A DNA stretch of 64,000 bases from Deltaproteobacteria bacterium RIFCSPHIGHO2_01_FULL_43_49. GTDB taxonomy: Bacteria; UBA10199; SPLOWO2-01-44-7. Of this stretch, positions 1-64,000 are shown piece after piece. Numbering within the stretch: position 1 is the first letter of the stretch; each line of letters opens with the position of its first letter. Location of the stretch: contig MGRG01000008.1 of assembly GCA_001798075.1 (NCBI GenBank), positions 372,001 through 436,000 on the forward strand. Direction: 5' to 3'. The notes under the pieces were generated by a model. The model saw nothing but the letters and a program-made list of their open reading frames with translations, did not search any database and was not told the origin of the DNA. The translations under genes were made by a program, and so were the position numbers.

Positions 1-7
1 CCGACTT

Positions 8-721
8 TTATGTTTCAGGAATTATTTTGACGGTTCCTTTTCCTTCTATTTCAACACTTCCCAAAGGTGGGTCGGGGACAAGATAGCGATCAATTGTGAA
101 ATTGAGTGTGGTGGTGTCGCGATGCAGGCGGTCAACGGGTAGCTGCAAATCTCTGAAAGAAGGGGCTGTCCGCTTGAGGGCGCCCGAGACCCATCTTTCA
201 GGGTTGCCCTTTGTATTAAATTTGGAACCGGGTGCATCCACAAATTTACAATTCGACTCCCAATTTTCTAAAATGGTATCCTCCATTTTGATATCAACTC
301 TCACTTTTGATTCATCAACTTGGTTATAAATCATTTCAAAAGGAAATTCGCCGACGTTGATTTTGAGTTGGCATTCACCGGTTGGCCACTTCGCCAAAAA
401 CCCTTTGATGTCTGCTGTAATTTGGCCTTTGCCTTTCACAATGTCGACTTTGTTGCGCACCATTCCATCCAAATGAACTTTATAATTCACAAGAAAAGTA
501 TCGGGAGATTCGGCGAAGACATAATTAAGGTTGATACTGCCATCCACCTCGATTTTGAAGGGGGCTTCCAAATCGCCCTTCGTTGCTTGTGGTGCTTGGG
601 AAGTTTCATCGCCTCGTTTGGTAATTTCTTTGAGGATGTCGTCTTCGCTCACCTGTGCAAAGGCCGGCATTGCGCTAAAAGCCAATAAAATCATAGCTAA
701 GAGAGAATGACTCCGTTTCAT
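8..721 (-). CDS. Predicted secreted protein, function unknown
   Basis: The 237-residue product begins with a basic, hydrophobic signal peptide ending in a typical Ala-x-Ala site (MPAFA followed by Q, about residue 23), so export across the inner membrane is likely. The mature part is mostly beta-type sequence with no cysteine-rich or enzymatic motif that I recognise. The first 80 residues are acidic and Gln/Thr-rich, followed by alternating hydrophobic stretches. The gene is divergent from purB and about 80 bp separates the two starts. The stop codon lies 8 bp from the window edge, so its downstream neighbour is unseen. A lipid- or polysaccharide-binding envelope protein is possible but nothing in the sequence establishes it. 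Confidence 0.75.
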   Translation of the reverse strand: MKRSHSLLAMILLAFSAMPAFAQVSEDDILKEITKRGDETSQAPQATKGDLEAPFKIEVDGSINLNYVFAESPDTFLVNYKVHLDGMVRNKVDIVKGKGQITADIKGFLAKWPTGECQLKINVGEFPFEMIYNQVDESKVRVDIKMEDTILENWESNCKFVDAPGSKFNTKGNPERWVSGALKRTAPSFRDLQLPVDRLHRDTTTLNFTIDRYLVPDPPLGSVEIEGKGTVKIIPET

Positions 722-801
722 AATCAGGCATTTATATTAATATCCAAGAACCCAAAAAGTCCATTGATTTTCTAAGGTTTTTTTGGTTTAAGGCTCCCGC
801 G

Positions 802-2103
802 ATGATACCCCGATATTCAAGAGAAGAAATGGCCTCCATTTGGACCGACCTGTCTAAGTGGAAGATATGGCTTGATATTGAATTGTCTGTCTGTGAAGCT
901 TGGGGGCGAGAAGGAAAAATTCCCAGAGAGGCCCTTCAAAAAATCAAGTCGAAGGCAAAAATCCATCCAAAACGAATTGAAACAATTGAAAATGAGGTCA
1001 AACACGATGTGATCGCCTTCGTGAGTGCGGTGGGAGAAACGATTGGAGAAGAATCGCGTTATGTTCATTTGGGGCTAACTTCTTCGGATGTTTTGGATAC
1101 CGCTTTGGCTTGCCAATTAGTAAAGTCTACCAATATCTTATTGGACGATATTAAAGGGTTACTTAAGGTCCTTAAAACCCTCGCTTTGCGCTTTGAAAAG
1201 ACCCCCATGATGGGAAGAACCCATGGGATGTTTGCTGAGCCGATTACTTTTGGGCTTAAAGTGGCAACCTGGTTTGCTGAAATACAACGTCAACTCGAGC
1301 GATTGGAAAAAGCCAAAGAAACCATTGCTGTTGGAAAACTCTCCGGCGCGGTGGGGACTTATGTTCATGTGCCACCCCATGTTGAAAAGTTTGTGTTGGA
1401 TCGTTTGGGGCTTAGGCCAGAAACGGCACCAACACAGGTTGTTTCCAGAGATCGTCATGCCTTTTATTTTGGAGTATTGGCCGGCGTGGCCTCTTCACTT
1501 GAAAAAATCGCTGTCGAAATTAGACATTTATCGAGAAGTGAAATTCAAGAACTCTCTGAACCGTTTGACAAAGGACAAAAAGGTTCCTCCGCGATGCCCC
1601 ACAAACGCAATCCCATTTTGACAGAAAACTTGACCGGTCTTGCAAGACTCGTGCGGGCTTATGCTCAAGCGGCACTCGAAAATGTGGCCCTTTGGCATGA
1701 GCGGGACATTTCTCACTCGAGTGTGGAGCGTGTGATCGCGCCGGATGCCACCATTGTTCTCGATTTTATGATTCATCGTTTGATGGAGGTGTTGAAAAAT
1801 ATCCAAGTCTTCCCAAAACAGATGAAGAAGAATCTGGAGGCCAGCCGTGGGGTTGTCTTTTCCCAAGAGCTTTTGTTGGCCCTTGTGCAAGCAGGCCTAA
1901 GTCGGGAAAAGGCCTACAAAATTGTGCAGACCCATGCGATGCGGGCGATGCAAAACGGAGAAGATTTTTATTCGCGCGTTTCTAAAGATCCCGCAGTCAA
2001 AAAACATCTCGATCCTAAAAAGTTGAAAAGCATCTTTAGCTGGCAAAATAAATTGAAAAATGTCGATTTGGTGGTGAAAAGAACCCTCGGAGGGAAAATA
2101 TGA
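802..2103 (+). CDS. purB: Adenylosuccinate lyase
   Basis: Cytosolic lyase acting twice in purine synthesis: it splits SAICAR to AICAR and adenylosuccinate to AMP, releasing fumarate each time. The 433-residue protein carries the fumarase/aspartase superfamily signature SSAMPHKRNP at about residues 260-270 and the GRTHG loop with a catalytic-type His near residue 140. Length is normal for the bacterial short form. It heads the purine cluster; its end overlaps the purC start by 4 bp (ATGA), which implies translational coupling. The start ATG has no strong ribosome-binding sequence, but the N-terminus MIPRYSREEM matches the family. Confidence 0.97.
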   Translation: MIPRYSREEMASIWTDLSKWKIWLDIELSVCEAWGREGKIPREALQKIKSKAKIHPKRIETIENEVKHDVIAFVSAVGETIGEESRYVHLGLTSSDVLDTALACQLVKSTNILLDDIKGLLKVLKTLALRFEKTPMMGRTHGMFAEPITFGLKVATWFAEIQRQLERLEKAKETIAVGKLSGAVGTYVHVPPHVEKFVLDRLGLRPETAPTQVVSRDRHAFYFGVLAGVASSLEKIAVEIRHLSRSEIQELSEPFDKGQKGSSAMPHKRNPILTENLTGLARLVRAYAQAALENVALWHERDISHSSVERVIAPDATIVLDFMIHRLMEVLKNIQVFPKQMKKNLEASRGVVFSQELLLALVQAGLSREKAYKIVQTHAMRAMQNGEDFYSRVSKDPAVKKHLDPKKLKSIFSWQNKLKNVDLVVKRTLGGKI

Positions 2104-2804
2104 AAGCCTCAGAAAAAATCTACGAAGGGAAGGCCAAGATTTTGTATCGAACTGAGGATCCTAATTTGCTGATTCAATATTTCAAAGATGACGCCACCGC
2201 TTTCAATGCTCAGAAGAAAGGGACGATTCAAAATAAGGGGGTTGTGAATTGTGCCGTCTCCTCTGTGATTTTCGAATTTTTGGAAACAAAGGGAATCAAA
2301 ACCCATTTTGTGAAAAAATTGGATGATCGTCAGATGCTCATCAAAAAAGTAGAAATTATTCCGCTTGAAGTGGTCATTAGAAATTATGTTGCCGGTTCTT
2401 TGGCCAAGAGGACTGGAAAGCCAGAGGGGGAAAAGCTCCCCGAGACATTGGTGGAGTGGTATTACAAGGATGATGCCTTGGGAGATCCGATGGTCACCAA
2501 AGATCATATCCGCATTTTCAAATTGGCAACAAACGATGAAATTGCAAAAGTGGAAACGTTGGCAAAGAAGGTCAACGATTTGTTGGTTCCTTATTTTGAG
2601 CAGCGCGAAATTTTACTGGTCGATTACAAACTGGAGTTTGGCCGTCATCCTGAAGGAATTTTATTAGCGGATGAAATCACTCCGGATGGTTGCAGACTCT
2701 GGGATGCCAAGACCCGCGAAAAAATGGACAAAGACCGTTTCCGTTTTGATTTGGGCAAAGTCGAAGAGGGCTACAAACAAATCTATGAAAGGGTGGTAGG
2801 ATGA
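2100..2804 (+). CDS. purC: SAICAR synthetase
   Basis: Phosphoribosylaminoimidazole-succinocarboxamide synthase joins CAIR and aspartate using ATP. The 234-residue protein has the N-terminal GKAKILY strand, the FKDDATAFN segment, and VVIRNYVAGSLAKRTG (about residues 92-107), all characteristic of the bacterial short form. It overlaps purB by 4 bp. Downstream, the operon spacing breaks: a palindromic insertion of nearly 190 bp separates purC from purS, although the other gene junctions here overlap or are short. Confidence 0.97.
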   Translation: MKASEKIYEGKAKILYRTEDPNLLIQYFKDDATAFNAQKKGTIQNKGVVNCAVSSVIFEFLETKGIKTHFVKKLDDRQMLIKKVEIIPLEVVIRNYVAGSLAKRTGKPEGEKLPETLVEWYYKDDALGDPMVTKDHIRIFKLATNDEIAKVETLAKKVNDLLVPYFEQREILLVDYKLEFGRHPEGILLADEITPDGCRLWDAKTREKMDKDRFRFDLGKVEEGYKQIYERVVG

Positions 2805-2808
2805 AGGG

Positions 2809-2995
2809 TAATAACTGCTTCCACACTGGCTACCTGGCGCTGAGGATGCTGAAAGTACGCGATATTTTTTTGGGACAACCCAAAAAATTCGCTCGGCTCT
2901 CGGCAATTTTGGCATTATATCCCGGCTGTGAAAATTGCCTCCGAGACGACTTTCATCACCCTCATCGCCACGCCAGTGCGGAAACGAGCTTATTA
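2809..2995. repeat. Long branched palindrome between purC and purS
   Basis: The first 45 bases (TAATAA, CACTGGC, TGAGGATGCTGAAAG) are imperfectly complementary to the last 45 (CTTTCATCACCCTCAT, GCCAGTG, TTATTA). Inside lie two further hairpins: one with arms ATTTTTTTGGG and CCCAAAAAAT around acaa, and one with arms CTCGGCAATTTT and AAAATTGCCTCCGAG. The whole would fold as a three-way junction in DNA or RNA. An open reading frame crosses it but encodes nothing recognisable. The right end abuts the purS start codon. Possibly a mobile palindromic element or a structured leader of purS. Confidence 0.7.
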
Positions 2996-3240
2996 TGAAA
3001 GCTAAAATATACATAACATTGAAAAATGGAGTTCATGATCCGCAAGGAGAAGCTGTTCTTGGCACCTTGAAACATCTAGGATTTGAAGGAGTGCAGGGGG
3101 TCCGTGTGGGAAAATATATTGAACTCAACTTAAATGGTGTATCGAAAGAACAAACTCAGACTCAAGTGAGGTCAATGTGCGAGAAATTATTGGCCAATAC
3201 TGTGATTGAATCGTATTCGTTTGAAATAGTCGAACAATGA
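2995..3240 (+). CDS. purS: FGAM synthase subunit PurS
   Basis: The 81-residue small subunit bridges PurQ and PurL in formylglycinamidine ribonucleotide synthase and helps channel ammonia. The sequence KAKIYITLKNGVHDPQGEA, then LKHLGFEGVQGVRVGKYIEL, matches the PurS fold. I chose ATG at 2995 rather than an upstream in-frame start at 2935, because the upstream 20 residues would be encoded by the palindrome and have no family counterpart. purQ follows after about 48 bp that hold a short palindromic element. Confidence 0.95.
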   Translation: MKAKIYITLKNGVHDPQGEAVLGTLKHLGFEGVQGVRVGKYIELNLNGVSKEQTQTQVRSMCEKLLANTVIESYSFEIVEQ

Positions 3241-3280
3241 ATGGGTGGCCCGGAGAACAGACCCGTTCATTGTTCAAGGA
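3231..3280. repeat. Shortened family-1 palindromic element between purS and purQ
   Basis: Outer arms GAACAATGAATGGGT and ACCCGTTCATTGTTC are complementary apart from one position. The centre reads GGCCCGGAG then AACAG, which keeps the left internal-loop sequence of the full-length family-1 elements (GGGTGGCCCGGAGTG) and the right end CAGACCC, but lacks the internal stem. It starts within the last codons of purS and encodes the purS stop. Interpreted as an internally deleted copy. Confidence 0.65.
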
Positions 3281-3288
3281 TTATACCG

Positions 3289-3954
3289 ATGAAATTTGGT
3301 ATTATTCAGTTTTTAGGTTCCAATTGCGAAGCCGATACCTTTCATGTTGTCCACAATGTTTTAAAGCAAGAAGCCGTTTATCTCTGGCACGAAGAGACCG
3401 ATCTTAAAAAAGTCGACTGTGTGATTTTGCCAGGCGGCTTTTCGCATGGCGATTATTTGCGTGCGGGGGCCATGGCAGCCCGTTCACCTATTATGCAATC
3501 GGTGGCTGCTTTTGCAGACCGCGGTGGCTTGGTTTTAGGTATTTGCAACGGCTTTCAGATTTTGTGCGAGGCAAAATTTTTGCCCGGAGTCTTGGTTCGC
3601 AACAAAAATCTGCAGTTTATTTCTGAGGATGTGGAGCTGGTGTTGGAACGGACAGATACACTGTTTACTTCATTATATAACGTCGGACAAAAAATTCGTC
3701 TGCCGATTGCCAATATGGAAGGTCACTATTATATTGATGACGCAGGGCTCACCTCACTCAAGAAAAACAATCAGATTGTCCTTCGCTACACCAACAACCC
3801 AAACGGTTCCATTGGCGATATTGCCGGCATTATCAATGAAAAGGGAAATGTGTTTGGCTTGATGCCACATCCTGAAAGAGCATCCGAAAAGATTTTGGGA
3901 AATAATGAGGGACGACTCATTTTTGAATCGATTATAAAATTATGTCGACGTTAA
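3289..3954 (+). CDS. purQ: FGAM synthase glutaminase subunit PurQ
   Basis: Class I glutamine amidotransferase domain that supplies ammonia to PurL. The 221-residue protein has the nucleophile motif [10 protein letters not shown] (Cys near residue 85) and the His-Glu pair in MPHPERASE near residue 192, completing the catalytic triad. ATG 3289 was preferred over an in-frame ATG at 3241 because [14 protein letters not shown] is the family N-terminus and AAGGA lies upstream; the longer version would translate the palindromic element. The 3' end overlaps the purL start by 13 bp. Confidence 0.96.
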
Positions 3955-6044
3955 CCGATCAGGAATATCAGCAGGTGGTTCAGGCGTTGGGAAGAAAACC
4001 CAATGAGGTGGAATTGGGGATTTTTTCTGTCATGTGGTCGGAGCACTGCTGCTATAAGAGTTCCAAGATTTATCTCAAACAATTTCCTACAAAAAGCTCT
4101 CGTGTTTTACAGGGACCGGGCGAGAATGCAGGAATCATCGATATTGGCGATGGATACGCCATTGCCTTCAAAATGGAATCACACAATCATCCGTCTTTTA
4201 TAGAACCGTATCAGGGAGCCGCAACAGGGGTTGGTGGAATTTTGCGAGATATTTTTACGATGGGGGCACGCCCGATAGCCTCTCTCAATAGCTTGCGTTT
4301 TGGCGCAATGAATCACCCGCGTACTCCGTATCTTTTGCGTGGTGTTGTAGCGGGAATCGGTGGCTATGGAAACTGCATGGGGATTCCGACCGTGGGTGGT
4401 GAGACCACTTTTGATGAATGTTACAACGGCAACATTTTGGTGAATGCGTTTACACTTGGCGTTTTGAAAAAAGATAAAATTTTTCGTGGGATTGCAAAGG
4501 GGGTTGGCAATCCTGTCATTTTGGTTGGATCGAAGACGGGGCGGGATGGGATTCATGGTGCCACGATGGCCTCCGATGTTTTTGACAAAGAATCGGAATC
4601 AAAACGTCCAACGGTTCAAGTGGGTGACCCTTTCACAGAGAAAAAATTGATGGAGGCTTGCCTGGAGGCTTTTGAATTGGAGGGTGCCATTGTGGGGATT
4701 CAAGATATGGGGGCGGCCGGTTTTACCTGCTCTAGTTTTGAAATGTCGGCAAAGGGTGGGGTGGGAATGGAACTGATGCTGGATAAAATTCCTTTGCGGG
4801 AAACAGGAATGACTCCTTATGAAATTATGCTCTCCGAATCACAAGAGCGAATGCTTTTGATCGCACAAAAAGGGAGAGAAGAAGATTTAAGAAAAATTTT
4901 CGAAAAATGGGAGTTGGAGTTTGCGATTGTGGGGGAAGTGATCGCAGAAAAAAGAGTCAAAGGATACTTTCATGGAGAATTGGCGTTTGATTTGCCAGTA
5001 GAACCGGTTACCGATGCAGCACCGGTGTATGAGAGGCCCGTAGAAGTGCCAGGTACTAGGTTCCAGGTACCAAGTACTTCGAACCTCGAATCTCGAACCT
5101 CGGACAATTACAATGATATCCTTTTAAAACTTTTGTCCTCCCCCAACCTTTGCTCCAAAGAGTGGGTGTGGCGTCAATATGACAAGACAGTTGGAACGAA
5201 TACACTGCTTGCCTCTGGGGCTGATGCAGCCGTGGTGCGAATTAAAGAAAATGGAAAAGCGATTGCGATGAGCGTCGATGGAAAAGCCAAGGATTGTTAT
5301 TTGAATCCTTATCTGGGTGCTGTTGAAACGGTGGCCGAGGCCGCCCGCAATCTCGTTTGTGTTGGGGCAAAGCCGGTTGGTGTGAGCGATTGCCTCAATT
5401 TTGGAAATCCAGAAAACCCAGAAATAATGTGGGAGTTTAAAGAAGTTTGCCGTGGGCTTACTGATGCTTGCAAAAAATTTGAAACTCCTATCGTGGGCGG
5501 TAACGTCAGTTTTTATAATGAGACAGAGGGAAAAAACATTTACCCCACACCAATCGTTGCGATGGTCGGTTTGTTAGAAAAAGGTGTAACCCCCATGACA
5601 CCTTGGTGGAAACAAAATGGAGATATCATTTATTTGATAGGAGAAAATAACGATCAGCCATTTGATTTCGAACAAGAACTCGCTGTCCAAGGCCTATGTC
5701 TAGAGGCCTTTCAGAAAGGCCTTTTGCAGTCTGCCCATGATGTAAGCGAAGGTGGCTTGGCCGTCACCCTTGCCGAATGTTGTTTCGGCAAAAACTCTCT
5801 GGGAGCAACAGTCGATGTGAATGATGGCTTGGCACCCGAGGCAATTTTATTTGGCGAAGCGCCGTCAAGAATTGTAGTTAGTTTGAAACCAGAAAACGAA
5901 AAGGAATTTGTTGCGTTAGTCAAAAATGGTGTTACTTCTCCAACGCTGATAGGAAAAGTTGGCGGCAATAAACTCAAAATTAATGATTGGGTTGATGAAA
6001 GCATCGATAAATTATGGAAAGGGTGGGTGACAGCGTTGGGATAA
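3942..6044 (+). CDS. purL: FGAM synthase large subunit PurL (short form)
   Basis: The ATP-dependent synthetase subunit, working with PurS and PurQ. At 700 residues it is the short Bacillus-type PurL, with the N-terminal [15 protein letters not shown], the [19 protein letters not shown] nucleotide loop near residue 85, and GGNVSFYNE in the second half. Two oddities are visible. Residues about 365-388 ([19 protein letters not shown]) are encoded by low-complexity repeats and look like an in-frame insertion between the two halves. The last residues (WVTALG) and the stop codon lie within a palindromic element at 6021-6069, so the original C-terminus was probably different. Confidence 0.97.
5049..5105. 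repeat. In-frame simple-repeat insertion in purL
   Basis: A block of related words, GGTACTAGG, CCAGGTACC and AAGTAC, is followed by a 14-bp unit CGAACCTCGAATCT repeated almost twice. It falls in the linker between the two synthetase halves of PurL. The same 14-bp unit (CGAACCTCGAACCC) occurs in purH at 22937-22970. Confidence 0.7.
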
Positions 6045-6069
6045 TCCCCAACGCTGGCAGGACACACCC
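6021..6069. repeat. Family-2 palindromic element at the purL end
   Basis: Arms GTGACAGCGTTGGG and CCCCAACGCTGGCAG surround ataat; outer arms GGGTG and CACCC continue the stem. The reverse complement of the copy at 32066 in addA is nearly identical through GGGTGAC, TTGGGATAATCCC and GGCAGGAC. The element supplies the purL stop codon and occupies most of the purL-purF gap. It may act as an attenuating hairpin. Confidence 0.75.
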
Positions 6070-6078
6070 AAAATTTTT

Positions 6079-7476
6079 ATGTGCGGAATAGTTGGCATAT
6101 TTAATCACACTGAGGCTTCCAAGTTGGCCTATCTCTGCCTGTATGCCCTCCAGCACCGTGGCCAAGAGAGTACCGGCATGGTGACCAGTGATGGCCAAAA
6201 ACTCCACACGTTTACATCGATGGGTTTGGTCAACGACTGTTTCCACGAAGAAGAACTAAAAAAATTAAAAGGGGATCATGCGATCGGTCATGTTCGTTAT
6301 TCCACCAGTGGTACCAGTGAACTCAAAAATTGCCAACCTTTTGTGGTCAATTTTGCCGGAGGTTCTTTGGCGGTGGCTCACAATGGAAATCTCACGAATG
6401 CCTGCCAACTGCGCAAAAAATTAGAAAGCGAAGGGGCGATCTTTCAATCGACCATGGATACCGAAGTGATCATGCATCTCATCGCAAAGAGTAACAAAAA
6501 AGAACTTGTCGATAAAATTATTGATGCCTGTTCCCAAGTTTTAGGAGCTTACAGTTTGGTTTTTTTAGCAAAAGATCAGTTGATTGTGGTTCGTGATTCC
6601 AAAGGTTTTAGACCTTTGGTGATTGGAAAATTGGGTGGTTCCTATATTGTTGCTTCAGAAACTTGCGCCCTGGATTTGGTCGATGCGACCTTTCGTTGTG
6701 AAGTGGAGCCCGGTGAAGTCATGGTGATTGATAGTCACGGGATGCGTTCTTTGAAGCCTTTTCAACAAGCGGCAAAAAAAGCCCCCTGCATTTTCGAATA
6801 TATTTATTTTGCAAGACCCGACAGTCATATTTTTGGAAGGGACGTTTATGAAATGCGAAAAGGTTTTGGAAGGCAACTTGCTAGAGAGCATCCGGTTGGT
6901 GCCGATTTAGTGATTCCGGTCCCCGATTCGGGTGTGCCGGCGGCGATTGGTTATGCAGAACAAACAGGGATTTCTTTCCAAATGGGGTTGATCAGAAATC
7001 ATTATGTGGGAAGAACCTTTATTGAGCCGGAGCAATCGATCCGTCACTTTGGTGTGAAGATCAAACTCAATCCAGTTCGTGAGTTGCTTCAGGGAAAAAA
7101 AGTTATTGTGGTGGATGATTCGATTGTACGGGGAACAACTTGCATGAAAATTGTGAAGATGCTTCGCGAGAAGGGCGGGGCAAAGGAAGTCCACATGCGC
7201 ATTTCCAGCCCGCCGATTGCCTGGCCCTGTTTTTATGGGATCGACACCCCCCGACGTGAAGAATTAATCGCCGCCCACAAAAGTGTAGAAGAAATTCGAA
7301 AGTTTATTACCGCAGATAGTTTGGGCTACTTAAGTTTTGAGGGGCTCCGTTGGTTCAAGACACTTTATTCTGGCGAAGAATTTTGCGATGCTTGTTTCAC
7401 CGGCAATTATACCGTTGACCTTCCCGATACCCCTGAGATAGCAGCCATGGCAAAAAGACATTGCACAAGTGGATAA
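6079..7476 (+). CDS. purF: Amidophosphoribosyltransferase
   Basis: Commits PRPP to purine synthesis by transferring the glutamine amide to give phosphoribosylamine. Cys2 directly follows the start Met ([10 protein letters not shown]), so the N-terminal nucleophile needs only Met removal, with no propeptide. The PRPP-binding loop [13 protein letters not shown] is near residue 343. Cysteines in [18 protein letters not shown] and the C-terminal CDACFTG match the Fe-S cluster ligands of the Bacillus-type enzyme, so this is likely an oxygen-sensitive [4Fe-4S] form. No ribosome-binding site is evident; a palindrome sits immediately upstream. It overlaps the next gene by 8 bp. Confidence 0.97.
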
Positions 7477-8134
7477 TCCAATCTTCAACATCGTCATTTT
7501 TTATCCCCTCCTTTTATTTTGCCTTTCGTTTCATGAGGCGGCGCACGCCTGGACGGCCGACAAATTTGGGGATGATACGGCCAAGCTCTTGGGACGCATT
7601 ACACTCAACCCTCTCCCCCACATGGATCTGATTGGGACCGTTTTTTTGCCCTTGATGTCACTGGTCACAGGAGCGGCGTTGATTGGCTGGGGAAAACCGG
7701 TACCGGTCAATCCCTATCATTTTAAAGACCCAAGATGGAGCTCTCTCTGGGTGGCGGCCGCGGGACCTATCAGCAATCTCATTTTGGCAGTCTTGTTTGC
7801 CCTCTCTCTGCATGGACTTTTGAGGGCCCTCCCTTATGTGGATATAGATCATCTGCAAGATGGCAAGCTAATGGCGGATGCCATCAGCCTCCTCTTCCTT
7901 ATTTGTAAAATGGGGGTCATTTTAAATTTGGCCTTAGCCTTTTTCAATTTAATCCCCTTTTTTCCTCTCGATGGGGGAACCGTGTTGAGAGGTCTGCTTC
8001 CTCCTTCGATGGTTCCTGGTTACGATCAATTCGCTCGCTACAGTCCCTTCTTACTCTTGTTCCTTTTTATCTCTGGTTTGTTGCGTTATGTGCTAATCCC
8101 TGTTACATTAGCCGCTCAGTTTTTGCTTCCCTAA
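7469..8134 (+). CDS. Site-2 protease family (M50) membrane metalloprotease
   Basis: An intramembrane zinc protease of 221 residues with about five or six hydrophobic segments. The zinc motif HEAAH is at residues 22-26 in the first membrane segment, and the third ligand lies in FFPLDGG near residue 165, the counterpart of the NPDG motif. It lacks PDZ or CBS domains, so it is the compact M50B type. It starts with GTG overlapping purF and is followed after one base by trpS. Substrate is unknown. Confidence 0.9.
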
Positions 8135-8135
8135 T

Positions 8136-9125
8136 ATGGAACGAGTCTTAGCCGGCATTCGCCCCACAGGAAAACTTCACTGGGGCAATTTTTTTGGTGC
8201 GTTGCAAAACTGGGTCAAACTCCAGAACGAATACGAGTGTTTCTTTTTTGTGGCCGATTGGCACAGCCTCACCTCTGAATATGCCAACACCTCCAAAATC
8301 AACCAATGGACCCTGGAGGTTCTCAAAGATGTTTTTGCAGCCGGTGTTAGCCCTGAAAAGGCAACGATCTTTATCCAATCCCAGATTCCAGAGCATGCCG
8401 AACTTCATCTTTTGCTCTCCATGATCACGCCGCTCGGTTGGCTGGAGCGTGTGCCGACCTACAAGGAAATGAAACAGGAGCTGACTGATAAAGATCTCAA
8501 TACGTATGGTTTTTTGGGCTATCCTGTTTTGCAATCAGCAGACATCCTTTTATATAACGCCAAAAAAGTGCCTGTGGGGGAAGATCAGGTCGCTCATTTG
8601 GAATTGACACGCGAGCTGGTGAGGCGCTTTCATTCTTTGACGGGCAAAAACATTTTTGTAGAACCACAACCCTTGCTCACCCCAACGCCGCGTGTTCCGG
8701 GACTGGATCGCCGCAAGATGAGCAAAAGTTTTGGAAACGCCATCTGGTTGGATGATCAACCCAAAGAGATTCAAGCCAAAGCGATGCTGACATTGACTGA
8801 TCCTGCCAGAACACACAGAAACATTCCTGGTAATCCAGACGTCTGCACCGTTTATGATTTTCATAAGCTGGTGAGTGATCAAAAAACGTTGCAATGGTCG
8901 AACGAAGGTTGTAGAAATGCAGGTATCGGTTGTGTGGAGTGTAAAAAGGCTATGGCAGAAAAAGCCATTGATTTCTTTAAGGAATTTCGTGAAAAGAAGG
9001 ACCATTGGAACAAGCACGAGAAGCAACTTTTAGCCGCCGTTGCCGAAGGAAACAAAAGGGCGCATCAAGTGGCCTCTAAAATGATGGAAAAAGTAAAAGG
9101 GGCTTTGGGAATAAAATGGAATTAG
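8136..9125 (+). CDS. trpS: Tryptophanyl-tRNA synthetase
   Basis: Class I aminoacyl-tRNA synthetase that charges tRNA-Trp. The HIGH-type motif appears as GKLHWGN near residue 13 and KMSKS as RKMSKSFGN near residue 195. The 329-residue length is normal for the bacterial enzyme. It overlaps scpA by 10 bp and is preceded directly by the M50 protease gene, so it probably belongs to a long purF-to-scpB transcript. Confidence 0.97.
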   Translation: MERVLAGIRPTGKLHWGNFFGALQNWVKLQNEYECFFFVADWHSLTSEYANTSKINQWTLEVLKDVFAAGVSPEKATIFIQSQIPEHAELHLLLSMITPLGWLERVPTYKEMKQELTDKDLNTYGFLGYPVLQSADILLYNAKKVPVGEDQVAHLELTRELVRRFHSLTGKNIFVEPQPLLTPTPRVPGLDRRKMSKSFGNAIWLDDQPKEIQAKAMLTLTDPARTHRNIPGNPDVCTVYDFHKLVSDQKTLQWSNEGCRNAGIGCVECKKAMAEKAIDFFKEFREKKDHWNKHEKQLLAAVAEGNKRAHQVASKMMEKVKGALGIKWN

Positions 9126-9889
9126 TTACATCTTACAGAGTTAATTTGCCGGAGTTTGAAGGTCCGCTCGATTTATTGCTCTATCTCATCCGCAAGAACG
9201 ATCTCGATGTTTATGACATTCCCATTTCTTTCATCACTGGTGAATATCTCAAAACTATTGATGCGATGAAGGAGCTCAACATTGATCTTGCCGGCGAATT
9301 TTTGGCGATGGCAGCGGAATTGATGTTGATCAAATCGCGAATGTTGCTTCCATCAACAGACACAGAAGAGGTAGAAGAGGGTCAAGACCCAAGAGAAGAG
9401 CTTGCGAGACGCCTTTTGGAATACCAGCGATTCAAAATGGCAGCCTCGGAATTAAACGGCCGATGGTTTTTGGGCCGCGATGTTTTTAAAAGGCAAATTC
9501 TCAAAAAAGAGATGGAAGAAGATAAGGAAGTTCCTCTTCAGGGCGAAGTCTATCAATTGATGAATGCTTTTTCGGATATCTTAAGGCGCATTCCAAAGAA
9601 GCTCTATCACGAGGTTACCGCCGATCGCATCAGCATTACCGACCGCATTTATCAGATCCTTTCACTTCTGAAAGAAAAAGAGGCGATAAGCCTTTCCGAT
9701 CTTTTGCCTGACCCACTGACACGCTTTGATGTTGTGATTACTTTTATTGCTTTGTTGGAAATGGCAAGGTTGAAAATGGTCCGTGTCTATCAAGAAGATC
9801 GATTTGGAAGTCTCTATTTGCAAAGGGCAATGGAGACATTATCACCGGAAGAAAATATTAAACTCATGGAGGATGAATCATGGAAATAA
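9116..9889 (+). CDS. scpA: Segregation and condensation protein A
   Basis: Kleisin subunit that links the heads of SMC and binds ScpB in the chromosome condensation complex. The N-terminal YRVNLPEFEGPLDLLLYLIRKNDLDVYDIPI is the classic ScpA start. The C-terminal winged-helix part follows near residues 190-245. Length 257 is typical. It overlaps both trpS and scpB by 10 bp, the usual scpA-scpB arrangement. Confidence 0.96.
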   Translation: MELVTSYRVNLPEFEGPLDLLLYLIRKNDLDVYDIPISFITGEYLKTIDAMKELNIDLAGEFLAMAAELMLIKSRMLLPSTDTEEVEEGQDPREELARRLLEYQRFKMAASELNGRWFLGRDVFKRQILKKEMEEDKEVPLQGEVYQLMNAFSDILRRIPKKLYHEVTADRISITDRIYQILSLLKEKEAISLSDLLPDPLTRFDVVITFIALLEMARLKMVRVYQEDRFGSLYLQRAMETLSPEENIKLMEDESWK

Positions 9890-17353: not shown

Positions 17354-17380
17354 TTATCGGCAGGTTATCAATATTGTTGC
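17354..17380 (-). promoter_or_regulatory. Shared promoter-like motif upstream of the 344-residue protein gene
   Basis: GCAAC (17376-17380), 14 bp, then GCCGATAA (17354-17361) on the minus strand, followed by GAGGAAGG and a GTG start. Upstream of GCAAC the sequence is TTAA, as at 51756. Confidence 0.6.
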
Positions 17381-17417
17381 TTAATTTTTTGGCCACCGCT
17401 ATTTATTAGACCTAATT

Positions 17418-18635
17418 GTGAATTTCAGACCCACACATGCGGTAATTGACCTTAAAGCCCTGAAACATAATTATCAAGAGGTTGTCAAGCGCCTCCCAAA
17501 AGGGGTGGGGGTTTTAACCATGGTCAAGGCCGATGCCTATGGCCATGGGGCTGTAGCCGTGGCCAAAGTTTTTGAAGCCTGCGGTGCGGTCTGTTTGGGG
17601 GTGGCCACGATTGAAGAGGGGATAGAACTTCGCCAGGCTGGCGTTAAAGCAAAAATCTTAGTGATGGCCCCACCACTTGACCTACCTCAGAATGAGGACA
17701 TGGTTTCTGAGCGCCTACAGGGCGCTCGGTCAAGTGGTGGGGTGGGGGGTTTATGGGGAGAGGGGAAGGAAGCCGCAGAGATTCTTTTGAAACATTGCTT
17801 AACGCCCGTTGTTCATTCGGCAGGGGTCATCGAGTTGTTAGGCGAACAAGCAAAAGTGCAAAAAGCGGATGTTATTGTTCATTTAAAAATCGACACTGGA
17901 ATGAACCGCTTAGGCGTTACACCTCAAGCATTACCTAAAGTATTAAAAGGACTCGCAAAAGTCCCTCAAGTAAAACTTGAAGGGGTGATGACCCATCTGG
18001 CCTGGCGTCAAAATAAGGAAAATACCGACAAGCAAGTCAAACTTTTTAAAGAAGCAGGAGCAAAAATTTTGGCAACCCTTGGAAAAATTCCTGTTTGGCA
18101 CATTGCCAACTCGGCGTCTGTTATGGAGGGCTCACCCATTGAATTTGACTGGGCTTCCAAATATTGGGTTCGGCCGGGGATCATGCTCTATGGCATTCCA
18201 CCCTATCCAGAATTTTCCAAGAAGGCTGATTTAAAACCGGTGATGTCTTTGAAAAGTAAAGTGGCTTTGATGAAGCAAGTGCCGAAAGGAACCAAGGTCA
18301 GTTACAATTGTACCTTTACGACAAAGCGATCTTCTTGTATCGGAGTAGTTCCCATTGGCTATGCGGATGGTTATCCTTGGTCTGTGGCTGGAAAAGCCTC
18401 TGTTTTGGTTGAAGACAAAAGAGTACCGGTGTTGGGTCGAGTGACGATGGATATGATCATGGTCGATTTGACCGATTCTCCAAAAGCAAAAGTAGGGAGC
18501 GAAGTCGTTTTGTTGGGCAAACAGGGCGCCGAACAAATTAGCGCCGATGAGATTGCGAAATGGGCAGGCACAATTGGCTATGAAATTGTTTGCCGCGTTT
18601 CTAAAAGAATGCCGAGGGTCTATTATAGGGGCTAG
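17418..18635 (+). CDS. alr: Alanine racemase, with in-frame palindromic insertion
   Basis: PLP enzyme that makes D-alanine for peptidoglycan. The PLP lysine is in MVKADAYGHG (Lys37); KVSYNCTF holds the region of the second catalytic base, and VPIGYADGYPW and VTMDMIMVDLT are typical. The start is GTG. At 405 residues it is longer than usual because about 22 residues (LPQNEDMVSERLQGARSSGG) follow ILVMAPP, encoded by a palindrome at 17668-17742. The last residues (VYYRG) and the stop are supplied by a second type of repeat at 18616-18697. The gene runs into mlaE. Confidence 0.94.
   Translation: MNFRPTHAVIDLKALKHNYQEVVKRLPKGVGVLTMVKADAYGHGAVAVAKVFEACGAVCLGVATIEEGIELRQAGVKAKILVMAPPLDLPQNEDMVSERLQGARSSGGVGGLWGEGKEAAEILLKHCLTPVVHSAGVIELLGEQAKVQKADVIVHLKIDTGMNRLGVTPQALPKVLKGLAKVPQVKLEGVMTHLAWRQNKENTDKQVKLFKEAGAKILATLGKIPVWHIANSASVMEGSPIEFDWASKYWVRPGIMLYGIPPYPEFSKKADLKPVMSLKSKVALMKQVPKGTKVSYNCTFTTKRSSCIGVVPIGYADGYPWSVAGKASVLVEDKRVPVLGRVTMDMIMVDLTDSPKAKVGSEVVLLGKQGAEQISADEIAKWAGTIGYEIVCRVSKRMPRVYYRG
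17668..17742. repeat. Family-4 palindromic element inside alr
   Basis: Perfect 15-bp arms CCCCACCACTTGACC and GGTCAAGTGGTGGGG enclose 45 bp with an inner hairpin GAGCGCC/GGCGCTC. It is in frame with alr. The arms resemble those of the element at 39967-40027 (CCCCACCACCTG / CAGGTGGTGGGG). Confidence 0.8.
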
Positions 18636-18697
18636 CGTCGCCCCCTCCAATGGCAAAGCCATTGGAGCCTCCCCCTCTCGCTCGCATTGCTCGCTAG
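18616..18697. repeat. Family-3 repeat at the alr end
   Basis: Begins TCTATTATAGGGGCTAGCG, then GCCCCCTCC, a hairpin CAATGGC aaa GCCATTG, GAGCCTCCCCCTC, and ends near TTGCTCGCTAG. The copy at 31589-31672 in addA matches closely, but its hairpin is CAACGGC aaa GCCGTCG, a paired change. It supplies the alr stop codon (TAG). Confidence 0.8.
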
Positions 18698-18708
18698 GTA
18701 GGTAAAGA

Positions 18709-19509
18709 ATGAAAAAATGGGTTAACTGGACAATTGTTTGGGATATTGCTCAAAAAATCCTGATCGGCTTAGGAAAATGGTGTCGTTTTGTTTGGGCCAC
18801 TCTTCAATGGACCTTTAGACCCCCTTTTCGTCCCAAAAATTTTTTCAAACAGATGGAATTTATCGGCGTTCAATCAATCCCCATCATTTTATTGACCGGT
18901 CTTTTCACGGGGATGGTCTTTGCCCTTCAGACCGGAAAAACTTTTTCCCTTTTCAAAATGCAAAATTTGGTTGGGGCAACGGTTGGTTTGGCTTTAACTC
19001 GCGAGATTGCCCCTGTTTTTGCGGCGTTGATGGTCACAGCCAGAGCTTGCTCCGCCATGGCGGCGGAGATTGGAACGATGAAAGTGACGGAACAGATTGA
19101 TGCCCTTCACACCATGGCGATCGATCCTATTCAATATCTCGTCACGCCGCGTGTTTTGGGTTGTATCGTGATGGTGCCCCTTTTGACGATGCTTTTTAAT
19201 TTTATTGGGGTCATTGGTGCCTACATCGTGGGGACCACTTTGTTGAACATCCCTTCTGGCCCTTTTTTGCATCACCTTTATTGGTATGTTGATCCTCAGG
19301 ACGTCAATGGGGGTTTGATCAAGGCCGCTTTCTTTGGTTTTTTTATCGCGGCGATTAGTTGCTACAAAGGCTTTGCCACCGAAGGAGGGGCCGAAGGGGT
19401 TGGGCGTGCTACGACAGGGGCGGTGGTGGCCTCTTCTGTGACTGTTTTAGTAGTCGATTATTTTCTGACAACCTGGATTTTGGAATATTTCACTGATATT
19501 TATGGCTGA
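18709..19509 (+). CDS. mlaE: MlaE-type phospholipid ABC permease
   Basis: Inner-membrane permease of the Mla/MCE lipid transport system. The 266-residue protein has the conserved permease core (GLFTGMVFALQTGKTFS, TREIAPVFAALMVTARACSAMAAEIGTMKVTEQIDAL) with about five membrane segments. It overlaps mlaF by 8 bp, and mlaD follows, so the set encodes permease, ATPase and MCE substrate-binding subunit. Together they move phospholipids between the inner and outer membranes, evidence for a diderm envelope. Confidence 0.95.
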   Translation: MKKWVNWTIVWDIAQKILIGLGKWCRFVWATLQWTFRPPFRPKNFFKQMEFIGVQSIPIILLTGLFTGMVFALQTGKTFSLFKMQNLVGATVGLALTREIAPVFAALMVTARACSAMAAEIGTMKVTEQIDALHTMAIDPIQYLVTPRVLGCIVMVPLLTMLFNFIGVIGAYIVGTTLLNIPSGPFLHHLYWYVDPQDVNGGLIKAAFFGFFIAAISCYKGFATEGGAEGVGRATTGAVVASSVTVLVVDYFLTTWILEYFTDIYG

Positions 19510-20251
19510 AAATCGCTACATCGACATCCTCGATTTGCACAAATCGTTCAATGGGCAGAAAGTTTTGCAAGGGGTGAATCTTCAAATCCCCAAAGGCAAA
19601 ATCACCGTCATCATTGGACCTTCTGGCTGTGGCAAAACGGTTTTGTTAAGGCATGTTATTGGGCTCATGAAACCCGATCGGGGTCGAGTGACAATTGATG
19701 GAGTGAATCTTCATGCTTTGACCCGCTTGGAGCTCAACAAATTTCGAAGACATTTTGGAATGCTTTTTCAGCAAGCCGCGTTGTTTGATTCGATGAATGT
19801 CTATGAAAATGTCGCCTTTCCATTAAAAGAGCACACAAAACTCTCTGAAAATCAGATTCAAAAAATCGTGGCAGACAAGTTAATTCTTGTTGGTCTTGAA
19901 GGGATTCAACGCAAAATGCCCTCCGAGCTTTCCGGTGGCATGAAAAAGAGAGTTGGGTTAGCCAGGGCGTTAGCGCTTGAGCCCGATATTATTTTGTATG
20001 ATGAGCCGACAACCGGTTTGGATCCCATCATGACAGAAGCCATTGACAATCTTATCACAGACATGCAACGTAAGCTCAAAGTGACTTCCGTTGTTATCAG
20101 CCACGATATCCCTTCTGCCTTTCGCATTAGCGATCAGATTGCCATGGTCTATGAAGGAAAGATTGTTGAGGTGGGGGCGCCGGAATCGTTTCGAAAATCG
20201 TCGCATCCGGCGGTGCAGGAGTTTTTAAAGAAGGGAGAGGCAAGATTTTGA
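19502..20251 (+). CDS. mlaF: MlaF-type ABC ATPase
   Basis: ATPase of the lipid transporter, 249 residues. Walker A GPSGCGKT near residue 38, ABC signature LSGGMKKRVGLARAL near residue 140, Walker B ILYDEPTTGLDP near 163 and the H-loop VISHD near 197 are all intact. The LSGGMKKR form is typical of MlaF rather than of importer ATPases. It overlaps mlaE and mlaD by a few bases each. Confidence 0.95.
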   Translation: MAENRYIDILDLHKSFNGQKVLQGVNLQIPKGKITVIIGPSGCGKTVLLRHVIGLMKPDRGRVTIDGVNLHALTRLELNKFRRHFGMLFQQAALFDSMNVYENVAFPLKEHTKLSENQIQKIVADKLILVGLEGIQRKMPSELSGGMKKRVGLARALALEPDIILYDEPTTGLDPIMTEAIDNLITDMQRKLKVTSVVISHDIPSAFRISDQIAMVYEGKIVEVGAPESFRKSSHPAVQEFLKKGEARF

Positions 20252-21609
20252 AGCTTTCGAATGAGGTAAAAGTCGGTCTTTTTGCAGCCGCCATCATCAT
20301 TATTATTACGATGGTGACGATCCGTGTCGGCGATAAATCGATTATCTCCGGTGGGGATTACGATTTGATGGGCATTTTTACCAATGCGACAGGGCTCTAT
20401 CCTAAGGCGGCGGTGGAGGTGGCGGGTGTGAGTATCGGGGTGGTCAAAAACATCGGTTTAACGGCCGATGGCAAAGCGCAGGTCACCATGGGGGTTAACC
20501 GCGATGTCCATCTTCCTCAAAATAGTCGCTGTTTTTTAAGAACGAGGGGGTTTTTGGGAGAGGCTTTTGTCGAAATTATTCCGGGTGATTCCAGCCTGCC
20601 ACCACTCAAAGACGGTGAATTTTTTACAACCACAGAAAGTGGGGGTGATATTAACGGGATGGTGAACCAATTTAATTCCATTGCAGATGATGTGAAAGAA
20701 ATCACCCATACGTTGAAGGGCTGGGTCAATGAAAAAGAGGGGGGTGCTATTGCCTCCACGGTCAACAATCTCAATGATTTTGTGAAAGTGATGCGAGATT
20801 TGACAACGAAAAACGAACAGAACCTGGATCGCATTGTCAACAATATGGCCGATTTGACTCACGAGATTAAAAGCATGGTGCAAAACAGCAAGCAGGATGT
20901 TGAAAATTCGATGGATCGGATCGCCTCCATCACACAAAAAATCGACGAAGGGCGTGGTACCATTGGCAAATTGGTCAATGATCCGGAAACAGCGCAGAAA
21001 TTAAACGATGCCGTCGATAGTTTGAACGAGGCGTTGGGGGGTTACAAGAAAATGGAGTTGGGATTTGGTTTTCAGACGGAATATTTAAACCGCAGCAAAG
21101 ATTTTAAAAATTATTTTAATGTTTCTTTAAGTCCCACACCCGATGAGTCCATTTTATTGGGACTTGTCTCGGATCCTTCGCCGGATACAAAACGGGAAAA
21201 ACGAATAACCGGTGTAACCGTTGGGGGAACGACAACAACGGTCACCACGGAAAATGAAGTCTTGCAACGCGATTCGGTTCTCTTTTCCGCACAACTTGCC
21301 AAAAAGTTTTACGACTTTACGATTCGCGGCGGCATTATTGAATCGAAAGGCGGGGTTGGCTTAGATTACCTTAAAGGGCCGGTGGGAGTTTCTTTTAGCG
21401 CGTTTGATTTTGAAAATAAATTTAATGAAAAACCACATTTGAAACTGACCGGTTCCGTCAACGTGACTCAAAATCTCTATCTAGTCGGCGGGGCGGATGA
21501 TCCGTTGAACCCCGCTCAAAAAACCGACTATTTTGTTGGGGGTGGTTTTCGCCTGGTGGATGATGACATCAAAAGCCTCTTGGGTCTCTCAAGCATGGTT
21601 AAAAAATAA
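20248..21609 (+). CDS. mlaD: MlaD-type MCE domain protein
   Basis: Membrane-anchored MCE protein that forms the periplasmic lipid-binding ring. One N-terminal membrane helix (LFAAAIIIIITMVTI) is followed by the MCE domain (LYPKAAVEVAGVSIGVVKNIGL; FLGEAFVEIIPGD). The remaining residues up to 453 comprise helical stretches then a beta-rich C-terminal region, longer than E. coli MlaD but common in related lineages. The start is TTG, overlapping mlaF. purH follows after 2 bp. Confidence 0.92.
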   Translation: MKLSNEVKVGLFAAAIIIIITMVTIRVGDKSIISGGDYDLMGIFTNATGLYPKAAVEVAGVSIGVVKNIGLTADGKAQVTMGVNRDVHLPQNSRCFLRTRGFLGEAFVEIIPGDSSLPPLKDGEFFTTTESGGDINGMVNQFNSIADDVKEITHTLKGWVNEKEGGAIASTVNNLNDFVKVMRDLTTKNEQNLDRIVNNMADLTHEIKSMVQNSKQDVENSMDRIASITQKIDEGRGTIGKLVNDPETAQKLNDAVDSLNEALGGYKKMELGFGFQTEYLNRSKDFKNYFNVSLSPTPDESILLGLVSDPSPDTKREKRITGVTVGGTTTTVTTENEVLQRDSVLFSAQLAKKFYDFTIRGGIIESKGGVGLDYLKGPVGVSFSAFDFENKFNEKPHLKLTGSVNVTQNLYLVGGADDPLNPAQKTDYFVGGGFRLVDDDIKSLLGLSSMVKK

Positions 21610-21611
21610 CA

Positions 21612-23150
21612 ATGTCTGAAAAGCTTGCACTGATTAGTGTCTATGACAAAACGGGGCTTGAGGAATTCGCAAAGAGGCTGGACAAACTTCATTTCAAAAT
21701 CCTTTCAACCGGTCAGACGGCCGCTTTTTTGAAAAAGAGCGGACTTTCTGTTTATGAAGTCTCCGATTACACCGGTTTTTCAGAAATTTTAGAGGGAAGG
21801 GTCAAAACCCTTCACCCAAAGATACACGCCGGAATTTTGGCAAGACGTTCCAATCAAGCCGATGCCAAGACACTTGCCGATTTGAAAATCGATTGGATTG
21901 ATCTGGTGGTTGTCAATTTGTATCCCTTTGAAACGGCCCCAACCATTGACAATATTGATATTGGCGGTCCTACTATGTTGCGCGCTGCCGCCAAAAATTT
22001 TGAACGGGTGACGGTTGTGTGTGAACCGACCGATTATGACCGTGTAGCCAAGTCTCTTGAAACAAATGGAGGCTCCGCCGAATTGCGCAGAGAAATGGCA
22101 AGAAAAGTTTTTATGCTCACGGCTCGTTATGAAAAAGCGATTGCCCACTTTTTTCAGGGAGCCACGACAAACAATCATCTCCCTAATAAAACGACAACGC
22201 CGACCAAAGATTCGGATTGGTCTTTGGTGCAGCATTTAAGATACGGAGAAAATCCGCACCAGAAGGCCTCACTTTATTTGGTGGAAGGGGGAGAGTTAAT
22301 CTGGGAGCCTCCTTTGCAAGGAAAAGAGCTCTCTTACAATAATATTTTGGATGCCGATGCCGCCTGGTGGCTCATGCAAGAATTCAAGAAAGAACCCTTT
22401 GCCTGCGCCATTCTTAAACATGCTAATCCGTGTGGGGTCGCTCTTTCAAAAGAATCGTTGGTGGATGCTTTTAAAAAAGCCTATGCTTGTGATGAAACAT
22501 CGGCCTTCGGCGGGATTGTTATCTTTAACCGCGAAGTTGATAAACAATGTGCAGAGAGTTTTTCCCAAATTTTTCTGGAAGTCATTTTGGCCCCACAATT
22601 TTCAAAGGAAGCTTTAGAAATTTTGTCGGCCAAAAAGAATTTGCGCCTTTTAGTGACAAGGGCTGTGAAAGGACCTGCGCGACTAATTCGCTCGGCCGGC
22701 GGCGGTCAGTTGATTCAAGAGACTGACACGATGATGGAAGGGCCATCCAAATGGGCAACCAAAACGAAAAGAGGGCCAACCCATGAGGAAATTCAAGCTT
22801 TGGAATTTGCTTGGAAGGTGGCGAAGCATGTTCGATCCAACGCCGTTGTTTTTAGCAATGCCGAAAAAACATTGGGCATTGGTGCCGGTCAGCCAAGCCG
22901 TGTTGGCTCCGTGAAGGTTGCCATCATGAAGTTTAACGAACCTCGAACCCCGAACCTCGAACCCCGAACCATTGTTTGCGCCTCCGACGCCTTCTTTCCT
23001 TTCGCCGACAATATCGAAGAGCTCGCCAAAGCAGGAGCTACGGCCGTTATTCAGCCTGGTGGTTCGATCAAAGACCTCGAAGTGATCGCCGCCGCCGACA
23101 AACACAACCTCGCCATGGTTTTCACGGGTGTGAGGCATTTTAGGCATTAA
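21612..23150 (+). CDS. purH: Bifunctional AICAR transformylase / IMP cyclohydrolase
   Basis: Catalyses the last two steps to IMP. The N-terminal cyclohydrolase domain shows LALISVYDKTGL and LEGRVKTLHPKIHAGIL; the transformylase domain shows the conserved LKHANPCGVA near residue 270 and the C-terminal VIQPGGSIKDLEVIAAAD. Near residue 442, after SVKVAIMKFN, about ten residues (EPRTPNLEPRT) are encoded by tandem 14-bp repeats, probably an in-frame insertion in a surface loop. It is transcribed after mlaD, apart from the other purine genes, and ends at a convergent palindrome. Confidence 0.96.
   Translation: MSEKLALISVYDKTGLEEFAKRLDKLHFKILSTGQTAAFLKKSGLSVYEVSDYTGFSEILEGRVKTLHPKIHAGILARRSNQADAKTLADLKIDWIDLVVVNLYPFETAPTIDNIDIGGPTMLRAAAKNFERVTVVCEPTDYDRVAKSLETNGGSAELRREMARKVFMLTARYEKAIAHFFQGATTNNHLPNKTTTPTKDSDWSLVQHLRYGENPHQKASLYLVEGGELIWEPPLQGKELSYNNILDADAAWWLMQEFKKEPFACAILKHANPCGVALSKESLVDAFKKAYACDETSAFGGIVIFNREVDKQCAESFSQIFLEVILAPQFSKEALEILSAKKNLRLLVTRAVKGPARLIRSAGGGQLIQETDTMMEGPSKWATKTKRGPTHEEIQALEFAWKVAKHVRSNAVVFSNAEKTLGIGAGQPSRVGSVKVAIMKFNEPRTPNLEPRTIVCASDAFFPFADNIEELAKAGATAVIQPGGSIKDLEVIAAADKHNLAMVFTGVRHFRH
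22937..22972. repeat. Tandem 14-bp repeat inserted in frame in purH
   Basis: The unit CGAACCTCGAACCC occurs about 2.4 times. A variant of the same unit lies in purL (5080-5105). Translated, it gives the PRTPNLEPRT segment absent from the expected loop. Confidence 0.75.
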
Positions 23151-23158
23151 ATAAAAGT

Positions 23159-23253
23159 GGTGAAAAAGTAGTAGGTCCTGTCCCTCCGTGTTGCCGTGGG
23201 GACCCCTAACAAAACCCCACAGCAACACTGCGGGCCACCCACTACTTTTTCAC
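23159..23253. repeat. Family-1 palindromic element between convergent genes
   Basis: The core (about 23174-23240) reads, on the minus strand, GGGTGGCCCGCAGTG, stem TTGCTGTGGGG, loop TTTTGTTAGG, stem TCCCCACGGCAA, CACGGAGGGACAGGACC. It is enclosed by perfect outer arms GTGAAAAAGTAGT and ACTACTTTTTCAC. With the T-run on both strands it can terminate transcripts from purH and from the gene ending at 23258. Confidence 0.88.
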
Positions 23254-23257
23254 ATCT

Positions 23258-24424
23258 TTAGATATACGTTCCAACAAATTCTAGGAGTTCTTGGGCGATG
23301 GGTCTGACGTATTCTGGTTTTTGGGGGTCACTGAGCATGGCTTGAAAAATTTGGTGGAGTTTTAGGAAACGTTCCTTTCCCTGTAATAAAACCGCTTTTT
23401 CCAAGAAGGTATGGTGGGCATTGTGGCGTACCGGTTCGTCTTCTGATTCGATTTTGAGGGCAATGCTCATGAGATACGATAATTTTTCATCATCATCCAC
23501 GAAGGCAAGGCTTTCTCCCAAAGCAACAATGGCAATGGCTTGAACAATCGGCTCAACGTCTCGCAACCCTTTTTCAAATGATTTTGTGGCTAGTTTCTTA
23601 GTCGGTTCTTCTAAAAGGGGAAAAATAATTTCTAATTCCAACATGACAGCAATACGTACGCCAGCTAAAGTATGGTGCAACTTCGCATTAATGACTCTGA
23701 AAATCTCTTGAAGGCTTTCAGGAGATAACCCTTTTTCGATGATTGTCCTGAATACATCGAGTGCATCCGAGTCTACCCCTTTTTGAGGAGCGGGGTCGAT
23801 TTTCATACTCCACACCAAGAGTGTGGCCAATTGTTTTGATTCTTCTTCCGTGAGTTTAGGAATAATATCATCTTCCAGTTCTTGTTTTGCTGGGTTTGAG
23901 ATTGTCTCATCTGGATTCAAGACTCTTTTCGCGGCATCCAGGGCTTTGCCAAACAAAGGGTTGTCTGTGCGTAAAGATTCAAAATTGACACCTGCCCCGC
24001 CACCAGAGGTTGCCTGAAGAACAAGGGGTTGGGGGGGATCGGCTTCTGCCACTCGGGTACCAAGCACTTCTCTCACATGTGCAGTTACAATTTCAGGTTC
24101 AGCGAATCGCATTCGATATCTTGCGACTGGATTTCCCTCTAAAAATCCATTGTGAATAAAGAGCTGTGTCCTTGCCGCAAGCCCAGGATTTTCATAAATC
24201 CATCCTACATCCAAAATTTTTCGATCGGCGAGGGAAGCCTCTTTTCTTAAAGCGAGTTCCTCCGAAGGTGCCCCCATGGCTCCCATCACCGCTTCAAATA
24301 ATTCGACACGAAGTTGTGTTTCGTCATCGGCCTGCGCGTCGGCCAAAGAGGCGGCCAGCCGATCAGGACTCGCCAGCTGCCAAACGCTGAAAACAGGAAT
24401 GACTTGGGCCCCTGCAAACGCCAT
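23258..24424 (-). CDS. Predicted helical-repeat protein, unknown function
   Basis: The 388-residue protein is not recognised by name. The C-terminal half (from about residue 200) has HEAT-like alternating helices, for instance VIAKGLSPESLQEIFRVIN-type and VRHNAHHTFLEKAVLL segments. The N-terminus MAFAGAQVIPVFSVWQLAS resembles MSATVIPLFSSVQL of the 702-residue protein at 26909, so the two may share a targeting or interaction sequence. The gene is divergent from purD and has the shared GCAAC/GTCGATAA motif upstream. No catalytic motif is visible. Confidence 0.72.
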   Translation of the reverse strand: MAFAGAQVIPVFSVWQLASPDRLAASLADAQADDETQLRVELFEAVMGAMGAPSEELALRKEASLADRKILDVGWIYENPGLAARTQLFIHNGFLEGNPVARYRMRFAEPEIVTAHVREVLGTRVAEADPPQPLVLQATSGGGAGVNFESLRTDNPLFGKALDAAKRVLNPDETISNPAKQELEDDIIPKLTEEESKQLATLLVWSMKIDPAPQKGVDSDALDVFRTIIEKGLSPESLQEIFRVINAKLHHTLAGVRIAVMLELEIIFPLLEEPTKKLATKSFEKGLRDVEPIVQAIAIVALGESLAFVDDDEKLSYLMSIALKIESEDEPVRHNAHHTFLEKAVLLQGKERFLKLHQIFQAMLSDPQKPEYVRPIAQELLEFVGTYI

Positions 24425-24443
24425 GATGGTCTCCTATAACAGG

Positions 24444-24470
24444 TTATCGACGGATTGCAAAAAAAGTTGC
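24444..24470 (-). promoter_or_regulatory. Shared promoter-like motif upstream of the helical-repeat gene
   Basis: GCAAC (24466-24470), 14 bp starting with seven T, then GTCGATAA (24444-24451), followed by ATAGGAG and the ATG. Spacing is identical to the motifs at 16268 and 17354. Confidence 0.6.
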
Positions 24471-24471
24471 G

Positions 24472-24499
24472 TTGAAACTTCATATTATTGTGCTATAGG
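24472..24499 (+). promoter_or_regulatory. Candidate purD promoter
   Basis: TTGAAA, 16 bp, TATAGG, ending 9 bp before the purD ATG. If used, the transcript would begin almost at the start codon, consistent with the lack of a ribosome-binding sequence. Confidence 0.35.
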
Positions 24500-24508
24500 G
24501 CTAACCCT

Positions 24509-25774
24509 ATGAATATATTGGTTATTGGCTCTGGGGGGAGAGAACATGCCATTGTTTGGAAGCTTGCCCAATCCCCAAGTAAGTCGAAACTTTTTTGCGC
24601 TCCTGGAAATGTCGGCATTGCGAGTTTAGCCCAATGTGTTGCCGTTGATGCAACCAATTTAGAAGGCTTGCTTAACTTTGCGAAGGAAAACAAGATTGAT
24701 TTGACCATTGTTGGCCCCGAAGCTCCGTTGGCCGCAGGGATTGTAGATCTCTTCAAAAAAAATCATTTGCGAATTTTTGGGCCAACCAAAGAAGCCTCTC
24801 GTTTGGAGGCCTCCAAAATCTACACCAAAGAGTTTTGCTCTCGCCATAAAATCCCTCAGGCCGATTACAAAATTTTTGAAGAGCCATCGCAGGCCAAAAT
24901 TTATGCAAAAAAATGCAACTACCCATTAGTCGTCAAAGCCGATGGACTTGCTCAAGGCAAAGGGGTGGTGATTTGTGAAAATAGTGAAGAAGCTTCCAAG
25001 GCCATCGACAAAATTTTAGTGGAGGGTTGTTTTGGGGAGGCTGGCAAACGAATTGTCATCGAAAATTTTTTGAAGGGTGTGGAGACTTCTTTTATCGCCG
25101 TTGTCGATGGCAATCACATTTTGCCTCTTGCCTCTGCCAAAGATCACAAACGTTTGTTGGATAATGACAAAGGTCCCAACACCGGCGGCATGGGGGCTTA
25201 TTCTCCCTCACCGCTTGTCAACGCTACCCTTTATGAAAAGGTAATGGAGAAAATCATGCTCCCTACTGTTCGCGGAATGGTAACGGAGGGGTTTCCTTTT
25301 GTCGGTTTTTTATACGCAGGGCTCATGATTGACAGAGGGGAGCCTTATCTTTTGGAATTTAATGTCCGTTTGGGTGATCCGGAAGCGCAGGCTATTTTGC
25401 CCCGCTTGCAAACCGATCTTGTGGATGTGATTGAGGCAGCACTTGCAGGAAGGCTCAATGAGGTGACTCTTTCTTGGGATAACAGACCATCCGTTTGTAT
25501 TGTGATGGCCTCTCAAGGATATCCGGAAAAGTATGAAACCGGCTTTCCCATCATGGGGCTTGAGGAAGCAACAAAATTGCCGGATGTGACGATAGTCCAT
25601 TCAGGGACAAAAATGAAGGAGGGTCAAGTAGTTACGGCGGGAGGACGGGTTTTGGGGGTAACGGCGCTAGGAAAAGATTTGCCCACTGCTCTAAAGTGTG
25701 CTTATGAAGCGGCTTCCAAGATTTCTTGGGAAGGTTGTTTTTATAGAAAAGATATAGGGAAGGATACTTTATGA
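24509..25774 (+). CDS. purD: Phosphoribosylamine-glycine ligase
   Basis: ATP-grasp ligase joining glycine to phosphoribosylamine to form GAR. The N-terminus NILVIGSGGREHAIVWKL is the family hallmark, and the ATP-grasp signature appears as LAQGKGVVI and NTGGMGAYSP; LEFNVRLGDPEAQ holds the metal ligands. ATG 24509 was chosen over an upstream in-frame start at 24488 because it gives the conserved start. The gene overlaps purE by 4 bp. Confidence 0.96.
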   Translation: MNILVIGSGGREHAIVWKLAQSPSKSKLFCAPGNVGIASLAQCVAVDATNLEGLLNFAKENKIDLTIVGPEAPLAAGIVDLFKKNHLRIFGPTKEASRLEASKIYTKEFCSRHKIPQADYKIFEEPSQAKIYAKKCNYPLVVKADGLAQGKGVVICENSEEASKAIDKILVEGCFGEAGKRIVIENFLKGVETSFIAVVDGNHILPLASAKDHKRLLDNDKGPNTGGMGAYSPSPLVNATLYEKVMEKIMLPTVRGMVTEGFPFVGFLYAGLMIDRGEPYLLEFNVRLGDPEAQAILPRLQTDLVDVIEAALAGRLNEVTLSWDNRPSVCIVMASQGYPEKYETGFPIMGLEEATKLPDVTIVHSGTKMKEGQVVTAGGRVLGVTALGKDLPTALKCAYEAASKISWEGCFYRKDIGKDTL

Positions 25775-26265
25775 GTATGAGTAAAAATGTCTTGGTGGCG
25801 ATTGCCATGGGTTCGGATTCCGACTCACCTGTTATGGAAGAGGCCGGAAAAATTTTTGACGAGTTTGGAATAGGCTACGAAACTAAAATTACTTCCGCAC
25901 ACCGTTCGCCCGATCACGCCATTTCTTACTTTAAGGGTTTAGAAAAAAAAGGAATTAAGATTGTCATTGCGGCCGCCAGTTATTCTGCCCACCTCCCAGG
26001 AGTTGCTGCAGCCAACACAACGCTTCCAGTGATTGGTGTTCCTCTCGATGCCTCACCGTTGAAGGGCTTGGATGCACTGTTTGCCATGGGCCAAATGCCT
26101 CCCGGCATTCCGGTTGCGACCATGACGATTGGCAAAGCAGGGGCGAAAAACGCCGCCCATTTTGCTTTAGAAATATTAGCCCTTCACGATGAAGAGCTGC
26201 GAACAAAACTCCACGAATATAGAAAACGTCTTGCAGAAGAGGTCGAAGCAAAAAACAAAAAATGA
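25771..26265 (+). CDS. purE: N5-CAIR mutase (PurE)
   Basis: Rearranges N5-CAIR to CAIR. The 164-residue protein has MGSDSDSPVM, SAHRSP with the catalytic-type His, and the class I segment SAHLPGVAAANTTLPVIGVP. The segment before it reads AAASY where class I enzymes generally have AGAGG. No purK is adjacent or elsewhere in the window, although class I PurE needs N5-CAIR from PurK. It overlaps purD and tsaC by 4 bp each. Confidence 0.93.
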   Translation: MSMSKNVLVAIAMGSDSDSPVMEEAGKIFDEFGIGYETKITSAHRSPDHAISYFKGLEKKGIKIVIAAASYSAHLPGVAAANTTLPVIGVPLDASPLKGLDALFAMGQMPPGIPVATMTIGKAGAKNAAHFALEILALHDEELRTKLHEYRKRLAEEVEAKNKK

Positions 26266-26900
26266 CAGACATTATTCGAGTCAATCCCAAAGTCCCTGAT
26301 CCTAAGGATATTGAGAAGGCCGCCTCTTATCTTTTAGCGGGTGACGTCGTCGCCTATCCAACAGAGACGATTTATGGACTGGGGGTGGATGTCTTCAACA
26401 AAAAGGCGGTCAAAAAACTCTATGACATCAAGGCGCGTGACTATGGTTTGCCGGTTTCTATTTTGGTGGCCAATGCCAGTATGCTCAAAGAGGTGGTGAC
26501 TGAAATTCCAGAAAGGGCCCATGTCTTGATGCGCCGTTTTTGGCCTGGCTCATTGACGATTTTATTTGAAGTGAACGAAGCTTTCCCCAAAACATTGGTA
26601 ACCAACACAGGAAAAGTGGGAGTGCGTATTTCCTCGCACCCCATTGCCTCCGCACTGGTTTCCAAAGTAGGCAGACCCATCACAACGACCTCTGCCAACA
26701 AGACTGGTTTTCCGCCCTCTCTACATGTGAGACACATCCAAAAATTTTTTGAAAACAAACTGGCTTGCATTGTGGATGGGGGCGAATGTGAACCCTCGAG
26801 GGGTTCCACCGTTGTCGATGTGACGGAAGAAACTATGCGAATCATTCGAGACGGCGCTGTGCCGGCCGATGAAGTGATTCGTTGTTTTCAGAGAGCGTAA
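26262..26900 (+). CDS. tsaC: L-threonylcarbamoyladenylate synthase (Sua5/YrdC/TsaC)
   Basis: Makes threonylcarbamoyl-AMP for the t6A37 modification of tRNAs. The 212-residue protein shows the family core VAYPTETIYGLGVDVFN near residue 30, then IKARDYGLPVSILV, FWPGSLTILF, VGVRISSHPIA and TTTSANKTGFPP. It lacks the Sua5 C-terminal domain, so it is the short YrdC form. It overlaps purE by 4 bp and is followed after 8 bp by a large unknown gene. Confidence 0.93.
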   Translation: MTDIIRVNPKVPDPKDIEKAASYLLAGDVVAYPTETIYGLGVDVFNKKAVKKLYDIKARDYGLPVSILVANASMLKEVVTEIPERAHVLMRRFWPGSLTILFEVNEAFPKTLVTNTGKVGVRISSHPIASALVSKVGRPITTTSANKTGFPPSLHVRHIQKFFENKLACIVDGGECEPSRGSTVVDVTEETMRIIRDGAVPADEVIRCFQRA

Positions 26901-26908
26901 GGGCTTTT

Positions 26909-29017
26909 ATGAGTGCAACTGTCATTCCTCTTTTTTCAAGTGTCCAATTAGGAAATTTTGCTAATTTGGCTGATGCCTTTGAACAGGGTCAATTTGGTGA
27001 TCAATTTGGCTTGGCAAGAGATACCTTTGTTGCCGCGGCCGGAATGGAAGGGATTCGAGATCCGAAACTATTGAACGCCGATACGCCTGAACAAATGGCC
27101 ACCTGGATTCGTTGCAACGGGAGATTTGCGCAGAGAATTACCGTTACGCGTTTATTGAATAATGTTTTTGCGGAAGTTGGGGAAACAAAAAAAATACAAA
27201 GACGTCGTGTTGTGGAACAAAGACCTGCTTTGGGTATGCAAATGGGGGGATCACCAGGTTTACACATAATAAGAGATCCGATTGGCTATTCTAGTGACTC
27301 ATTTTTAGATCGAGTTAAGAGACTATTGGGGAGCGATGTCTCGGATGATCTCTATGATCTGGTCGATGAAGTTGTGGATCGTGCAAAAAAAGGAAATGCA
27401 AAAGCTTTACAAAATTTGGTTGAACTCGCCTCTCTTGATAATGCCGTTGATGTAGCTGTTGACGCTTTTAACAAATTAGAAAGGCCCGATTATCTTTTGC
27501 GTTTGGTTGATCCTAAACTTGAGATTTCCAAGCAAGTGGACATTCATTTCAGACAGGCTGTTTTGAGACGCCCGCCCAAAATTGCCGCCTCCACAGTAGT
27601 TTTGGAAAGAAATCTTCAACTTCAAGATGAAGGGCTTCGGCAAAATGCGGCAGAAGGTCTTTTTTATCTCACAACCCCTTCTGGGGGTTGTATTTTAACA
27701 GTGGACCAGTATTGGAAAATCCTTTGGAAGAGTCACACGAAAAGAATTCCCCATTTTGATGCTTCTCTTTTTAAAGAAGAGGGGACACGAAAAGCCGGTT
27801 GGGATCTTTGCCAACTGCATGTGGAGGAAGCGACCCGTTTAGCAGAAATGTCTGAAGGAAAAACGGATTATTACGCTGCCCCAGCTCACCTTCGTATTGC
27901 TGCTTTAGAGGCGATGTGGGGAGCTTTTAGTGGAGCTCCCTTTGACATTCAACGCAACATTTATCAAAAAACACTCAAGGTTGCTCAAAGAGAACCCAAT
28001 ATAGGATGGCCGGCTTTAGCTGCGCATTTTGCTATTCTGACAGCATCGAGTCAATTTGATCAAAACGAATTAGGTTCCCTCCTAAAAAATCGTATGGAAA
28101 GATGGGAGGAGGGAAATCTCAATGCCGGCGTACAAAATGCCCTGGTGCATGCTACCTTGTTGGCTGGACTCAAGCCGTTAATGCCAGATTCTGAAACGAG
28201 TGCAATAGGAAGGCTTTGGTATCAAGTTTTAGCTAGGAATCCAGCTCTTCGAAACCAATATATAAAAATTACTATGGAAGAGCAGATTGAGAACCGTTTT
28301 GCCACACTTCAACATTTTTTTGCTGTTCGAGACCATCTCTTTTTTGTGAGGTCCGAAGTAAAGCCAGAGGGGCAACTCAAACCAGATTGGCCTGCGAGAA
28401 GAGATGTTCAATCATTTTTGGCTCTCTTGCGTGAACTGAGTCGGTATGGGGTTATCTTAGATGAGAAAACGGTGAAGAAAACAGTCAAAGGATTTTTGGA
28501 AAGCTTTTTGGGTGCTCCAGACCTTGAGGGCCGGATTTTTAACAGGGAGGTTGAGGATTTTCGTGGATACATTTATGTGTTGAATTCAGCGGCGGCGGTT
28601 ACGGCCTGGCATGAATGGACGGGAGAGCCATGGCCGGCGAACCATTTTCCTCATAACAATCGTTTGGAAGGTCTTTTAGCAAGTCTTCGTTGGCTTGCCC
28701 AAAAAGCGAATGAACCGTTGGATCTACAAGTTCGAAGTGCCGATTTTTATTGGGAAAGAGGTGTAGAATTGTATGGCAATGGTTCTCAGGTAGAACTTTA
28801 TCAGGACAAACACCTTGATTGGTGGCAAGAAAAATTGGATAGGGGGTTCCCCTCGACGGCGACCAACTTCTTTGACCTTCCACAAGGAACAAAAGAGGCC
28901 TGGACACAATCTCTAGAAGGAAATCCTTCTTTTAAAAGGGAACTGCAGGAATTTTCCCGTTCTCGCTCTCGGGGAGTGCGCCAAATGGCAAGGGCTATTT
29001 TAGACTTTGTTGGCTAA
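26909..29017 (+). CDS. Large helical protein of unknown function
   Basis: The 702-residue product is not recognised. It is predicted from its residue pattern to be largely alpha-helical, with HEAT-like segments (NAKALQNLVELASLDNAVDVAVDAFNKL; DEGLRQNAAEGLFYL). The first 14 residues, MSATVIPLFSSVQL, resemble the start of the 388-residue protein at 24424. ATG 26909 is preferred to an upstream start at 26882 that would overlap tsaC. Unlike its relatives it has no GCAAC-type motif and probably shares the purD-tsaC transcript. Its end overlaps the convergent DUF721 gene by 18 bp. Confidence 0.75.
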   Translation: MSATVIPLFSSVQLGNFANLADAFEQGQFGDQFGLARDTFVAAAGMEGIRDPKLLNADTPEQMATWIRCNGRFAQRITVTRLLNNVFAEVGETKKIQRRRVVEQRPALGMQMGGSPGLHIIRDPIGYSSDSFLDRVKRLLGSDVSDDLYDLVDEVVDRAKKGNAKALQNLVELASLDNAVDVAVDAFNKLERPDYLLRLVDPKLEISKQVDIHFRQAVLRRPPKIAASTVVLERNLQLQDEGLRQNAAEGLFYLTTPSGGCILTVDQYWKILWKSHTKRIPHFDASLFKEEGTRKAGWDLCQLHVEEATRLAEMSEGKTDYYAAPAHLRIAALEAMWGAFSGAPFDIQRNIYQKTLKVAQREPNIGWPALAAHFAILTASSQFDQNELGSLLKNRMERWEEGNLNAGVQNALVHATLLAGLKPLMPDSETSAIGRLWYQVLARNPALRNQYIKITMEEQIENRFATLQHFFAVRDHLFFVRSEVKPEGQLKPDWPARRDVQSFLALLRELSRYGVILDEKTVKKTVKGFLESFLGAPDLEGRIFNREVEDFRGYIYVLNSAAAVTAWHEWTGEPWPANHFPHNNRLEGLLASLRWLAQKANEPLDLQVRSADFYWERGVELYGNGSQVELYQDKHLDWWQEKLDRGFPSTATNFFDLPQGTKEAWTQSLEGNPSFKRELQEFSRSRSRGVRQMARAILDFVG

Positions 29018-29311
29018 CTGCAAACGAATTTTGTCAATTTTCAAATCGGGGCAGGTTTTTCGAAAATGTTCCAGAATTTCTGGCTCCATCATTTTGAGTT
29101 CTTGAAGCCAAGCCGAATTTTCCACATCGACAAAAAGAGTGCACCCGCGCCAGAGTTTAGGTGAGGCGTGTTTGGCAATTTTGGCGCCCACAATTTCTTC
29201 CCACTGCGAAAAGATAGAATATTGCTTGATTTTGGAGCCCCAATTTTTTCCTTTAAAGACATTTTCTAAAATTTCTCCCACACGGTGAAAAGAGGGGGTC
29301 TTGGGTGGCAT
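29000..29311 (-). CDS. DUF721 (DciA-like) protein
   Basis: A 103-residue protein with the DUF721 pattern: a helical start (VGEILENVFKGKNWGSKIKQYSIFSQWEEIVGAKIAKHASP), then the strands GCTLFVDVENSAWLQEL. DciA members load the replicative helicase; that role is assumed from the family. I chose ATG 29311, since the longer frame to 29458 would overlap the divergent dksA-type gene and gives a basic, non-conserved extension. Confidence 0.8.
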   Translation of the reverse strand: MPPKTPSFHRVGEILENVFKGKNWGSKIKQYSIFSQWEEIVGAKIAKHASPKLWRGCTLFVDVENSAWLQELKMMEPEILEHFRKTCPDLKIDKIRLQLANKV

Positions 29312-29378
29312 AAGTATATTTAAACCACAGCTCTTTTTGGTTGACAACAAAAGTTTGTTGATAAAGGATGCCCCCCCT

Positions 29379-29744
29379 ATGAATAAAAAAGAAATTACAC
29401 GGTTTAAAAAGCTTCTTGAAGAGCGCAAACAAGCCCTCCTGAATATTATCAATAACACGAAAGAGCAGGGGTTAGGCTTTAACTCCGAAGACCTCCCCGA
29501 TGAAATCGATTTGGCTTCCTCCGAGGCTGATCAGTCGATGAATCTGAGGCTGAGGGATCGTGAGAGGGTTTTATTAAAGAAAATCGAAAGAACCCTGGAA
29601 AAAATGGATGAAGGTATTTTTGGTGTTTGTGAAACCTGCGGTGAAGAGATTAGTGCGAAACGCCTCGAGGCCCGCCCCGTGACGGACCTTTGTATTCGTT
29701 GCAAAGAAGAACAAGAACGAGTCGAAAAAGGCTACGCCGACTAA
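29379..29744 (+). CDS. DksA/TraR-type zinc finger protein
   Basis: The 121-residue protein has a coiled-coil N-terminal half, a DEIDLASSEADQS segment at the tip, and a C4 zinc finger CETCGEEISAKRLEARP...CIRC (spacing C-x2-C-x17-C-x2-C). DksA proteins enter the RNA polymerase secondary channel and act with ppGpp; whether this one is DksA itself or a TraR-like variant cannot be decided. A long non-coding region with two palindromes follows. Confidence 0.9.
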   Translation: MNKKEITRFKKLLEERKQALLNIINNTKEQGLGFNSEDLPDEIDLASSEADQSMNLRLRDRERVLLKKIERTLEKMDEGIFGVCETCGEEISAKRLEARPVTDLCIRCKEEQERVEKGYAD

Positions 29745-29779
29745 CCCCAACAAACTACACTTTTATTACAAACTAAACA

Positions 29780-29993
29780 GAAATCGCTTGCAGGCAGGAG
29801 TGGGTGCGTTCAAAACTGTGCTCCACTTCGGGCTATCTCGTCAAAAAAATAATTTCGTTTCATAAAGATGCAGATAGTATCTTACCCGCCGTCAGCTCTA
29901 TCTGCAGAAACGAATATTATTTTGTTTGACTCAATACGCCCTCGTTCCCGCACGATGTTTTGCCCACCCCCACTCCTGCCCTCGCGCGATTTC
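29780..29993. repeat. Long palindrome (family 5) downstream of the dksA-type gene
   Basis: Ends GAAATCGC and GCGATTTC, followed inward by GGCAGGAGTGGG / CCCACTCCTGCC-like arms, CAAAAC / GTTTTG, TCAAA and AATAAT blocks, and a perfect apical stem GCAGATAG/CTATCTGC. The apical loop on the minus strand is AGCTGACGGCGGGTAAGAT. Its ends resemble those of the palindrome at 46831-46993 (AATCGCTT near the left end and CTCGCGCGATT at the right end). No coding potential is seen. Confidence 0.75.
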
Positions 29994-30037
29994 CCTTTCC
30001 AGCGCACTTTGAGCATTATTCTATTCTCTTTCATGAA

Positions 30038-30234
30038 GGTGTGAGGAGGGGGTTCTCATTGCATAAAGCGCCGTATTGACCGCAGCCGTATGAGGAGCGC
30101 AAATTTTGGATGGGTTTCTTAGACTTATCAGCTGACGGAGGAAAGATCGATAAGTCTATTTTTAGAAACCCACCAAAATTTCGGGACGAATAGGCGTAGG
30201 GAAGGCGCAGCAATGAGAGCCAACTCCTCACACC
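30038..30234. repeat. Second long palindrome, sharing an apical loop with the first
   Basis: Arms GGTGTGAGGAG and CTCCTCACACC at the base, TCTCATTGC / GCAATGAGA, AAATTTTGG / CCAAAATTT, GGGTTTCT / AGAAACCC, and a perfect apical stem AGACTTATC/GATAAGTCT. The loop AGCTGACGGAGGAAAGAT matches that of the preceding palindrome on its minus strand. The right base encodes the last residues and stop of gshA. Together with 29780-29993 it fills the 29745-30227 gap. Confidence 0.75.
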
Positions 30235-31493
30235 TGAAGTGAGGTACTAGTGTTAATCTTTTTTTCTTCGAGTCCAGCGGCGAGGGTGGCGATCTTTCCG
30301 AGCCAACGGGCAATCGTAAAAAAATCTTCGTGGTCTTCACAGTGTAAAACCAGCTCTCCAGTTTTCTTTTCTTTAATCTTATGAAAGCAGAGACATTCGA
30401 AGCGGGCCCCTGGAGCATTGAGAGAGGCACGGTCATCTTTTTTCTCATGGACTCTAAAAAAACCCCCAACCGATTCACCACCGACATAATATAAAACCGG
30501 TTCAATGGGGGCCCCTTCCAGAGAATCAATCGTTGGAATCCCTTCTTGAATGAGAAACTCGGTCGGTTTGCCGCCTCCTTTGGCGGAGGTCAGTTTTTGT
30601 CTCCCTTTACGGTTGAGGTTCAAAATTTCATCGGGGGATTCGACGTGAGTGAGCCCCAATCCGAAGGTCCCGACATTACTTTTGACAAAAACGTACGGCT
30701 TTTCGTTAATTCCATATTTTGTGTATTTGGTTTTTGCGCGCCCCAAAACTTGCTCTGCCCTTTTGGCCAGTCTTTCGAGATCTTGCTGGTTTTCAATATC
30801 CACATTGCTTTCCGAATAGGTGATGGGGCAAAAATGCCAGCAATCAATATCAAGTGCCTTGCCCAACTCTTCGACCAGTTGGCAGTAGATGATAAAATGA
30901 TGTTTTTTGCGGCGGGTATGCCAGCCCAAGTCGGGAGAGGGAAAAATCGGTTGTGAAACGTTTTGCAAAATTTCAGGAATGCCATCGGAACAATCGTTGT
31001 TGAGCAGAATCGCATCCGGTTTGAAAGATTTTACTTGCAGGGCTCCGTTTTTTCTTTCGAGTTGTTCTAAGACCAATTTTTCACCACTGGGCAGAGAAAC
31101 TTCATGTGGGTTTTGGGGTAGGGTTTCGCCTAAAAATCCTACGGCGGCTTCCAGTTTTGCCAACTGCAGTAGTTTTTGCATGGCCCGTACGTTTTCCAGA
31201 TAATTTAAGTTTCGTGTAAAAGTCTCAGGGACGATCAAGACTTTTTTGGCCTTGGGTGCATTCGTCTCAAAATATTTTTTAAAATTTTGCGCTGCAATTT
31301 TTGAAAAATTGTTGCAAAGGTTATTGAAGCCGGCTGGAAAGACATTGGTATCGACCACTGTGATTTTGAAACCGGCATTGCGAATATCGACCGAAGAGGT
31401 GATAGGGAGTCTGATCCCTTCGGCTTTGGTTTCAAACCAGCCCTCAATAAGCTTAGAATTTTCTTTAAATTTTTTGGCTAACTTGTTGATCAT
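30228..31493 (-). CDS. gshA: Glutamate-cysteine ligase, T. ferrooxidans-type
   Basis: ATP-dependent first step of glutathione synthesis. The 421-residue protein matches the GshA family defined in acidithiobacilli and relatives: RLPITSSVDIRNAGFKITVVDTNVFPAGFNNL near residue 30, and an ATP-grasp-like region PYVFVKSNVGTFGLGL near residue 265. It overlaps addA by 29 bp and ends inside a long palindrome. No glutathione synthetase gene is adjacent. Confidence 0.88.
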   Translation of the reverse strand: MINKLAKKFKENSKLIEGWFETKAEGIRLPITSSVDIRNAGFKITVVDTNVFPAGFNNLCNNFSKIAAQNFKKYFETNAPKAKKVLIVPETFTRNLNYLENVRAMQKLLQLAKLEAAVGFLGETLPQNPHEVSLPSGEKLVLEQLERKNGALQVKSFKPDAILLNNDCSDGIPEILQNVSQPIFPSPDLGWHTRRKKHHFIIYCQLVEELGKALDIDCWHFCPITYSESNVDIENQQDLERLAKRAEQVLGRAKTKYTKYGINEKPYVFVKSNVGTFGLGLTHVESPDEILNLNRKGRQKLTSAKGGGKPTEFLIQEGIPTIDSLEGAPIEPVLYYVGGESVGGFFRVHEKKDDRASLNAPGARFECLCFHKIKEKKTGELVLHCEDHEDFFTIARWLGKIATLAAGLEEKKINTSTSLQV

Positions 31494-34380
31494 AAATGAT
31501 CTTTTCTAGCCTCTCTTTAGAGGCCTTTAAACTCTCGTTTGTTCGCTTCTCACTATGTTGCCTCAAAGTTTTCAGAAAGAGAAGCCTAGTTTCTATTATA
31601 GGGGCTCGCGTCGCCCCCTCCAACGGCAAAGCCGTCGGAGCCTCCCCCTCAAACTCGCTTTGCTCGCTGGCCGGCTTTTGCACCCCTTTGGATAAGGCCA
31701 GGGCATAACAATCCATTTGGCGCTGGTATTTTTCGGGTTCGAAATGGGTATCGGTTTTGAAATCGCAAATGACCCAGCCTTGAGGCGTCTCAAAGGCATA
31801 ATCGATAATACCGGTAACCACTGTATCCGAAATTTTGAGCCGAAAAGGGAGTTCGTGCAAACCCTCCCATGTTGGTGGCGCCATGTCACTTTTTAAAAAC
31901 GAATGGATGAAGTTTCGGACAGATGCAAATTCATCATCGTTTACGATAACATTTTGTTCAAAGAGGTTTTTTTTCAAAAGGGTATCAACGCCGATATTTT
32001 TTGTAGACCCAATTTGTTTTAAAACACCGTGAACGATATTGCCGAGTTGAGTTCCCTGAAGCAGCGGTTGGGTGGGTCCTGCCGGCTTTGGGATTATCCC
32101 AAAGCCGTCACCCACCCCACCGATCTGATCCGCTTTCTCAAACGTTCCCAATTTCGTCACAGCAACATAGGGAATTTCTTTTTTAGAGTGGTTAAAAATT
32201 AGTGGGTGACAGCCGCGAAGGGGTCCGAGGGGCCCCTTTTGGGGAGACGGACCCAAGCGGCTGGCAGGTCCCACTAATTTTTTCTCATCCCAAGAAGGAA
32301 TTTTCCCAAAACTCCCAAGCGCTTCTTTAAGCCAGCCATACCATGGCCCCGTTTGTTTGCCCTCTTCATGCCAGGGAATCAGCAATTTTTCTTTGGCTCT
32401 CGTGAGGGCCACATAGAGCAAGCGTTTGCGCTCTTGCAGGTCTTGATATTTATCTTTTTCTTTCAACTGAGCTGTTGTCTCGCTGGGGACATAATTGCTA
32501 AAAGGGTTTGGGGACTCTCTTAAATAAAAGCCCAAACCCTCTTCTCTCAAAAAAATGTGGCGATTACCGCTTTGAGGCGGCTGCCGCAATAAATCGGGGA
32601 GGATGATAATCGGAAATTCCAAGCCTTTGGCAGCGTGCACGGTCATCAGTTGGCAGGCATTCGAACTTTGATCGACCGTGGAGGCCGGGGCAAGAGTGCT
32701 TCTCCGTTTTTTTAACTCTTCAAAATACTCCAGAAGATCTTCAAGCGACATCTCTTCTTCGATTTCCAATTTTCGGGTGAGCTCGATGAATTGTTCGACA
32801 TTGGCCAGTTTGGTGCCCGAAGGGTCCAGCTTGTGAAGAAGTAAATCATAATGTGTGTTTGAGACAGCCTCGCTCAAAATTTCAGCTCCACTTAAGCTTT
32901 TCCTATTTTCAAAAAGTTCCTTGAGCCAATTTGCTTCTGGTTGTTCCAATAGCGCTTTCCCCAAATCGGTTGGATGTTTCAGGCAAAATTGGGTGATGAA
33001 ACCATCGGTAAAGCCAATCAAGGGAGAACGCATGAGACCGACCAATGCCAGCCTCTCTTCTAGGTTTACCATGAGTTTGAGACAAAAAAGAAGATCGATG
33101 ACCTCTTGTGCGTTGAGAAACCCGCGACCGCCGGATAGATGATAAGGGATTCCAAAAGCCTTGAAGGCTTTTTCGTAGTGACGCACATCACTCAACGATT
33201 GAAAGAGGAGAGCAAAGTCTCCGAAAGATTTTTTACCTTGGCTACACGATTTCTGAATCGTCTGAGCAATCAGAAGGGCCTCTGTTTTACGCCGCTCTTC
33301 TTTGGAGGTTTTGAGGTCGGCTGAGATGGCTAAAATTTCCAGAGCAGGGTCTTTGCGCCTCTCACGCGTCGCGACAAGGGCTGTTTTTTCAACAGGGGAG
33401 AAGAGTTGTTGGAAGGTGTGATTGACGAATTGTAAAATCTCGGGGCGGGAGCGAAAATTTTCGTTGAGTTCCACAAGGTGTCCCCCCGCCTTTACAATCC
33501 AATCCACAATTATTTTAAAGCCCTCTACGTTGGCCCCGCGAAAACGATAAATCGATTGTTTGGGATCCCCCACGACACACAAACAATTTTTGGAAGGGTT
33601 GAAAAGAAGGCGGATCAATTCACGCTGAAGGTCATTGATGTCTTGTACTTCATCGACCAAAATATGGGCAAAACGATTCTGATAATTTTTTAAAACTTCT
33701 TCGTTTGTTGTCAACAAATTGAGTGCCAAGATTTCCAAGTCTTGAAAATCGAGTGTTTGCCGCCGGCTTTTTTCCTCCGTGTAGGATTCTAAGATTTTTT
33801 TATAAAGATTGCGTGTCGCCTCTAACAACCGCCCTTCTTGGTCCATAGTCTTTGGTCCATAGTCCCTAGTCCCTATGTGCTTCTCCGCATGCCACCGAAA
33901 TTGTAACAATTCCTCAAGCAACAAAAGGGCGTGGCGAAATTCCAATTCTTCAACCAGAAAAAGGGCGTTCGGTTCTTTGGCATCGAGAGCTTTCAGGAGT
34001 TGTTCGCGACAATGACGATGGATAGCCAATTTGGCCGTGTGCTCATCCCAAACAGAAGGGTTATCGGAAAAATGAAGGAGTGGGGCCTGTTCTTTAAGGA
34101 GGTTGAGACAAAAACCGTGGAAAGTGCCCACATTGGCAAAAGCCAGTTCTTGTTTTTTGGAATCGCTTAAACCCGATGCAATTCTTCTTTTGAGTTCCTG
34201 GGCCGCCTTTTCCGTAAAGGTGATGGCTAATATTTGGTTAAGTCCCACCTTGCCTGAGTTGAGGATGACTTTAAGGCGCTGAGTCAGAACCTCCGTTTTG
34301 CCAGAGCCCGCCGAGGCAATAATGGCAGTCGGTTTTTCAGTCGATTCGATCGCCAGTTTTTGATTTTTAGTAAGTTGCAT
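31465..34380 (-). CDS. addA: AddA/RecB-like helicase-nuclease with three in-frame elements
   Basis: UvrD-type helicase with a C-terminal PD-(D/E)XK nuclease, for double-strand-break resection with the neighbouring AddB-like protein. Motifs: ASAGSGKT (Walker A, near residue 25), ILVDEVQDIND, VGDPKQSIYRFRG, MTVHAAKGLEFP, LLYVALTRAKEKL, and the nuclease GIIDYAFETP...CDFKTD near residue 880. Three palindromic repeats are translated in frame: residues near 705 (LVGPASRLGPSPQKGPLG), near 760 (GGVGDGFGIIPKPAGPTQP), and near the C-terminus (EGEAPTALPLEGATRAPII). A simple-repeat stretch lies near residue 175. All motifs survive, so activity is plausible. Confidence 0.9.
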   Translation of the reverse strand: MQLTKNQKLAIESTEKPTAIIASAGSGKTEVLTQRLKVILNSGKVGLNQILAITFTEKAAQELKRRIASGLSDSKKQELAFANVGTFHGFCLNLLKEQAPLLHFSDNPSVWDEHTAKLAIHRHCREQLLKALDAKEPNALFLVEELEFRHALLLLEELLQFRWHAEKHIGTRDYGPKTMDQEGRLLEATRNLYKKILESYTEEKSRRQTLDFQDLEILALNLLTTNEEVLKNYQNRFAHILVDEVQDINDLQRELIRLLFNPSKNCLCVVGDPKQSIYRFRGANVEGFKIIVDWIVKAGGHLVELNENFRSRPEILQFVNHTFQQLFSPVEKTALVATRERRKDPALEILAISADLKTSKEERRKTEALLIAQTIQKSCSQGKKSFGDFALLFQSLSDVRHYEKAFKAFGIPYHLSGGRGFLNAQEVIDLLFCLKLMVNLEERLALVGLMRSPLIGFTDGFITQFCLKHPTDLGKALLEQPEANWLKELFENRKSLSGAEILSEAVSNTHYDLLLHKLDPSGTKLANVEQFIELTRKLEIEEEMSLEDLLEYFEELKKRRSTLAPASTVDQSSNACQLMTVHAAKGLEFPIIILPDLLRQPPQSGNRHIFLREEGLGFYLRESPNPFSNYVPSETTAQLKEKDKYQDLQERKRLLYVALTRAKEKLLIPWHEEGKQTGPWYGWLKEALGSFGKIPSWDEKKLVGPASRLGPSPQKGPLGPLRGCHPLIFNHSKKEIPYVAVTKLGTFEKADQIGGVGDGFGIIPKPAGPTQPLLQGTQLGNIVHGVLKQIGSTKNIGVDTLLKKNLFEQNVIVNDDEFASVRNFIHSFLKSDMAPPTWEGLHELPFRLKISDTVVTGIIDYAFETPQGWVICDFKTDTHFEPEKYQRQMDCYALALSKGVQKPASEQSEFEGEAPTALPLEGATRAPIIETRLLFLKTLRQHSEKRTNESLKASKERLEKIIYDQQVSQKI
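31589..31672. repeat. Family-3 repeat in the addA 3' end
   Basis: Matches the copy at 18616-18697: TCTATTATAGGGGCTCGCG, GCCCCCTCC, hairpin CAACGGC aaa GCCGTCG, GAGCCTCCCCCTC, TGCTCGCTGG. In addA it is read on the opposite strand as part of the C-terminal tail. Confidence 0.8.
32066..32121. repeat. Family-2 palindromic element in addA
   Basis: On the minus strand GGGTGACGGCTTTGGG, ataat, CCCAAAGCCGGCAGGACCC, enclosed by GGGTGG/CCACCC arms. In frame with addA. Close to the element at 6021-6069. Confidence 0.8.
32194..32284. repeat. Longer family-2 palindromic element in addA
   Basis: Outer arms AAAAATTAGTGGG and CCCACTAATTTTT, then GTGACAGCCGC and GCGGCTGGCAGG, then GGGTCCG and CGGACCC around an inner GGGGCCCC. 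The ends match family 2 but the centre is different. In frame with addA. Confidence 0.8.
33841..33880. repeat. Short repeats in addA
   Basis: GGTCCATAGTC occurs twice, followed by CCTAGTCCCTA. In frame; it encodes the TRDYGPKTMDQ stretch, which lies between helicase motifs. Confidence 0.55.
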
Positions 34381-34389
34381 AAAATAACA

Positions 34390-34466
34390 GTCGAAAATGG
34401 GTGATCGCCGTAGGCCTGTTAGCCTTTAGGCGTACAGGCCGCAGGCGAGCAGGACCCATTTTCGAC
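34390..34466. repeat. Family-2 palindromic element between addB and addA
   Basis: Perfect 13-bp outer arms GTCGAAAATGGGT and ACCCATTTTCGAC, then GATCGCC / GGCGAGCAG, then AGGCCTGT / ACAGGCC around TAGCCTTTAGGCGT. It lies 10 bp upstream of the addA ATG and replaces any ribosome-binding site. Confidence 0.8.
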
Positions 34467-34472
34467 ACCAAC

Positions 34473-36929
34473 TTAATCCATCGGTTTATTTGCATAGCGA
34501 CAAATTTCCTTGTAATCACAGTAGTGTCTGCAATCTTTCGGTTGCGCGCTGAAAAATCCCTCACGAATTTTTAAAACATATTCTTGAATCTGTTCAACGC
34601 TTCGAGACAGTGTTTTATCAAAATCGTCACTGGCCAACAGGGCGCTGGAGCGTTTGCCCAAAGAAAAATGAGTTTCGTTGAAACGGCTGTCGACGAGGCC
34701 ATGTTTTTTTCGAGCAGACCGGACCGAGATGAGCAAGCCGCCTACCGCTTGGTAATCTTTGAGCAGCAGCCTTTTGACCGCCAACAGATAGACCGGTAGT
34801 TGCAATGTCAAACCTTCCAATAATTTGTCTTTGAGCGCTTCGGTATTGCCTGTCTTGTAATCCAAAACGAGAAAACGCTTCTTTCCAGCATCGATATCGA
34901 TCCGATCGATCCGTCCCCCAATCAAAATTTTTGGATCGTTCTGTTTTTTTTCAAGAGACAGGGCGTTTTCGGACGATGTTCCAAATGTCCATTCAAAATA
35001 TTGAGGTTTCAGCGGGGCTTCCAACTGTCTCGATTCCTCCAATTCATTTTTCAAAACCTCTTGGGCTTGAGCCAATGTCGTCTGTTTCAGACGTTCATAG
35101 AGTTCCGGGTTGGCATAAGAAAGCTCTTTTTGCATTTCTGAAAAGGTTTTTTCCACAATTTGTTTGAGTTCTGCGTAGAGTGCCTCCTCTTTTTGAGAAT
35201 CACTCCTTGCTTGATCAAAAAGGGCTCCCTGTTTTGTCAAAAGTTCTTCCAGACAATTATGAAACAAAGTTCCTTTATCTTCCGGATCGACTTCCGGAGA
35301 GTATTCTTTGATGCGTGGGATATTGAGCACCTTCCAAGCGTAATATTTGAAAGGGCAGGCGGCATAGGCTTCCAGTTGCGTGGGGCTAAAAACAAAATTT
35401 TCCCTTTGAGGTGGCAGGGCCACTCCCAAAGATTCGTCGGTGAAATTAGTATGAAATGCGTTGGTTTTCAAATCATCTTGCAAACGTTCTTCTTCAATTT
35501 GTAGTTTTTGGGTCAGCACTTCCTGATCCACAGTTCCTGTTCCAAGGAGAGGTGGCGCCACACTTCCAATTTCTTCTTTTAGTTCAAAATCCCATGTAAA
35601 AGAAGAGGGGGACAAATCATTGCCAAGGCTGTCGAGCCGTGGGAAACTCAGCCAGGCCTCTTTTACCCGAGAGAGTTGAAAAAGAAACGCTTTGCGCTTT
35701 TTGGAGAGTATCGTTTGCGGATCGGGAAAGGCCTCTTTTAAAATTTTCCATTCCTCTCGCCCGCGATCGCGGCTGTCTTGAAAAAAAGGAGAGGGGGTAA
35801 CGACAGGAAATTGTCCTTCGATGAGACCGGGGGCCCAGAGACATTCCAAAAAAGGATAATCGCCGGCTTCCACTTCACACCATTGCACTCCCGAGAGGGC
35901 TTCGTTGATGGGTGTTTGCGTTTTAGCATCCAGACAATCTTTCAACCAAGCGATCCATTCCCACTTGCCTAAAAGACCTAAGCTCAAAATCTTTTCTGGA
36001 AAGCCGTAAGGGGCTAATTCATTGATGTTGAGAGTTTCTAGCCAATTTGTCAGTGTGGCTTCTTGCAACGGGGCGGCAAGGGCCTTGTTTGTGACATTTC
36101 TTCCCAAAACTTGTTCTCTTAAACTTAAAAAAGGTGACTCGCCTTCCGTGAGCCCCGAATTTTTCAGTTTTTGCCAGAGCGGTTCGTAATAAAAGGGATT
36201 GCCACCTGTGAGAATTCCGACATTTGTTAGCGGAATATTTGCAGACACCTCCGCTATTTTTTTCAAAAACCAATTTGTTTCTTGATAGGGAGAGGCTAAA
36301 GAAAAAAGAGAGATCTCTTTGAGTTGGCTTAAATTTATATCGGGTAACAGATGGATGGCGACTTCGACTGATTTTTGTTGAACGGTTTTTAAAACCTTGT
36401 CCAGCTGCGGCGGGATTTCGCTGAAGTTTTCCAGGATCAGTTCTGAAATACCTTTAAGTGCATTTTGTTGAGAGAGGTTTTCAATGGCGATGGTGTATTG
36501 ATCCTCTTCATCGATAAGATCCAATTTATTTTTAAGTTCTTCGTAGCGCTCATAGATGGTGAGTAAGTCATTTTCTTTGAGGGAACCCGATTCTTTGAGA
36601 CATTCCCTCAAATTTTGTGTTGTGATGTCGTATCGCTTGAGCTGGCGAATGGCTGTTAGAAAAGAGTTGGCTAAATTAGGGCTGATCTGCGAGGTGCGAA
36701 AATATTTTAACGAAAAATTTTTGAGACAATAAAGGATCAGGTGCTTTTGAAAAGCACGATTGAGTAAAGGCTTTGAAGAAAAGGACAATGTCCCCAAAAA
36801 ATGGGGCAGAGAAAAGATGCTTTCCCCAAGCCAAACAGAATCTTTGGAGGCCGCAAACATCTCCCGCCTCTTCCTCTCCGCCGCTTTTTCAGAGGGGTAT
36901 ACAATCCAATTTATGTTTTCTTTTCCCAC
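34473..36929 (-). CDS. addB: AddB-like nuclease with Fe-S cage
   Basis: An 818-residue AddB-type partner of the helicase encoded next. The C-terminal PD-(D/E)XK nuclease shows LIGGRIDRIDIDAG and LVLDYKTG (near residues 670-700), and the four cysteines of the [4Fe-4S] cage are visible: one in AYAACPFKYYAW near residue 520 and three in CRHYCDYKEICRY at the end. The N-terminal helicase-like part lacks a clear Walker A, as in AddB proteins. It overlaps the RND gene by 19 bp. Confidence 0.85.
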   Translation of the reverse strand: MGKENINWIVYPSEKAAERKRREMFAASKDSVWLGESIFSLPHFLGTLSFSSKPLLNRAFQKHLILYCLKNFSLKYFRTSQISPNLANSFLTAIRQLKRYDITTQNLRECLKESGSLKENDLLTIYERYEELKNKLDLIDEEDQYTIAIENLSQQNALKGISELILENFSEIPPQLDKVLKTVQQKSVEVAIHLLPDINLSQLKEISLFSLASPYQETNWFLKKIAEVSANIPLTNVGILTGGNPFYYEPLWQKLKNSGLTEGESPFLSLREQVLGRNVTNKALAAPLQEATLTNWLETLNINELAPYGFPEKILSLGLLGKWEWIAWLKDCLDAKTQTPINEALSGVQWCEVEAGDYPFLECLWAPGLIEGQFPVVTPSPFFQDSRDRGREEWKILKEAFPDPQTILSKKRKAFLFQLSRVKEAWLSFPRLDSLGNDLSPSSFTWDFELKEEIGSVAPPLLGTGTVDQEVLTQKLQIEEERLQDDLKTNAFHTNFTDESLGVALPPQRENFVFSPTQLEAYAACPFKYYAWKVLNIPRIKEYSPEVDPEDKGTLFHNCLEELLTKQGALFDQARSDSQKEEALYAELKQIVEKTFSEMQKELSYANPELYERLKQTTLAQAQEVLKNELEESRQLEAPLKPQYFEWTFGTSSENALSLEKKQNDPKILIGGRIDRIDIDAGKKRFLVLDYKTGNTEALKDKLLEGLTLQLPVYLLAVKRLLLKDYQAVGGLLISVRSARKKHGLVDSRFNETHFSLGKRSSALLASDDFDKTLSRSVEQIQEYVLKIREGFFSAQPKDCRHYCDYKEICRYANKPMD

Positions 36930-39900
36930 CGGGCAAGGAGGCTATATGCACACGGGACGACAAACAAGGTTAAAAGTGTTGAGAGAAAGACCCCGCCGAT
37001 GACGGCAACGGCCATGGGAATTCTTGTTTCTGAGCCTGGCCCCAGTGCCAATGCGGCAGGAACGGCTGCGGCAATCGTTGCAATGGAGGTCATCAAGATA
37101 GGACGAAGCCTAATCGGGCACGCCTCGAGCAGTGCTTCGTGCACAGAGCCTTTTTTGTTTTTGCGAATTTGATTGGTAAAATCGACGAGCAAAATAGAAT
37201 TTTTCTTCACGATTCCCATCAACAAGATCAGCCCAATAACACTATAAATGTTTAGAGAGTTTCCAGAGATAAAAAGGGCCATGGCCGCCCCGGAAACGCT
37301 GAACGGAAGAGCTAATAATACGGAGAGGGGATGGGAAAAAGAATTAAACTGAGACGCCAAAATCATATAAGAGATAATGATCCCCAAATACAAAGCAAAG
37401 AAGAGGCTCTCAAAAGATTCTTGAAAAGTTTGCGCCGAACCACCAAAAACCACACGATAACCCTCGGGCAAAACTTTTTGAGCAATTTGTTGGGCCATCT
37501 CCAAACTTTTGGCCTGTGAGGCCCCCTGAGCCACGTTGGCAAAAACGCCGATAGCCCGTTCCCTGTTTTTTCGCGTGATGGTTAACAAGGAAGGGACTTC
37601 TTGGATTTGTACCAATTCGCCAAGTTGTATCATTTCTCCACGATTGTTGCGGACATAAAGCGATTGGATGTCAGTGGGCTTCGAGCGATCTTGCGAAATA
37701 AGTCTCGCCCGCACATCGATGCGCCTTCCACTCTGTTTGAACTTGCCGGCTCGCACGCCTCCAATCAAGGCATTGATGGTCTCACTAATATCTTTGATGC
37801 TAACGCCGTGTTCAATCGCTTTGGCCCGATCTGGGATGACGCGCACTTCCGGCATTCCAGCTAAATAATCGGTATCGACATCCGAAAAAAACTTTTCATT
37901 ATTTTGCATCTGATTTTTGATTTCTTGCGACAGTTCAGCCAATTTGTCCCAACTGGGGCCCCGAATCGTAAACTCAATCGGAAAGCCACGCTGTGCTGAG
38001 AGCCCCCTGGTGGAAAAATCCATCAAAAATGCTTGCAGGTCCGGGATTTTGTTGAACGCCTCTCTGCAAATCCCCATAAATTGTTGTTGGCTCAAAGAGC
38101 GCTCTTTGCGTTGTTTTAGGGTGATAAAGACCATGCCGGAGTTAACCTCCCCACCGCCGAACCCTCCGACCGCCGCAAAATAGCGCAAGACTTCGGGTCT
38201 TTGACTTAAAAAACTTTCCACATGTTTTACTTTTTCAGAAGTAAATTCGATGGAAGACCCGACCGGTGTTTTGAGAGTTGCCAAGAACATGCTTTGATCT
38301 TGTGCGGGGACAAATTCTTTTTTGAGGCCTTTGAAAAATGCAAAGGAAAGTAAAAAGAGACTCAAAGATACCAACAAAATTTTTCCACGGTGGGCTAAGC
38401 AAATTTCGAGAAGATGATGATAACGCACGGCACCTGTTTTAAAAAATTCATCGGAGGCTTTTCCAATTTTGCTGGTTCTTTCTTTGACGGAGACAAATTG
38501 CGAACAACGCATGGGAGTGAGTGTCAATGCTTCCAGTAAAGAAAAGAGTACGGCGACTGAGATCGTGATGCCGAATTGAAGGAAAAATTTTCCGATCACC
38601 CCCGTCATGAAGGCAACCGGCAGAAAGATTGCGACAATCGCTGCCGTTGCGGCAATGGCAGCGAAGGTGATTTGTTTGGAGCCTTCCAGCGCCGCCGTAA
38701 ATTTGTCCTGCCCTTTTTCTTGATGTCTAAAAATATTTTCCAGCACCATGATGGCATCATCCACCACAATACCAATGGCCAACACCAGGCCGAGCAGTGT
38801 AAATGTGTTGAGTGTGAAACCAAGAAAGTAGAGGACGATAAATGTACCAACGATAGAAGTGGGTATTGCCATCAAGATGTTGGCCGTGGAACTCCAAGAA
38901 CCGAGGAATAACCAGCAGACCAAGGAGGTGAGAAGGGCTGCCAAAAAGAGAGTGAACTTGAGCTCGCCTATCGAGTGTTCGATAAATTGTGTGCTGTCAA
39001 AATTGACAACAAGGTTTAATCCTTCGGGTAGTTGTTTTTGCAACTCTTTTAATTTTTCTTTGACGGCGTGGGCTACTTCAACGGCGTTGGAACCTCTTTG
39101 TTTGCGCACCCCCAATCCGACAGAGGGTTTGCCGCCCGTTCGCGAGAGACGGCGGATGTCATTGAGCCCTTCTTCCACATCGGCCACTTCTTTTAAATAG
39201 ATAGGTCGATAGACGGGGCTTCCGCCTCTTCTTTCAATGACAATGTTACCAAATTCCTCCGCGCTAAGGGCCTCACCCATGGCTCGCACATTGAGTTCTT
39301 TGTCGCCCGTTTCCACACGCCCTGCGGGGAGCTCAATGTGTTCTGCACTGATGGCCGCAAGGACATCTTGTACCGTTAACTCATAACTTTTAAGTTTTTC
39401 CTTTTTGAGCCAAACGCGTAAATTGGGATCGATATAACCGCCCAAAAAAATATCTCCAACTCCAGCAATTGTTTGAAGCTGGTCTTTGAGATGATCTCTT
39501 GTGTAGGCCATGAGAGTGGGGACTGGCTTTTCTCCAGACAACGAGAGCCACATGATCGGCTGATCTTCGGGATTAGTTTTGGTCACAACCGGTGGATCCA
39601 TCTCTTTGGGAAGATTTCTTTGGGCCTGTGCAATTTTTGTCTGAACTTCTTGTAGGGCGACGTCGATATCTCTGCCCAAATCAAACTCGACACTGATGTT
39701 AGCGAAACCTTGTCTGGCCGATGAAGAGACTTCGCGAATTCCTTGAATGCTCATCACCGCATCTTCCACCACGTCGATGACGTCACTTTCCATCACTTCC
39801 GGTGCGGCCCCTTCCAGTGTCGTGTGCACGGTGACCACCGGAAAATCGACATCCGGCATTTCGCTCACCCCCATGCGGCTAAAACTGATGAACCCGAACA

Positions 39901-39967
39901 AGATGAGGGCGGCCATCAGCATCCAGGCAAAGACGGGGTTGCGTATCGAAATTTCCGAGAGGGTCAC
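36911..39967 (-). CDS. RND-family efflux transporter
   Basis: HAE-1-type inner-membrane pump of about 1018 residues with twelve expected membrane helices (MLMAALILFGFISFSRMG; LVLAIGIVVDDAIMVLENIFRH with the proton-relay Asp pair; IGLILLMGIVKKNSILLVDF). The periplasmic loops and pseudo-repeat are intact. I take GTG 39967 as the start (GTG ACC CTC TCG, giving TLSEISIRNPVFAWM); the longer frame from 40054 translates a palindromic element. The TolC-type gene lies directly upstream, but no periplasmic adaptor gene is present in this operon. Confidence 0.92.
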   Translation of the reverse strand: MTLSEISIRNPVFAWMLMAALILFGFISFSRMGVSEMPDVDFPVVTVHTTLEGAAPEVMESDVIDVVEDAVMSIQGIREVSSSARQGFANISVEFDLGRDIDVALQEVQTKIAQAQRNLPKEMDPPVVTKTNPEDQPIMWLSLSGEKPVPTLMAYTRDHLKDQLQTIAGVGDIFLGGYIDPNLRVWLKKEKLKSYELTVQDVLAAISAEHIELPAGRVETGDKELNVRAMGEALSAEEFGNIVIERRGGSPVYRPIYLKEVADVEEGLNDIRRLSRTGGKPSVGLGVRKQRGSNAVEVAHAVKEKLKELQKQLPEGLNLVVNFDSTQFIEHSIGELKFTLFLAALLTSLVCWLFLGSWSSTANILMAIPTSIVGTFIVLYFLGFTLNTFTLLGLVLAIGIVVDDAIMVLENIFRHQEKGQDKFTAALEGSKQITFAAIAATAAIVAIFLPVAFMTGVIGKFFLQFGITISVAVLFSLLEALTLTPMRCSQFVSVKERTSKIGKASDEFFKTGAVRYHHLLEICLAHRGKILLVSLSLFLLSFAFFKGLKKEFVPAQDQSMFLATLKTPVGSSIEFTSEKVKHVESFLSQRPEVLRYFAAVGGFGGGEVNSGMVFITLKQRKERSLSQQQFMGICREAFNKIPDLQAFLMDFSTRGLSAQRGFPIEFTIRGPSWDKLAELSQEIKNQMQNNEKFFSDVDTDYLAGMPEVRVIPDRAKAIEHGVSIKDISETINALIGGVRAGKFKQSGRRIDVRARLISQDRSKPTDIQSLYVRNNRGEMIQLGELVQIQEVPSLLTITRKNRERAIGVFANVAQGASQAKSLEMAQQIAQKVLPEGYRVVFGGSAQTFQESFESLFFALYLGIIISYMILASQFNSFSHPLSVLLALPFSVSGAAMALFISGNSLNIYSVIGLILLMGIVKKNSILLVDFTNQIRKNKKGSVHEALLEACPIRLRPILMTSIATIAAAVPAALALGPGSETRIPMAVAVIGGVFLSTLLTLFVVPCAYSLLARWEKKT

Positions 39968-40027
39968 CCCACCACCTGTTCTTTGGCCATAGGGCCAATC
40001 GTCTTCGTTGATGGAACAGGTGGTGGG
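39967..40027. repeat. Family-4 palindromic element at the RND start codon
   Basis: Arms CCCCACCACCTGTTC and GAACAGGTGGTGGGG flank a 30-bp centre. On the plus strand the arms are bordered by GGGTCA on each side (39962-39967 and about 40025-40030), a likely 6-bp target duplication. Without it the sequence would read CCC ATG ACC CTC TCG, so the insertion split the original ATG start of the pump gene. Confidence 0.75.
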
Positions 40028-40028
40028 G

Positions 40029-41288
40029 TCATGGGAGCGGTTCTCCCGTTGCAACTTTCAATGCAAAATAATCTACCTTGGCTTGTGCCAGAGTGCGATT
40101 AAACTCCCGTTTGATCTCTTGCAAATTTTTGAGAGTTGCCAAAACTTCTAAATTGTTGACCAACCCCAGTTGGTAGTCTTGTTCCACAACGCGAAAATTT
40201 TTTTCCGCTTTGGCCTTTGCTGTTTCCAAAGCGACGACTTGCTTTTGAGACGTCAAAAAATCGTTGTAACTTTGTTTGATTTCTAGCTCCACTTGCCGAT
40301 GTTTTTCTTGCGAGGCAAGTTCTGCCTGTTTGAGGTGGATCTTGGCCTCTTGAATTTTGCCCCGCGTTTGTCCTCCTTGAAAGATCGGAACATCGAGGGA
40401 AAAAAGACTATCCCATTTGATGTTTTCTTGAAAACCGACACGGTAGGTATAGTAATTGGCTTCGACATTAATGGAGGGAAATCGGGCCCCTTTTTCAACA
40501 GACAATAAAGATTTGGCTTCATTGCGTGCCTCTCTTGCCGCTTTAATATCGGGGCGTTTAGAGGTGCTCTTTAACAAGGAAGGGGCTTCCGGGAGCTCTT
40601 TTGGCATATTCAAGTCATCTTTTAAAGAATCAACAGAAACCCCTGTAAAATAATATAAAATTTCCTTTGCCTGTTCGGAGGAACCCTCCACATCGCTTAA
40701 GGTTGCTTGTTGCATGGCGAGGTCTGATTCGGTGGCCAGTTGTTCACTGATTCTCGATTTGCCGAGTTGGGTTCTGGCCTTCAATTCCATCAGGCGATTT
40801 TTGAGTGTCTTTTCGATTTCTTTTAAAATGGCGACATCCCGTTCGAGTTGGAGGAAAGAATAAAAGGCTTTTGTGACATCGAGAAAAAGGTTTCTTTTTG
40901 CCTGTTCCCATTCTGCTTCGTTTCCTCTTTTTTGGGCGCGCATTGCTTTGAGTGCGTTGAATTCTCGAAAGCCGGCAAAGATCGGTTGTTTGGCATTAAA
41001 TTTGAGCTCTGGTTTGCTAAATCTTGTGAAGGTGGTTCCAACGCCACTCGAAGAGGCTGATGCCGAGTCATCTTGCAGAAATTCGGTTCCCTTGAAGCTA
41101 ATTTTTGGCAAAATAGAACCAATGGCTTGAGAATACTTTGCGTTGGAACTTTTAATATCGGCTTCTTCGATCGCCACCCGTTCGCTTTGTTTGAGAGCGA
41201 GTTGATAACATTCTTGGAGTGTGAGGGTGTTTTGGGCAAAACAAAGGTGCGAAACCAATAAAAGGACAATTGTGGCTAATTTTTTCAT
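40029..41288 (-). CDS. TolC-type outer membrane efflux protein
   Basis: Outer-membrane factor of 419 residues with a signal peptide (MKKLATIVLLLVSHLCFA). The two related halves each have long coiled-coil helices (ALKQSERVAIEEADIKSSNAKYSQAIGSILPKISF; LASQEKHRQVELEIKQSYNDFLTSQKQVVAL). It starts the minus-strand operon with the RND pump, and together they should form an export path, with an adaptor supplied from elsewhere. Confidence 0.9.
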   Translation of the reverse strand: MKKLATIVLLLVSHLCFAQNTLTLQECYQLALKQSERVAIEEADIKSSNAKYSQAIGSILPKISFKGTEFLQDDSASASSSGVGTTFTRFSKPELKFNAKQPIFAGFREFNALKAMRAQKRGNEAEWEQAKRNLFLDVTKAFYSFLQLERDVAILKEIEKTLKNRLMELKARTQLGKSRISEQLATESDLAMQQATLSDVEGSSEQAKEILYYFTGVSVDSLKDDLNMPKELPEAPSLLKSTSKRPDIKAAREARNEAKSLLSVEKGARFPSINVEANYYTYRVGFQENIKWDSLFSLDVPIFQGGQTRGKIQEAKIHLKQAELASQEKHRQVELEIKQSYNDFLTSQKQVVALETAKAKAEKNFRVVEQDYQLGLVNNLEVLATLKNLQEIKREFNRTLAQAKVDYFALKVATGEPLP

Positions 41289-41338
41289 TCCCCTGAGTAT
41301 CTTTAGAATGGGGAATGTATCGATTTAAATCAACTTAG

Positions 41339-43381
41339 TCAATTCAGCAGCTCTTCAAAGGCGAAGTGCATCATAATATCGCAAGGCAAATTTTGCATGG
41401 CACGCAGAATATGTTCTAGACCCGTTGGAACGGAGCTGGTGTATTTGGCGTAAAAACCGTCGGCACCTGCTTTATCTCCATCCCCTTTGAATATAATAAA
41501 TGTTCCACAGAGCTGTGAAACCGCTTCATCCATTTTTTCAAAATAAAAGTCGGTCAGTCCTGTTGTAGGATCTATAGAGATCGCTCCTTTTTCTTGAAAG
41601 GCATTAAGAGCACCCAAAGCACCAGCAACATGATCTTCTGCGAGTCCTTTGCGCAGTACACCGATACAGCGTGCTACATAACTAACGTACATCTGATGTA
41701 AGAGGTCTTCAGAAAGTTTGCCCATCTTAACCATCTGTTTTGCATTATGAAGTCCTGTGATGTCTGCTTTGAATTCTTCTAGGGAACCAAAGATTTTCCC
41801 AAGGGCTTCTCGGGATGTGGTGTCTTGCTTGTCGACGACATATTCAACACCATTGCCATGAGCTATCTCATGATAACGAACAAAATATTTTATTCCCTTA
41901 GGGGTTACCAAATGGCGATACTTGGGACTAATAGCCAGTTGGATTAATATCTGAAATTCAGTACTTTCGTCTCTGATTCGTCCAATATTTTCCATCAAGA
42001 CAATCCGTTTGCCTTTCTCCTTTCTTACTTTTTCATCATTGGGACGGTTATAGGCCCTTGCTATAATTTCACCCGATGCGCTATCCGCTGTAGCGTAAAT
42101 AGCCTCTACGGCAGAGACTCTGGGTGGTTTTCTCTGATCAGCGGGGAGTTTATATCGATCAGGAACTGGTAATTGCTCTTCTAATTCAGAAAAGGTACTT
42201 TTCAAAACAGCGAGCTCCGCATCTACTTGCGTATTTCTTATCTGAATAAGTGCAGCAAATTGGGCGATGGAATGTCGAACTTTATCTGCATATTGTTCCA
42301 CAGGGTTTAAATCCATATCGATTGAATCAGCTTGTAACTGAACCCAGCTTTCATCAGACGACGTAAAGTCATTGGTACGATAAGCATTTGCTGCTACTTT
42401 TAAGTAGCTGGCGATTTCACGGAGATCCGTTTCAAGGAGCGTTGCCGCTTCTTCCAGAAGTTTTGCGGCGGGAACGAGCCATTCAGCAAAAACTTGGGAA
42501 TAAGGAATGGCAACTAATTGCCCTTGTGCATCATATTTAAAAATAACACGCATTTCTTTGGTAAGCGCTGAATCTTTTGGCACATATTTGTGGAAGTCAT
42601 TTTTTGTCTTAATGTCAGTTGGATACATTCCTCCACCTGGGGATCTTGTAATCTGTTCCATGCCGGGTAAAAAACTATAATATATATGATCTTTTTCTTC
42701 TCCCTTAATTACCAATTCGGAACGGGTCAGATCAAAAATACCTCCCCATCGTAGGTAAAACGGTCTTAATGGTGCGAGCGCTGGTGTTTCCATCAATTTT
42801 TCGAAAATTTCTCCATCAGCATTACATTGAATTCTGAAGGGGACATTTAAATAACGCATGGCCCTACCAATCAAAATAAGAGCTTGTTGTTGGTGGTCTG
42901 GCAGATCATGGTAAGCTTGAGGAATGGGCAGCGTTACTTCGGTAAACAGTTTTTTGAGTTCGGCAGCCCTTGCTTCAATGGCTGCGGGGTCGAGATTCAA
43001 ATGAAAACCGAGTGTTCTTTCCAAAGCGGCAACATCTTGTGCATTGGGTACCCCCTGAGTTTCCAGCTCACGAGTTCGAGCCGATAGGAGCTCGTCTAAC
43101 AATACCTTTGGGCCGGTACTTGGAGGCAGGTCTTTGCCGTGTGTCCATGCCAAGGCTTCGGTTCCCAGGCCAAATCGTCTAGCATTATTTGCTAAAGCAC
43201 CACCTTGAGGTTGTTCGGCAACTAGTCTTGAACCAAGTTCGGATGGACTGAAACCTGTTCCTCCACCATTTTCAGCAATTTCTGGAGTAGCTGCTAAAGC
43301 GGCTTCCGCCGTTGCTGTTCCTGCATTAGCGGCAGCCGTTGCCGCTGCGTTAGTGAGTGCTGCTTCTATTGGACTGGCCAT
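41339..43381 (-). CDS. HExxH metallopeptidase-like protein, possibly M49-related
   Basis: The 680-residue protein has a zinc motif HEIAHGNG near residue 505 and a second motif LEEFKADITGLHN near residue 531, resembling the HExxGH/EExxAD pair of dipeptidyl peptidase III (M49) relatives. The M49 assignment is tentative because the spacing is shorter than in classical DPP III. The first 45 residues are almost only Ala, Thr, Asn, Ser and Glu, without a Sec signal. A weaker copy of the shared promoter motif lies upstream. Cellular role unknown. Confidence 0.7.
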   Translation of the reverse strand: MASPIEAALTNAAATAAANAGTATAEAALAATPEIAENGGGTGFSPSELGSRLVAEQPQGGALANNARRFGLGTEALAWTHGKDLPPSTGPKVLLDELLSARTRELETQGVPNAQDVAALERTLGFHLNLDPAAIEARAAELKKLFTEVTLPIPQAYHDLPDHQQQALILIGRAMRYLNVPFRIQCNADGEIFEKLMETPALAPLRPFYLRWGGIFDLTRSELVIKGEEKDHIYYSFLPGMEQITRSPGGGMYPTDIKTKNDFHKYVPKDSALTKEMRVIFKYDAQGQLVAIPYSQVFAEWLVPAAKLLEEAATLLETDLREIASYLKVAANAYRTNDFTSSDESWVQLQADSIDMDLNPVEQYADKVRHSIAQFAALIQIRNTQVDAELAVLKSTFSELEEQLPVPDRYKLPADQRKPPRVSAVEAIYATADSASGEIIARAYNRPNDEKVRKEKGKRIVLMENIGRIRDESTEFQILIQLAISPKYRHLVTPKGIKYFVRYHEIAHGNGVEYVVDKQDTTSREALGKIFGSLEEFKADITGLHNAKQMVKMGKLSEDLLHQMYVSYVARCIGVLRKGLAEDHVAGALGALNAFQEKGAISIDPTTGLTDFYFEKMDEAVSQLCGTFIIFKGDGDKAGADGFYAKYTSSVPTGLEHILRAMQNLPCDIMMHFAFEELLN

Positions 43382-43400
43382 GTTTCCTCCTCAAAGGCTT

Positions 43401-43427
43401 CTTCGGTCATTCTCAAAAAAAAGTTGC
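43401..43427 (-). promoter_or_regulatory. Degenerate copy of the shared promoter motif
   Basis: GCAAC (43423-43427) followed by eight T, and after 15 bp ACCGAAGA, matching GCCGATAA at 5 or 6 of 8 positions. Upstream is GTAA, as in the other copies. GAGGAGG precedes the ATG. Confidence 0.4.
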
Positions 43428-43466
43428 TTACTTTTTTGAACCCCCTCTGTCAAGATTCAATTCGAT

Positions 43467-43558
43467 TAAAAAAGTAACGGGTGGCCCGGAGTGTTTGTTG
43501 TGGGGTTTAGTTAGGGGCCCCCACAAAAACACGGAGGGACAGGCCCCGTTACTTTTTT
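43467..43558. repeat. Family-1 palindromic element between divergent genes
   Basis: Core GGGTGGCCCGGAGTG, stem TTTGTTGTGGGG, loop TTTAGTTAGG, stem CCCCCACAAAAA, CACGGAGGGACAGGCCCC; outer arms AAAAAAGTAAC and GTTACTTTTTT. It sits between the peptidase-like gene and comM and is not in frame with either chosen start. Confidence 0.88.
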
Positions 43559-43674
43559 ACACCTTTAAGTTGCTGTGTTTCAGTCGGACGGTGACGGAAA
43601 TTGTGCAGTTGGTTTGTCCAAATCAATTTATTGCCGACTTTGCGTGGCACACATTTTGCAAAACAAACCATCAA

Positions 43675-45201
43675 ATGTTGGGAACCGTTTTCTCTGCCGG
43701 AGTTTTGGGTTTTGAGGCAACCTTGGTCAAAGTGGAGGTCGATGTCTCTTCTGGCATTCCAGGTTGGCAAATGGTTGGGCTTGCTGAAAAAGCAGTTCAA
43801 GAAGCCAAAGAAAGAGTCAATTCGGCCCTTCGCAACAGTGGCATTCGCCTTGAGGCGCGCAAAACAACCATTAACCTTGCCCCCGCCAGTCAGAAAAAAA
43901 GTGGCAACCAATATGATTTGCCCATTGCTATAGGTCTTCTGGTTGCCCATGAAGCGTTAGAAATCACAAATTTATCACCTTATCTTTTTGTCGGTGAACT
44001 TTCGCTAACCGGTGAATTAAAACCGATCAATGGGGCCCTTTTGTTTGCTTTGCTTGCCAAGCAGAAGCGTTTCGAAGCCCTCATTTTGCCCAAAACAAAT
44101 GCTGCCGAGGCAAACCTTGTATCCGGTCTCAATGTGGTCGGATGCGAAGCGGTCGGGGAGGTGTTGGAATTTTTGAAAACAGGACGAAAGCCAGCTGCGC
44201 TGGGGTCTCTTCGAAAAAGTTTTGTGAAATCCTCCGAGACACAAGATTTTGCCGAGGTCAAAGGCCAGCAACTGGCAAAAAGGGCTTTGGAGATTGCCGC
44301 AGCCGGTAATCATCATCTGTTGATGATAGGTCCGCCCGGTTCCGGAAAAACGATGTTAGCCGCCAGATTGCCGACCATCCTGCCTCCACTGACCCCTTTC
44401 CAGGCGTTGGAAACAACCAAAATTTACAGTGCCTTAGGGTTGACCGATTTAGAGAGCCCCCTCATCACCACACCCCCTTTTCGCAATCCGCATCATTCTA
44501 CTTCCAACTCCGGTCTTATTGGGGGAGGGGACGGGTTTGTGAATCCGGGGGAAATTACCTTGGCACACAACGGCGTTTTGTTTTTAGATGAGGTGCCGGA
44601 ATTTCATCGTGATGTGTTGCAGATGTTAAGGCAACCTTTGGAGCAAGGTTGGGTCCACATTGCTAGATCCAAAAGTCGATTAAAATTCCCTGCTAAATTT
44701 CAATTAGTCGCAGCGATGAACCCTTGTCGGTGCGGATATCTTGGCCATCCGAAGAGACACTGCGTCTGTGCCCCGGGCCACACTCTTTTATATCGCAACA
44801 AAATAGCCGGCCCTCTTTTGGATAGGATCGATTTACAGGTGGAAGTTTCGTCCCTCACTAATGAAGAGTTATTTGGAGACATTCCGCAGGAAAGCTCTGC
44901 ACAAATTCGGGAACGCGTTTTTGCCGCCAGAAGAAAACAGCTCATTCGCTATCGCAAATTAAAAATCACCTGCAACGCGCAGCTGACCACTCATCCTTTA
45001 AATCAATTTTGTAAATTACAGCCCCCCGTCCAAAAGTTTTTTCAGAAAGTCTTTCCAACCTTAAACCTCTCTGCCAGGGCCCATGACCGAATTCTTAAAG
45101 TTGCAAGGACGATTGCCGATCTCGCCGGCTCAGAAAACATCGAGGAGTCTCACATCTCCGAAGCCATCCAATATCGCTCCCTCGACAAGGAATACTTATG
45201 A
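43675..45201 (+). CDS. comM: ComM/YifB-family Mg-chelatase-like ATPase
   Basis: AAA+ protein of 508 residues. ComM in naturally competent bacteria is a branch-migration helicase used in transformation. The N-terminal Lon-protease-like domain starts MLGTVFSAGVLGFEATLVKVEVDVSSG; Walker A GPPGSGKTMLAAR is near residue 220, Walker B FLDEVPEF near 303. ATG 43675 is chosen; an in-frame extension to 43357 would translate the repeat. The C-terminal TIADLAGSENIEESHISEAIQYR is typical. Confidence 0.94.
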   Translation: MLGTVFSAGVLGFEATLVKVEVDVSSGIPGWQMVGLAEKAVQEAKERVNSALRNSGIRLEARKTTINLAPASQKKSGNQYDLPIAIGLLVAHEALEITNLSPYLFVGELSLTGELKPINGALLFALLAKQKRFEALILPKTNAAEANLVSGLNVVGCEAVGEVLEFLKTGRKPAALGSLRKSFVKSSETQDFAEVKGQQLAKRALEIAAAGNHHLLMIGPPGSGKTMLAARLPTILPPLTPFQALETTKIYSALGLTDLESPLITTPPFRNPHHSTSNSGLIGGGDGFVNPGEITLAHNGVLFLDEVPEFHRDVLQMLRQPLEQGWVHIARSKSRLKFPAKFQLVAAMNPCRCGYLGHPKRHCVCAPGHTLLYRNKIAGPLLDRIDLQVEVSSLTNEELFGDIPQESSAQIRERVFAARRKQLIRYRKLKITCNAQLTTHPLNQFCKLQPPVQKFFQKVFPTLNLSARAHDRILKVARTIADLAGSENIEESHISEAIQYRSLDKEYL

Positions 45202-45266
45202 CGAAGCCCCAAATAGAAGATGCAGTTTTCATTGACAGCTGCATCACAAAATGTGATTTTATACAC

Positions 45267-45485
45267 GTGAAAGTTACGATTTCTATTCCCAAAGAATTAT
45301 TGAATGCAACGAGACAGGCTAGTGGTAAAAAGGGACATAGCGAAGCGATTGTCGCTGTTCTCAATGATTATTTAGCTTTGAGAAAACGTTTAGAACTTTT
45401 GGACTATCTTTTTTCAACAAAACTTCCCCATTCTTGCTGGTTTATTAAAAAGCAAAGGCATCGCTGCAACGATCATTATCGATAA
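45267..45485 (+). pseudogene. Orphan VapB-like antitoxin, probably degraded
   Basis: From GTG 45267 the frame gives KVTISIPKELLNATRQASGK, then SEAIVAVLNDYLALRKRLELL, a ribbon-helix-helix VapB-like pattern. After LFSTKLPHS the sequence turns to Cys/His/Lys-rich residues with no family likeness, and no toxin gene follows. In another frame the downstream DNA reads LLKSKGIAATIIIDNYFL, which hints at a frameshift. An in-frame ATG at 45198 overlaps the comM stop (ATGA). Confidence 0.45.
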
Positions 45486-45584
45486 TTATTTCTTAAAACC
45501 CTAAAATATCCTTGCAAAAAATTTTTAGTTGAGGGAAAAGTCATTCTTAGGTCGTTAGTTGATGTTTGAAAACTTTGTTTTCTT

Positions 45585-46775
45585 ATGCCCGACGTTAGAC
45601 CTGCCGAGTCCGCGTCTGTACTGTCACAATATCTGCCGTCCCCTATTGCCTCCGCGTCAGCCACTTCGAATAGCCTTGTGGGTTCTTTGGGCCCAGATAT
45701 CTATCGTGGGGTTGATACCATTGGTTACCTTGCCCATAAAATGGGACGCCAGCTTGTTGCCCCAGCTTGGTATGTGGTCTTGTCTTATTTAAGGGCGTTG
45801 GGGGATTACCGTTTTAATACAGGGCTCCGTAACATCAATCCGACAGATTTTCGTTATGAAGGGTTCCGTGGGAGTTTTTATCATTCCGAATCGCGTTTGG
45901 GACGATTTTTTCAAACCTTGTTTTTACCCGCTGATTCACGTGGCAGGGGTTTGACGATTGATGAGAACGAAGCCATCAAAACATCGGGGTTACGCTATCG
46001 CAATCTAGCTTCTTTGGGATATCTCCTTCCAATGCTGACGCGCCTTGGGGCGAATCTTTATTATCAAGGCGAGAATAATGCAGCCCCTCTGAATTCCGAT
46101 TTATTGGCTCAGCAATGGGTTATTGGATTGGATACAATTGCTACAGGGGGACTTATTGCAAGCATAGGCTCGTTTGGGATAGCTCAAAAGATTGCTGAGC
46201 GGAATCTGACGAGTCGTTCCGTCACATCGCTTCTTTCTGGAAGTTGGAAGATAGGAATGGCGGCGAACGGTTTTCAAATGGGAGCCGGTTTTTTGCGGCT
46301 GGGGGTTGAGGTCTCTCATTACTTGGATACAGGGCATATTAACAATTCAACCGTTGCCACTAGCCTAGGGGATATTTTTGGTGGGGCTAGTCATATGGCT
46401 TGGGGCAATTTGGTATTGGATGAGGCTAAGCGGGAGGCCATGTACGGAATGAGAGCTCAAAACCATGCCCTTTTGGGGGCGGTTGAGCCTGGATCACGTA
46501 TCAAATGGGGGATGAAGGCAGCCAATGGGATTGGGGCGGCGATCGGTTTGGGTTTCAATATTTATCAATTTGTGAATGCGGCGACGAGCGATTCTTTGGG
46601 AGAGGAAGAAAGAAGCAAACAGATGGTCTCTAGTGGCATTGGGATGATTGGCTCTTTAGCCATTGGTGCTTCAACATTGTTGATTGGAACCGCGCTTGCT
46701 CCCGTTGCAGGAGTTGCCATGGCTGTTGGGATGACGGCCATGGTGGCCCAAACTGCCTACGACTATTTCGCCTAA
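45585..46775 (+). CDS. Unknown protein with Gly/Ala-rich hydrophobic C-terminus
   Basis: The 396-residue product is not recognised. The N-terminus (MPDVRPAESASVLSQYLPSP) is Ser/Ala/Pro-rich and not a Sec signal. Several Gly-rich amphipathic or hydrophobic stretches follow (LDTIATGGLIASIGSFGIAQ; SRIKWGMKAANGIGAAIGLGFNIYQFV), and the C-terminus (MIGSLAIGASTLLIGTALAPVAGVAMAVGMTAMV) could insert in a membrane. It resembles the neighbouring unknowns in N-terminal composition. A pore-forming or secreted protein is conceivable, but that is speculation. Confidence 0.65.
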   Translation: MPDVRPAESASVLSQYLPSPIASASATSNSLVGSLGPDIYRGVDTIGYLAHKMGRQLVAPAWYVVLSYLRALGDYRFNTGLRNINPTDFRYEGFRGSFYHSESRLGRFFQTLFLPADSRGRGLTIDENEAIKTSGLRYRNLASLGYLLPMLTRLGANLYYQGENNAAPLNSDLLAQQWVIGLDTIATGGLIASIGSFGIAQKIAERNLTSRSVTSLLSGSWKIGMAANGFQMGAGFLRLGVEVSHYLDTGHINNSTVATSLGDIFGGASHMAWGNLVLDEAKREAMYGMRAQNHALLGAVEPGSRIKWGMKAANGIGAAIGLGFNIYQFVNAATSDSLGEEERSKQMVSSGIGMIGSLAIGASTLLIGTALAPVAGVAMAVGMTAMVAQTAYDYFA

Positions 46776-46830
46776 AATCTTCTTCGGTATATCCTACAAT
46801 GTCTCTCACTCGCCAGGTTCGAGAGGAATA

Positions 46831-46993
46831 GCAATCGCTTCCGCTCGTGTGGGTGAGAAAGGACGTGGGTTGTTTTGGGGAGAATTCCCCAAAACACCCA
46901 CTCGACTCTCACCCCGCCAAATTATTATAACCCCCAAAAGGTTTGGCGGGGTTCCGAGACGCCTTTCTCACCTCCACTCGCTCGCGCGATTGC
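46831..46993. repeat. Branched palindrome (family 5)
   Basis: Ends GCAATCGC and GCGATTGC; next GTGGGTGAGAAAGG / CCTTTCTCACCTCCAC. Inside are two hairpins: GTGGGTTGTTTTGGGG / CCCCAAAACACCCAC, and ACCCCGCCAAA / TTTGGCGGGGT. It would fold as a cloverleaf-like three-way junction. Its terminal sequences resemble those of 29780-29993. Confidence 0.7.
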
Positions 46994-47029
46994 CGATATG
47001 TTTTCTCACCTGGCTCGCTTGAGCCCTGC

Positions 47030-47075
47030 AGGACACACGCTCCGAATGAAAGCTTTAGTTCACAGCGTGTTCATT
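47030..47075. repeat. Small hairpin between two palindromes
   Basis: ACACGCT and AGCGTGT form the stem around a centre containing AAAGCTTT. It bridges the palindrome ending at 46993 and the one starting at 47078, so 46831-47210 is almost entirely self-complementary. Together these account for most of the 46776-47289 gap. Confidence 0.5.
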
Positions 47076-47077
47076 TG

Positions 47078-47210
47078 GCAATCGCAGGCCTATGAAAATG
47101 AAGCGAAGGGGTGGCCCGGAGTGTTTGTTGTGGGGTTTAGTTAGGGGCCCCCACAAAAACACGGAGGGACAGGACCCCGTAGCTCCATTCTCATTTGCGA
47201 AAGCGATTGC
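47078..47210. repeat. Family-1 element nested in a longer palindrome
   Basis: The family-1 core (47108-47177) is nearly identical to that at 43479-43548: GGGTGGCCCGGAGTG through CACGGAGGGACAGGACCCC. It is enclosed by imperfect arms GCAATCGC, ATGAAAATG, AGC and GCT, CATT, TCAT, GCGATTGC. The outer ends match those of 46831-46993, so a family-1 element may have inserted into a family-5 palindrome. Confidence 0.8.
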
Positions 47211-47233
47211 AAAGGGATATCGAAGAAAATTTG

Positions 47234-47261
47234 TTGACAAAATTTTTTAAAGGCTTATGAG
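47234..47261 (+). promoter_or_regulatory. Sigma-70-type promoter
   Basis: TTGACA (47234-47239), 16 bp, TATGAG (47256-47261). It is followed by a 26-codon reading frame and a hairpin, so it may drive a small transcript. Confidence 0.5.
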
Positions 47262-47289
47262 AAAGGTATGAGTGAAGGTTGTTTTAGAA

Positions 47290-47370
47290 ATGAAGATGCC
47301 TTTAAAAGCTTACAAAACACCTGTTTGCGGCCTTCTAGCCATTTGTTTTATCTTTTCTACTTTTGGTTAA
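47290..47370 (+). CDS. Possible 26-residue hydrophobic peptide
   Basis: ATG AAG ATG start, basic N-terminus (MKMPLKAYKTP), then a hydrophobic stretch (VCGLLAICFIFSTFG) and TAA. GAAGG lies about 11 bp upstream, farther than usual. It could be a membrane peptide or the remnant of a lipoprotein signal peptide. A hairpin with T-run begins at the stop. Coding status is uncertain. Confidence 0.3.
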   Translation: MKMPLKAYKTPVCGLLAICFIFSTFG

Positions 47371-47389
47371 GCTAAACCTTAACCAAAAC
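47361..47389 (+). terminator. Hairpin after the small reading frame
   Basis: TTTTGGTTAAG and CTTAACCAAAA are perfectly complementary with a 5-base loop. The right arm ends in A-rich rather than T-rich sequence, so terminator activity is plausible on both strands but not strong. Confidence 0.45.
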
Positions 47390-47480
47390 ACTATTCTTTT
47401 CCAAACATTTTTATTTTTTAAACGTTAACAAAAATCGATGAACTTTGAAAATTTTTTCAGAGTCATTTAAAGGAGGAAGT

Positions 47481-47972
47481 ATGTCAGAACTCGATACTTG
47501 TAGAGAATACATGCAGAATTGTCTTTGTCTTGCCTTTGGTCCTAAAGAGCTTGAGGAATGTGGTATAGATCTGGAAGGAATATCCAGCATAGATCCTAAA
47601 GCAAAAAAACTGCTCGAAGCAGCAGGAAAGACCGGTATTGATAGCATTCTTTCTAAAGAAGATGCTTTGCATCAAGTCATTATTGATGAAATGGTTTCCC
47701 AAAAGTTGGAGAAAGAGTCTGCTTGTGCAGGTGTTGACGGTCTGGGCATTGGTGACCATACTTTAATCCGAGGATGTCTTGCCAAAGCAGACCTCGTAAA
47801 AAAGGAGGCCGAACAAGAAGTGAGGATATACGGGATAGATGCCCTCACGAAATTGGACGAGCCTAAGCGGGTTGCCATCCAAAAGCAGGCAGAGCGCTTC
47901 ATGGAAGATGCCAGGGCGTTGGTTGAGAAAATCAGGGCTAGTCAAAAGCCAGTGGAACCAAAGAAGCCATAG
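47481..47972 (+). CDS. Unknown cytosolic protein
   Basis: The 163-residue product starts MSELDTCREYMQNCLCLAFG after a very strong ribosome-binding site AAAGGAGGAAGT. It is acidic and mostly helical, with four cysteines in the first 100 residues (two in the CREYMQNCLC stretch) and a Lys/Pro tail (KPVEPKKP). No signal peptide and no known motif. The upstream region has AACAAAAATCGATGAAC, resembling the spacer of the shared motif at 16268, so it may belong to the same regulon; the match is weak. Confidence 0.7.
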   Translation: MSELDTCREYMQNCLCLAFGPKELEECGIDLEGISSIDPKAKKLLEAAGKTGIDSILSKEDALHQVIIDEMVSQKLEKESACAGVDGLGIGDHTLIRGCLAKADLVKKEAEQEVRIYGIDALTKLDEPKRVAIQKQAERFMEDARALVEKIRASQKPVEPKKP

Positions 47973-48007
47973 GAACCGAAGCTTCAGCCGTGAAGTGTAG
48001 TGGAGGT

Positions 48008-48061
48008 GTATGGGGTAGGGGTCCTGCCTGCCGGCAGGCAGACGACACCTGCTCCGTATGC
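48008..48061. repeat. Family-2-like palindrome
   Basis: The centre GGTCCTGCCTGCCGGCAGGCAG is self-complementary apart from its left end, with flanks GTATGGGGTAGG and ACCTGCTCCGTATGC pairing imperfectly. On the minus strand it ends GGCAGGACCCC, the family-2 right end. Confidence 0.6.
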
Positions 48062-48068
48062 CTTACAA

Positions 48069-48473
48069 TTAGGAAGGGTTGTATAGCGGGACACCAACAA
48101 TTGTCGCAAGTTTGTTCAGTTTTTTATCAAGTGTCCAAAGCTGGCAACCCGATTCCTTGGCCGACAGTAGGATCATTCGATCAACGACGCTAGGTATCAC
48201 TATTTTGTGACGCTCTGCTGTTTGGGCGAGGTCGGCTATTTGGTCCCATGTTTTTTGCGAGTTCCAATCTAGGTCTACAAAAGAAATGGCTTCCATTGCA
48301 CGCACAATAATATTTTGTGTTTTGGGAGTCATTCTTCCGGAGAGGATCTCAGCCCTAATCGGGTGACAAATGGCAATTTTTCTTTCTTCCAGGAGTAATT
48401 CGAGGGGTTCTAGAGGGATGGAGGGTCTATTTTTAAAAAATTCAATCCAAACGAAGGTATCCAATAGAACCAT
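48069..48473 (-). CDS. vapC: VapC-like PIN-domain toxin
   Basis: PIN-domain RNase of 134 residues. The acidic residues are Asp5 (LLDTFVW), Glu in RAEILSG near residue 42, Asp in VDRMILLSA near residue 98 and Asp in LWTLDKKL near 115, the expected four-residue metal site. The start ATG overlaps the vapB stop (TAATG), a standard vapBC junction. Confidence 0.88.
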   Translation of the reverse strand: MVLLDTFVWIEFFKNRPSIPLEPLELLLEERKIAICHPIRAEILSGRMTPKTQNIIVRAMEAISFVDLDWNSQKTWDQIADLAQTAERHKIVIPSVVDRMILLSAKESGCQLWTLDKKLNKLATIVGVPLYNPS

Positions 48474-48679
48474 TAGCGATTTCGCATCCTTTTGAGGTCT
48501 TTTTTAGAGAGCTTTACGGCGCCCGAGGATTTTAAACTCAAGAGATGCTCAAGGTTTTTTTTGTGAATGAGTTCTTTCAATCCCAGCACGACAGCCATGG
48601 TTTGCGTCGTCGCCCCACTCACACGAACGGCCTCTTCCAAAAGGCTTTTTGGTATGTTCATAGATGTTTTAGAAGGCAT
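48473..48679 (-). CDS. vapB: VapB-like antitoxin
   Basis: The 68-residue protein (MPSKTSMNIPKSLLEEAVRV) has an N-terminal DNA-binding strand-helix-helix and a basic C-terminus that should wrap the toxin. ATG 48679 is chosen instead of 48694 because the former lies downstream of the promoter's expected start. An operator-like palindrome overlaps its promoter. Confidence 0.82.
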   Translation of the reverse strand: MPSKTSMNIPKSLLEEAVRVSGATTQTMAVVLGLKELIHKKNLEHLLSLKSSGAVKLSKKDLKRMRNR

Positions 48680-48684
48680 ATCTG

Positions 48685-48719
48685 ATATATACACTATCTT
48701 ATAAAAGTATATATGTCAA
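48685..48719 (-). promoter_or_regulatory. vapBC promoter and operator
   Basis: On the minus strand TTGACA (48714-48719), 17 bp, TAGTGT (48691-48696). Perfect inverted repeats ATATATAC (48685-48692) and GTATATAT (48707-48714) overlap both boxes, the layout expected for autorepression by VapBC. Confidence 0.7.
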
Positions 48720-48720
48720 A

Positions 48721-49560
48721 TTATTTCCAAAACACTTCGTAGCCGACCAGGATGAGGTCGAGGATGAAGAGACCAACAATGGCTGCCTCCAAGATGAGCA
48801 TCTGGCGGTTGGTGGTAAAGTTAGAGAGCAATTCCAGATTTTCCTGGATCGTTTTGAGTTTGTAGTCCAGGGCACGGAGGCGCTCTTTAAGCTCAAACAT
48901 CATCGTTGCCTCCTGATGGAGGTCATCCAGAATTTTGTTTTCCCAGGTCTCTTCTGGTTTTTCTAACAAATAGAGTGTGCCGATCAGGTTTTGTTTGGTC
49001 AGCATTGCTTGGCTGATGAAGGATCGAATTTTGCTCGGCTTAGAAGAAACGACACCAACTTGATTTAACAATTCATCCACCTTGTTTTCAAAAAACTCGA
49101 GGGCCGTCGACTGTGCCAGGACCAAAGAAAGCAGCTCAATCTTATCGCGGTTGAGTTTATCGACGACGACATTGTCAAAAAAGACCTCATTTTTTGCTCT
49201 CCGCTTTTCTTCCAACAAAAATTCATCGGTGGTGACAGGGTTGCTAAGAAAAAGAGAGTTTTTTAGACGCTCCAGAGTCGAATTTTGCACCTCCGAATCA
49301 ACGTTAAAGAAAACCACCGCCCCAAAATTATACAAAATGCAGTAGCAATTTTCTGCCAATTCATAGACGAGCCTCGTTGGATTCAAAACCAGAGGTTTTA
49401 AATCGAAAAGTTTGGCAATTTCCTTAAGTTTTAAGGCTTCCGCCAGATGGTAGGCATTAAAACGGTAAACTTTGGCCTCAGCGGGAACCACCTGTTTTTC
49501 AATTCCAGGGCGTTCCTCAACCCGTTCTGGCAAAATAGCTGTGATTTGTGGCTCTAACAT
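48721..49560 (-). CDS. RMD1/DUF155-family protein
   Basis: The 279-residue protein shows the family features: a YCILYNFGAVVFFNVD segment near residue 75, a long helical middle, and a C-terminal membrane helix after FTTNRQMLILEAAIVGLFILDLILVGYEV. It is probably anchored in the inner membrane by this tail. Bacterial function is unknown; eukaryotic relatives act in mitochondria. Ribosome-binding site AAAGGGAG precedes the start. Confidence 0.85.
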   Translation of the reverse strand: MLEPQITAILPERVEERPGIEKQVVPAEAKVYRFNAYHLAEALKLKEIAKLFDLKPLVLNPTRLVYELAENCYCILYNFGAVVFFNVDSEVQNSTLERLKNSLFLSNPVTTDEFLLEEKRRAKNEVFFDNVVVDKLNRDKIELLSLVLAQSTALEFFENKVDELLNQVGVVSSKPSKIRSFISQAMLTKQNLIGTLYLLEKPEETWENKILDDLHQEATMMFELKERLRALDYKLKTIQENLELLSNFTTNRQMLILEAAIVGLFILDLILVGYEVFWK

Positions 49561-49748
49561 AAACGTCTCCCTTTAAAGGACTTGGACCCTTTTTAAAAAG
49601 CTTTTAAAACCCACTAGATATTATTAAATAAGGACCAGAAGGCTTAAGCTATGTAGACAGTATAATGCCTTGAGGGACAAAAAGCAACCCCCTCAAAAAT
49701 TCCCCTGTTGTTTCAACACATTTTCTGATAAAAATGTTTTGAGAAAAT

Positions 49749-50195
49749 ATGGATATTCTAGAAAACGTTTTAAAAGGTCTTAATACGACTATAGATGGAA
49801 CCGGTGGCTCTTTTGACCCTCAATTTTTCTCTCAGATTGTTGGGCCAGCCCTCATTATTTTTGTTCTGTTTGTTTATGTTTTTTTCGCCTTTGGATTGGC
49901 AATGATCGCCTCCAAGCTAAAAATGTCGTTTTTTTTGAGCTTTATTTTAGCACTTATCCCCATCATCAATATTTTTCTGATTATCAAAATGGCAGGGCGA
50001 CCCCTTTGGTGGTTTATCCTTTTCTTGATTCCGCTCGTCAATTTTGTGATCAGCATTGTGCTTTGGGTGGATATTGCAGAACGGCGAGGAAAACCAGGTT
50101 GGTGGGGGGTTATGCTATTGATCCCTGTCATTGGTTTTTTCTTCTTTTTGATGTTGATGTTTGGAGAACAACCGCAACAGGTACAGGCTACTTGA
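49749..50195 (+). CDS. DUF5684-like small membrane protein
   Basis: The 148-residue protein has four hydrophobic segments and the recurring pattern MIASKLKMSF, IPIINIFLIIKMAGRPLWWFILFLIPLVNFVISIVLWVDIAERRGKPGWWG, which I associate with DUF5684, often found in signal peptidase-like proteins without the catalytic Ser/Lys. No catalytic residues are visible. It converges with the PCD gene, overlapping by 8 bp. Confidence 0.75.
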   Translation: MDILENVLKGLNTTIDGTGGSFDPQFFSQIVGPALIIFVLFVYVFFAFGLAMIASKLKMSFFLSFILALIPIINIFLIIKMAGRPLWWFILFLIPLVNFVISIVLWVDIAERRGKPGWWGVMLLIPVIGFFFFLMLMFGEQPQQVQAT

Positions 50196-50517
50196 TGGTA
50201 TCGGTCTTCGCTGCGAAAATAAAATCACTTTCAGTGAGTCCATCAATTTTGTGGGTCCACAAAATGACTTTGACCTTGCCCCAGGCCAGATGAATGTCGG
50301 GATGATGGCCTTCGCTTTCGGCCATTTCTCCCACTTTGTTGGTAAAATCGAGTGCCTCACGGAAGTTTTTGAAGGGGTATTCTTTTTCAATATGGTGTTC
50401 ATTGATCACTTTCCAACCCTCTTCTAATTGCGTGTAAAAATTTTGCAGTTCTTTCCCCTTGAGCGGCGGAATCCCCCCTCGACAAGGAATACACTTTTTT
50501 TGCGCCAGTTCATTCAT
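50188..50517 (-). CDS. Pterin-4a-carbinolamine dehydratase-like protein
   Basis: The signature EGHHPDIHLAWGKVKVILWTHKIDGLTESD lies at about residues 68-98 and includes the catalytic-type histidines. Such enzymes dehydrate 4a-hydroxytetrahydropterin, though no aromatic amino acid hydroxylase is nearby. ATG 50517 is chosen, giving 109 residues, the usual length. The frame is open upstream to 50763 and could encode a 50-80 residue extension without known likeness. Confidence 0.88.
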   Translation of the reverse strand: MNELAQKKCIPCRGGIPPLKGKELQNFYTQLEEGWKVINEHHIEKEYPFKNFREALDFTNKVGEMAESEGHHPDIHLAWGKVKVILWTHKIDGLTESDFIFAAKTDTIK

Positions 50518-50749
50518 AGGCCGCCTCTCTTTTACTGAATAATCGACTTGGACGCAAGCATCTTGCGAACGATCTTTAATATGAAGAAACGTCAAATTTT
50601 TGGCTATCAAGGTGATAAAGAACCCACCTGTTGAAGATTTGACAGCGCCGCCCCCTTTGAAAGTCATTGAAATCAGAATCAAAATTGGATGGGCCGTATA
50701 AATCTTTTCTGGCATGAAACTTGCTGTATTTAACCGCACTGGAGGTTTT

Positions 50750-51379
50750 ATGAAAAAGCTCATTTTAGCGATCGCTTTGTTCTTCCTGATTGGAGATTTA
50801 TATGCCCAACAAGGGCCAGCCAGCCAAAACCGAACGACCCAACAGATCCAAACTCAACAATTACCGAGGGGAGTTAAAGTCCCTTCTTTGAAGCCAGATC
50901 CAAGGCTACAATTGGGCGCTTGCAGCCCTGTCGGGCATTTTGATTGTGACATGGAAAGGTTTCGTTTCAGAAAATGTGAACGGGATGGTTTTTGGGGCAG
51001 GTGGATAAGATTGGGCGATCAAGAAGTTGATATTATGAGAAGTTGTATGGCGGAATGTGTGCCTGGGGAATATATCTGTCTTTTCCCAGATCCAGATTAT
51101 AGACGCTGTGATGAAAATGGCAGATGGTTACCAGGTGGTAATGGCTGGATAAGAATCCCAGCGAATGAAATCGATCCAGACACGGGCTTAAACATCCGCG
51201 AAGAATGCTATCGATTCAGGGATGCTAGACATGATTGTACTCCTGGACAATATCGATGCTTCAATGACGGTGGTTATAATCGCTGTGGTGATGGAGGCTA
51301 TTGGAGCGAAGCTGGAGATACATCGCTTGATTTCTCAGCCTTTCTCAATCACTGTGCTTTTCCCAGCAGACGTCGATAA
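50750..51379 (+). CDS. Secreted Cys-rich repeat protein
   Basis: Signal peptide MKKLILAIALFFLIGDLYA, then a Gln-rich stretch and three repeats of about 55 residues. Each has the pattern C-x-PG-x-Y/F-x-C, then YRRCDENGRW-like and W...C, for example CVPGEYICLFPDPDYRRCDENGRW and CTPGQYRCFNDGGYNRCGDGGYW. The Cys pairs are probably disulfides. Start 50750 follows GGAGG. A strong terminator follows. Likely a surface or secreted adhesive or carbohydrate-binding protein, but that is only inferred. Confidence 0.8.
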   Translation: MKKLILAIALFFLIGDLYAQQGPASQNRTTQQIQTQQLPRGVKVPSLKPDPRLQLGACSPVGHFDCDMERFRFRKCERDGFWGRWIRLGDQEVDIMRSCMAECVPGEYICLFPDPDYRRCDENGRWLPGGNGWIRIPANEIDPDTGLNIREECYRFRDARHDCTPGQYRCFNDGGYNRCGDGGYWSEAGDTSLDFSAFLNHCAFPSRRR

Positions 51380-51399
51380 ACTATAAACATAACTGAAGA

Positions 51400-51430
51400 A
51401 AAAAAAGGGGCCTTTAGGCCCCTTTTTGTT
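51400..51430 (+). terminator. Intrinsic terminator
   Basis: AAAAGGGGCC ttta GGCCCCTTTT stem-loop followed by TGTTT, 20 bp after the stop of the Cys-rich protein. Good on both strands. Confidence 0.85.
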
Positions 51431-51443
51431 TATAAAATAACTG

Positions 51444-51460
51444 GTTCGGGGACTAGGATT
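51444..51460 (-). repeat. Partial duplicate of the tRNA-Gln 3' end
   Basis: GTTCGGGGACTAGGATT here is identical to 51593-51609, which is the 3' acceptor and part of the T-arm of the tRNA-Gln. The two copies are 149 bp apart in direct orientation, like att sites of an element integrated at a tRNA 3' end. The DNA between holds several GC-rich hairpins (GACCCAC ttc GTGGGTT) and no reading frame of note. Confidence 0.6.
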
Positions 51461-51558
51461 TCCCCTCCGTCTGCCCCCGGCGGACTTCGGGGACTTCGTC
51501 GGCGACCCACTTCGTGGGTTCCCCGCCTCGATCGCGACAGTAGGTTCTCACCTGCCTA

Positions 51559-51598
51559 CCGAACAAAAAATTTCCCAATGGGGGAATTTTTTGTTCGG
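51559..51598. terminator. Hairpin at the tRNA-Gln 3' end
   Basis: CCGAACAAAAAATT and AATTTTTTGTTCGG form a long stem around a C/G-rich tip. It overlaps the last 3-5 bases of the tRNA, so part of the stem may compete with the acceptor. Confidence 0.6.
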
Positions 51599-51664
51599 GG
51601 ACTAGGATTCGAACCTAGACGAGCAGAGTCAGAGTCTGCCATCCTACCGTTAGATGATCCCCGA
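51594..51664 (-). tRNA. tRNA-Gln (CUG)
   Basis: On the minus strand TCGGGGATCATCTAACGG starts the acceptor and D-arm. The anticodon arm is GCAGA CTCTGAC TCTGC with anticodon CUG, and the T-arm loop is GTTCGAATC. Acceptor pairs TCGGGGA/TCCCCGA are complete, discriminator A, and CCA is not encoded. Length 71 nt. Confidence 0.92.
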
Positions 51665-51755
51665 ATAATGTGGAAATCCTTATCACTTGACATTGGGGGG
51701 TGTAAAGCCTAAAGAAAACAAGGGTTTAGCGATACAAAATAGTTTCACTTTTTAA

Positions 51756-51783
51756 GCAACTTTTTCAGATGTTTTGACGAAAA
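51756..51783 (+). promoter_or_regulatory. Shared promoter-like motif upstream of the 366-residue protein gene
   Basis: TTAAGCAACTTTTT with GCAAC at 51756-51760, 15 bp, then GACGAAAA (51776-51783), matching GTCGATAA at 6 of 8. TATAGTAGGA and ATG follow at the usual distance. Confidence 0.45.
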
Positions 51784-51800
51784 CTATAGTAGGAACGTTT

Positions 51801-52901
51801 ATGTCCAATGCAGCCCTCCAAGTTACTTTTGCCACACAAGCTGTCGAGGTCAGTGCTGCGCTTTTTATTTCTCAACCTCCCCAAGCTCATTATGACGAAG
51901 CCAACCAGATTTGCTCGGAAGAACCTGTAGCTCAATCGCAATTCAGCGATGCAAAAAATCCTGAAGCACCCAAAGAAGATAGCACAATGGTGTTGGTGGT
52001 GCGTGCGGCTCGTTTTAAAAAAGATGCCAAAGGGGTTGCTAAATCAAAGAGCAAAAAAGAGACTCCAGGCAAATCAGAGCCTAAATTTAAAGCAGCCGCA
52101 GCTAAACAGACAGCAGCGGGCGAGACAACTCAAACTGCCAGAGCGGCTATCACAACAACGCCTCCTCCGTTGCCAACTACTGTTTCGCCGCAAAACATTT
52201 CTGGCAATCTCGGTTTTGGAGCGCTTTTCTTATTTTCTCCATATGAGGCCGATTCCAGTGAGGTTGGAAAAAAGGCGCTAGCGATTTTTGTTTCAGTTGC
52301 TAGCTTAGAACCAGAGGCAGTTTCCGCTACCATTCCAGATCTATCGGGTAAGGAAGCTTCGATATCTATTTTGCCCAGCAGTGTGGCACATACACATAAC
52401 CCCGATTCTTTAACGGCATCTGTAGCGAAATTGATTGCAATGAGGTTTGCTCTCACTGAATCAGCAGTTGTGCCGCGAGATCCGATTGTCGAAATAGAAA
52501 GAAAAAGAGATTTGTCAGATCGAAGTTTTGTGGATATCAGCGACATTGTTTTTGGGGCCAATCCTTTCGAGAATACTACTACTATTTCTTATCATGATCA
52601 CCCAGGGGAAATGAGAGTGGGTGGTTTCATTGTTGAAGGAGCTGAACTCATCATCCCACAAGATTCCATACAAACTGTTGTTATTTTGCCTCCTTGGATT
52701 GTGAATCGTGAAACAACGAACACCACCCTTCTCGCAATGTCTGATCCAAAAGTCAGGAGAGGAGAGGTTGATCCAACTACGGACACAGAGCCATCCGATG
52801 ATTCTAGAAGAGAAAAGCGTGAAGGTGACAGCGATACATCACGAGGTCGTACTGATGATCCTTATGGTGAGGACGACGATCTAGAAGAAGAAGATTTTTA
52901 A
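51801..52901 (+). CDS. Unknown protein with low-complexity and acidic regions
   Basis: The 366-residue protein starts MSNAALQVTFATQAVEVSAA, without a Sec signal. Residues 70-140 are Lys/Ala-rich then Thr/Pro-rich (linker-like), a central region with alternating strands follows (residues 145-305), and the last 45 residues are strongly charged and end in Asp/Glu (DDPYGEDDDLEEEDF). I prefer ATG 51801 (TAGGA upstream) to TTG 51774, which lies within the promoter motif. Not recognised. Its end overlaps convergent plsB by 4 bp. Confidence 0.7.
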   Translation: MSNAALQVTFATQAVEVSAALFISQPPQAHYDEANQICSEEPVAQSQFSDAKNPEAPKEDSTMVLVVRAARFKKDAKGVAKSKSKKETPGKSEPKFKAAAAKQTAAGETTQTARAAITTTPPPLPTTVSPQNISGNLGFGALFLFSPYEADSSEVGKKALAIFVSVASLEPEAVSATIPDLSGKEASISILPSSVAHTHNPDSLTASVAKLIAMRFALTESAVVPRDPIVEIERKRDLSDRSFVDISDIVFGANPFENTTTISYHDHPGEMRVGGFIVEGAELIIPQDSIQTVVILPPWIVNRETTNTTLLAMSDPKVRRGEVDPTTDTEPSDDSRREKREGDSDTSRGRTDDPYGEDDDLEEEDF

Positions 52902-55510
52902 ATCCTGTAAATCGCTAACAACCTTTCCAATTCTCTTTCCAACTTTTTAGCCGCATTGGAATCAGCTTCAAAAAGGTTGAGTGATTTGAAGGCCAAAATC
53001 GCATTTTCAAAAATGGTTTGTGAAATGGCTTCTGGGTGTTCTATCTCACCTAACATCAACAGATGTTTTCCATGCGCCAGCATCGATTTGGTCAATGCTT
53101 TTTGTTCATTGGGAAGCATGGGGCGCAACAGATAGGTTTGCCAGGCGACATAATAGGCTTCGATATAATTTTTAAGGAGCATACTGAAATCTTGAAGCAG
53201 CGGTTTGCCGTCCTCCAATATTTTGATGTGTCCGGCAGCATATTCGATCAGTTTTCTTTCCTGAAGATAACAGCAAAGCTTGTCCAAATGTTCGGCAATT
53301 GGTCTTCTGGTGCTGAAGCGAAACTCATAGAGAAAAAGTTGCTGAAAATAGAGATATTCTTCGGAAAGCTTTATCAAGCTAAGCGGTTCTGCTTTTCGAG
53401 ACAAAAGGAGCCCAGACCATAAGGAGAGAGAGACAAAGTAATGAATCGAAATATTTTTGAAAAAATCAAGTTCCAGCCGTTTGTCTGTAGGGATTTCATA
53501 GAAAGCTTGTTCCAAGCCTTGGTGTTTTTTAATCAGCCCTGCCGATTCAAATTGATGCATCGCTTCGTAAAAAGCCCCATTTGGATTTTTAAGAAGAGTG
53601 TCAGCAAGTTTTACTTGCTTCCATTGCAAGTAATTTAAAAGCTCCACATAATTGCTTTCCACTTTTTCTAAAGGAATACCTTTCTTGGCGCTCAAGAGAA
53701 GACTGCTGGCGGTCAAGCTCTGTGGAATCACCACGACTTGTCGATTAATGGCATGCGTGATTTTCTGAGAGAGCATCTCAACCAGTTTTGGTTTCTTGAT
53801 TTCCCAATTGCTTTCAGAAATTTCCGCGGCGGTCTGTTGCCAAGAAATCGGCTCGTCAAAATGGACATAAATTTTGCCGTATCGCCCCTTTAAAAATTTT
53901 CTAAGCTTGAGCAAGTCTCTCGTTTTTTCTTTTTGTTTCGGTTTTCCTTCGACCTCCGCAAGATATGATTTTTGCTCCATCACACGGTCATAGGTAATGC
54001 TGACTGGCATAAATTGAACGTCGGGGGCGGCTCCTTCTTGCATGGCTTGGGAATACATGGAGAGCATGCCGAGTTTTGGTGTTCGTAGTTTACCGGTGCG
54101 CGACCTTCCCCCTTCGATGAAAAATTCTTGAAGGTAGCCTTCCTGAATTAAAACTTTTAAATAGGTTTGAAAAACATTTTTATAAACGATGTTGCCGGAA
54201 AAAGTGCGTCTTAGAAAAAAAGCGCCGGAGCGTCGGAAGTAAAATCCCATCGGCCAAAAGGCCATGTTGATACCTGCGGCCACATAGGGGTTTACGATGT
54301 CGTTGCTGTAGCAGAGATAGCCCATCAACAAATAGTCGAGATGGGAACGATGATTGGGAACAAGAATCGTTGGGCCCTTTTGAAGCGTTCTTTTAAGATT
54401 TTTTAATCCTTCCGGATCGACCAGCACCCCTTCAAAGAAGGTTTTGAAAAACCAGTTGAGGAAAGCAGCCGCGAACTCCACATAGGAATAGTTTAAATCG
54501 GCTACGATTTCTTTGGCGTAGCGTTGTGCCAAACGTTTGACGGAATGAAGCGGTTTGTTTTTTTCCTTGGCGATTTGGTAGAGTATTTTAGAGAGTTCCG
54601 TGTCTTCAAAGATGCGATCCAAAAACCAGTGTCTTGCTCGAATCGGCGGTCCGGTGAGGGTCCGTTTCTCGATCTGCAAGGAACCCAATATTTTTTGATA
54701 AAGTTTTAGAGGGATGTCACTTTGTGTTTCACCTAAAAAATCTTGAAGGGGAATCGGTTCTCCAAATTTGACGATGGCCCGCTTTCTGTAATGACGGAAA
54801 AACAAAATTAGCTTTCTCAAAGGGCCAGGGTGTTCTGTTTCTCCAAAGAGGGCTTCAAAAAAAGAGGCCTTTTCCCTTTTGGGTCTTTTGTCCCAAATCA
54901 ACTGTTGGGGGACTAAAAAAATAGGCTTTTCAGCCGATTTTTGAGTCTCAAGTAAAACATTAAAGATATCACGCATAGCCATTGATAAGTAAGAAGGGTC
55001 AGCAGCATCTAATGAAATCAAGGAACTTTTCTCCTCCAGACATAAATTTTTGAGATACCCGCTTAAAAGTGGGTGAGGCAACTCTCCATATTGGGAAAAA
55101 AATCGAACGCGGTCGCGATAGCTTTTTCTAATGAGAGGCAAGGGGAGCCAGTGTCTGGTTTTTAAACAATTGTTAAAATGAGCCAGAGGCAAACCGTGGT
55201 TCAAATAAAGAGAATTGAAAACGTTATGTTCCAACTGTCCCAAGTTAACGCTTATATAAATGAGAGTTCCCTGGCCGGCTTTTGACTTAACATTTTCCAG
55301 ATTTGCTTCATCCAGGCGAATAGAGGGGACTGTTCGGTTGATAATATGTCGATGAAGAAAGTTGCCCTCCTCAAACATGGAGCTGGCGTATAGCTCTGTG
55401 AGGATAGAAGTGTTCAACGATCCGGGCTGGCTATAGCGAAAACGGAAGCGAAAAAGTCTGCAAAGAGAGCTTAAAACCCCCTCTAAACGGGTCGGATTTG
55501 CAGTTAGCAT
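52898..55510 (-). CDS. plsB: Glycerol-3-phosphate 1-O-acyltransferase
   Basis: Membrane-associated acyltransferase that begins phospholipid synthesis. All four blocks are visible: VPNHRSHLDYLLMGYL (near residue 378, catalytic His and Asp), GAFFLRRTF, FIEGGRSRTGK (near 457) and PVSITYDRV. At 870 residues it is the long PlsB type with N- and C-terminal helical domains. It transcribes away from miaA. Confidence 0.94.
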   Translation of the reverse strand: MLTANPTRLEGVLSSLCRLFRFRFRYSQPGSLNTSILTELYASSMFEEGNFLHRHIINRTVPSIRLDEANLENVKSKAGQGTLIYISVNLGQLEHNVFNSLYLNHGLPLAHFNNCLKTRHWLPLPLIRKSYRDRVRFFSQYGELPHPLLSGYLKNLCLEEKSSLISLDAADPSYLSMAMRDIFNVLLETQKSAEKPIFLVPQQLIWDKRPKREKASFFEALFGETEHPGPLRKLILFFRHYRKRAIVKFGEPIPLQDFLGETQSDIPLKLYQKILGSLQIEKRTLTGPPIRARHWFLDRIFEDTELSKILYQIAKEKNKPLHSVKRLAQRYAKEIVADLNYSYVEFAAAFLNWFFKTFFEGVLVDPEGLKNLKRTLQKGPTILVPNHRSHLDYLLMGYLCYSNDIVNPYVAAGINMAFWPMGFYFRRSGAFFLRRTFSGNIVYKNVFQTYLKVLIQEGYLQEFFIEGGRSRTGKLRTPKLGMLSMYSQAMQEGAAPDVQFMPVSITYDRVMEQKSYLAEVEGKPKQKEKTRDLLKLRKFLKGRYGKIYVHFDEPISWQQTAAEISESNWEIKKPKLVEMLSQKITHAINRQVVVIPQSLTASSLLLSAKKGIPLEKVESNYVELLNYLQWKQVKLADTLLKNPNGAFYEAMHQFESAGLIKKHQGLEQAFYEIPTDKRLELDFFKNISIHYFVSLSLWSGLLLSRKAEPLSLIKLSEEYLYFQQLFLYEFRFSTRRPIAEHLDKLCCYLQERKLIEYAAGHIKILEDGKPLLQDFSMLLKNYIEAYYVAWQTYLLRPMLPNEQKALTKSMLAHGKHLLMLGEIEHPEAISQTIFENAILAFKSLNLFEADSNAAKKLERELERLLAIYRI

Positions 55511-55518
55511 AAGATTTA

Positions 55519-55541
55519 TCCTGAGCTTGTCGAAGGATTGA
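55519..55541. repeat. Short REP-like palindrome
   Basis: ATCCTGAGCTTGTCGAAGGAT forms an imperfect hairpin between plsB and miaA. I recall close variants of this palindrome as dispersed repeats in many bacterial genomes, so it is likely a REP-type sequence rather than local regulation. Confidence 0.5.
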
Positions 55542-55576
55542 CTTACCCTAATTCTTTGATAGGTTCAAGACTATGT

Positions 55577-56521
55577 ATGGTTCAAAAAGGCTTAAAGCGT
55601 ATCATCATCATCTGCGGTCCGACGGGGGTGGGGAAGTCGAAGGTGGCTCTTGCAATTGCGAAGAAGCTGAATGCTGAAATTGTTTCGGCCGATTCGCAAC
55701 AGGTTTGGAAAGAGTTGGATATTGGTACTGCAAAACCCTCTCCTCAAGCTCTTCAAGAAGTTCCTCATCATTTGATTGATGTTGCAACACCCGGTGAACA
55801 TTTTGATGTCTCACGCTATGTGGAGCTTGCCGATCAAGCGATTGCTGACATTATAAAAAGAGGCAAGTTGCCGTTGGTTGTCGGTGGTGCAGGAATGTAC
55901 ATTCGCGTTTTGCTCTACGGTCTTTGCGAAGCCCCGCCGCAGGATAAGGAGATTCGCAAACGACTTCTAGAACAAGCAAAAGAAGAGGGGTTGGCAGTTC
56001 TGTTTGAAAAATTGAGGACTCTAGACCCAGAAACGTCCCGGACTTTACACCCCAATGATACAACACGCATTGTGAGAGCGTTAGAGGTTTATGAGTTAGC
56101 CGGAAAACCACTCTCCCAATTTCAAAAATCACATCGGTTTCAAAAACCTCGTTATGAGGCCAGTCAGATTGGAATTGCTTGTGATCGCAAAATACTCCAC
56201 CACAAAATCGAGCAGAGAACGGACTGGATGATCGCCAATGGCTGGACAGAAGAGGTGCGGGAGCTTTTAAAATTTTATTCTTCCGATTGTCAGGCGTTGC
56301 GATCGATTGGCTACAAACAGATTGTTTCTCATCTGAAAGGAGCCATTTCATTAGAAGAGGCTTTGGACGACATCAAAAAACAAACGAGAGCATTTGCCAA
56401 ACGCCAACTCACCTGGTTTCGCGCAGACAAGTTGATTCAATGGACTCAACCAGAAAATGCGGTTGATTTTATTTTGCTACAGTCAAGATTTTTCAAACCC
56501 CAATGCACTGAAAATCGATAA
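55577..56521 (+). CDS. miaA: tRNA dimethylallyltransferase
   Basis: Adds an isopentenyl group to A37 of tRNAs that read U-starting codons. P-loop GPTGVGKSKVALA is near residue 13; VSADSQQVWKELDIGTAKP and DVATPGEHFDVSRYVELAD follow; ALRSIGYKQI is near residue 245. ATG 55577 is chosen (MVQKGLKRIIIICGPTG); the longer start at 55538 lies close to plsB and adds a non-family extension. Its end overlaps the convergent vapC by 29 bp. Confidence 0.95.
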   Translation: MVQKGLKRIIIICGPTGVGKSKVALAIAKKLNAEIVSADSQQVWKELDIGTAKPSPQALQEVPHHLIDVATPGEHFDVSRYVELADQAIADIIKRGKLPLVVGGAGMYIRVLLYGLCEAPPQDKEIRKRLLEQAKEEGLAVLFEKLRTLDPETSRTLHPNDTTRIVRALEVYELAGKPLSQFQKSHRFQKPRYEASQIGIACDRKILHHKIEQRTDWMIANGWTEEVRELLKFYSSDCQALRSIGYKQIVSHLKGAISLEEALDDIKKQTRAFAKRQLTWFRADKLIQWTQPENAVDFILLQSRFFKPQCTENR

Positions 56522-56918
56522 ACTGGCGGATCAGTCCAAAATCTTTGATGTTTTCTGTGAGGAGTGTCGCACCCAAATTTTTACAGGCCAAAGCGATCAG
56601 ACAGTCATTGATCAACCTACTTTTTTTGATCTGTTCAAAGCCATGTTTTTTGCCGATTTGCGACAGGGTGTATCCGCACCAGAACCACTCCTCTTCTGTG
56701 GGTGTGACAAGGCGCAGCGCATTTTTAAAATGCCGCCTCATTTTAAGAATAATTTCTTTTTCTCTTGCGCCTAACGCTCCGGCTAGCAACTCTGCAATAA
56801 TCACGCTGGTGCAATAAACGGTCGTTTTTTCTGAGTCGAGAATCGCACCGATGGCGCTTTTGCCCCTAAGAAAATCAATATATACGGAAGTGTCGATAAC
56901 AATATTACGAAACCTCAT
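56493..56918 (-). CDS. VapC-like PIN-domain toxin (second)
   Basis: PIN-domain protein of 141 residues: Asp9 in IVIDTSVYIDFL, Glu in IIAELLAG near residue 43, Asp in LINDCLIALAC near residue 104, and TENIKDFG near 122. The gene overlaps its antitoxin by 4 bp (ATGA). It is a different subfamily from the VapC at 48069, judging by the low likeness outside the motif residues. Confidence 0.88.
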   Translation of the reverse strand: MRFRNIVIDTSVYIDFLRGKSAIGAILDSEKTTVYCTSVIIAELLAGALGAREKEIILKMRRHFKNALRLVTPTEEEWFWCGYTLSQIGKKHGFEQIKKSRLINDCLIALACKNLGATLLTENIKDFGLIRQFIDFQCIGV

Positions 56919-57121
56919 GATTCAAATTTGCTCTGGTCCATATTTTTGATGGCTGGAATTTTTCCCTTAAGGCCTTTTAAGAAAGTGTTCAGATGATCAT
57001 TGGCAACAACCATATCCAGCGCCACATTAACCGCCTCAGTGTCCGTTTTAACACCAAGGATTTTTTTTGCTTTTTTGATCTTGGTTGCATCTAAAATAAA
57101 CTGTTTTCGAACCTTTGGCAT
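56915..57121 (-). CDS. VapB-like antitoxin (second)
   Basis: The 68-residue protein starts MPKVRKQFILDATKIKKAKK, followed by TDTEAVNVALDMVVAND, a ribbon-helix-helix type sequence, and an extended C-terminus that would cover the toxin. ATG 57121 has GGAGGG at good distance; an upstream in-frame start at 57169 lies inside the operator. Confidence 0.82.
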   Translation of the reverse strand: MPKVRKQFILDATKIKKAKKILGVKTDTEAVNVALDMVVANDHLNTFLKGLKGKIPAIKNMDQSKFES

Positions 57122-57130
57122 AAACCCTCC

Positions 57131-57169
57131 TATGTGTATAAGACTACATTTATATACACATAAAGTCAA
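57131..57169 (-). promoter_or_regulatory. Promoter and operator of the second vapBC pair
   Basis: Perfect 10-bp inverted repeats TATGTGTATA (57131-57140) and TATACACATA (57153-57162). On the minus strand TTGACT (57164-57169), 17 bp, TAGTCT (57141-57146). The operator arms flank the -10 box. Confidence 0.72.
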
Positions 57170-57191
57170 TAAAAAATAAAAATCCAGTTGA

Positions 57192-58520
<1,329 letters not shown>

Positions 58521-58523
58521 TTT

Positions 58524-59711
58524 TTAGTGACATTCCCCGTTTACACATTGGCCGGAACAAGTCGTGACAGAGAATGTCTGTGTGCCATCAGGCTGACAGT
58601 TTAGTTGATACAATTGTTGTCCTTCACAATAATCACCACCACCTTGGACCATTGGGTTATTATTAGGATCGGTGTCTATGCAGATATTGGGAGAATCTCT
58701 GCAGGCACCGTCCTGGCAAAGTTGACCTGCTCCACAAGGTAATTTTTCACTAAATGGAGTTTTATCAGGTTTGCAGAAGTATTCATGGACAAATAGTCCG
58801 TCAGCGCTGCAATGATCCGTAGAAGAAAAGGTTGCCCCACTTCCATTTTTACCACTGACTGTTCCGGCTGTGTTTTTATCAAGCCCATCGGTGTCCGTGC
58901 AGCTTATTTCTGGTGGTGAGCCAGGTTGGCAAGCACCATCTTTGCAAATTTCTCCTGTCGGGCACGCAAGATATTTTACTTTTATTGCTGATGTGCCATC
59001 ACAATATGCTTCCAAAACATATATACCTCTTGGATCACAACCGTCTTTTCCAGTTTGAACACCGCCATTAGCATTTTGCTTTGTCACAGTGCCCGCAACA
59101 CTTGCGTTGTCTCCTCCATCTGAATCCGTACATGTTGGCTCTTGCAGTGTTCCTGATTGACAAGCATGCTCGCCCTGTTTGCAAATGTGTCCTTCTCCAC
59201 ATGGAGTTGAAATAAATTGAGGCAAATTATTAGAGTCACAAATTGTCTCAATGACATAGCGTCCATCTGATGAACAAGTATCCCAAGCTCTAAAGGAATT
59301 TCCATTGCTACTATATGTTCCACTGACAGAGCCGGCTATCGTTGGATCATTTGATTGGTCCGAGTCGGTGCAAGACGGTTGGGGTTGAGTCGTCCCCGAA
59401 CCTGGAGTAATTTGTGGGAGTTTAGGTTGAGAGGCAGGCTGGATTGTAAATGTTGTAGTCTTGCATGGGGCACATTTGCCTCCGCAATCAATTCCTGTTT
59501 CTCCAAAATCTTTTTTCCCATTTTTGCAGGTTAAGGGCACGGAGATAGATGGGGTTATGGTCGTGATCGTTGGTTTAACCGTTACTGTTCCCATTGTTGT
59601 TGTGCTGGTTTGAGTCTTTGTCGTTCTCCATTGAGCTGAGAGTAAAGTAGGATGGAGTGCTAGTGGTAAAAGGAGGGATGTCGTCAGGTAAAAGAGGTGT
59701 CTCTTGTTCAT
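58524..59711 (-). CDS. Secreted Cys-rich repeat protein
   Basis: The 395-residue protein has a signal peptide (MNKRHLFYLTTSLLLPLALHPTLLSA), a Thr-rich stretch, a CKNGKKDFGETGIDCGG...CAPC motif near residue 62, and four repeats of about 75 residues. Each runs CTDSDGG, AGTV/AGSV, a C..DG/RYV.E segment, then PCGEGHICKQG..C. The repeats resemble Cys-rich extracellular modules seen in many environmental genomes. Likely surface-exposed or secreted; ligand unknown. Confidence 0.8.
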   Translation of the reverse strand: MNKRHLFYLTTSLLLPLALHPTLLSAQWRTTKTQTSTTTMGTVTVKPTITTITPSISVPLTCKNGKKDFGETGIDCGGKCAPCKTTTFTIQPASQPKLPQITPGSGTTQPQPSCTDSDQSNDPTIAGSVSGTYSSNGNSFRAWDTCSSDGRYVIETICDSNNLPQFISTPCGEGHICKQGEHACQSGTLQEPTCTDSDGGDNASVAGTVTKQNANGGVQTGKDGCDPRGIYVLEAYCDGTSAIKVKYLACPTGEICKDGACQPGSPPEISCTDTDGLDKNTAGTVSGKNGSGATFSSTDHCSADGLFVHEYFCKPDKTPFSEKLPCGAGQLCQDGACRDSPNICIDTDPNNNPMVQGGGDYCEGQQLYQLNCQPDGTQTFSVTTCSGQCVNGECH

Positions 59712-59832
59712 ATCCCTTGTTGGTGCAAAAGAGATGCCATAATAATGAGGCAGTAAGTAGTTGAATTTACTAGAAGCTATTTTCTCAAATTCTCGTTTTG
59801 ATTAAAAAACATGGGTATGTTTTTACTTTTAC

Positions 59833-59865
59833 GTCAAAAATATGACGATCCTTATACGTCCCTTT
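59833..59865 (+). repeat. Left direct repeat containing a rimI start fragment
   Basis: GTCAAAAATATGACGATCCT... through ACGTCCCTTT matches 61166-61198 at 30 of 33 positions. ATG at 59842 opens the same MTILIRPF as rimI, but the frame then diverges and stops after 26 codons. It is therefore a 5' remnant of rimI on the far side of the ATPase gene. Confidence 0.8.
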
Positions 59866-59913
59866 AAATTCAGGGGTAGCAATTTTCCCCTGATTTGGTT
59901 GCGTAAAATAGCT

Positions 59914-59946
59914 TTGACATAACCCATTTTATGCGTAAAATGGGTT
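59914..59946 (+). promoter_or_regulatory. Promoter with overlapping operator for the AAA_14 ATPase gene
   Basis: TTGACA (59914-59919), 16 bp, TAAAAT (59936-59941). Perfect inverted repeats AACCCATTTTA and TAAAATGGGTT (59921-59931, 59936-59946) fill the spacer and -10 box. The expected transcript start coincides with the ATG at 59950, suggesting a leaderless mRNA under repression. A further half-site GCGTAAAAT lies at 59901. Confidence 0.65.
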
Positions 59947-59949
59947 ACT

Positions 59950-61158
59950 ATGAAACCATTTCACGAACAGTTTCGAACGGTCCAATACTATTGGACAGAC
60001 CCCCACTGGCTAAGCCACCGCATGTTATTTCTTTCCGGTCCCAGACAGGTTGGGAAGACAACGTTGGTGACTTCCACATTGTGCACAAAGCAAGAGGCTT
60101 ACTTTAACTGGGATAGTAGAAAAGTGCGCATGCTTTATCACAAGGATCCGGAGTTCATCGCCAACACCGATTCGGAATGGATCTGCTTTGATGAAGTACA
60201 CAAAAGACCGAAATGGAAAGATATTTTAAAGGGGATCTATGATGTCTACAAAGGCAGATATCATTTTGTCATTACAGGGAGTGCCAAACTTGAAACATTC
60301 CGCAGAAGCGGCGATTCTTTGGTGGGTCGTTATTTTCACACACGATTATTTCCTCTCAATCTTCCCGATTTCGCAAAAACTGATTTTACTCTTCCCAAAA
60401 ATCCGGAAGAGTTGGCGCGCCAAGCTGCCGAAGGGAAAGAGATGGGTGAACTGGAAAGTTTATTGCAATTGGGAGGTTTTCCGGAACCTTATTTTTCCAG
60501 TTCGGAACAATTCTGGAAACGCTGGGCTGTCAATCATCTCGACTTGATCATACGAGAGGATTTAAAAGATTTAACAAAAGTTGTGGAAATAGACAAAATC
60601 GAGCATCTGCTGGAAATTATAAAACCATCGATTGGTCAGACTATTAGCTACAGGCATTTGGGACAGGATTTGGAAACAACACATGGAAGCATTAAGAGAT
60701 GGCTGGAAATTTTAAACAGACTTCAGGTTCTGTTTCCCATCGCCCCCTATTTTAAAAAAATCAGACGGGCCTATCGGCAGGAACGAAAATGGTATTATGT
60801 TGATTGGCGCATCGCTGAGGAGAAACGTTTTGAAAATTATATTGCAGCTTCTTTGTTAAGAGCCGTTACTCTTTATTCGGACCGTTTTGGAGAAGCCATG
60901 TCGCTCCACTTTGTGCGTACACACGACGGTGCTGAAGTTGATTTTCTACTCTGCCGTGATAATAAACCTTGGTTACTCATAGAGGCGAAAGAAGGGTCTC
61001 CAGACATTACTTCCTCAGTCCATCGCTTTAGCCGCGAATTGAATGTCCCCTGTTTTATTGTGACACGGAAAAAAAACATATTTAAACAAATCAAGGGAAA
61101 GGAAGGACAAAAAATCTTCTGTATTTCATGGGGGAAGTTAGGGCCTTTGCTGCCTTAA
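59950..61158 (+). CDS. AAA_14 / DUF4143 ATPase, mobile
   Basis: The 402-residue protein has Walker A GPRQVGKTTL near residue 31, a Walker B-type WICFDEVHKRPKW near 76, and the sensor region FVITGSAKLE. The C-terminal DUF4143 half shows AEVDFLLCRDNKPWLLIEAKE, a PD-(D/E)XK-like pattern (Asp, Glu-x-Lys). Such genes are common, patchily distributed, and of unclear function; a restriction or selfish role is possible. It is flanked by 33-bp direct repeats holding the rimI start, which marks a recent insertion. Confidence 0.85.
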   Translation: MKPFHEQFRTVQYYWTDPHWLSHRMLFLSGPRQVGKTTLVTSTLCTKQEAYFNWDSRKVRMLYHKDPEFIANTDSEWICFDEVHKRPKWKDILKGIYDVYKGRYHFVITGSAKLETFRRSGDSLVGRYFHTRLFPLNLPDFAKTDFTLPKNPEELARQAAEGKEMGELESLLQLGGFPEPYFSSSEQFWKRWAVNHLDLIIREDLKDLTKVVEIDKIEHLLEIIKPSIGQTISYRHLGQDLETTHGSIKRWLEILNRLQVLFPIAPYFKKIRRAYRQERKWYYVDWRIAEEKRFENYIAASLLRAVTLYSDRFGEAMSLHFVRTHDGAEVDFLLCRDNKPWLLIEAKEGSPDITSSVHRFSRELNVPCFIVTRKKNIFKQIKGKEGQKIFCISWGKLGPLLP

Positions 61159-61165
61159 AATATTT

Positions 61166-61198
61166 GTCAAAAATATGACGATTCTTATACGGCCTTTT
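61166..61198 (+). repeat. Right direct repeat at the rimI start
   Basis: Second copy of the 33-bp sequence at 59833-59865 (30 of 33 identical), including the ATG (61175) and first eight codons of rimI. Confidence 0.8.
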
Positions 61199-61621
61199 GA
61201 GAGTGGCGATCTCGATTCCGTCGTTCAAATTGAAAATCAAGTTTTCACTACGCCTTGGTCCAAACAATCTTTTCTCGATTGTTCACGGTGGCCGGAGTTT
61301 TGGTTTCGGGTGGCAGAGCAAAACAAGAAGGTCGTTGGTTATTTTGTCGCACAGGTTGTTCCACCAGAGGCAGAGCTTCACAATATTGCCGTGGACCCTG
61401 CTTTTCAGAAAAAAGGCGTCGGACGCCTTTTGTTAAGTCATCTGCTGACGGAAATAAAAAAGGTTGGTGTGAAGGATGTTTTTTTACTGGTTCGCCCCTC
61501 CAACATCGCCGCTATTCATTTATATCAACAATTTGAGTTTTGTTTATTGGACAAACGCCCTCGTTATTATGAAGATACCAAAGAAGACGCGCTGATATTT
61601 TATAAAGCACTTGACACTTAG
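61175..61621 (+). CDS. rimI: Ribosomal protein N-acetyltransferase RimI-like
   Basis: GNAT acetyltransferase of 148 residues with the acetyl-CoA loop VDPAFQKKGVGRLLLSHLL near residue 73 and the C-terminal RPSNIAAIHLYQQFEF typical of RimI, which acetylates the N-terminus of ribosomal protein S18. The start and first codons fall in the right direct repeat, so the gene was restored after insertion of the ATPase. No obvious ribosome-binding site precedes the start. Confidence 0.88.
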   Translation: MTILIRPFESGDLDSVVQIENQVFTTPWSKQSFLDCSRWPEFWFRVAEQNKKVVGYFVAQVVPPEAELHNIAVDPAFQKKGVGRLLLSHLLTEIKKVGVKDVFLLVRPSNIAAIHLYQQFEFCLLDKRPRYYEDTKEDALIFYKALDT

Positions 61622-61637
61622 AAAGCGGCGACTATAG

Positions 61638-62318
61638 GTGAACACCATTATGGAAACAAATGGCAGACCCAACAAGAATCAAACCTTGAGGGAATCAATT
61701 GCCGATGCCCTTCGCAATCAAATCATGAAGGGGGCCCTCAAGCCGGGGATTAAAATTTCCGAACCAGGTCTGGCTACAAAATTTGGAATCTCCAGAACCC
61801 CCATTCGAGAAGCCTTTCGCCAGCTTGATTCCGAAGGATTTTTGCAAATCATTCCCAGGCGTGGTGCCAGAGTTGCTCCTTTGTCTGAAAAAGATGTGAG
61901 AGAATTTTACGAAATCAAAGCGCTCTTGGAAGGTCAGGCTGCCAGACTGGCAACGTCCAGACTTTCTGAAAATGAGTTGGGCAGGATGGACTTGATTAAC
62001 GACCAGATGGAAAAAGCCCATCATCAGAATCACCACAAACGCGTTTTCCACCTTCACAATGAATTTCACGAAGTTTTTTTAAGGACCTGCGGCAATGACC
62101 AACTCTATCAACTCATCAAAACGCTCGTCTCCAAATTCCAACGCTTCCGCATTTTGCTGACCATTTCGGGAAAGAGCGAAGGTTCCTTCGCTCAACACCG
62201 TGAAATCATCCAAGCCTTTCGCAATAAAAATGTGGAAGAGGCCAGCCGTCTGGTAGCCCGAAATGCTAGCTTTGGAAAGGAAGTCATTATCCGCGAAATT
62301 CTTAGTGAAATGCAATAA
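61638..62318 (+). CDS. GntR-family regulator with FCD domain
   Basis: The 226-residue protein has an N-terminal winged helix (LRNQIMKGALKPGIKISEPGLATKFGISRTPIREAFRQLDSEGFLQIIPRRGARV, about residues 25-80) and an all-helical FCD effector domain with His and Asp residues for metal or carboxylate binding. It may control an uptake or degradation pathway; no such genes are adjacent. Start is GTG 61638 or ATG 61650. Confidence 0.9.
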   Translation: MNTIMETNGRPNKNQTLRESIADALRNQIMKGALKPGIKISEPGLATKFGISRTPIREAFRQLDSEGFLQIIPRRGARVAPLSEKDVREFYEIKALLEGQAARLATSRLSENELGRMDLINDQMEKAHHQNHHKRVFHLHNEFHEVFLRTCGNDQLYQLIKTLVSKFQRFRILLTISGKSEGSFAQHREIIQAFRNKNVEEASRLVARNASFGKEVIIREILSEMQ

Positions 62319-62341
62319 GATTTAACCTATAATATTCTTGT

Positions 62342-62938
62342 ATGCTGCATACAGCAGTTTTAGTTCTCAATCGGTCTTTTTTTCCGGTTCATGTCACATC
62401 GGTCAAGCGCGCCTTTTGTTTGCTCTATCGCGGCGTTGCCAAAGCGGTGGACGAGCAATACCAAACCTTTGATTTTCAAAGTTGGGCGGAGTTATCGGCT
62501 GCTGTTCATGACGAAACGGTTGGTTTAGTCGATCAGGTTATCCGAGTTCCCCGCGTTATTTTGCTGACGGCCTATGATAGGCTTCCCAAGCGTGAGGTTC
62601 GATTTTCACGTCTCAATATTTTGATTCGCGATAACTACACCTGCCAATATTGCGGCGAGCGCCTCAAAAGAAGCCAACTTAATTTGGATCATGTCATTCC
62701 CCGTTCCGTTGGTGGCAAAACAACGTGGGAAAATGTTGTCGCAAGTTGCCACGGTTGCAATTGCAGAAAAGGGGGCAGAACGCCTCATGAAGCGGGCCTC
62801 AAGTTGGTCAAGCACCCCTACAAACCGAGCGCCTTTCCTTTTTCCCTTCTTCTTTCCAGACCAAATATGTACCGCGCCTGGAAACCGTATCTCAACATTG
62901 TTGATTTCAGTTACTGGAACGTCGAACTGGAACCTTAG
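62342..62938 (+). CDS. HNH endonuclease domain protein
   Basis: The 198-residue protein has an N-terminal domain typical of its family (VLVLNRSFFPVHVTSVKRAFCLLYRGVAKAV) and an HNH nuclease domain with zinc-type pairs CQYCGERL and CHGCNCRKGG around LDHVIPRSVGGKTTWENVV. Free-standing members are common and conserved in deltaproteobacteria-like genomes; substrate unknown. Confidence 0.88.
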   Translation: MLHTAVLVLNRSFFPVHVTSVKRAFCLLYRGVAKAVDEQYQTFDFQSWAELSAAVHDETVGLVDQVIRVPRVILLTAYDRLPKREVRFSRLNILIRDNYTCQYCGERLKRSQLNLDHVIPRSVGGKTTWENVVASCHGCNCRKGGRTPHEAGLKLVKHPYKPSAFPFSLLLSRPNMYRAWKPYLNIVDFSYWNVELEP

Positions 62939-63513
62939 TCCCTACAAGTTCTGCTGCCTTGAGAAGTAAGCTTTACTACTGGCGGAGGAAGATCTTCACA
63001 GGTCTCGTTCTCAACTGCTTTAAATTGAATCTTTTTAGTTTGAGGGCACAGTGCATTTACTGCCTGACGGATGAAATCGGGAGAACCCTTCAAAACTTGG
63101 CCTCCTCTCCACGACTCATTCCACTCTGAAACCAAAGCGATGAGAGCCCCTTCGGCATTAAAAATTTTCAAATCATAGTAAGAAGTGTCAAACCACCAAT
63201 CTATCTCAGCGACACGCCAAAGAGCTTGGATGGTATACGGTTTGCCATCGACAAGAACATTCTTCTCATAAAAGCGATTGGGTTCCTTTTCTCCTAAGTG
63301 CATGCGACCTGTATCAATGATGCCTTTTGTAGTAGATGTATTGGAAAGCTCACAACGGTTGGTTGGAAAACCATCTTGTTTCGTTGCTTGGCAAACCGGT
63401 TTTTTCTCAAAATAGGGGTTCGCGTACCAGCTCCAAGTGAATTCCAATTTCTCAAATACAGAGCGCGGAGATTTAGGATTGACCTGACTCACACGTCCCC
63501 TCATATGCGACAT
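62935..63513 (-). CDS. Unknown protein, start uncertain
   Basis: The frame encodes about 190 residues with one recognisable composition feature: Trp-rich segments (FTWSWYANPYFEKKPVC; WRVAEIDWWFDTSYYDLKIFN) and a C-terminal Cys-poor tail. No signal peptide is visible from this start. The frame runs on to 63639 across a family-1 repeat, so that part is probably not translated. A promoter TTGACA, 17 bp, TATGAG lies at about 63502-63530 and would favour a still later start. Overlaps the HNH gene by 4 bp. Confidence 0.5.
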   Translation of the reverse strand: MSHMRGRVSQVNPKSPRSVFEKLEFTWSWYANPYFEKKPVCQATKQDGFPTNRCELSNTSTTKGIIDTGRMHLGEKEPNRFYEKNVLVDGKPYTIQALWRVAEIDWWFDTSYYDLKIFNAEGALIALVSEWNESWRGGQVLKGSPDFIRQAVNALCPQTKKIQFKAVENETCEDLPPPVVKLTSQGSRTCRD

Positions 63514-63600
63514 GACGCAACTTGTCAACCCCCTGCACCTTGACCCCGCAACCTTTTTGGATTCTAGCCGAATAGATAATTGGAAATGAAGATAGCTATA

Positions 63601-64000
63601 ATGATGAAAAAATTGTGGGTGGCCCGCAGTGTTGGTCATGGGGTTTTGTTAGGGGCCCCCGTGACAACACGGAGGGACAGGACCCGCAATTTTTTCGTCC
63701 TTTTTATTATAAATTTTTGGCTATGGTTTTCAGCGTGTTCCCCATCTCAATTTACTGCCTGGCAGATTGAGACTTTTGCAAAAACACCAATCACTGGAAG
63801 TGTTTCAAAAACTATTTCTTTGCGAAATGAAAATCCCAAAGAGGTTCAAAAGGTAAGTATTGGATTCGACAGCACAGGAGATGGCCGGCAACATTTTCGT
63901 ATCGATCGTGTTTCGGTAGGAACAAGGATTGTTGGACTCAAAGATATTTTGGTTCCGCCCGGCACTTCACTCAATATACAAGTGACCTATCAGCCAAGAA
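63601..64000 (+). CDS. Lipoprotein with palindromic element in its signal peptide (partial)
   Basis: From ATG 63601 the frame stays open to the window end. MMKKLW is followed by VARSVGHGVLLGAPVTTRRD (family-1 element), then NFFVLFIINFWLWFSACSPSQ, a complete lipoprotein h-region and lipobox (SAC). Removing the element would leave a normal basic n-region joined to the h-region. The mature part (IETFAKTPITGSVSKTISL..) is beta-rich and truncated. TATAAT at 63597 overlaps the ATG, so the true start, and whether the product is exported, need experiment. Confidence 0.65.
   Translation, partial: MMKKLWVARSVGHGVLLGAPVTTRRDRTRNFFVLFIINFWLWFSACSPSQFTAWQIETFAKTPITGSVSKTISLRNENPKEVQKVSIGFDSTGDGRQHFRIDRVSVGTRIVGLKDILVPPGTSLNIQVTYQPR
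63605..63697. repeat. Family-1 palindromic element in the lipoprotein gene
   Basis: Core GGGTGGCCCGCAGTG, stem TTGGTCATGGGG, loop TTTTGTTAGG, stem CCCCCGTGACAA, CACGGAGGGACAGGACCC, with outer arms GAAAAAATTG and CAATTTTTTC. Compared with prmA the stem has paired changes (CCTGT/ACAGG becomes GTCAT/GTGAC). Confidence 0.9.

Follow-up and report, generated by a model that had tools for sequence, protein, structure and literature searches.

A DUF4143 ATPase gene between two copies of the rimI start, with similar repeats around DUF4143, Fic and AbiE genes

An AAA_14/DUF4143 ATPase gene stands, together with its own promoter, between two copies of the first codons of rimI at a junction that is empty, by gene order, in relatives, and direct repeats of the same kind are enriched around other DUF4143 genes and recur around unrelated Fic and AbiE genes. 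We think it probable that these repeats arose by insertion of short linear units into staggered breaks, through an activity supplied in trans or by host repair rather than by the ATPase. Under this model, the ATPase gene would spread horizontally as a unit of one gene, comprising a promoter with its operator, the ORF and the stop, and would have entered a break at the first rimI codons; fill-in of both single-stranded ends would have duplicated the stretch between the nicks, such that the right-hand copy preserved a full start for rimI, a dead copy was left behind on the left, and both copies later diverged slightly. Compact units of other toxin- or defence-like genes, namely Fic genes and AbiE pairs, would have been inserted likewise, the duplicated stretch measuring 13 to about 230 bp.

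The rimI locus

In the window, the 64,000-nucleotide stretch of DNA analysed here, a 33-nt direct repeat (91% identity, 1333 nt from start to start) flanks the ATPase unit (Table 1). The left copy reads GTCAAAAAT followed by ATG ACG ATC CTT ATA CGT CCC TTT, and a pattern with the three differing positions left open has exactly two sites in the window, even at 3 mismatches. The differences between the copies (ATC/ATT, CGT/CGG and CCC/CCT) are all third-position and synonymous in the rimI frame. With 3 of 33 positions differing, a fresh and exact duplication of the target is ruled out; if identical at birth, the copies have diverged since. Between them, neither the ORF list nor Pfam gives a transposase or integrase ORF, and terminal inverted repeats as in a classical transposon or insertion sequence are not seen; the ends of the unit, whose exact positions are uncertain by a few bp, differ from those of the other cases described below. 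The initial annotation, which had placed the same rimI start at both ends of a 1,333-bp segment, with rimI duplicated at its first codons but intact downstream and with long direct repeats unaccompanied by a transposase or integrase gene, is confirmed on each of these points.

Table 1. Features of the eno-rimI region, in window coordinates
Feature	Position	Strand	Details
eno	57216..58520	+	directly upstream of rimI in relatives without the insertion
Left copy of duplicated target	59833..59865	+	remnant of rimI 5' end; 30/33 identical to right copy
Inserted unit, ~1.3 kb	59866..61165	+	sequence between the copies: promoter, operator-like palindrome, one ORF, 7 bp past stop; same layout elsewhere
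Promoter-like hexamers	59914..59941	+	TTGACA 59914-59919, TAAAAT 59936-59941, spacing 16 bp; conserved in most orthologs
Palindrome overlapping promoter	59920..59947	.	TAACCCATTTTA-TGCG-TAAAATGGGTTA; in all 64-69% identical orthologs and Candidatus Peribacteria L137
AAA_14/DUF4143 ATPase-nuclease gene	59950..61158	+	402 aa; AAA_14 1e-24, DUF4143 2e-20
Right copy of duplicated target	61166..61198	+	functional rimI 5' end
rimI, insertion target	61175..61621	+	intact, 148 aa; TIGR01575 2.8e-38

In three genomes of the same family (G002, G003 and G005; loci L022, L024 and L023), eno is followed directly by rimI. This is the empty site, at the level of gene order rather than base by base, and it answers the proposal in the initial annotation that an empty rimI locus be sought in relatives; a nearly identical pair of strains with and without the ATPase unit was not found, so the empty site is defined by gene order. 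In a further genome (G004) a different AAA_14 gene lies upstream of rimI on the opposite strand, from which it follows that the eno-rimI junction has been hit at least twice. Between eno and the left rimI copy, the window also carries a 395-aa ORF (58524-59711, minus strand) with a secreted-looking, cysteine-rich product and no Pfam match. This ORF is missing from the junction in the relatives and is a second insertion there.

Short tandem duplications do occur, and some of the repeats in the survey described below are dispersed (L242), but it is very improbable that the repeat at rimI is unrelated to the ATPase and reflects either tandem duplication confined to the rimI start or chance: the number of matches to the repeat pattern expected from shuffled sequence is zero, and here, as at many other loci, repeat copies border the ATPase unit and not neighbour ORFs.

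Repeats around DUF4143, Fic and AbiE genes

Repeats were sought between the 220 bp before each gene and the 60 bp after it, on the coding strand, with a repeat score of at least 13. In this exploratory survey, for which thresholds and windows were set during the work and which covers mostly draft assemblies with mechanically assigned start codons, 13 of 126 DUF4143 genes in this class (the window included) have flanking repeats; the corresponding figures are 5 of 388 for neighbour ORFs (p 1.9e-5) and 0.24% for shuffled pairings (p 2.6e-15), and one of the five "control" matches is itself a DUF4143 gene (L152, 23/23). An independent sample from Patescibacteria gave 8/76 against 0.1% (p 1.5e-11). 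The borders of other AAA_14/DUF4143 genes, which the initial annotation had suggested inspecting, carry the same kind of scar in both samples. With wide windows (up to 900 and 700 bp, repeat score at least 19), repeats of up to 232 bp were found at 17/77 (22%) of the Patescibacteria DUF4143 genes versus 1/85 of the other ORFs in these loci, a few of the repeats listed in the survey being dispersed or of low complexity (L242, L261_3, L269_3). L242 was rejected as a target duplication because copies of its 78-bp repeat are scattered through a pilin array, and clean empty sites for L242 and L338 were not found within their families. Gapped local alignment of the flanks was dropped as a repeat test because it was too noisy.

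Across loci, the copies measure 13 to about 230 bp, and the units have no terminal sequence in common. The distance from the end of the left copy to the ATG is mostly 38-84 bp, and the start of the right copy mostly falls between -11 and +21 relative to the stop; these borders track the transcription unit from promoter to stop and may partly reflect the search windows, the wide windows having given mostly the same left borders. Within the class, L145 (44/46) duplicates a gene 3' end, L111 (27/28) the 3' end of an epimerase gene and L144 (28/29) the 3' end of a helicase-like gene, which is present in a single copy in G002 with homology beginning exactly at the repeat; L153, L105, L057 and L099 are further cases with flanking repeats. 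The lexA 5' end (L285) and tRNAs (L264, L322) are also among the duplicated targets, and since the duplications are often of a gene end or a tRNA, the target stays intact. Most DUF4143 genes, about 80-90%, have no repeat; insertion age may be the reason, for these genes as for repeat-free orthologs.

In a tally over the better-supported genes, duplicated gene ends show roughly 28 synonymous to 27 other differences, and a synonymous share of about half is as expected if one copy is under selection and the other drifts. This share bears on a different account of the window locus, in which DNA was taken up from a donor with the ATPase already beside rimI, recombination within rimI forming the right junction and an illegitimate join the left one, so that the left copy is the host's own rimI start. 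A copy from a related genome would fit the differences at rimI (3/3 synonymous) and at L274 (5/5), and a different AAA_14 gene also lies upstream of rimI in G004. The left copy, moreover, runs on into AAATTCAGG, which resembles the G004 rimI; the same bases form one arm of a hairpin, so no conclusion can be drawn from this resemblance. We nevertheless regard the account as unlikely: for every case a donor would have to be supposed in which the unit already adjoined that same gene, many of the repeats, located in unrelated genes and tRNAs, match almost perfectly (56/56, 67/68 and 44/46), and the overall synonymous share is explained by plain duplication and drift.

The first Fic case appeared as a match among the control ORFs (L257, 67/68). 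Among 70 further Patescibacteria Fic loci, the short window gave repeats at 2 of 18 in genomes with a DUF4143 gene and at 4 of 52 in genomes without a detected one, the copy extending into the predicted ORF in one of these four (L333); wide windows gave 10/69 (14.5%). One Fic locus (L346) repeats the rimI pattern, with the duplication at the start of the downstream gene, and another (L322) duplicates a tRNA start. Among 30 AbiEii toxin genes, 5 had repeats in the wide windows (6 in a second comparison). The left copies of the five lie 629-868 bp upstream, which is where a pair of copies bracketing the two-gene AbiE unit should place them.

Scars of identical kind around three unrelated families make it unlikely that the DUF4143 protein is the sole agent, and the ATPase is probably a passenger of the insertion process. 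The initial annotation had suggested that the ATPase may itself promote mobility, which would mean that the AAA_14/DUF4143 ATPase with its PD-(D/E)XK nuclease cuts the target with a long stagger and inserts its own gene. Several observations point this way: the Walker A (GPRQVGKT, residues 30-37), Walker B (ICFDE, 78-82) and nuclease-like residues (D331, E345, K347) are intact in the orthologs, the units are single genes with tight borders, repeats are strongly enriched around the family, and the first three Fic cases in the short window all came from DUF4143-bearing genomes. Set against these, scars of this kind are about as frequent around Fic and AbiE units, the Fic scars extend to genomes without a detected DUF4143 gene, and the units have no shared ends, which leaves self-mobilization quite improbable. 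In incomplete genomes without a detected copy, an undetected DUF4143 gene may act in trans.

Other arrangements were seen at individual DUF4143 loci. In the same genome as the window, 42-nt copies at L053 (G000:C5:171500-177500; 2347-2388 and 4834-4875) enclose a 378-aa gene and an ATPase gene, the ATPase ORF terminating with a duplicate of the final codons of an acyl-CoA dehydrogenase gene (LGEDITGIAAYK plus stop). At L051 (G000:C8:443500-448500), a DUF4143 gene in the dnaK-dnaJ region is surrounded by interleaved repeats, of 59 bp (85%) and of 22 bp (95%), an arrangement that suggests several nested insertions. At L389 (G186:C7), a 50-78-bp repeat occurs at 1598, 2805, 4147 and 6192, between pilin genes and two DUF4143 genes, resembling a cassette array.

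Relation to known insertions

The primary descriptions of insertion with long target duplication are reportedly those of Nobusato et al. 2000 and Furuta et al. 2010. In the excerpts available from later articles, such insertion is said to have been described in 2000 for restriction-modification genes in two Helicobacter pylori genomes (PMC1643837, citing Nobusato 2000), with target duplications that are variable and of the order of 100 bp (PMC3874152, PMC3031569); the same excerpts link no known mobile element to these insertions, present the units as thought to be addictive or selfish, and give the mechanism as unknown (PMC3874152, PMC3031569, PMC1643837). The initial annotation made no mention of this precedent. 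The cases found here are alike in that an accessory unit lies between long, variable direct target repeats with no transposase. The window unit shares each of these traits, having a site that is empty in relatives by gene order, flanking target repeats, and no transposase or integrase; the duplications across loci, 13 to about 230 bp, are likewise long and variable around the order of 100 bp, with the 33 bp of the window at the short end and below the length reported for restriction-modification genes. The cargo is different, a DUF4143 ATPase, Fic or AbiE unit, restriction-modification cargo being what is usual in the literature and not a mechanistic requirement, and so are the lineages, namely Patescibacteria and an uncultured deltaproteobacterium-like class. 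Insertion sequences with long, variable target duplications, such as those of the IS1634 type, carry a transposase and terminal inverted repeats. Our cases resemble them in the duplications but differ in that neither a transposase nor terminal inverted repeats were seen.

The titles and abstracts of the papers found on DUF4143 and COG1373 contain nothing on mobility or insertion scars of the family, and no report came to light of scars of this type at units of DUF4143, Fic or AbiE. The cargo families, the lineages, the compact promoter-to-stop borders and the frequencies are new here. Through the scars, several toxin or defence families with no relation to each other are joined by a single pattern of insertion, the one originally recognized at restriction-modification genes. 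More tentatively, and with rather less than even confidence, we suggest that one transposase-free pathway might operate in multiple phyla, placing promoter-to-stop DUF4143, Fic, AbiE and restriction-modification units into staggered breaks with tens to hundreds of bp duplicated, a single dedicated enzyme or repair route serving all of them. The scars are a direct record of insertion events, in which target genes are preserved by duplication, and they open the question of mechanism to counts over thousands of genomes and to laboratory tests.

The ATPase gene, its promoter and its spread

The window protein matches the PADLOC family PDC-S01 over both the ATPase and the C-terminal domain (best 2.5e-48). 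No solved structure matches it by sequence; its AlphaFold model is weak (pLDDT 60), and the Foldseek matches are AAA+ proteins only. In the available part of its description, PDC-S01 is a phage defence candidate that fuses an ATPase to a PD-(D/E)XK domain, ranks fourth in frequency among prokaryotic defence families and has been transferred repeatedly across domains; that part neither describes insertion scars nor explains how the genes enter genomes (PMC12988326). By its profile, the window protein is thus like a candidate defence family, with a putative antiviral role.

A transcript from the predicted promoter would begin close to the ATPase ATG. The palindrome over this promoter is probably an operator, and its outer arms covary between orthologs (ACCC/GGGT, ATCC/GGAT, GACC/GGTC). 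All close orthologs carry a palindrome of the form ACCCATTTTACGCGTAAAATGGGT, which in most overlaps the promoter next to the ATG, indicating that the ATPase gene moves with its own control region. In other AAA_14 subfamilies (L001/L111/L112 and other loci), different palindromes, for example TGCAAAATAGTCTTGACTATTTTGCA-like ones, lie over the promoter ~40 bp before the start, and such subfamily-specific palindromes suggest that AAA_14 genes may be autoregulated.

At 64-69% identity, the nearest relatives of the ATPase come from other families of the class; the rimI proteins of these families, as far as they were matched, share only about 30-45% identity. A 63% identical ortholog is encoded on a Candidatus Peribacteria contig (L137; CALRGE010000001.1, 5998-7197), an apparent transfer between phyla. 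The ATPase with its palindromic promoter has thus spread between families and into Candidatus Peribacteria. The L137 ortholog, which has the same palindromic promoter, is flanked by a pilin operon on one side and a gene resembling methionyl-tRNA synthetase on the other. At the closest orthologs (L064-L069, L133-L138), no flanking repeats beyond chance were found.

In Thermus and Agrobacterium, plasmid-borne relatives form units of 1.3-1.5 kb that share about 95% identity and occupy different sites; empty Thermus sites were seen, with no clear target duplication at these plasmid units. On pTT27 of Thermus thermophilus HB27 (L209, 2001-3319), part of a CRISPR repeat lies beyond the stop codon of the ATPase unit, and in Thermus strains SG0.5JP17-16 and JL-18 the unit stands between pxpA and CRISPR repeats. 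On Agrobacterium plasmids, a 1.47-kb DUF4143 unit (~95% identical among L203, L205 and L206) occupies different plasmid sites, and its left junction resembles a tRNA T-arm.

Follow-up and report, generated by a model that had tools for sequence, protein, structure and literature searches.

Near the end of the window (the whole 64-kb stretch of DNA analysed here) lies a gene at 63586..64000 (+) that runs past the window and encodes a 399-aa lipoprotein-like protein with a lipoprotein-type signal peptide. A hairpin-shaped repeat occupies 63604-63698 (+) and is read in frame between the n-region and the h-region of this protein, which begins MKIAIMMKKL, followed by the element and then NFFVLFIINFWLWFSAC. 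This copy has 14-nt arms around a 67-nt core. Its 5' outer arm, ATGAAAAAATTGTG (63604..63617, +), is complementary to its 3' outer arm, CGCAATTTTTTCGT (63685..63698, +), and the core (63618..63684, +) comprises a GGTGG junction, a CCC/GGG stem, a GCA/GGA internal loop, an inner covarying stem, an apical G-rich loop and an RCAGGACC junction. The apical loop, TTTTGTTAGGGGC (63644..63656, +), is near-constant across the family.

All six copies that a preliminary description had placed in the window are present. Those at 43466..43560 (+) and 47096..47190 (+) carry the arms TTAAAAAAGTAACG / CGTTACTTTTTTAC and the type B arms GAAGCGAAGG / CCGTAGCTCC, respectively (arm types are defined below). The copy at 23160..23253 (-), with type A arms GTGAAAAAGTAGTG / TACTACTTTTTCAC, lies between convergent genes, and that at 11811..11894 (-) is in frame inside PrmA (gene at 11268-12212, -). 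The PrmA copy has a poor outer stem; in place of a good one, its 3' side repeats GGACAGGA as TCCTGTCC. The copy at 3232..3275 (+), already described as shortened, is stripped of its inner hairpin and has the arms GAACAATGAAT / GTTCATTGTTC; it sits in a short gap 5' of an ORF that, by inspection, appears purQ-like and lies between purine genes.

The genome that holds the window (G000; 2,225,619 bases, or 2.23 Mb, in 15 contigs) contains more than 110 copies of this small repeat, about 110 of which (110 distinct) could be extracted with both ends. The 5' motif GGTGGCCCGNAG has 97 exact matches genome-wide (51 and 46 by strand) versus 0 in a reversed control, and the apical loop GTTWGGGGNCCC has 102 versus 1; the motif count in the window exceeds that of all 100 shuffles. 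A covariance model built from 42 copies gives 91 matches in this genome at E up to 0.001, so that the further copies expected from the six in the window do exist. Elsewhere the same model matches G002 strongly once (81 bits) and G004, G015 and G017 weakly, and within the same bacterial family the matches outside G000 are single and divergent only.

The expectation that the element would match no known RNA family also held. A scan of the window at Rfam gathering scores returned only a tRNA and a group I intron, both elsewhere and neither on the element, and a relaxed scan gave only chance-level weak matches for it. The group I intron match, above its gathering score, is at 12335-12521 (-) and overlaps an ORF at 12372-12929. 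In the collections scanned (GTDB contigs, viral, phage and plasmid), which may lack the closest records to this genome, the full two-ended pattern was absent from viral contigs (IMG/VR), blastn with the 63604 copy gave no phage or plasmid match, and the two-ended pattern had one match only among GTDB contigs, with no Rickettsia record. That single match, GC-rich and in a Spirochaetota contig, lacks complementary arms and was judged to be due to chance.

On one strand, the fold runs inward from an outer stem (typically 11-18 bp) through GGT/ACC, an unpaired GR opposite RCAG, CCC/GGG, a 3x3 loop GNA/GGA and a bulged inner stem of some 14 bp, to the apical loop TTTWGTTAGGGG. The predicted folds of the copies are very stable. 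There are at least three types of inner hairpin, and some copies have none. In most copies an outer stem surrounds the rest; its sequence varies from site to site, but its two sides are complementary at each. Fifty-four copies have the type A stem GTGAAAAAGTAGTG / CGCTACTTTTTCAC, 23 the type B stem TTGGAGCGAAGG / CCGAAGCTCCAA and six the type C stem GGAGTGGTG; the arms of a further 27 (group D) are unlike one another. Layers can also be nested: TTGGAGCGAAGGGGT...ACCCCGAAGCTCCAA may enclose the core directly or may enclose TTGAAAATGACG...CGTCATTTTCAA around the core, with further variants that have an extra GGTGGAGTGGTG layer or a third inner hairpin. What is conserved is a set of internal loops (the junction GGGTGR/RCAGGACCC, the GGA/GGA loop and the apical GTTAGGGG loop) held by freely varying stems, and the GGA/GGA and junction loops stay mismatched in nearly all copies.

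For 34 pairs in 42 copies, pairing holds in 96.1% of cells, and 223 cells are changed on both sides, versus 60 after shuffling; the covariation score is 0.434, versus 0.152 for shuffled and 0.095-0.117 for slid versions. With some 110 copies and covariation above both controls, the proposal of a high-copy palindromic element of constrained structure is well founded. The compensating changes between copies reported for the inner stem are real, TA being replaced by CG at two adjacent pairs in 24 and 21 of 84 copies, but that account missed the outer stem (typically 11-18 bp), where covariation is strongest. Both-side changes affect 13 of the 17 pairs of this helix (helix 1), which covaries far more than the inner stem. 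At positions 3-12 of the A and D arms, pairing is restored by 210 double changes, versus 21 G-T, 12 A-C and 48 other cells; transition mismatches (G-T and A-C together) number 33.

The same description took the paired changes as a sign of selection rather than of recent identity. Many cores, however, are identical or about 92% identical, and the family has therefore been amplified recently. The outer arms are set site by site, not by slow compensatory change, which leaves the earlier claim unsupported as it was worded. Among identical 67-nt cores, left arms are 46% identical between copies but 89% complementary to their partners within copies; among D copies, arms are 36% and cores 92% identical. 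One core (GGTGGCCCGGAGTGTTTGTCG...) occurs in six copies with the arms GAAAAAGCAGGG, GTTAAGTGGCG, TTGGAGCAAA, CTGACGACTGACG, a type B arm and AAAAGTTAAGAGG. Had the arms diverged by slow compensatory change, the cores should have diverged as well, unless gene conversion, a possible alternative, restores them. Most of the covariation comes from the site-specific complementary outer stem. Such covariation is normally taken as proof of selection on RNA; here identical cores carry unrelated, well-paired arms, so much of it seems to have been made at the DNA level, during or after landing, a caution for the discovery of RNAs by covariation. Not all arms are local: in the A subfamily the element seems to carry much of the arm with it.

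The site-specific outer stem recurs in two lineages with different interiors. In a genome from another family of the class (G017; L176-L183), a separate interior of about 121 nt, which starts GGGTGGCCCGACTGGGG and ends GGAGGGACAGGACCC, is present in at least six copies, each with its own arms (for example TAACCGGTGAC/GTCACCGGTTA, CGGTCAGTGAT/GTCACTGACCG and AACAATTCAGTGAT/GTCACTGAATTGTT). In the outer 7 nt of these arms, identity between copies is 30% and complementarity within a copy is 95%. The two families have in common the internal-loop junction GGGTGR...RCAGGACCC, whose purines follow a rule (p 1e-7): G..A in 79, A..G in 10 and G..G in 15 copies, never A..A, with 2 odd copies in 106. Other interiors with this junction, which obey the rule too, occur in G015 and in G000 (window 32203 and 34398; L001, L015, L048, L095), and the junction with other interiors has zero matches in shuffled or reversed controls. 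The two in the window lie at 32191..32285 (+; junction GGGTGACAGCCGC...GCGGCTGGCAGGTCCC, matched at 32203; arms AAAATTAGT / ACTAATTTT) and at 34390..34466 (+; junction GGGTGATCGCC...GGCGAGCAGGACCC, matched at 34398; arms GTCGAAAAT / ATTTTCGAC). Further long palindromes at 17668-17742 and 39966-40029 have GGTCAAGTGGTGGGG and GAACAGGTGGTGGGGT arms around other interiors and resemble the GTGGTGGGT arm end; from their sequence they are possibly more members of this wider group.

Copies are also found within coding sequence in PrmA (window 11811), YgfZ (L005) and PabB (L088); others lie near gene ends, in an N-terminus that looks ComF-like from its sequence and a C-terminus that looks like that of an M23 peptidase. 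Some 13 copies, that at 63604 among them, separate the charged part of a signal peptide from its hydrophobic part (KK-element-FF), showing how such repeats add new peptides to proteins. In the genes compared, orthologues in the same family lack the insert, and ygfZ without the 23-aa core is about as long as its orthologue, as if one flank had been overwritten. A shared reading frame had been suggested; it holds for two copies in the window (11811 in PrmA and 63604, both VARSV...TRRDRTR), but other copies use other frames or the opposite strand, and a conserved encoded peptide was rejected on this ground.

Signal peptides seem to be a favoured site of several unrelated repeats. One signal-peptide gene with the element has an orthologue in G003 (L168) whose n-region carries, at the corresponding place, another palindromic repeat, RHCEEPEATKQS. 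The pabB gene of G004 (L108) has a repeat peptide, CHPCEGRDPLDSRSLPTTYRDKLRGNDSK (CHPCEGRDP...RGND), in the variable loop where G000 has the element. In G004 (L147) the gap 3' of a HisN-like gene, filled by the element in G000, holds an unrelated palindrome, AAGTGCGTTAGTG...CACTTACGCACT; in G002 the same two genes overlap, leaving no gap. At the loci compared (pabB, ygfZ, the HisN-like/TPR/TatD operon and the signal-peptide gene) the relatives' intergenic DNA has diverged too far, or contains other palindromes, and an ancestral arm is not apparent.

Wobble pairs are biased towards the element's own strand. There G·T outnumbers A·C by 89 to 24 (p ~6e-10), and by 45 to 20 (p 0.003) without the two pairs that adjoin the core; these p-values, like that of the junction rule, are optimistic, since copies are related by descent and are not fully independent. 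The bias is 12:2 where both flanking genes run along the element and 19:7 where they run against it (Fisher p 0.45), and there is no preference for G-U on the transcribed strand. Because the bias is independent of the direction of transcription, selection seems to act on the element's own folded strand, not on host mRNA. With genes called heuristically (ORFs scored by codon usage), gap types number 25 (-+), 24 (++), 26 (--) and 14 (+-); copies show no bias in their orientation to genes and often occupy divergent gaps, and a terminator role was rejected on these grounds. Own-strand wobble bias is a simple way to tell repeats selected as host RNA from those selected as mobility intermediates.

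The family is real and abundant, consisting of REP-like hairpins that are probably mobile. Our favoured reading, to which we give a probability of about 0.55, is of a lineage-specific mobile hairpin, non-autonomous and REP/REPIN-like, whose arms result from copying of the flanking DNA through foldback or template switching. The data suggest that at each new site the hairpin makes its outer stem afresh. The folded single strand would be the mobility intermediate, recognised through its unpaired bases. It is most likely single-stranded DNA, and an enzyme of the HUH/Y1 type may handle it, an assignment that we make only tentatively. The nascent strand might copy the element, fold back at the hairpin and then copy its own flank, giving site-specific arms; alternatively, later template switching could turn one flank into an inverted copy of the other. 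Taking all such routes together, the odds that the arms arose by inverted copying of DNA are about even. Covariation of the arms would then stem from copying at the DNA level together with selection for the fold, and not from a role as host RNA. Were the flank copied into the arms at insertion, the element would spread in a way that leaves copies of the target inverted rather than direct. A broader version, which we regard as doubtful, is a superfamily of mobile hairpins defined by the junction GGGTGR...RCAGGACCC, whose insertion would make an inverted, not a direct, target copy by foldback synthesis; each copy would build a matching outer stem and could nest inside other such hairpins.

It is unlikely that the core instead inserts into the centre of pre-existing palindromes, such as terminators or older repeats, so that the arms predate it. 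In keeping with this idea, layers are nested and interchangeable, type B arms holding either the core directly or another palindrome that holds the core; the same gaps or signal peptides in relatives hold other palindromes; and REP dimers inside long palindromes have been published (PMC3733652). However, empty A or B arms were not found (0-2 non-core matches per pattern in 406 kb, a sample biased towards copies), short copies with A arms all keep a remnant of the junction, and few simple palindromes have arms of 11 bp or more (about six in 64 kb). Moreover, the perfect or near-perfect 14-17 bp arms in the coding sequence of pabB and ygfZ would be unlikely targets. Ordinary quasipalindrome correction, a known process (PMC3820800, PMC8604942), could homogenise the arms only after insertion, leaving mobility without a special step. 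The length of ygfZ and the apparent repetition of GGACAGGA as TCCTGTCC by the 11811 copy beside itself fit such a process, but it should erase the GGA/GGA and junction mismatches, which are kept in nearly all copies, and cores that are identical, and hence recent, already have well-paired arms. We consider it a rather weak contender.

Strong covariation, constant loops and very stable folds would also be expected from slow compensatory evolution of a functional RNA (a riboregulator, terminator or mRNA stabiliser) under host selection. This is very improbable, since identical cores carry unrelated arms, the transcribed strand has no G-U preference, there is no preference for orientation or for convergent gaps (counts above), and copies lie in frame within genes. 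Least probable is that the element is a true member of the Rickettsia palindromic element (RPE) families; in-frame insertion, size and palindromic form agree with this, but there is no Rfam match, the scanned collections were empty but for the one chance match, and the same bacterial family has only single divergent matches.

The mobile hairpin proposed here can be compared with several known systems. Like MITEs (e.g. NEMIS and RUP), it is non-autonomous, dispersed, foldable and without coding capacity. MITEs, however, keep their terminal inverted repeats fixed and usually duplicate the target directly, whereas here the terminal inverted repeat changes with the site and arms are not fixed across copies; the comparison with IS ends covered the six Y1 genes of this genome. 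RPEs, at about 100 nt, are similar in size to the present element. They were put forward as its analogue in the preliminary description, and set beside RPEs by description it does appear analogous in behaviour, but no sequence relation was found (Rfam was empty). Both are palindromic and tolerated in frame in genes (PMC3733652), here PrmA, YgfZ, PabB and about 13 signal peptides; the differences are the site-specific outer stem, not described for RPEs in the literature examined, and the use of several frames and both strands.

In form the element resembles REPs and REPINs, which like it are short, high-copy, non-autonomous, mainly intergenic hairpins. In REPINs the larger hairpin is the replicative unit, and compensatory changes occur in the stem and spacers (PMC3116915), as in the present stems. 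TnpAREP (RAYT) is strand-specific, binding REP hairpins of single-stranded DNA by way of bulges and mismatches (PMC8266576), and the folded strand of the present element likewise has strand-specific unpaired features. The genome has six Y1 (PF01797, IS200/REP-type) transposase genes (L100-L105), some of them flanked by short palindromes of their own (AAAAGGCGTC/GACGCCTTTT in L100, CCAGGTACCTGG in L103). No copy lies beside any of the six, the nearest being about 2 kb away, in L100, and a Y1 transposase as flanking partner was rejected for these loci. Unlike REPs, the element has no unpaired GTAG or CGTC tag: GTAG is found only in type A arms, where it is base-paired, and is absent from D and B arms. 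It is also a single nested hairpin of about 95 nt instead of two REPs of 20-40 nt, and its outer stem is site-specific.

A limited literature search found nothing on nested palindromes or double-hairpin elements of this kind. Nested REPs come near: Anabaena variabilis GTAG-15 and H. neapolitanus CGTC-1 are units within larger palindromes that are not found empty, but each outer palindrome has one consensus (PMC3733652), while here there are 27 unlike arms besides types A, B and C. Template switching makes imperfect inverted repeats perfect (PMC3820800), and quasipalindrome mutation of this sort resembles the present case in making two arms perfectly complementary in one step; no mobile element is involved there, whereas here the mismatched internal loops are preserved. 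The unusual part of the present element, compared with these systems, is its site-specific complementary outer stem, in two lineages.
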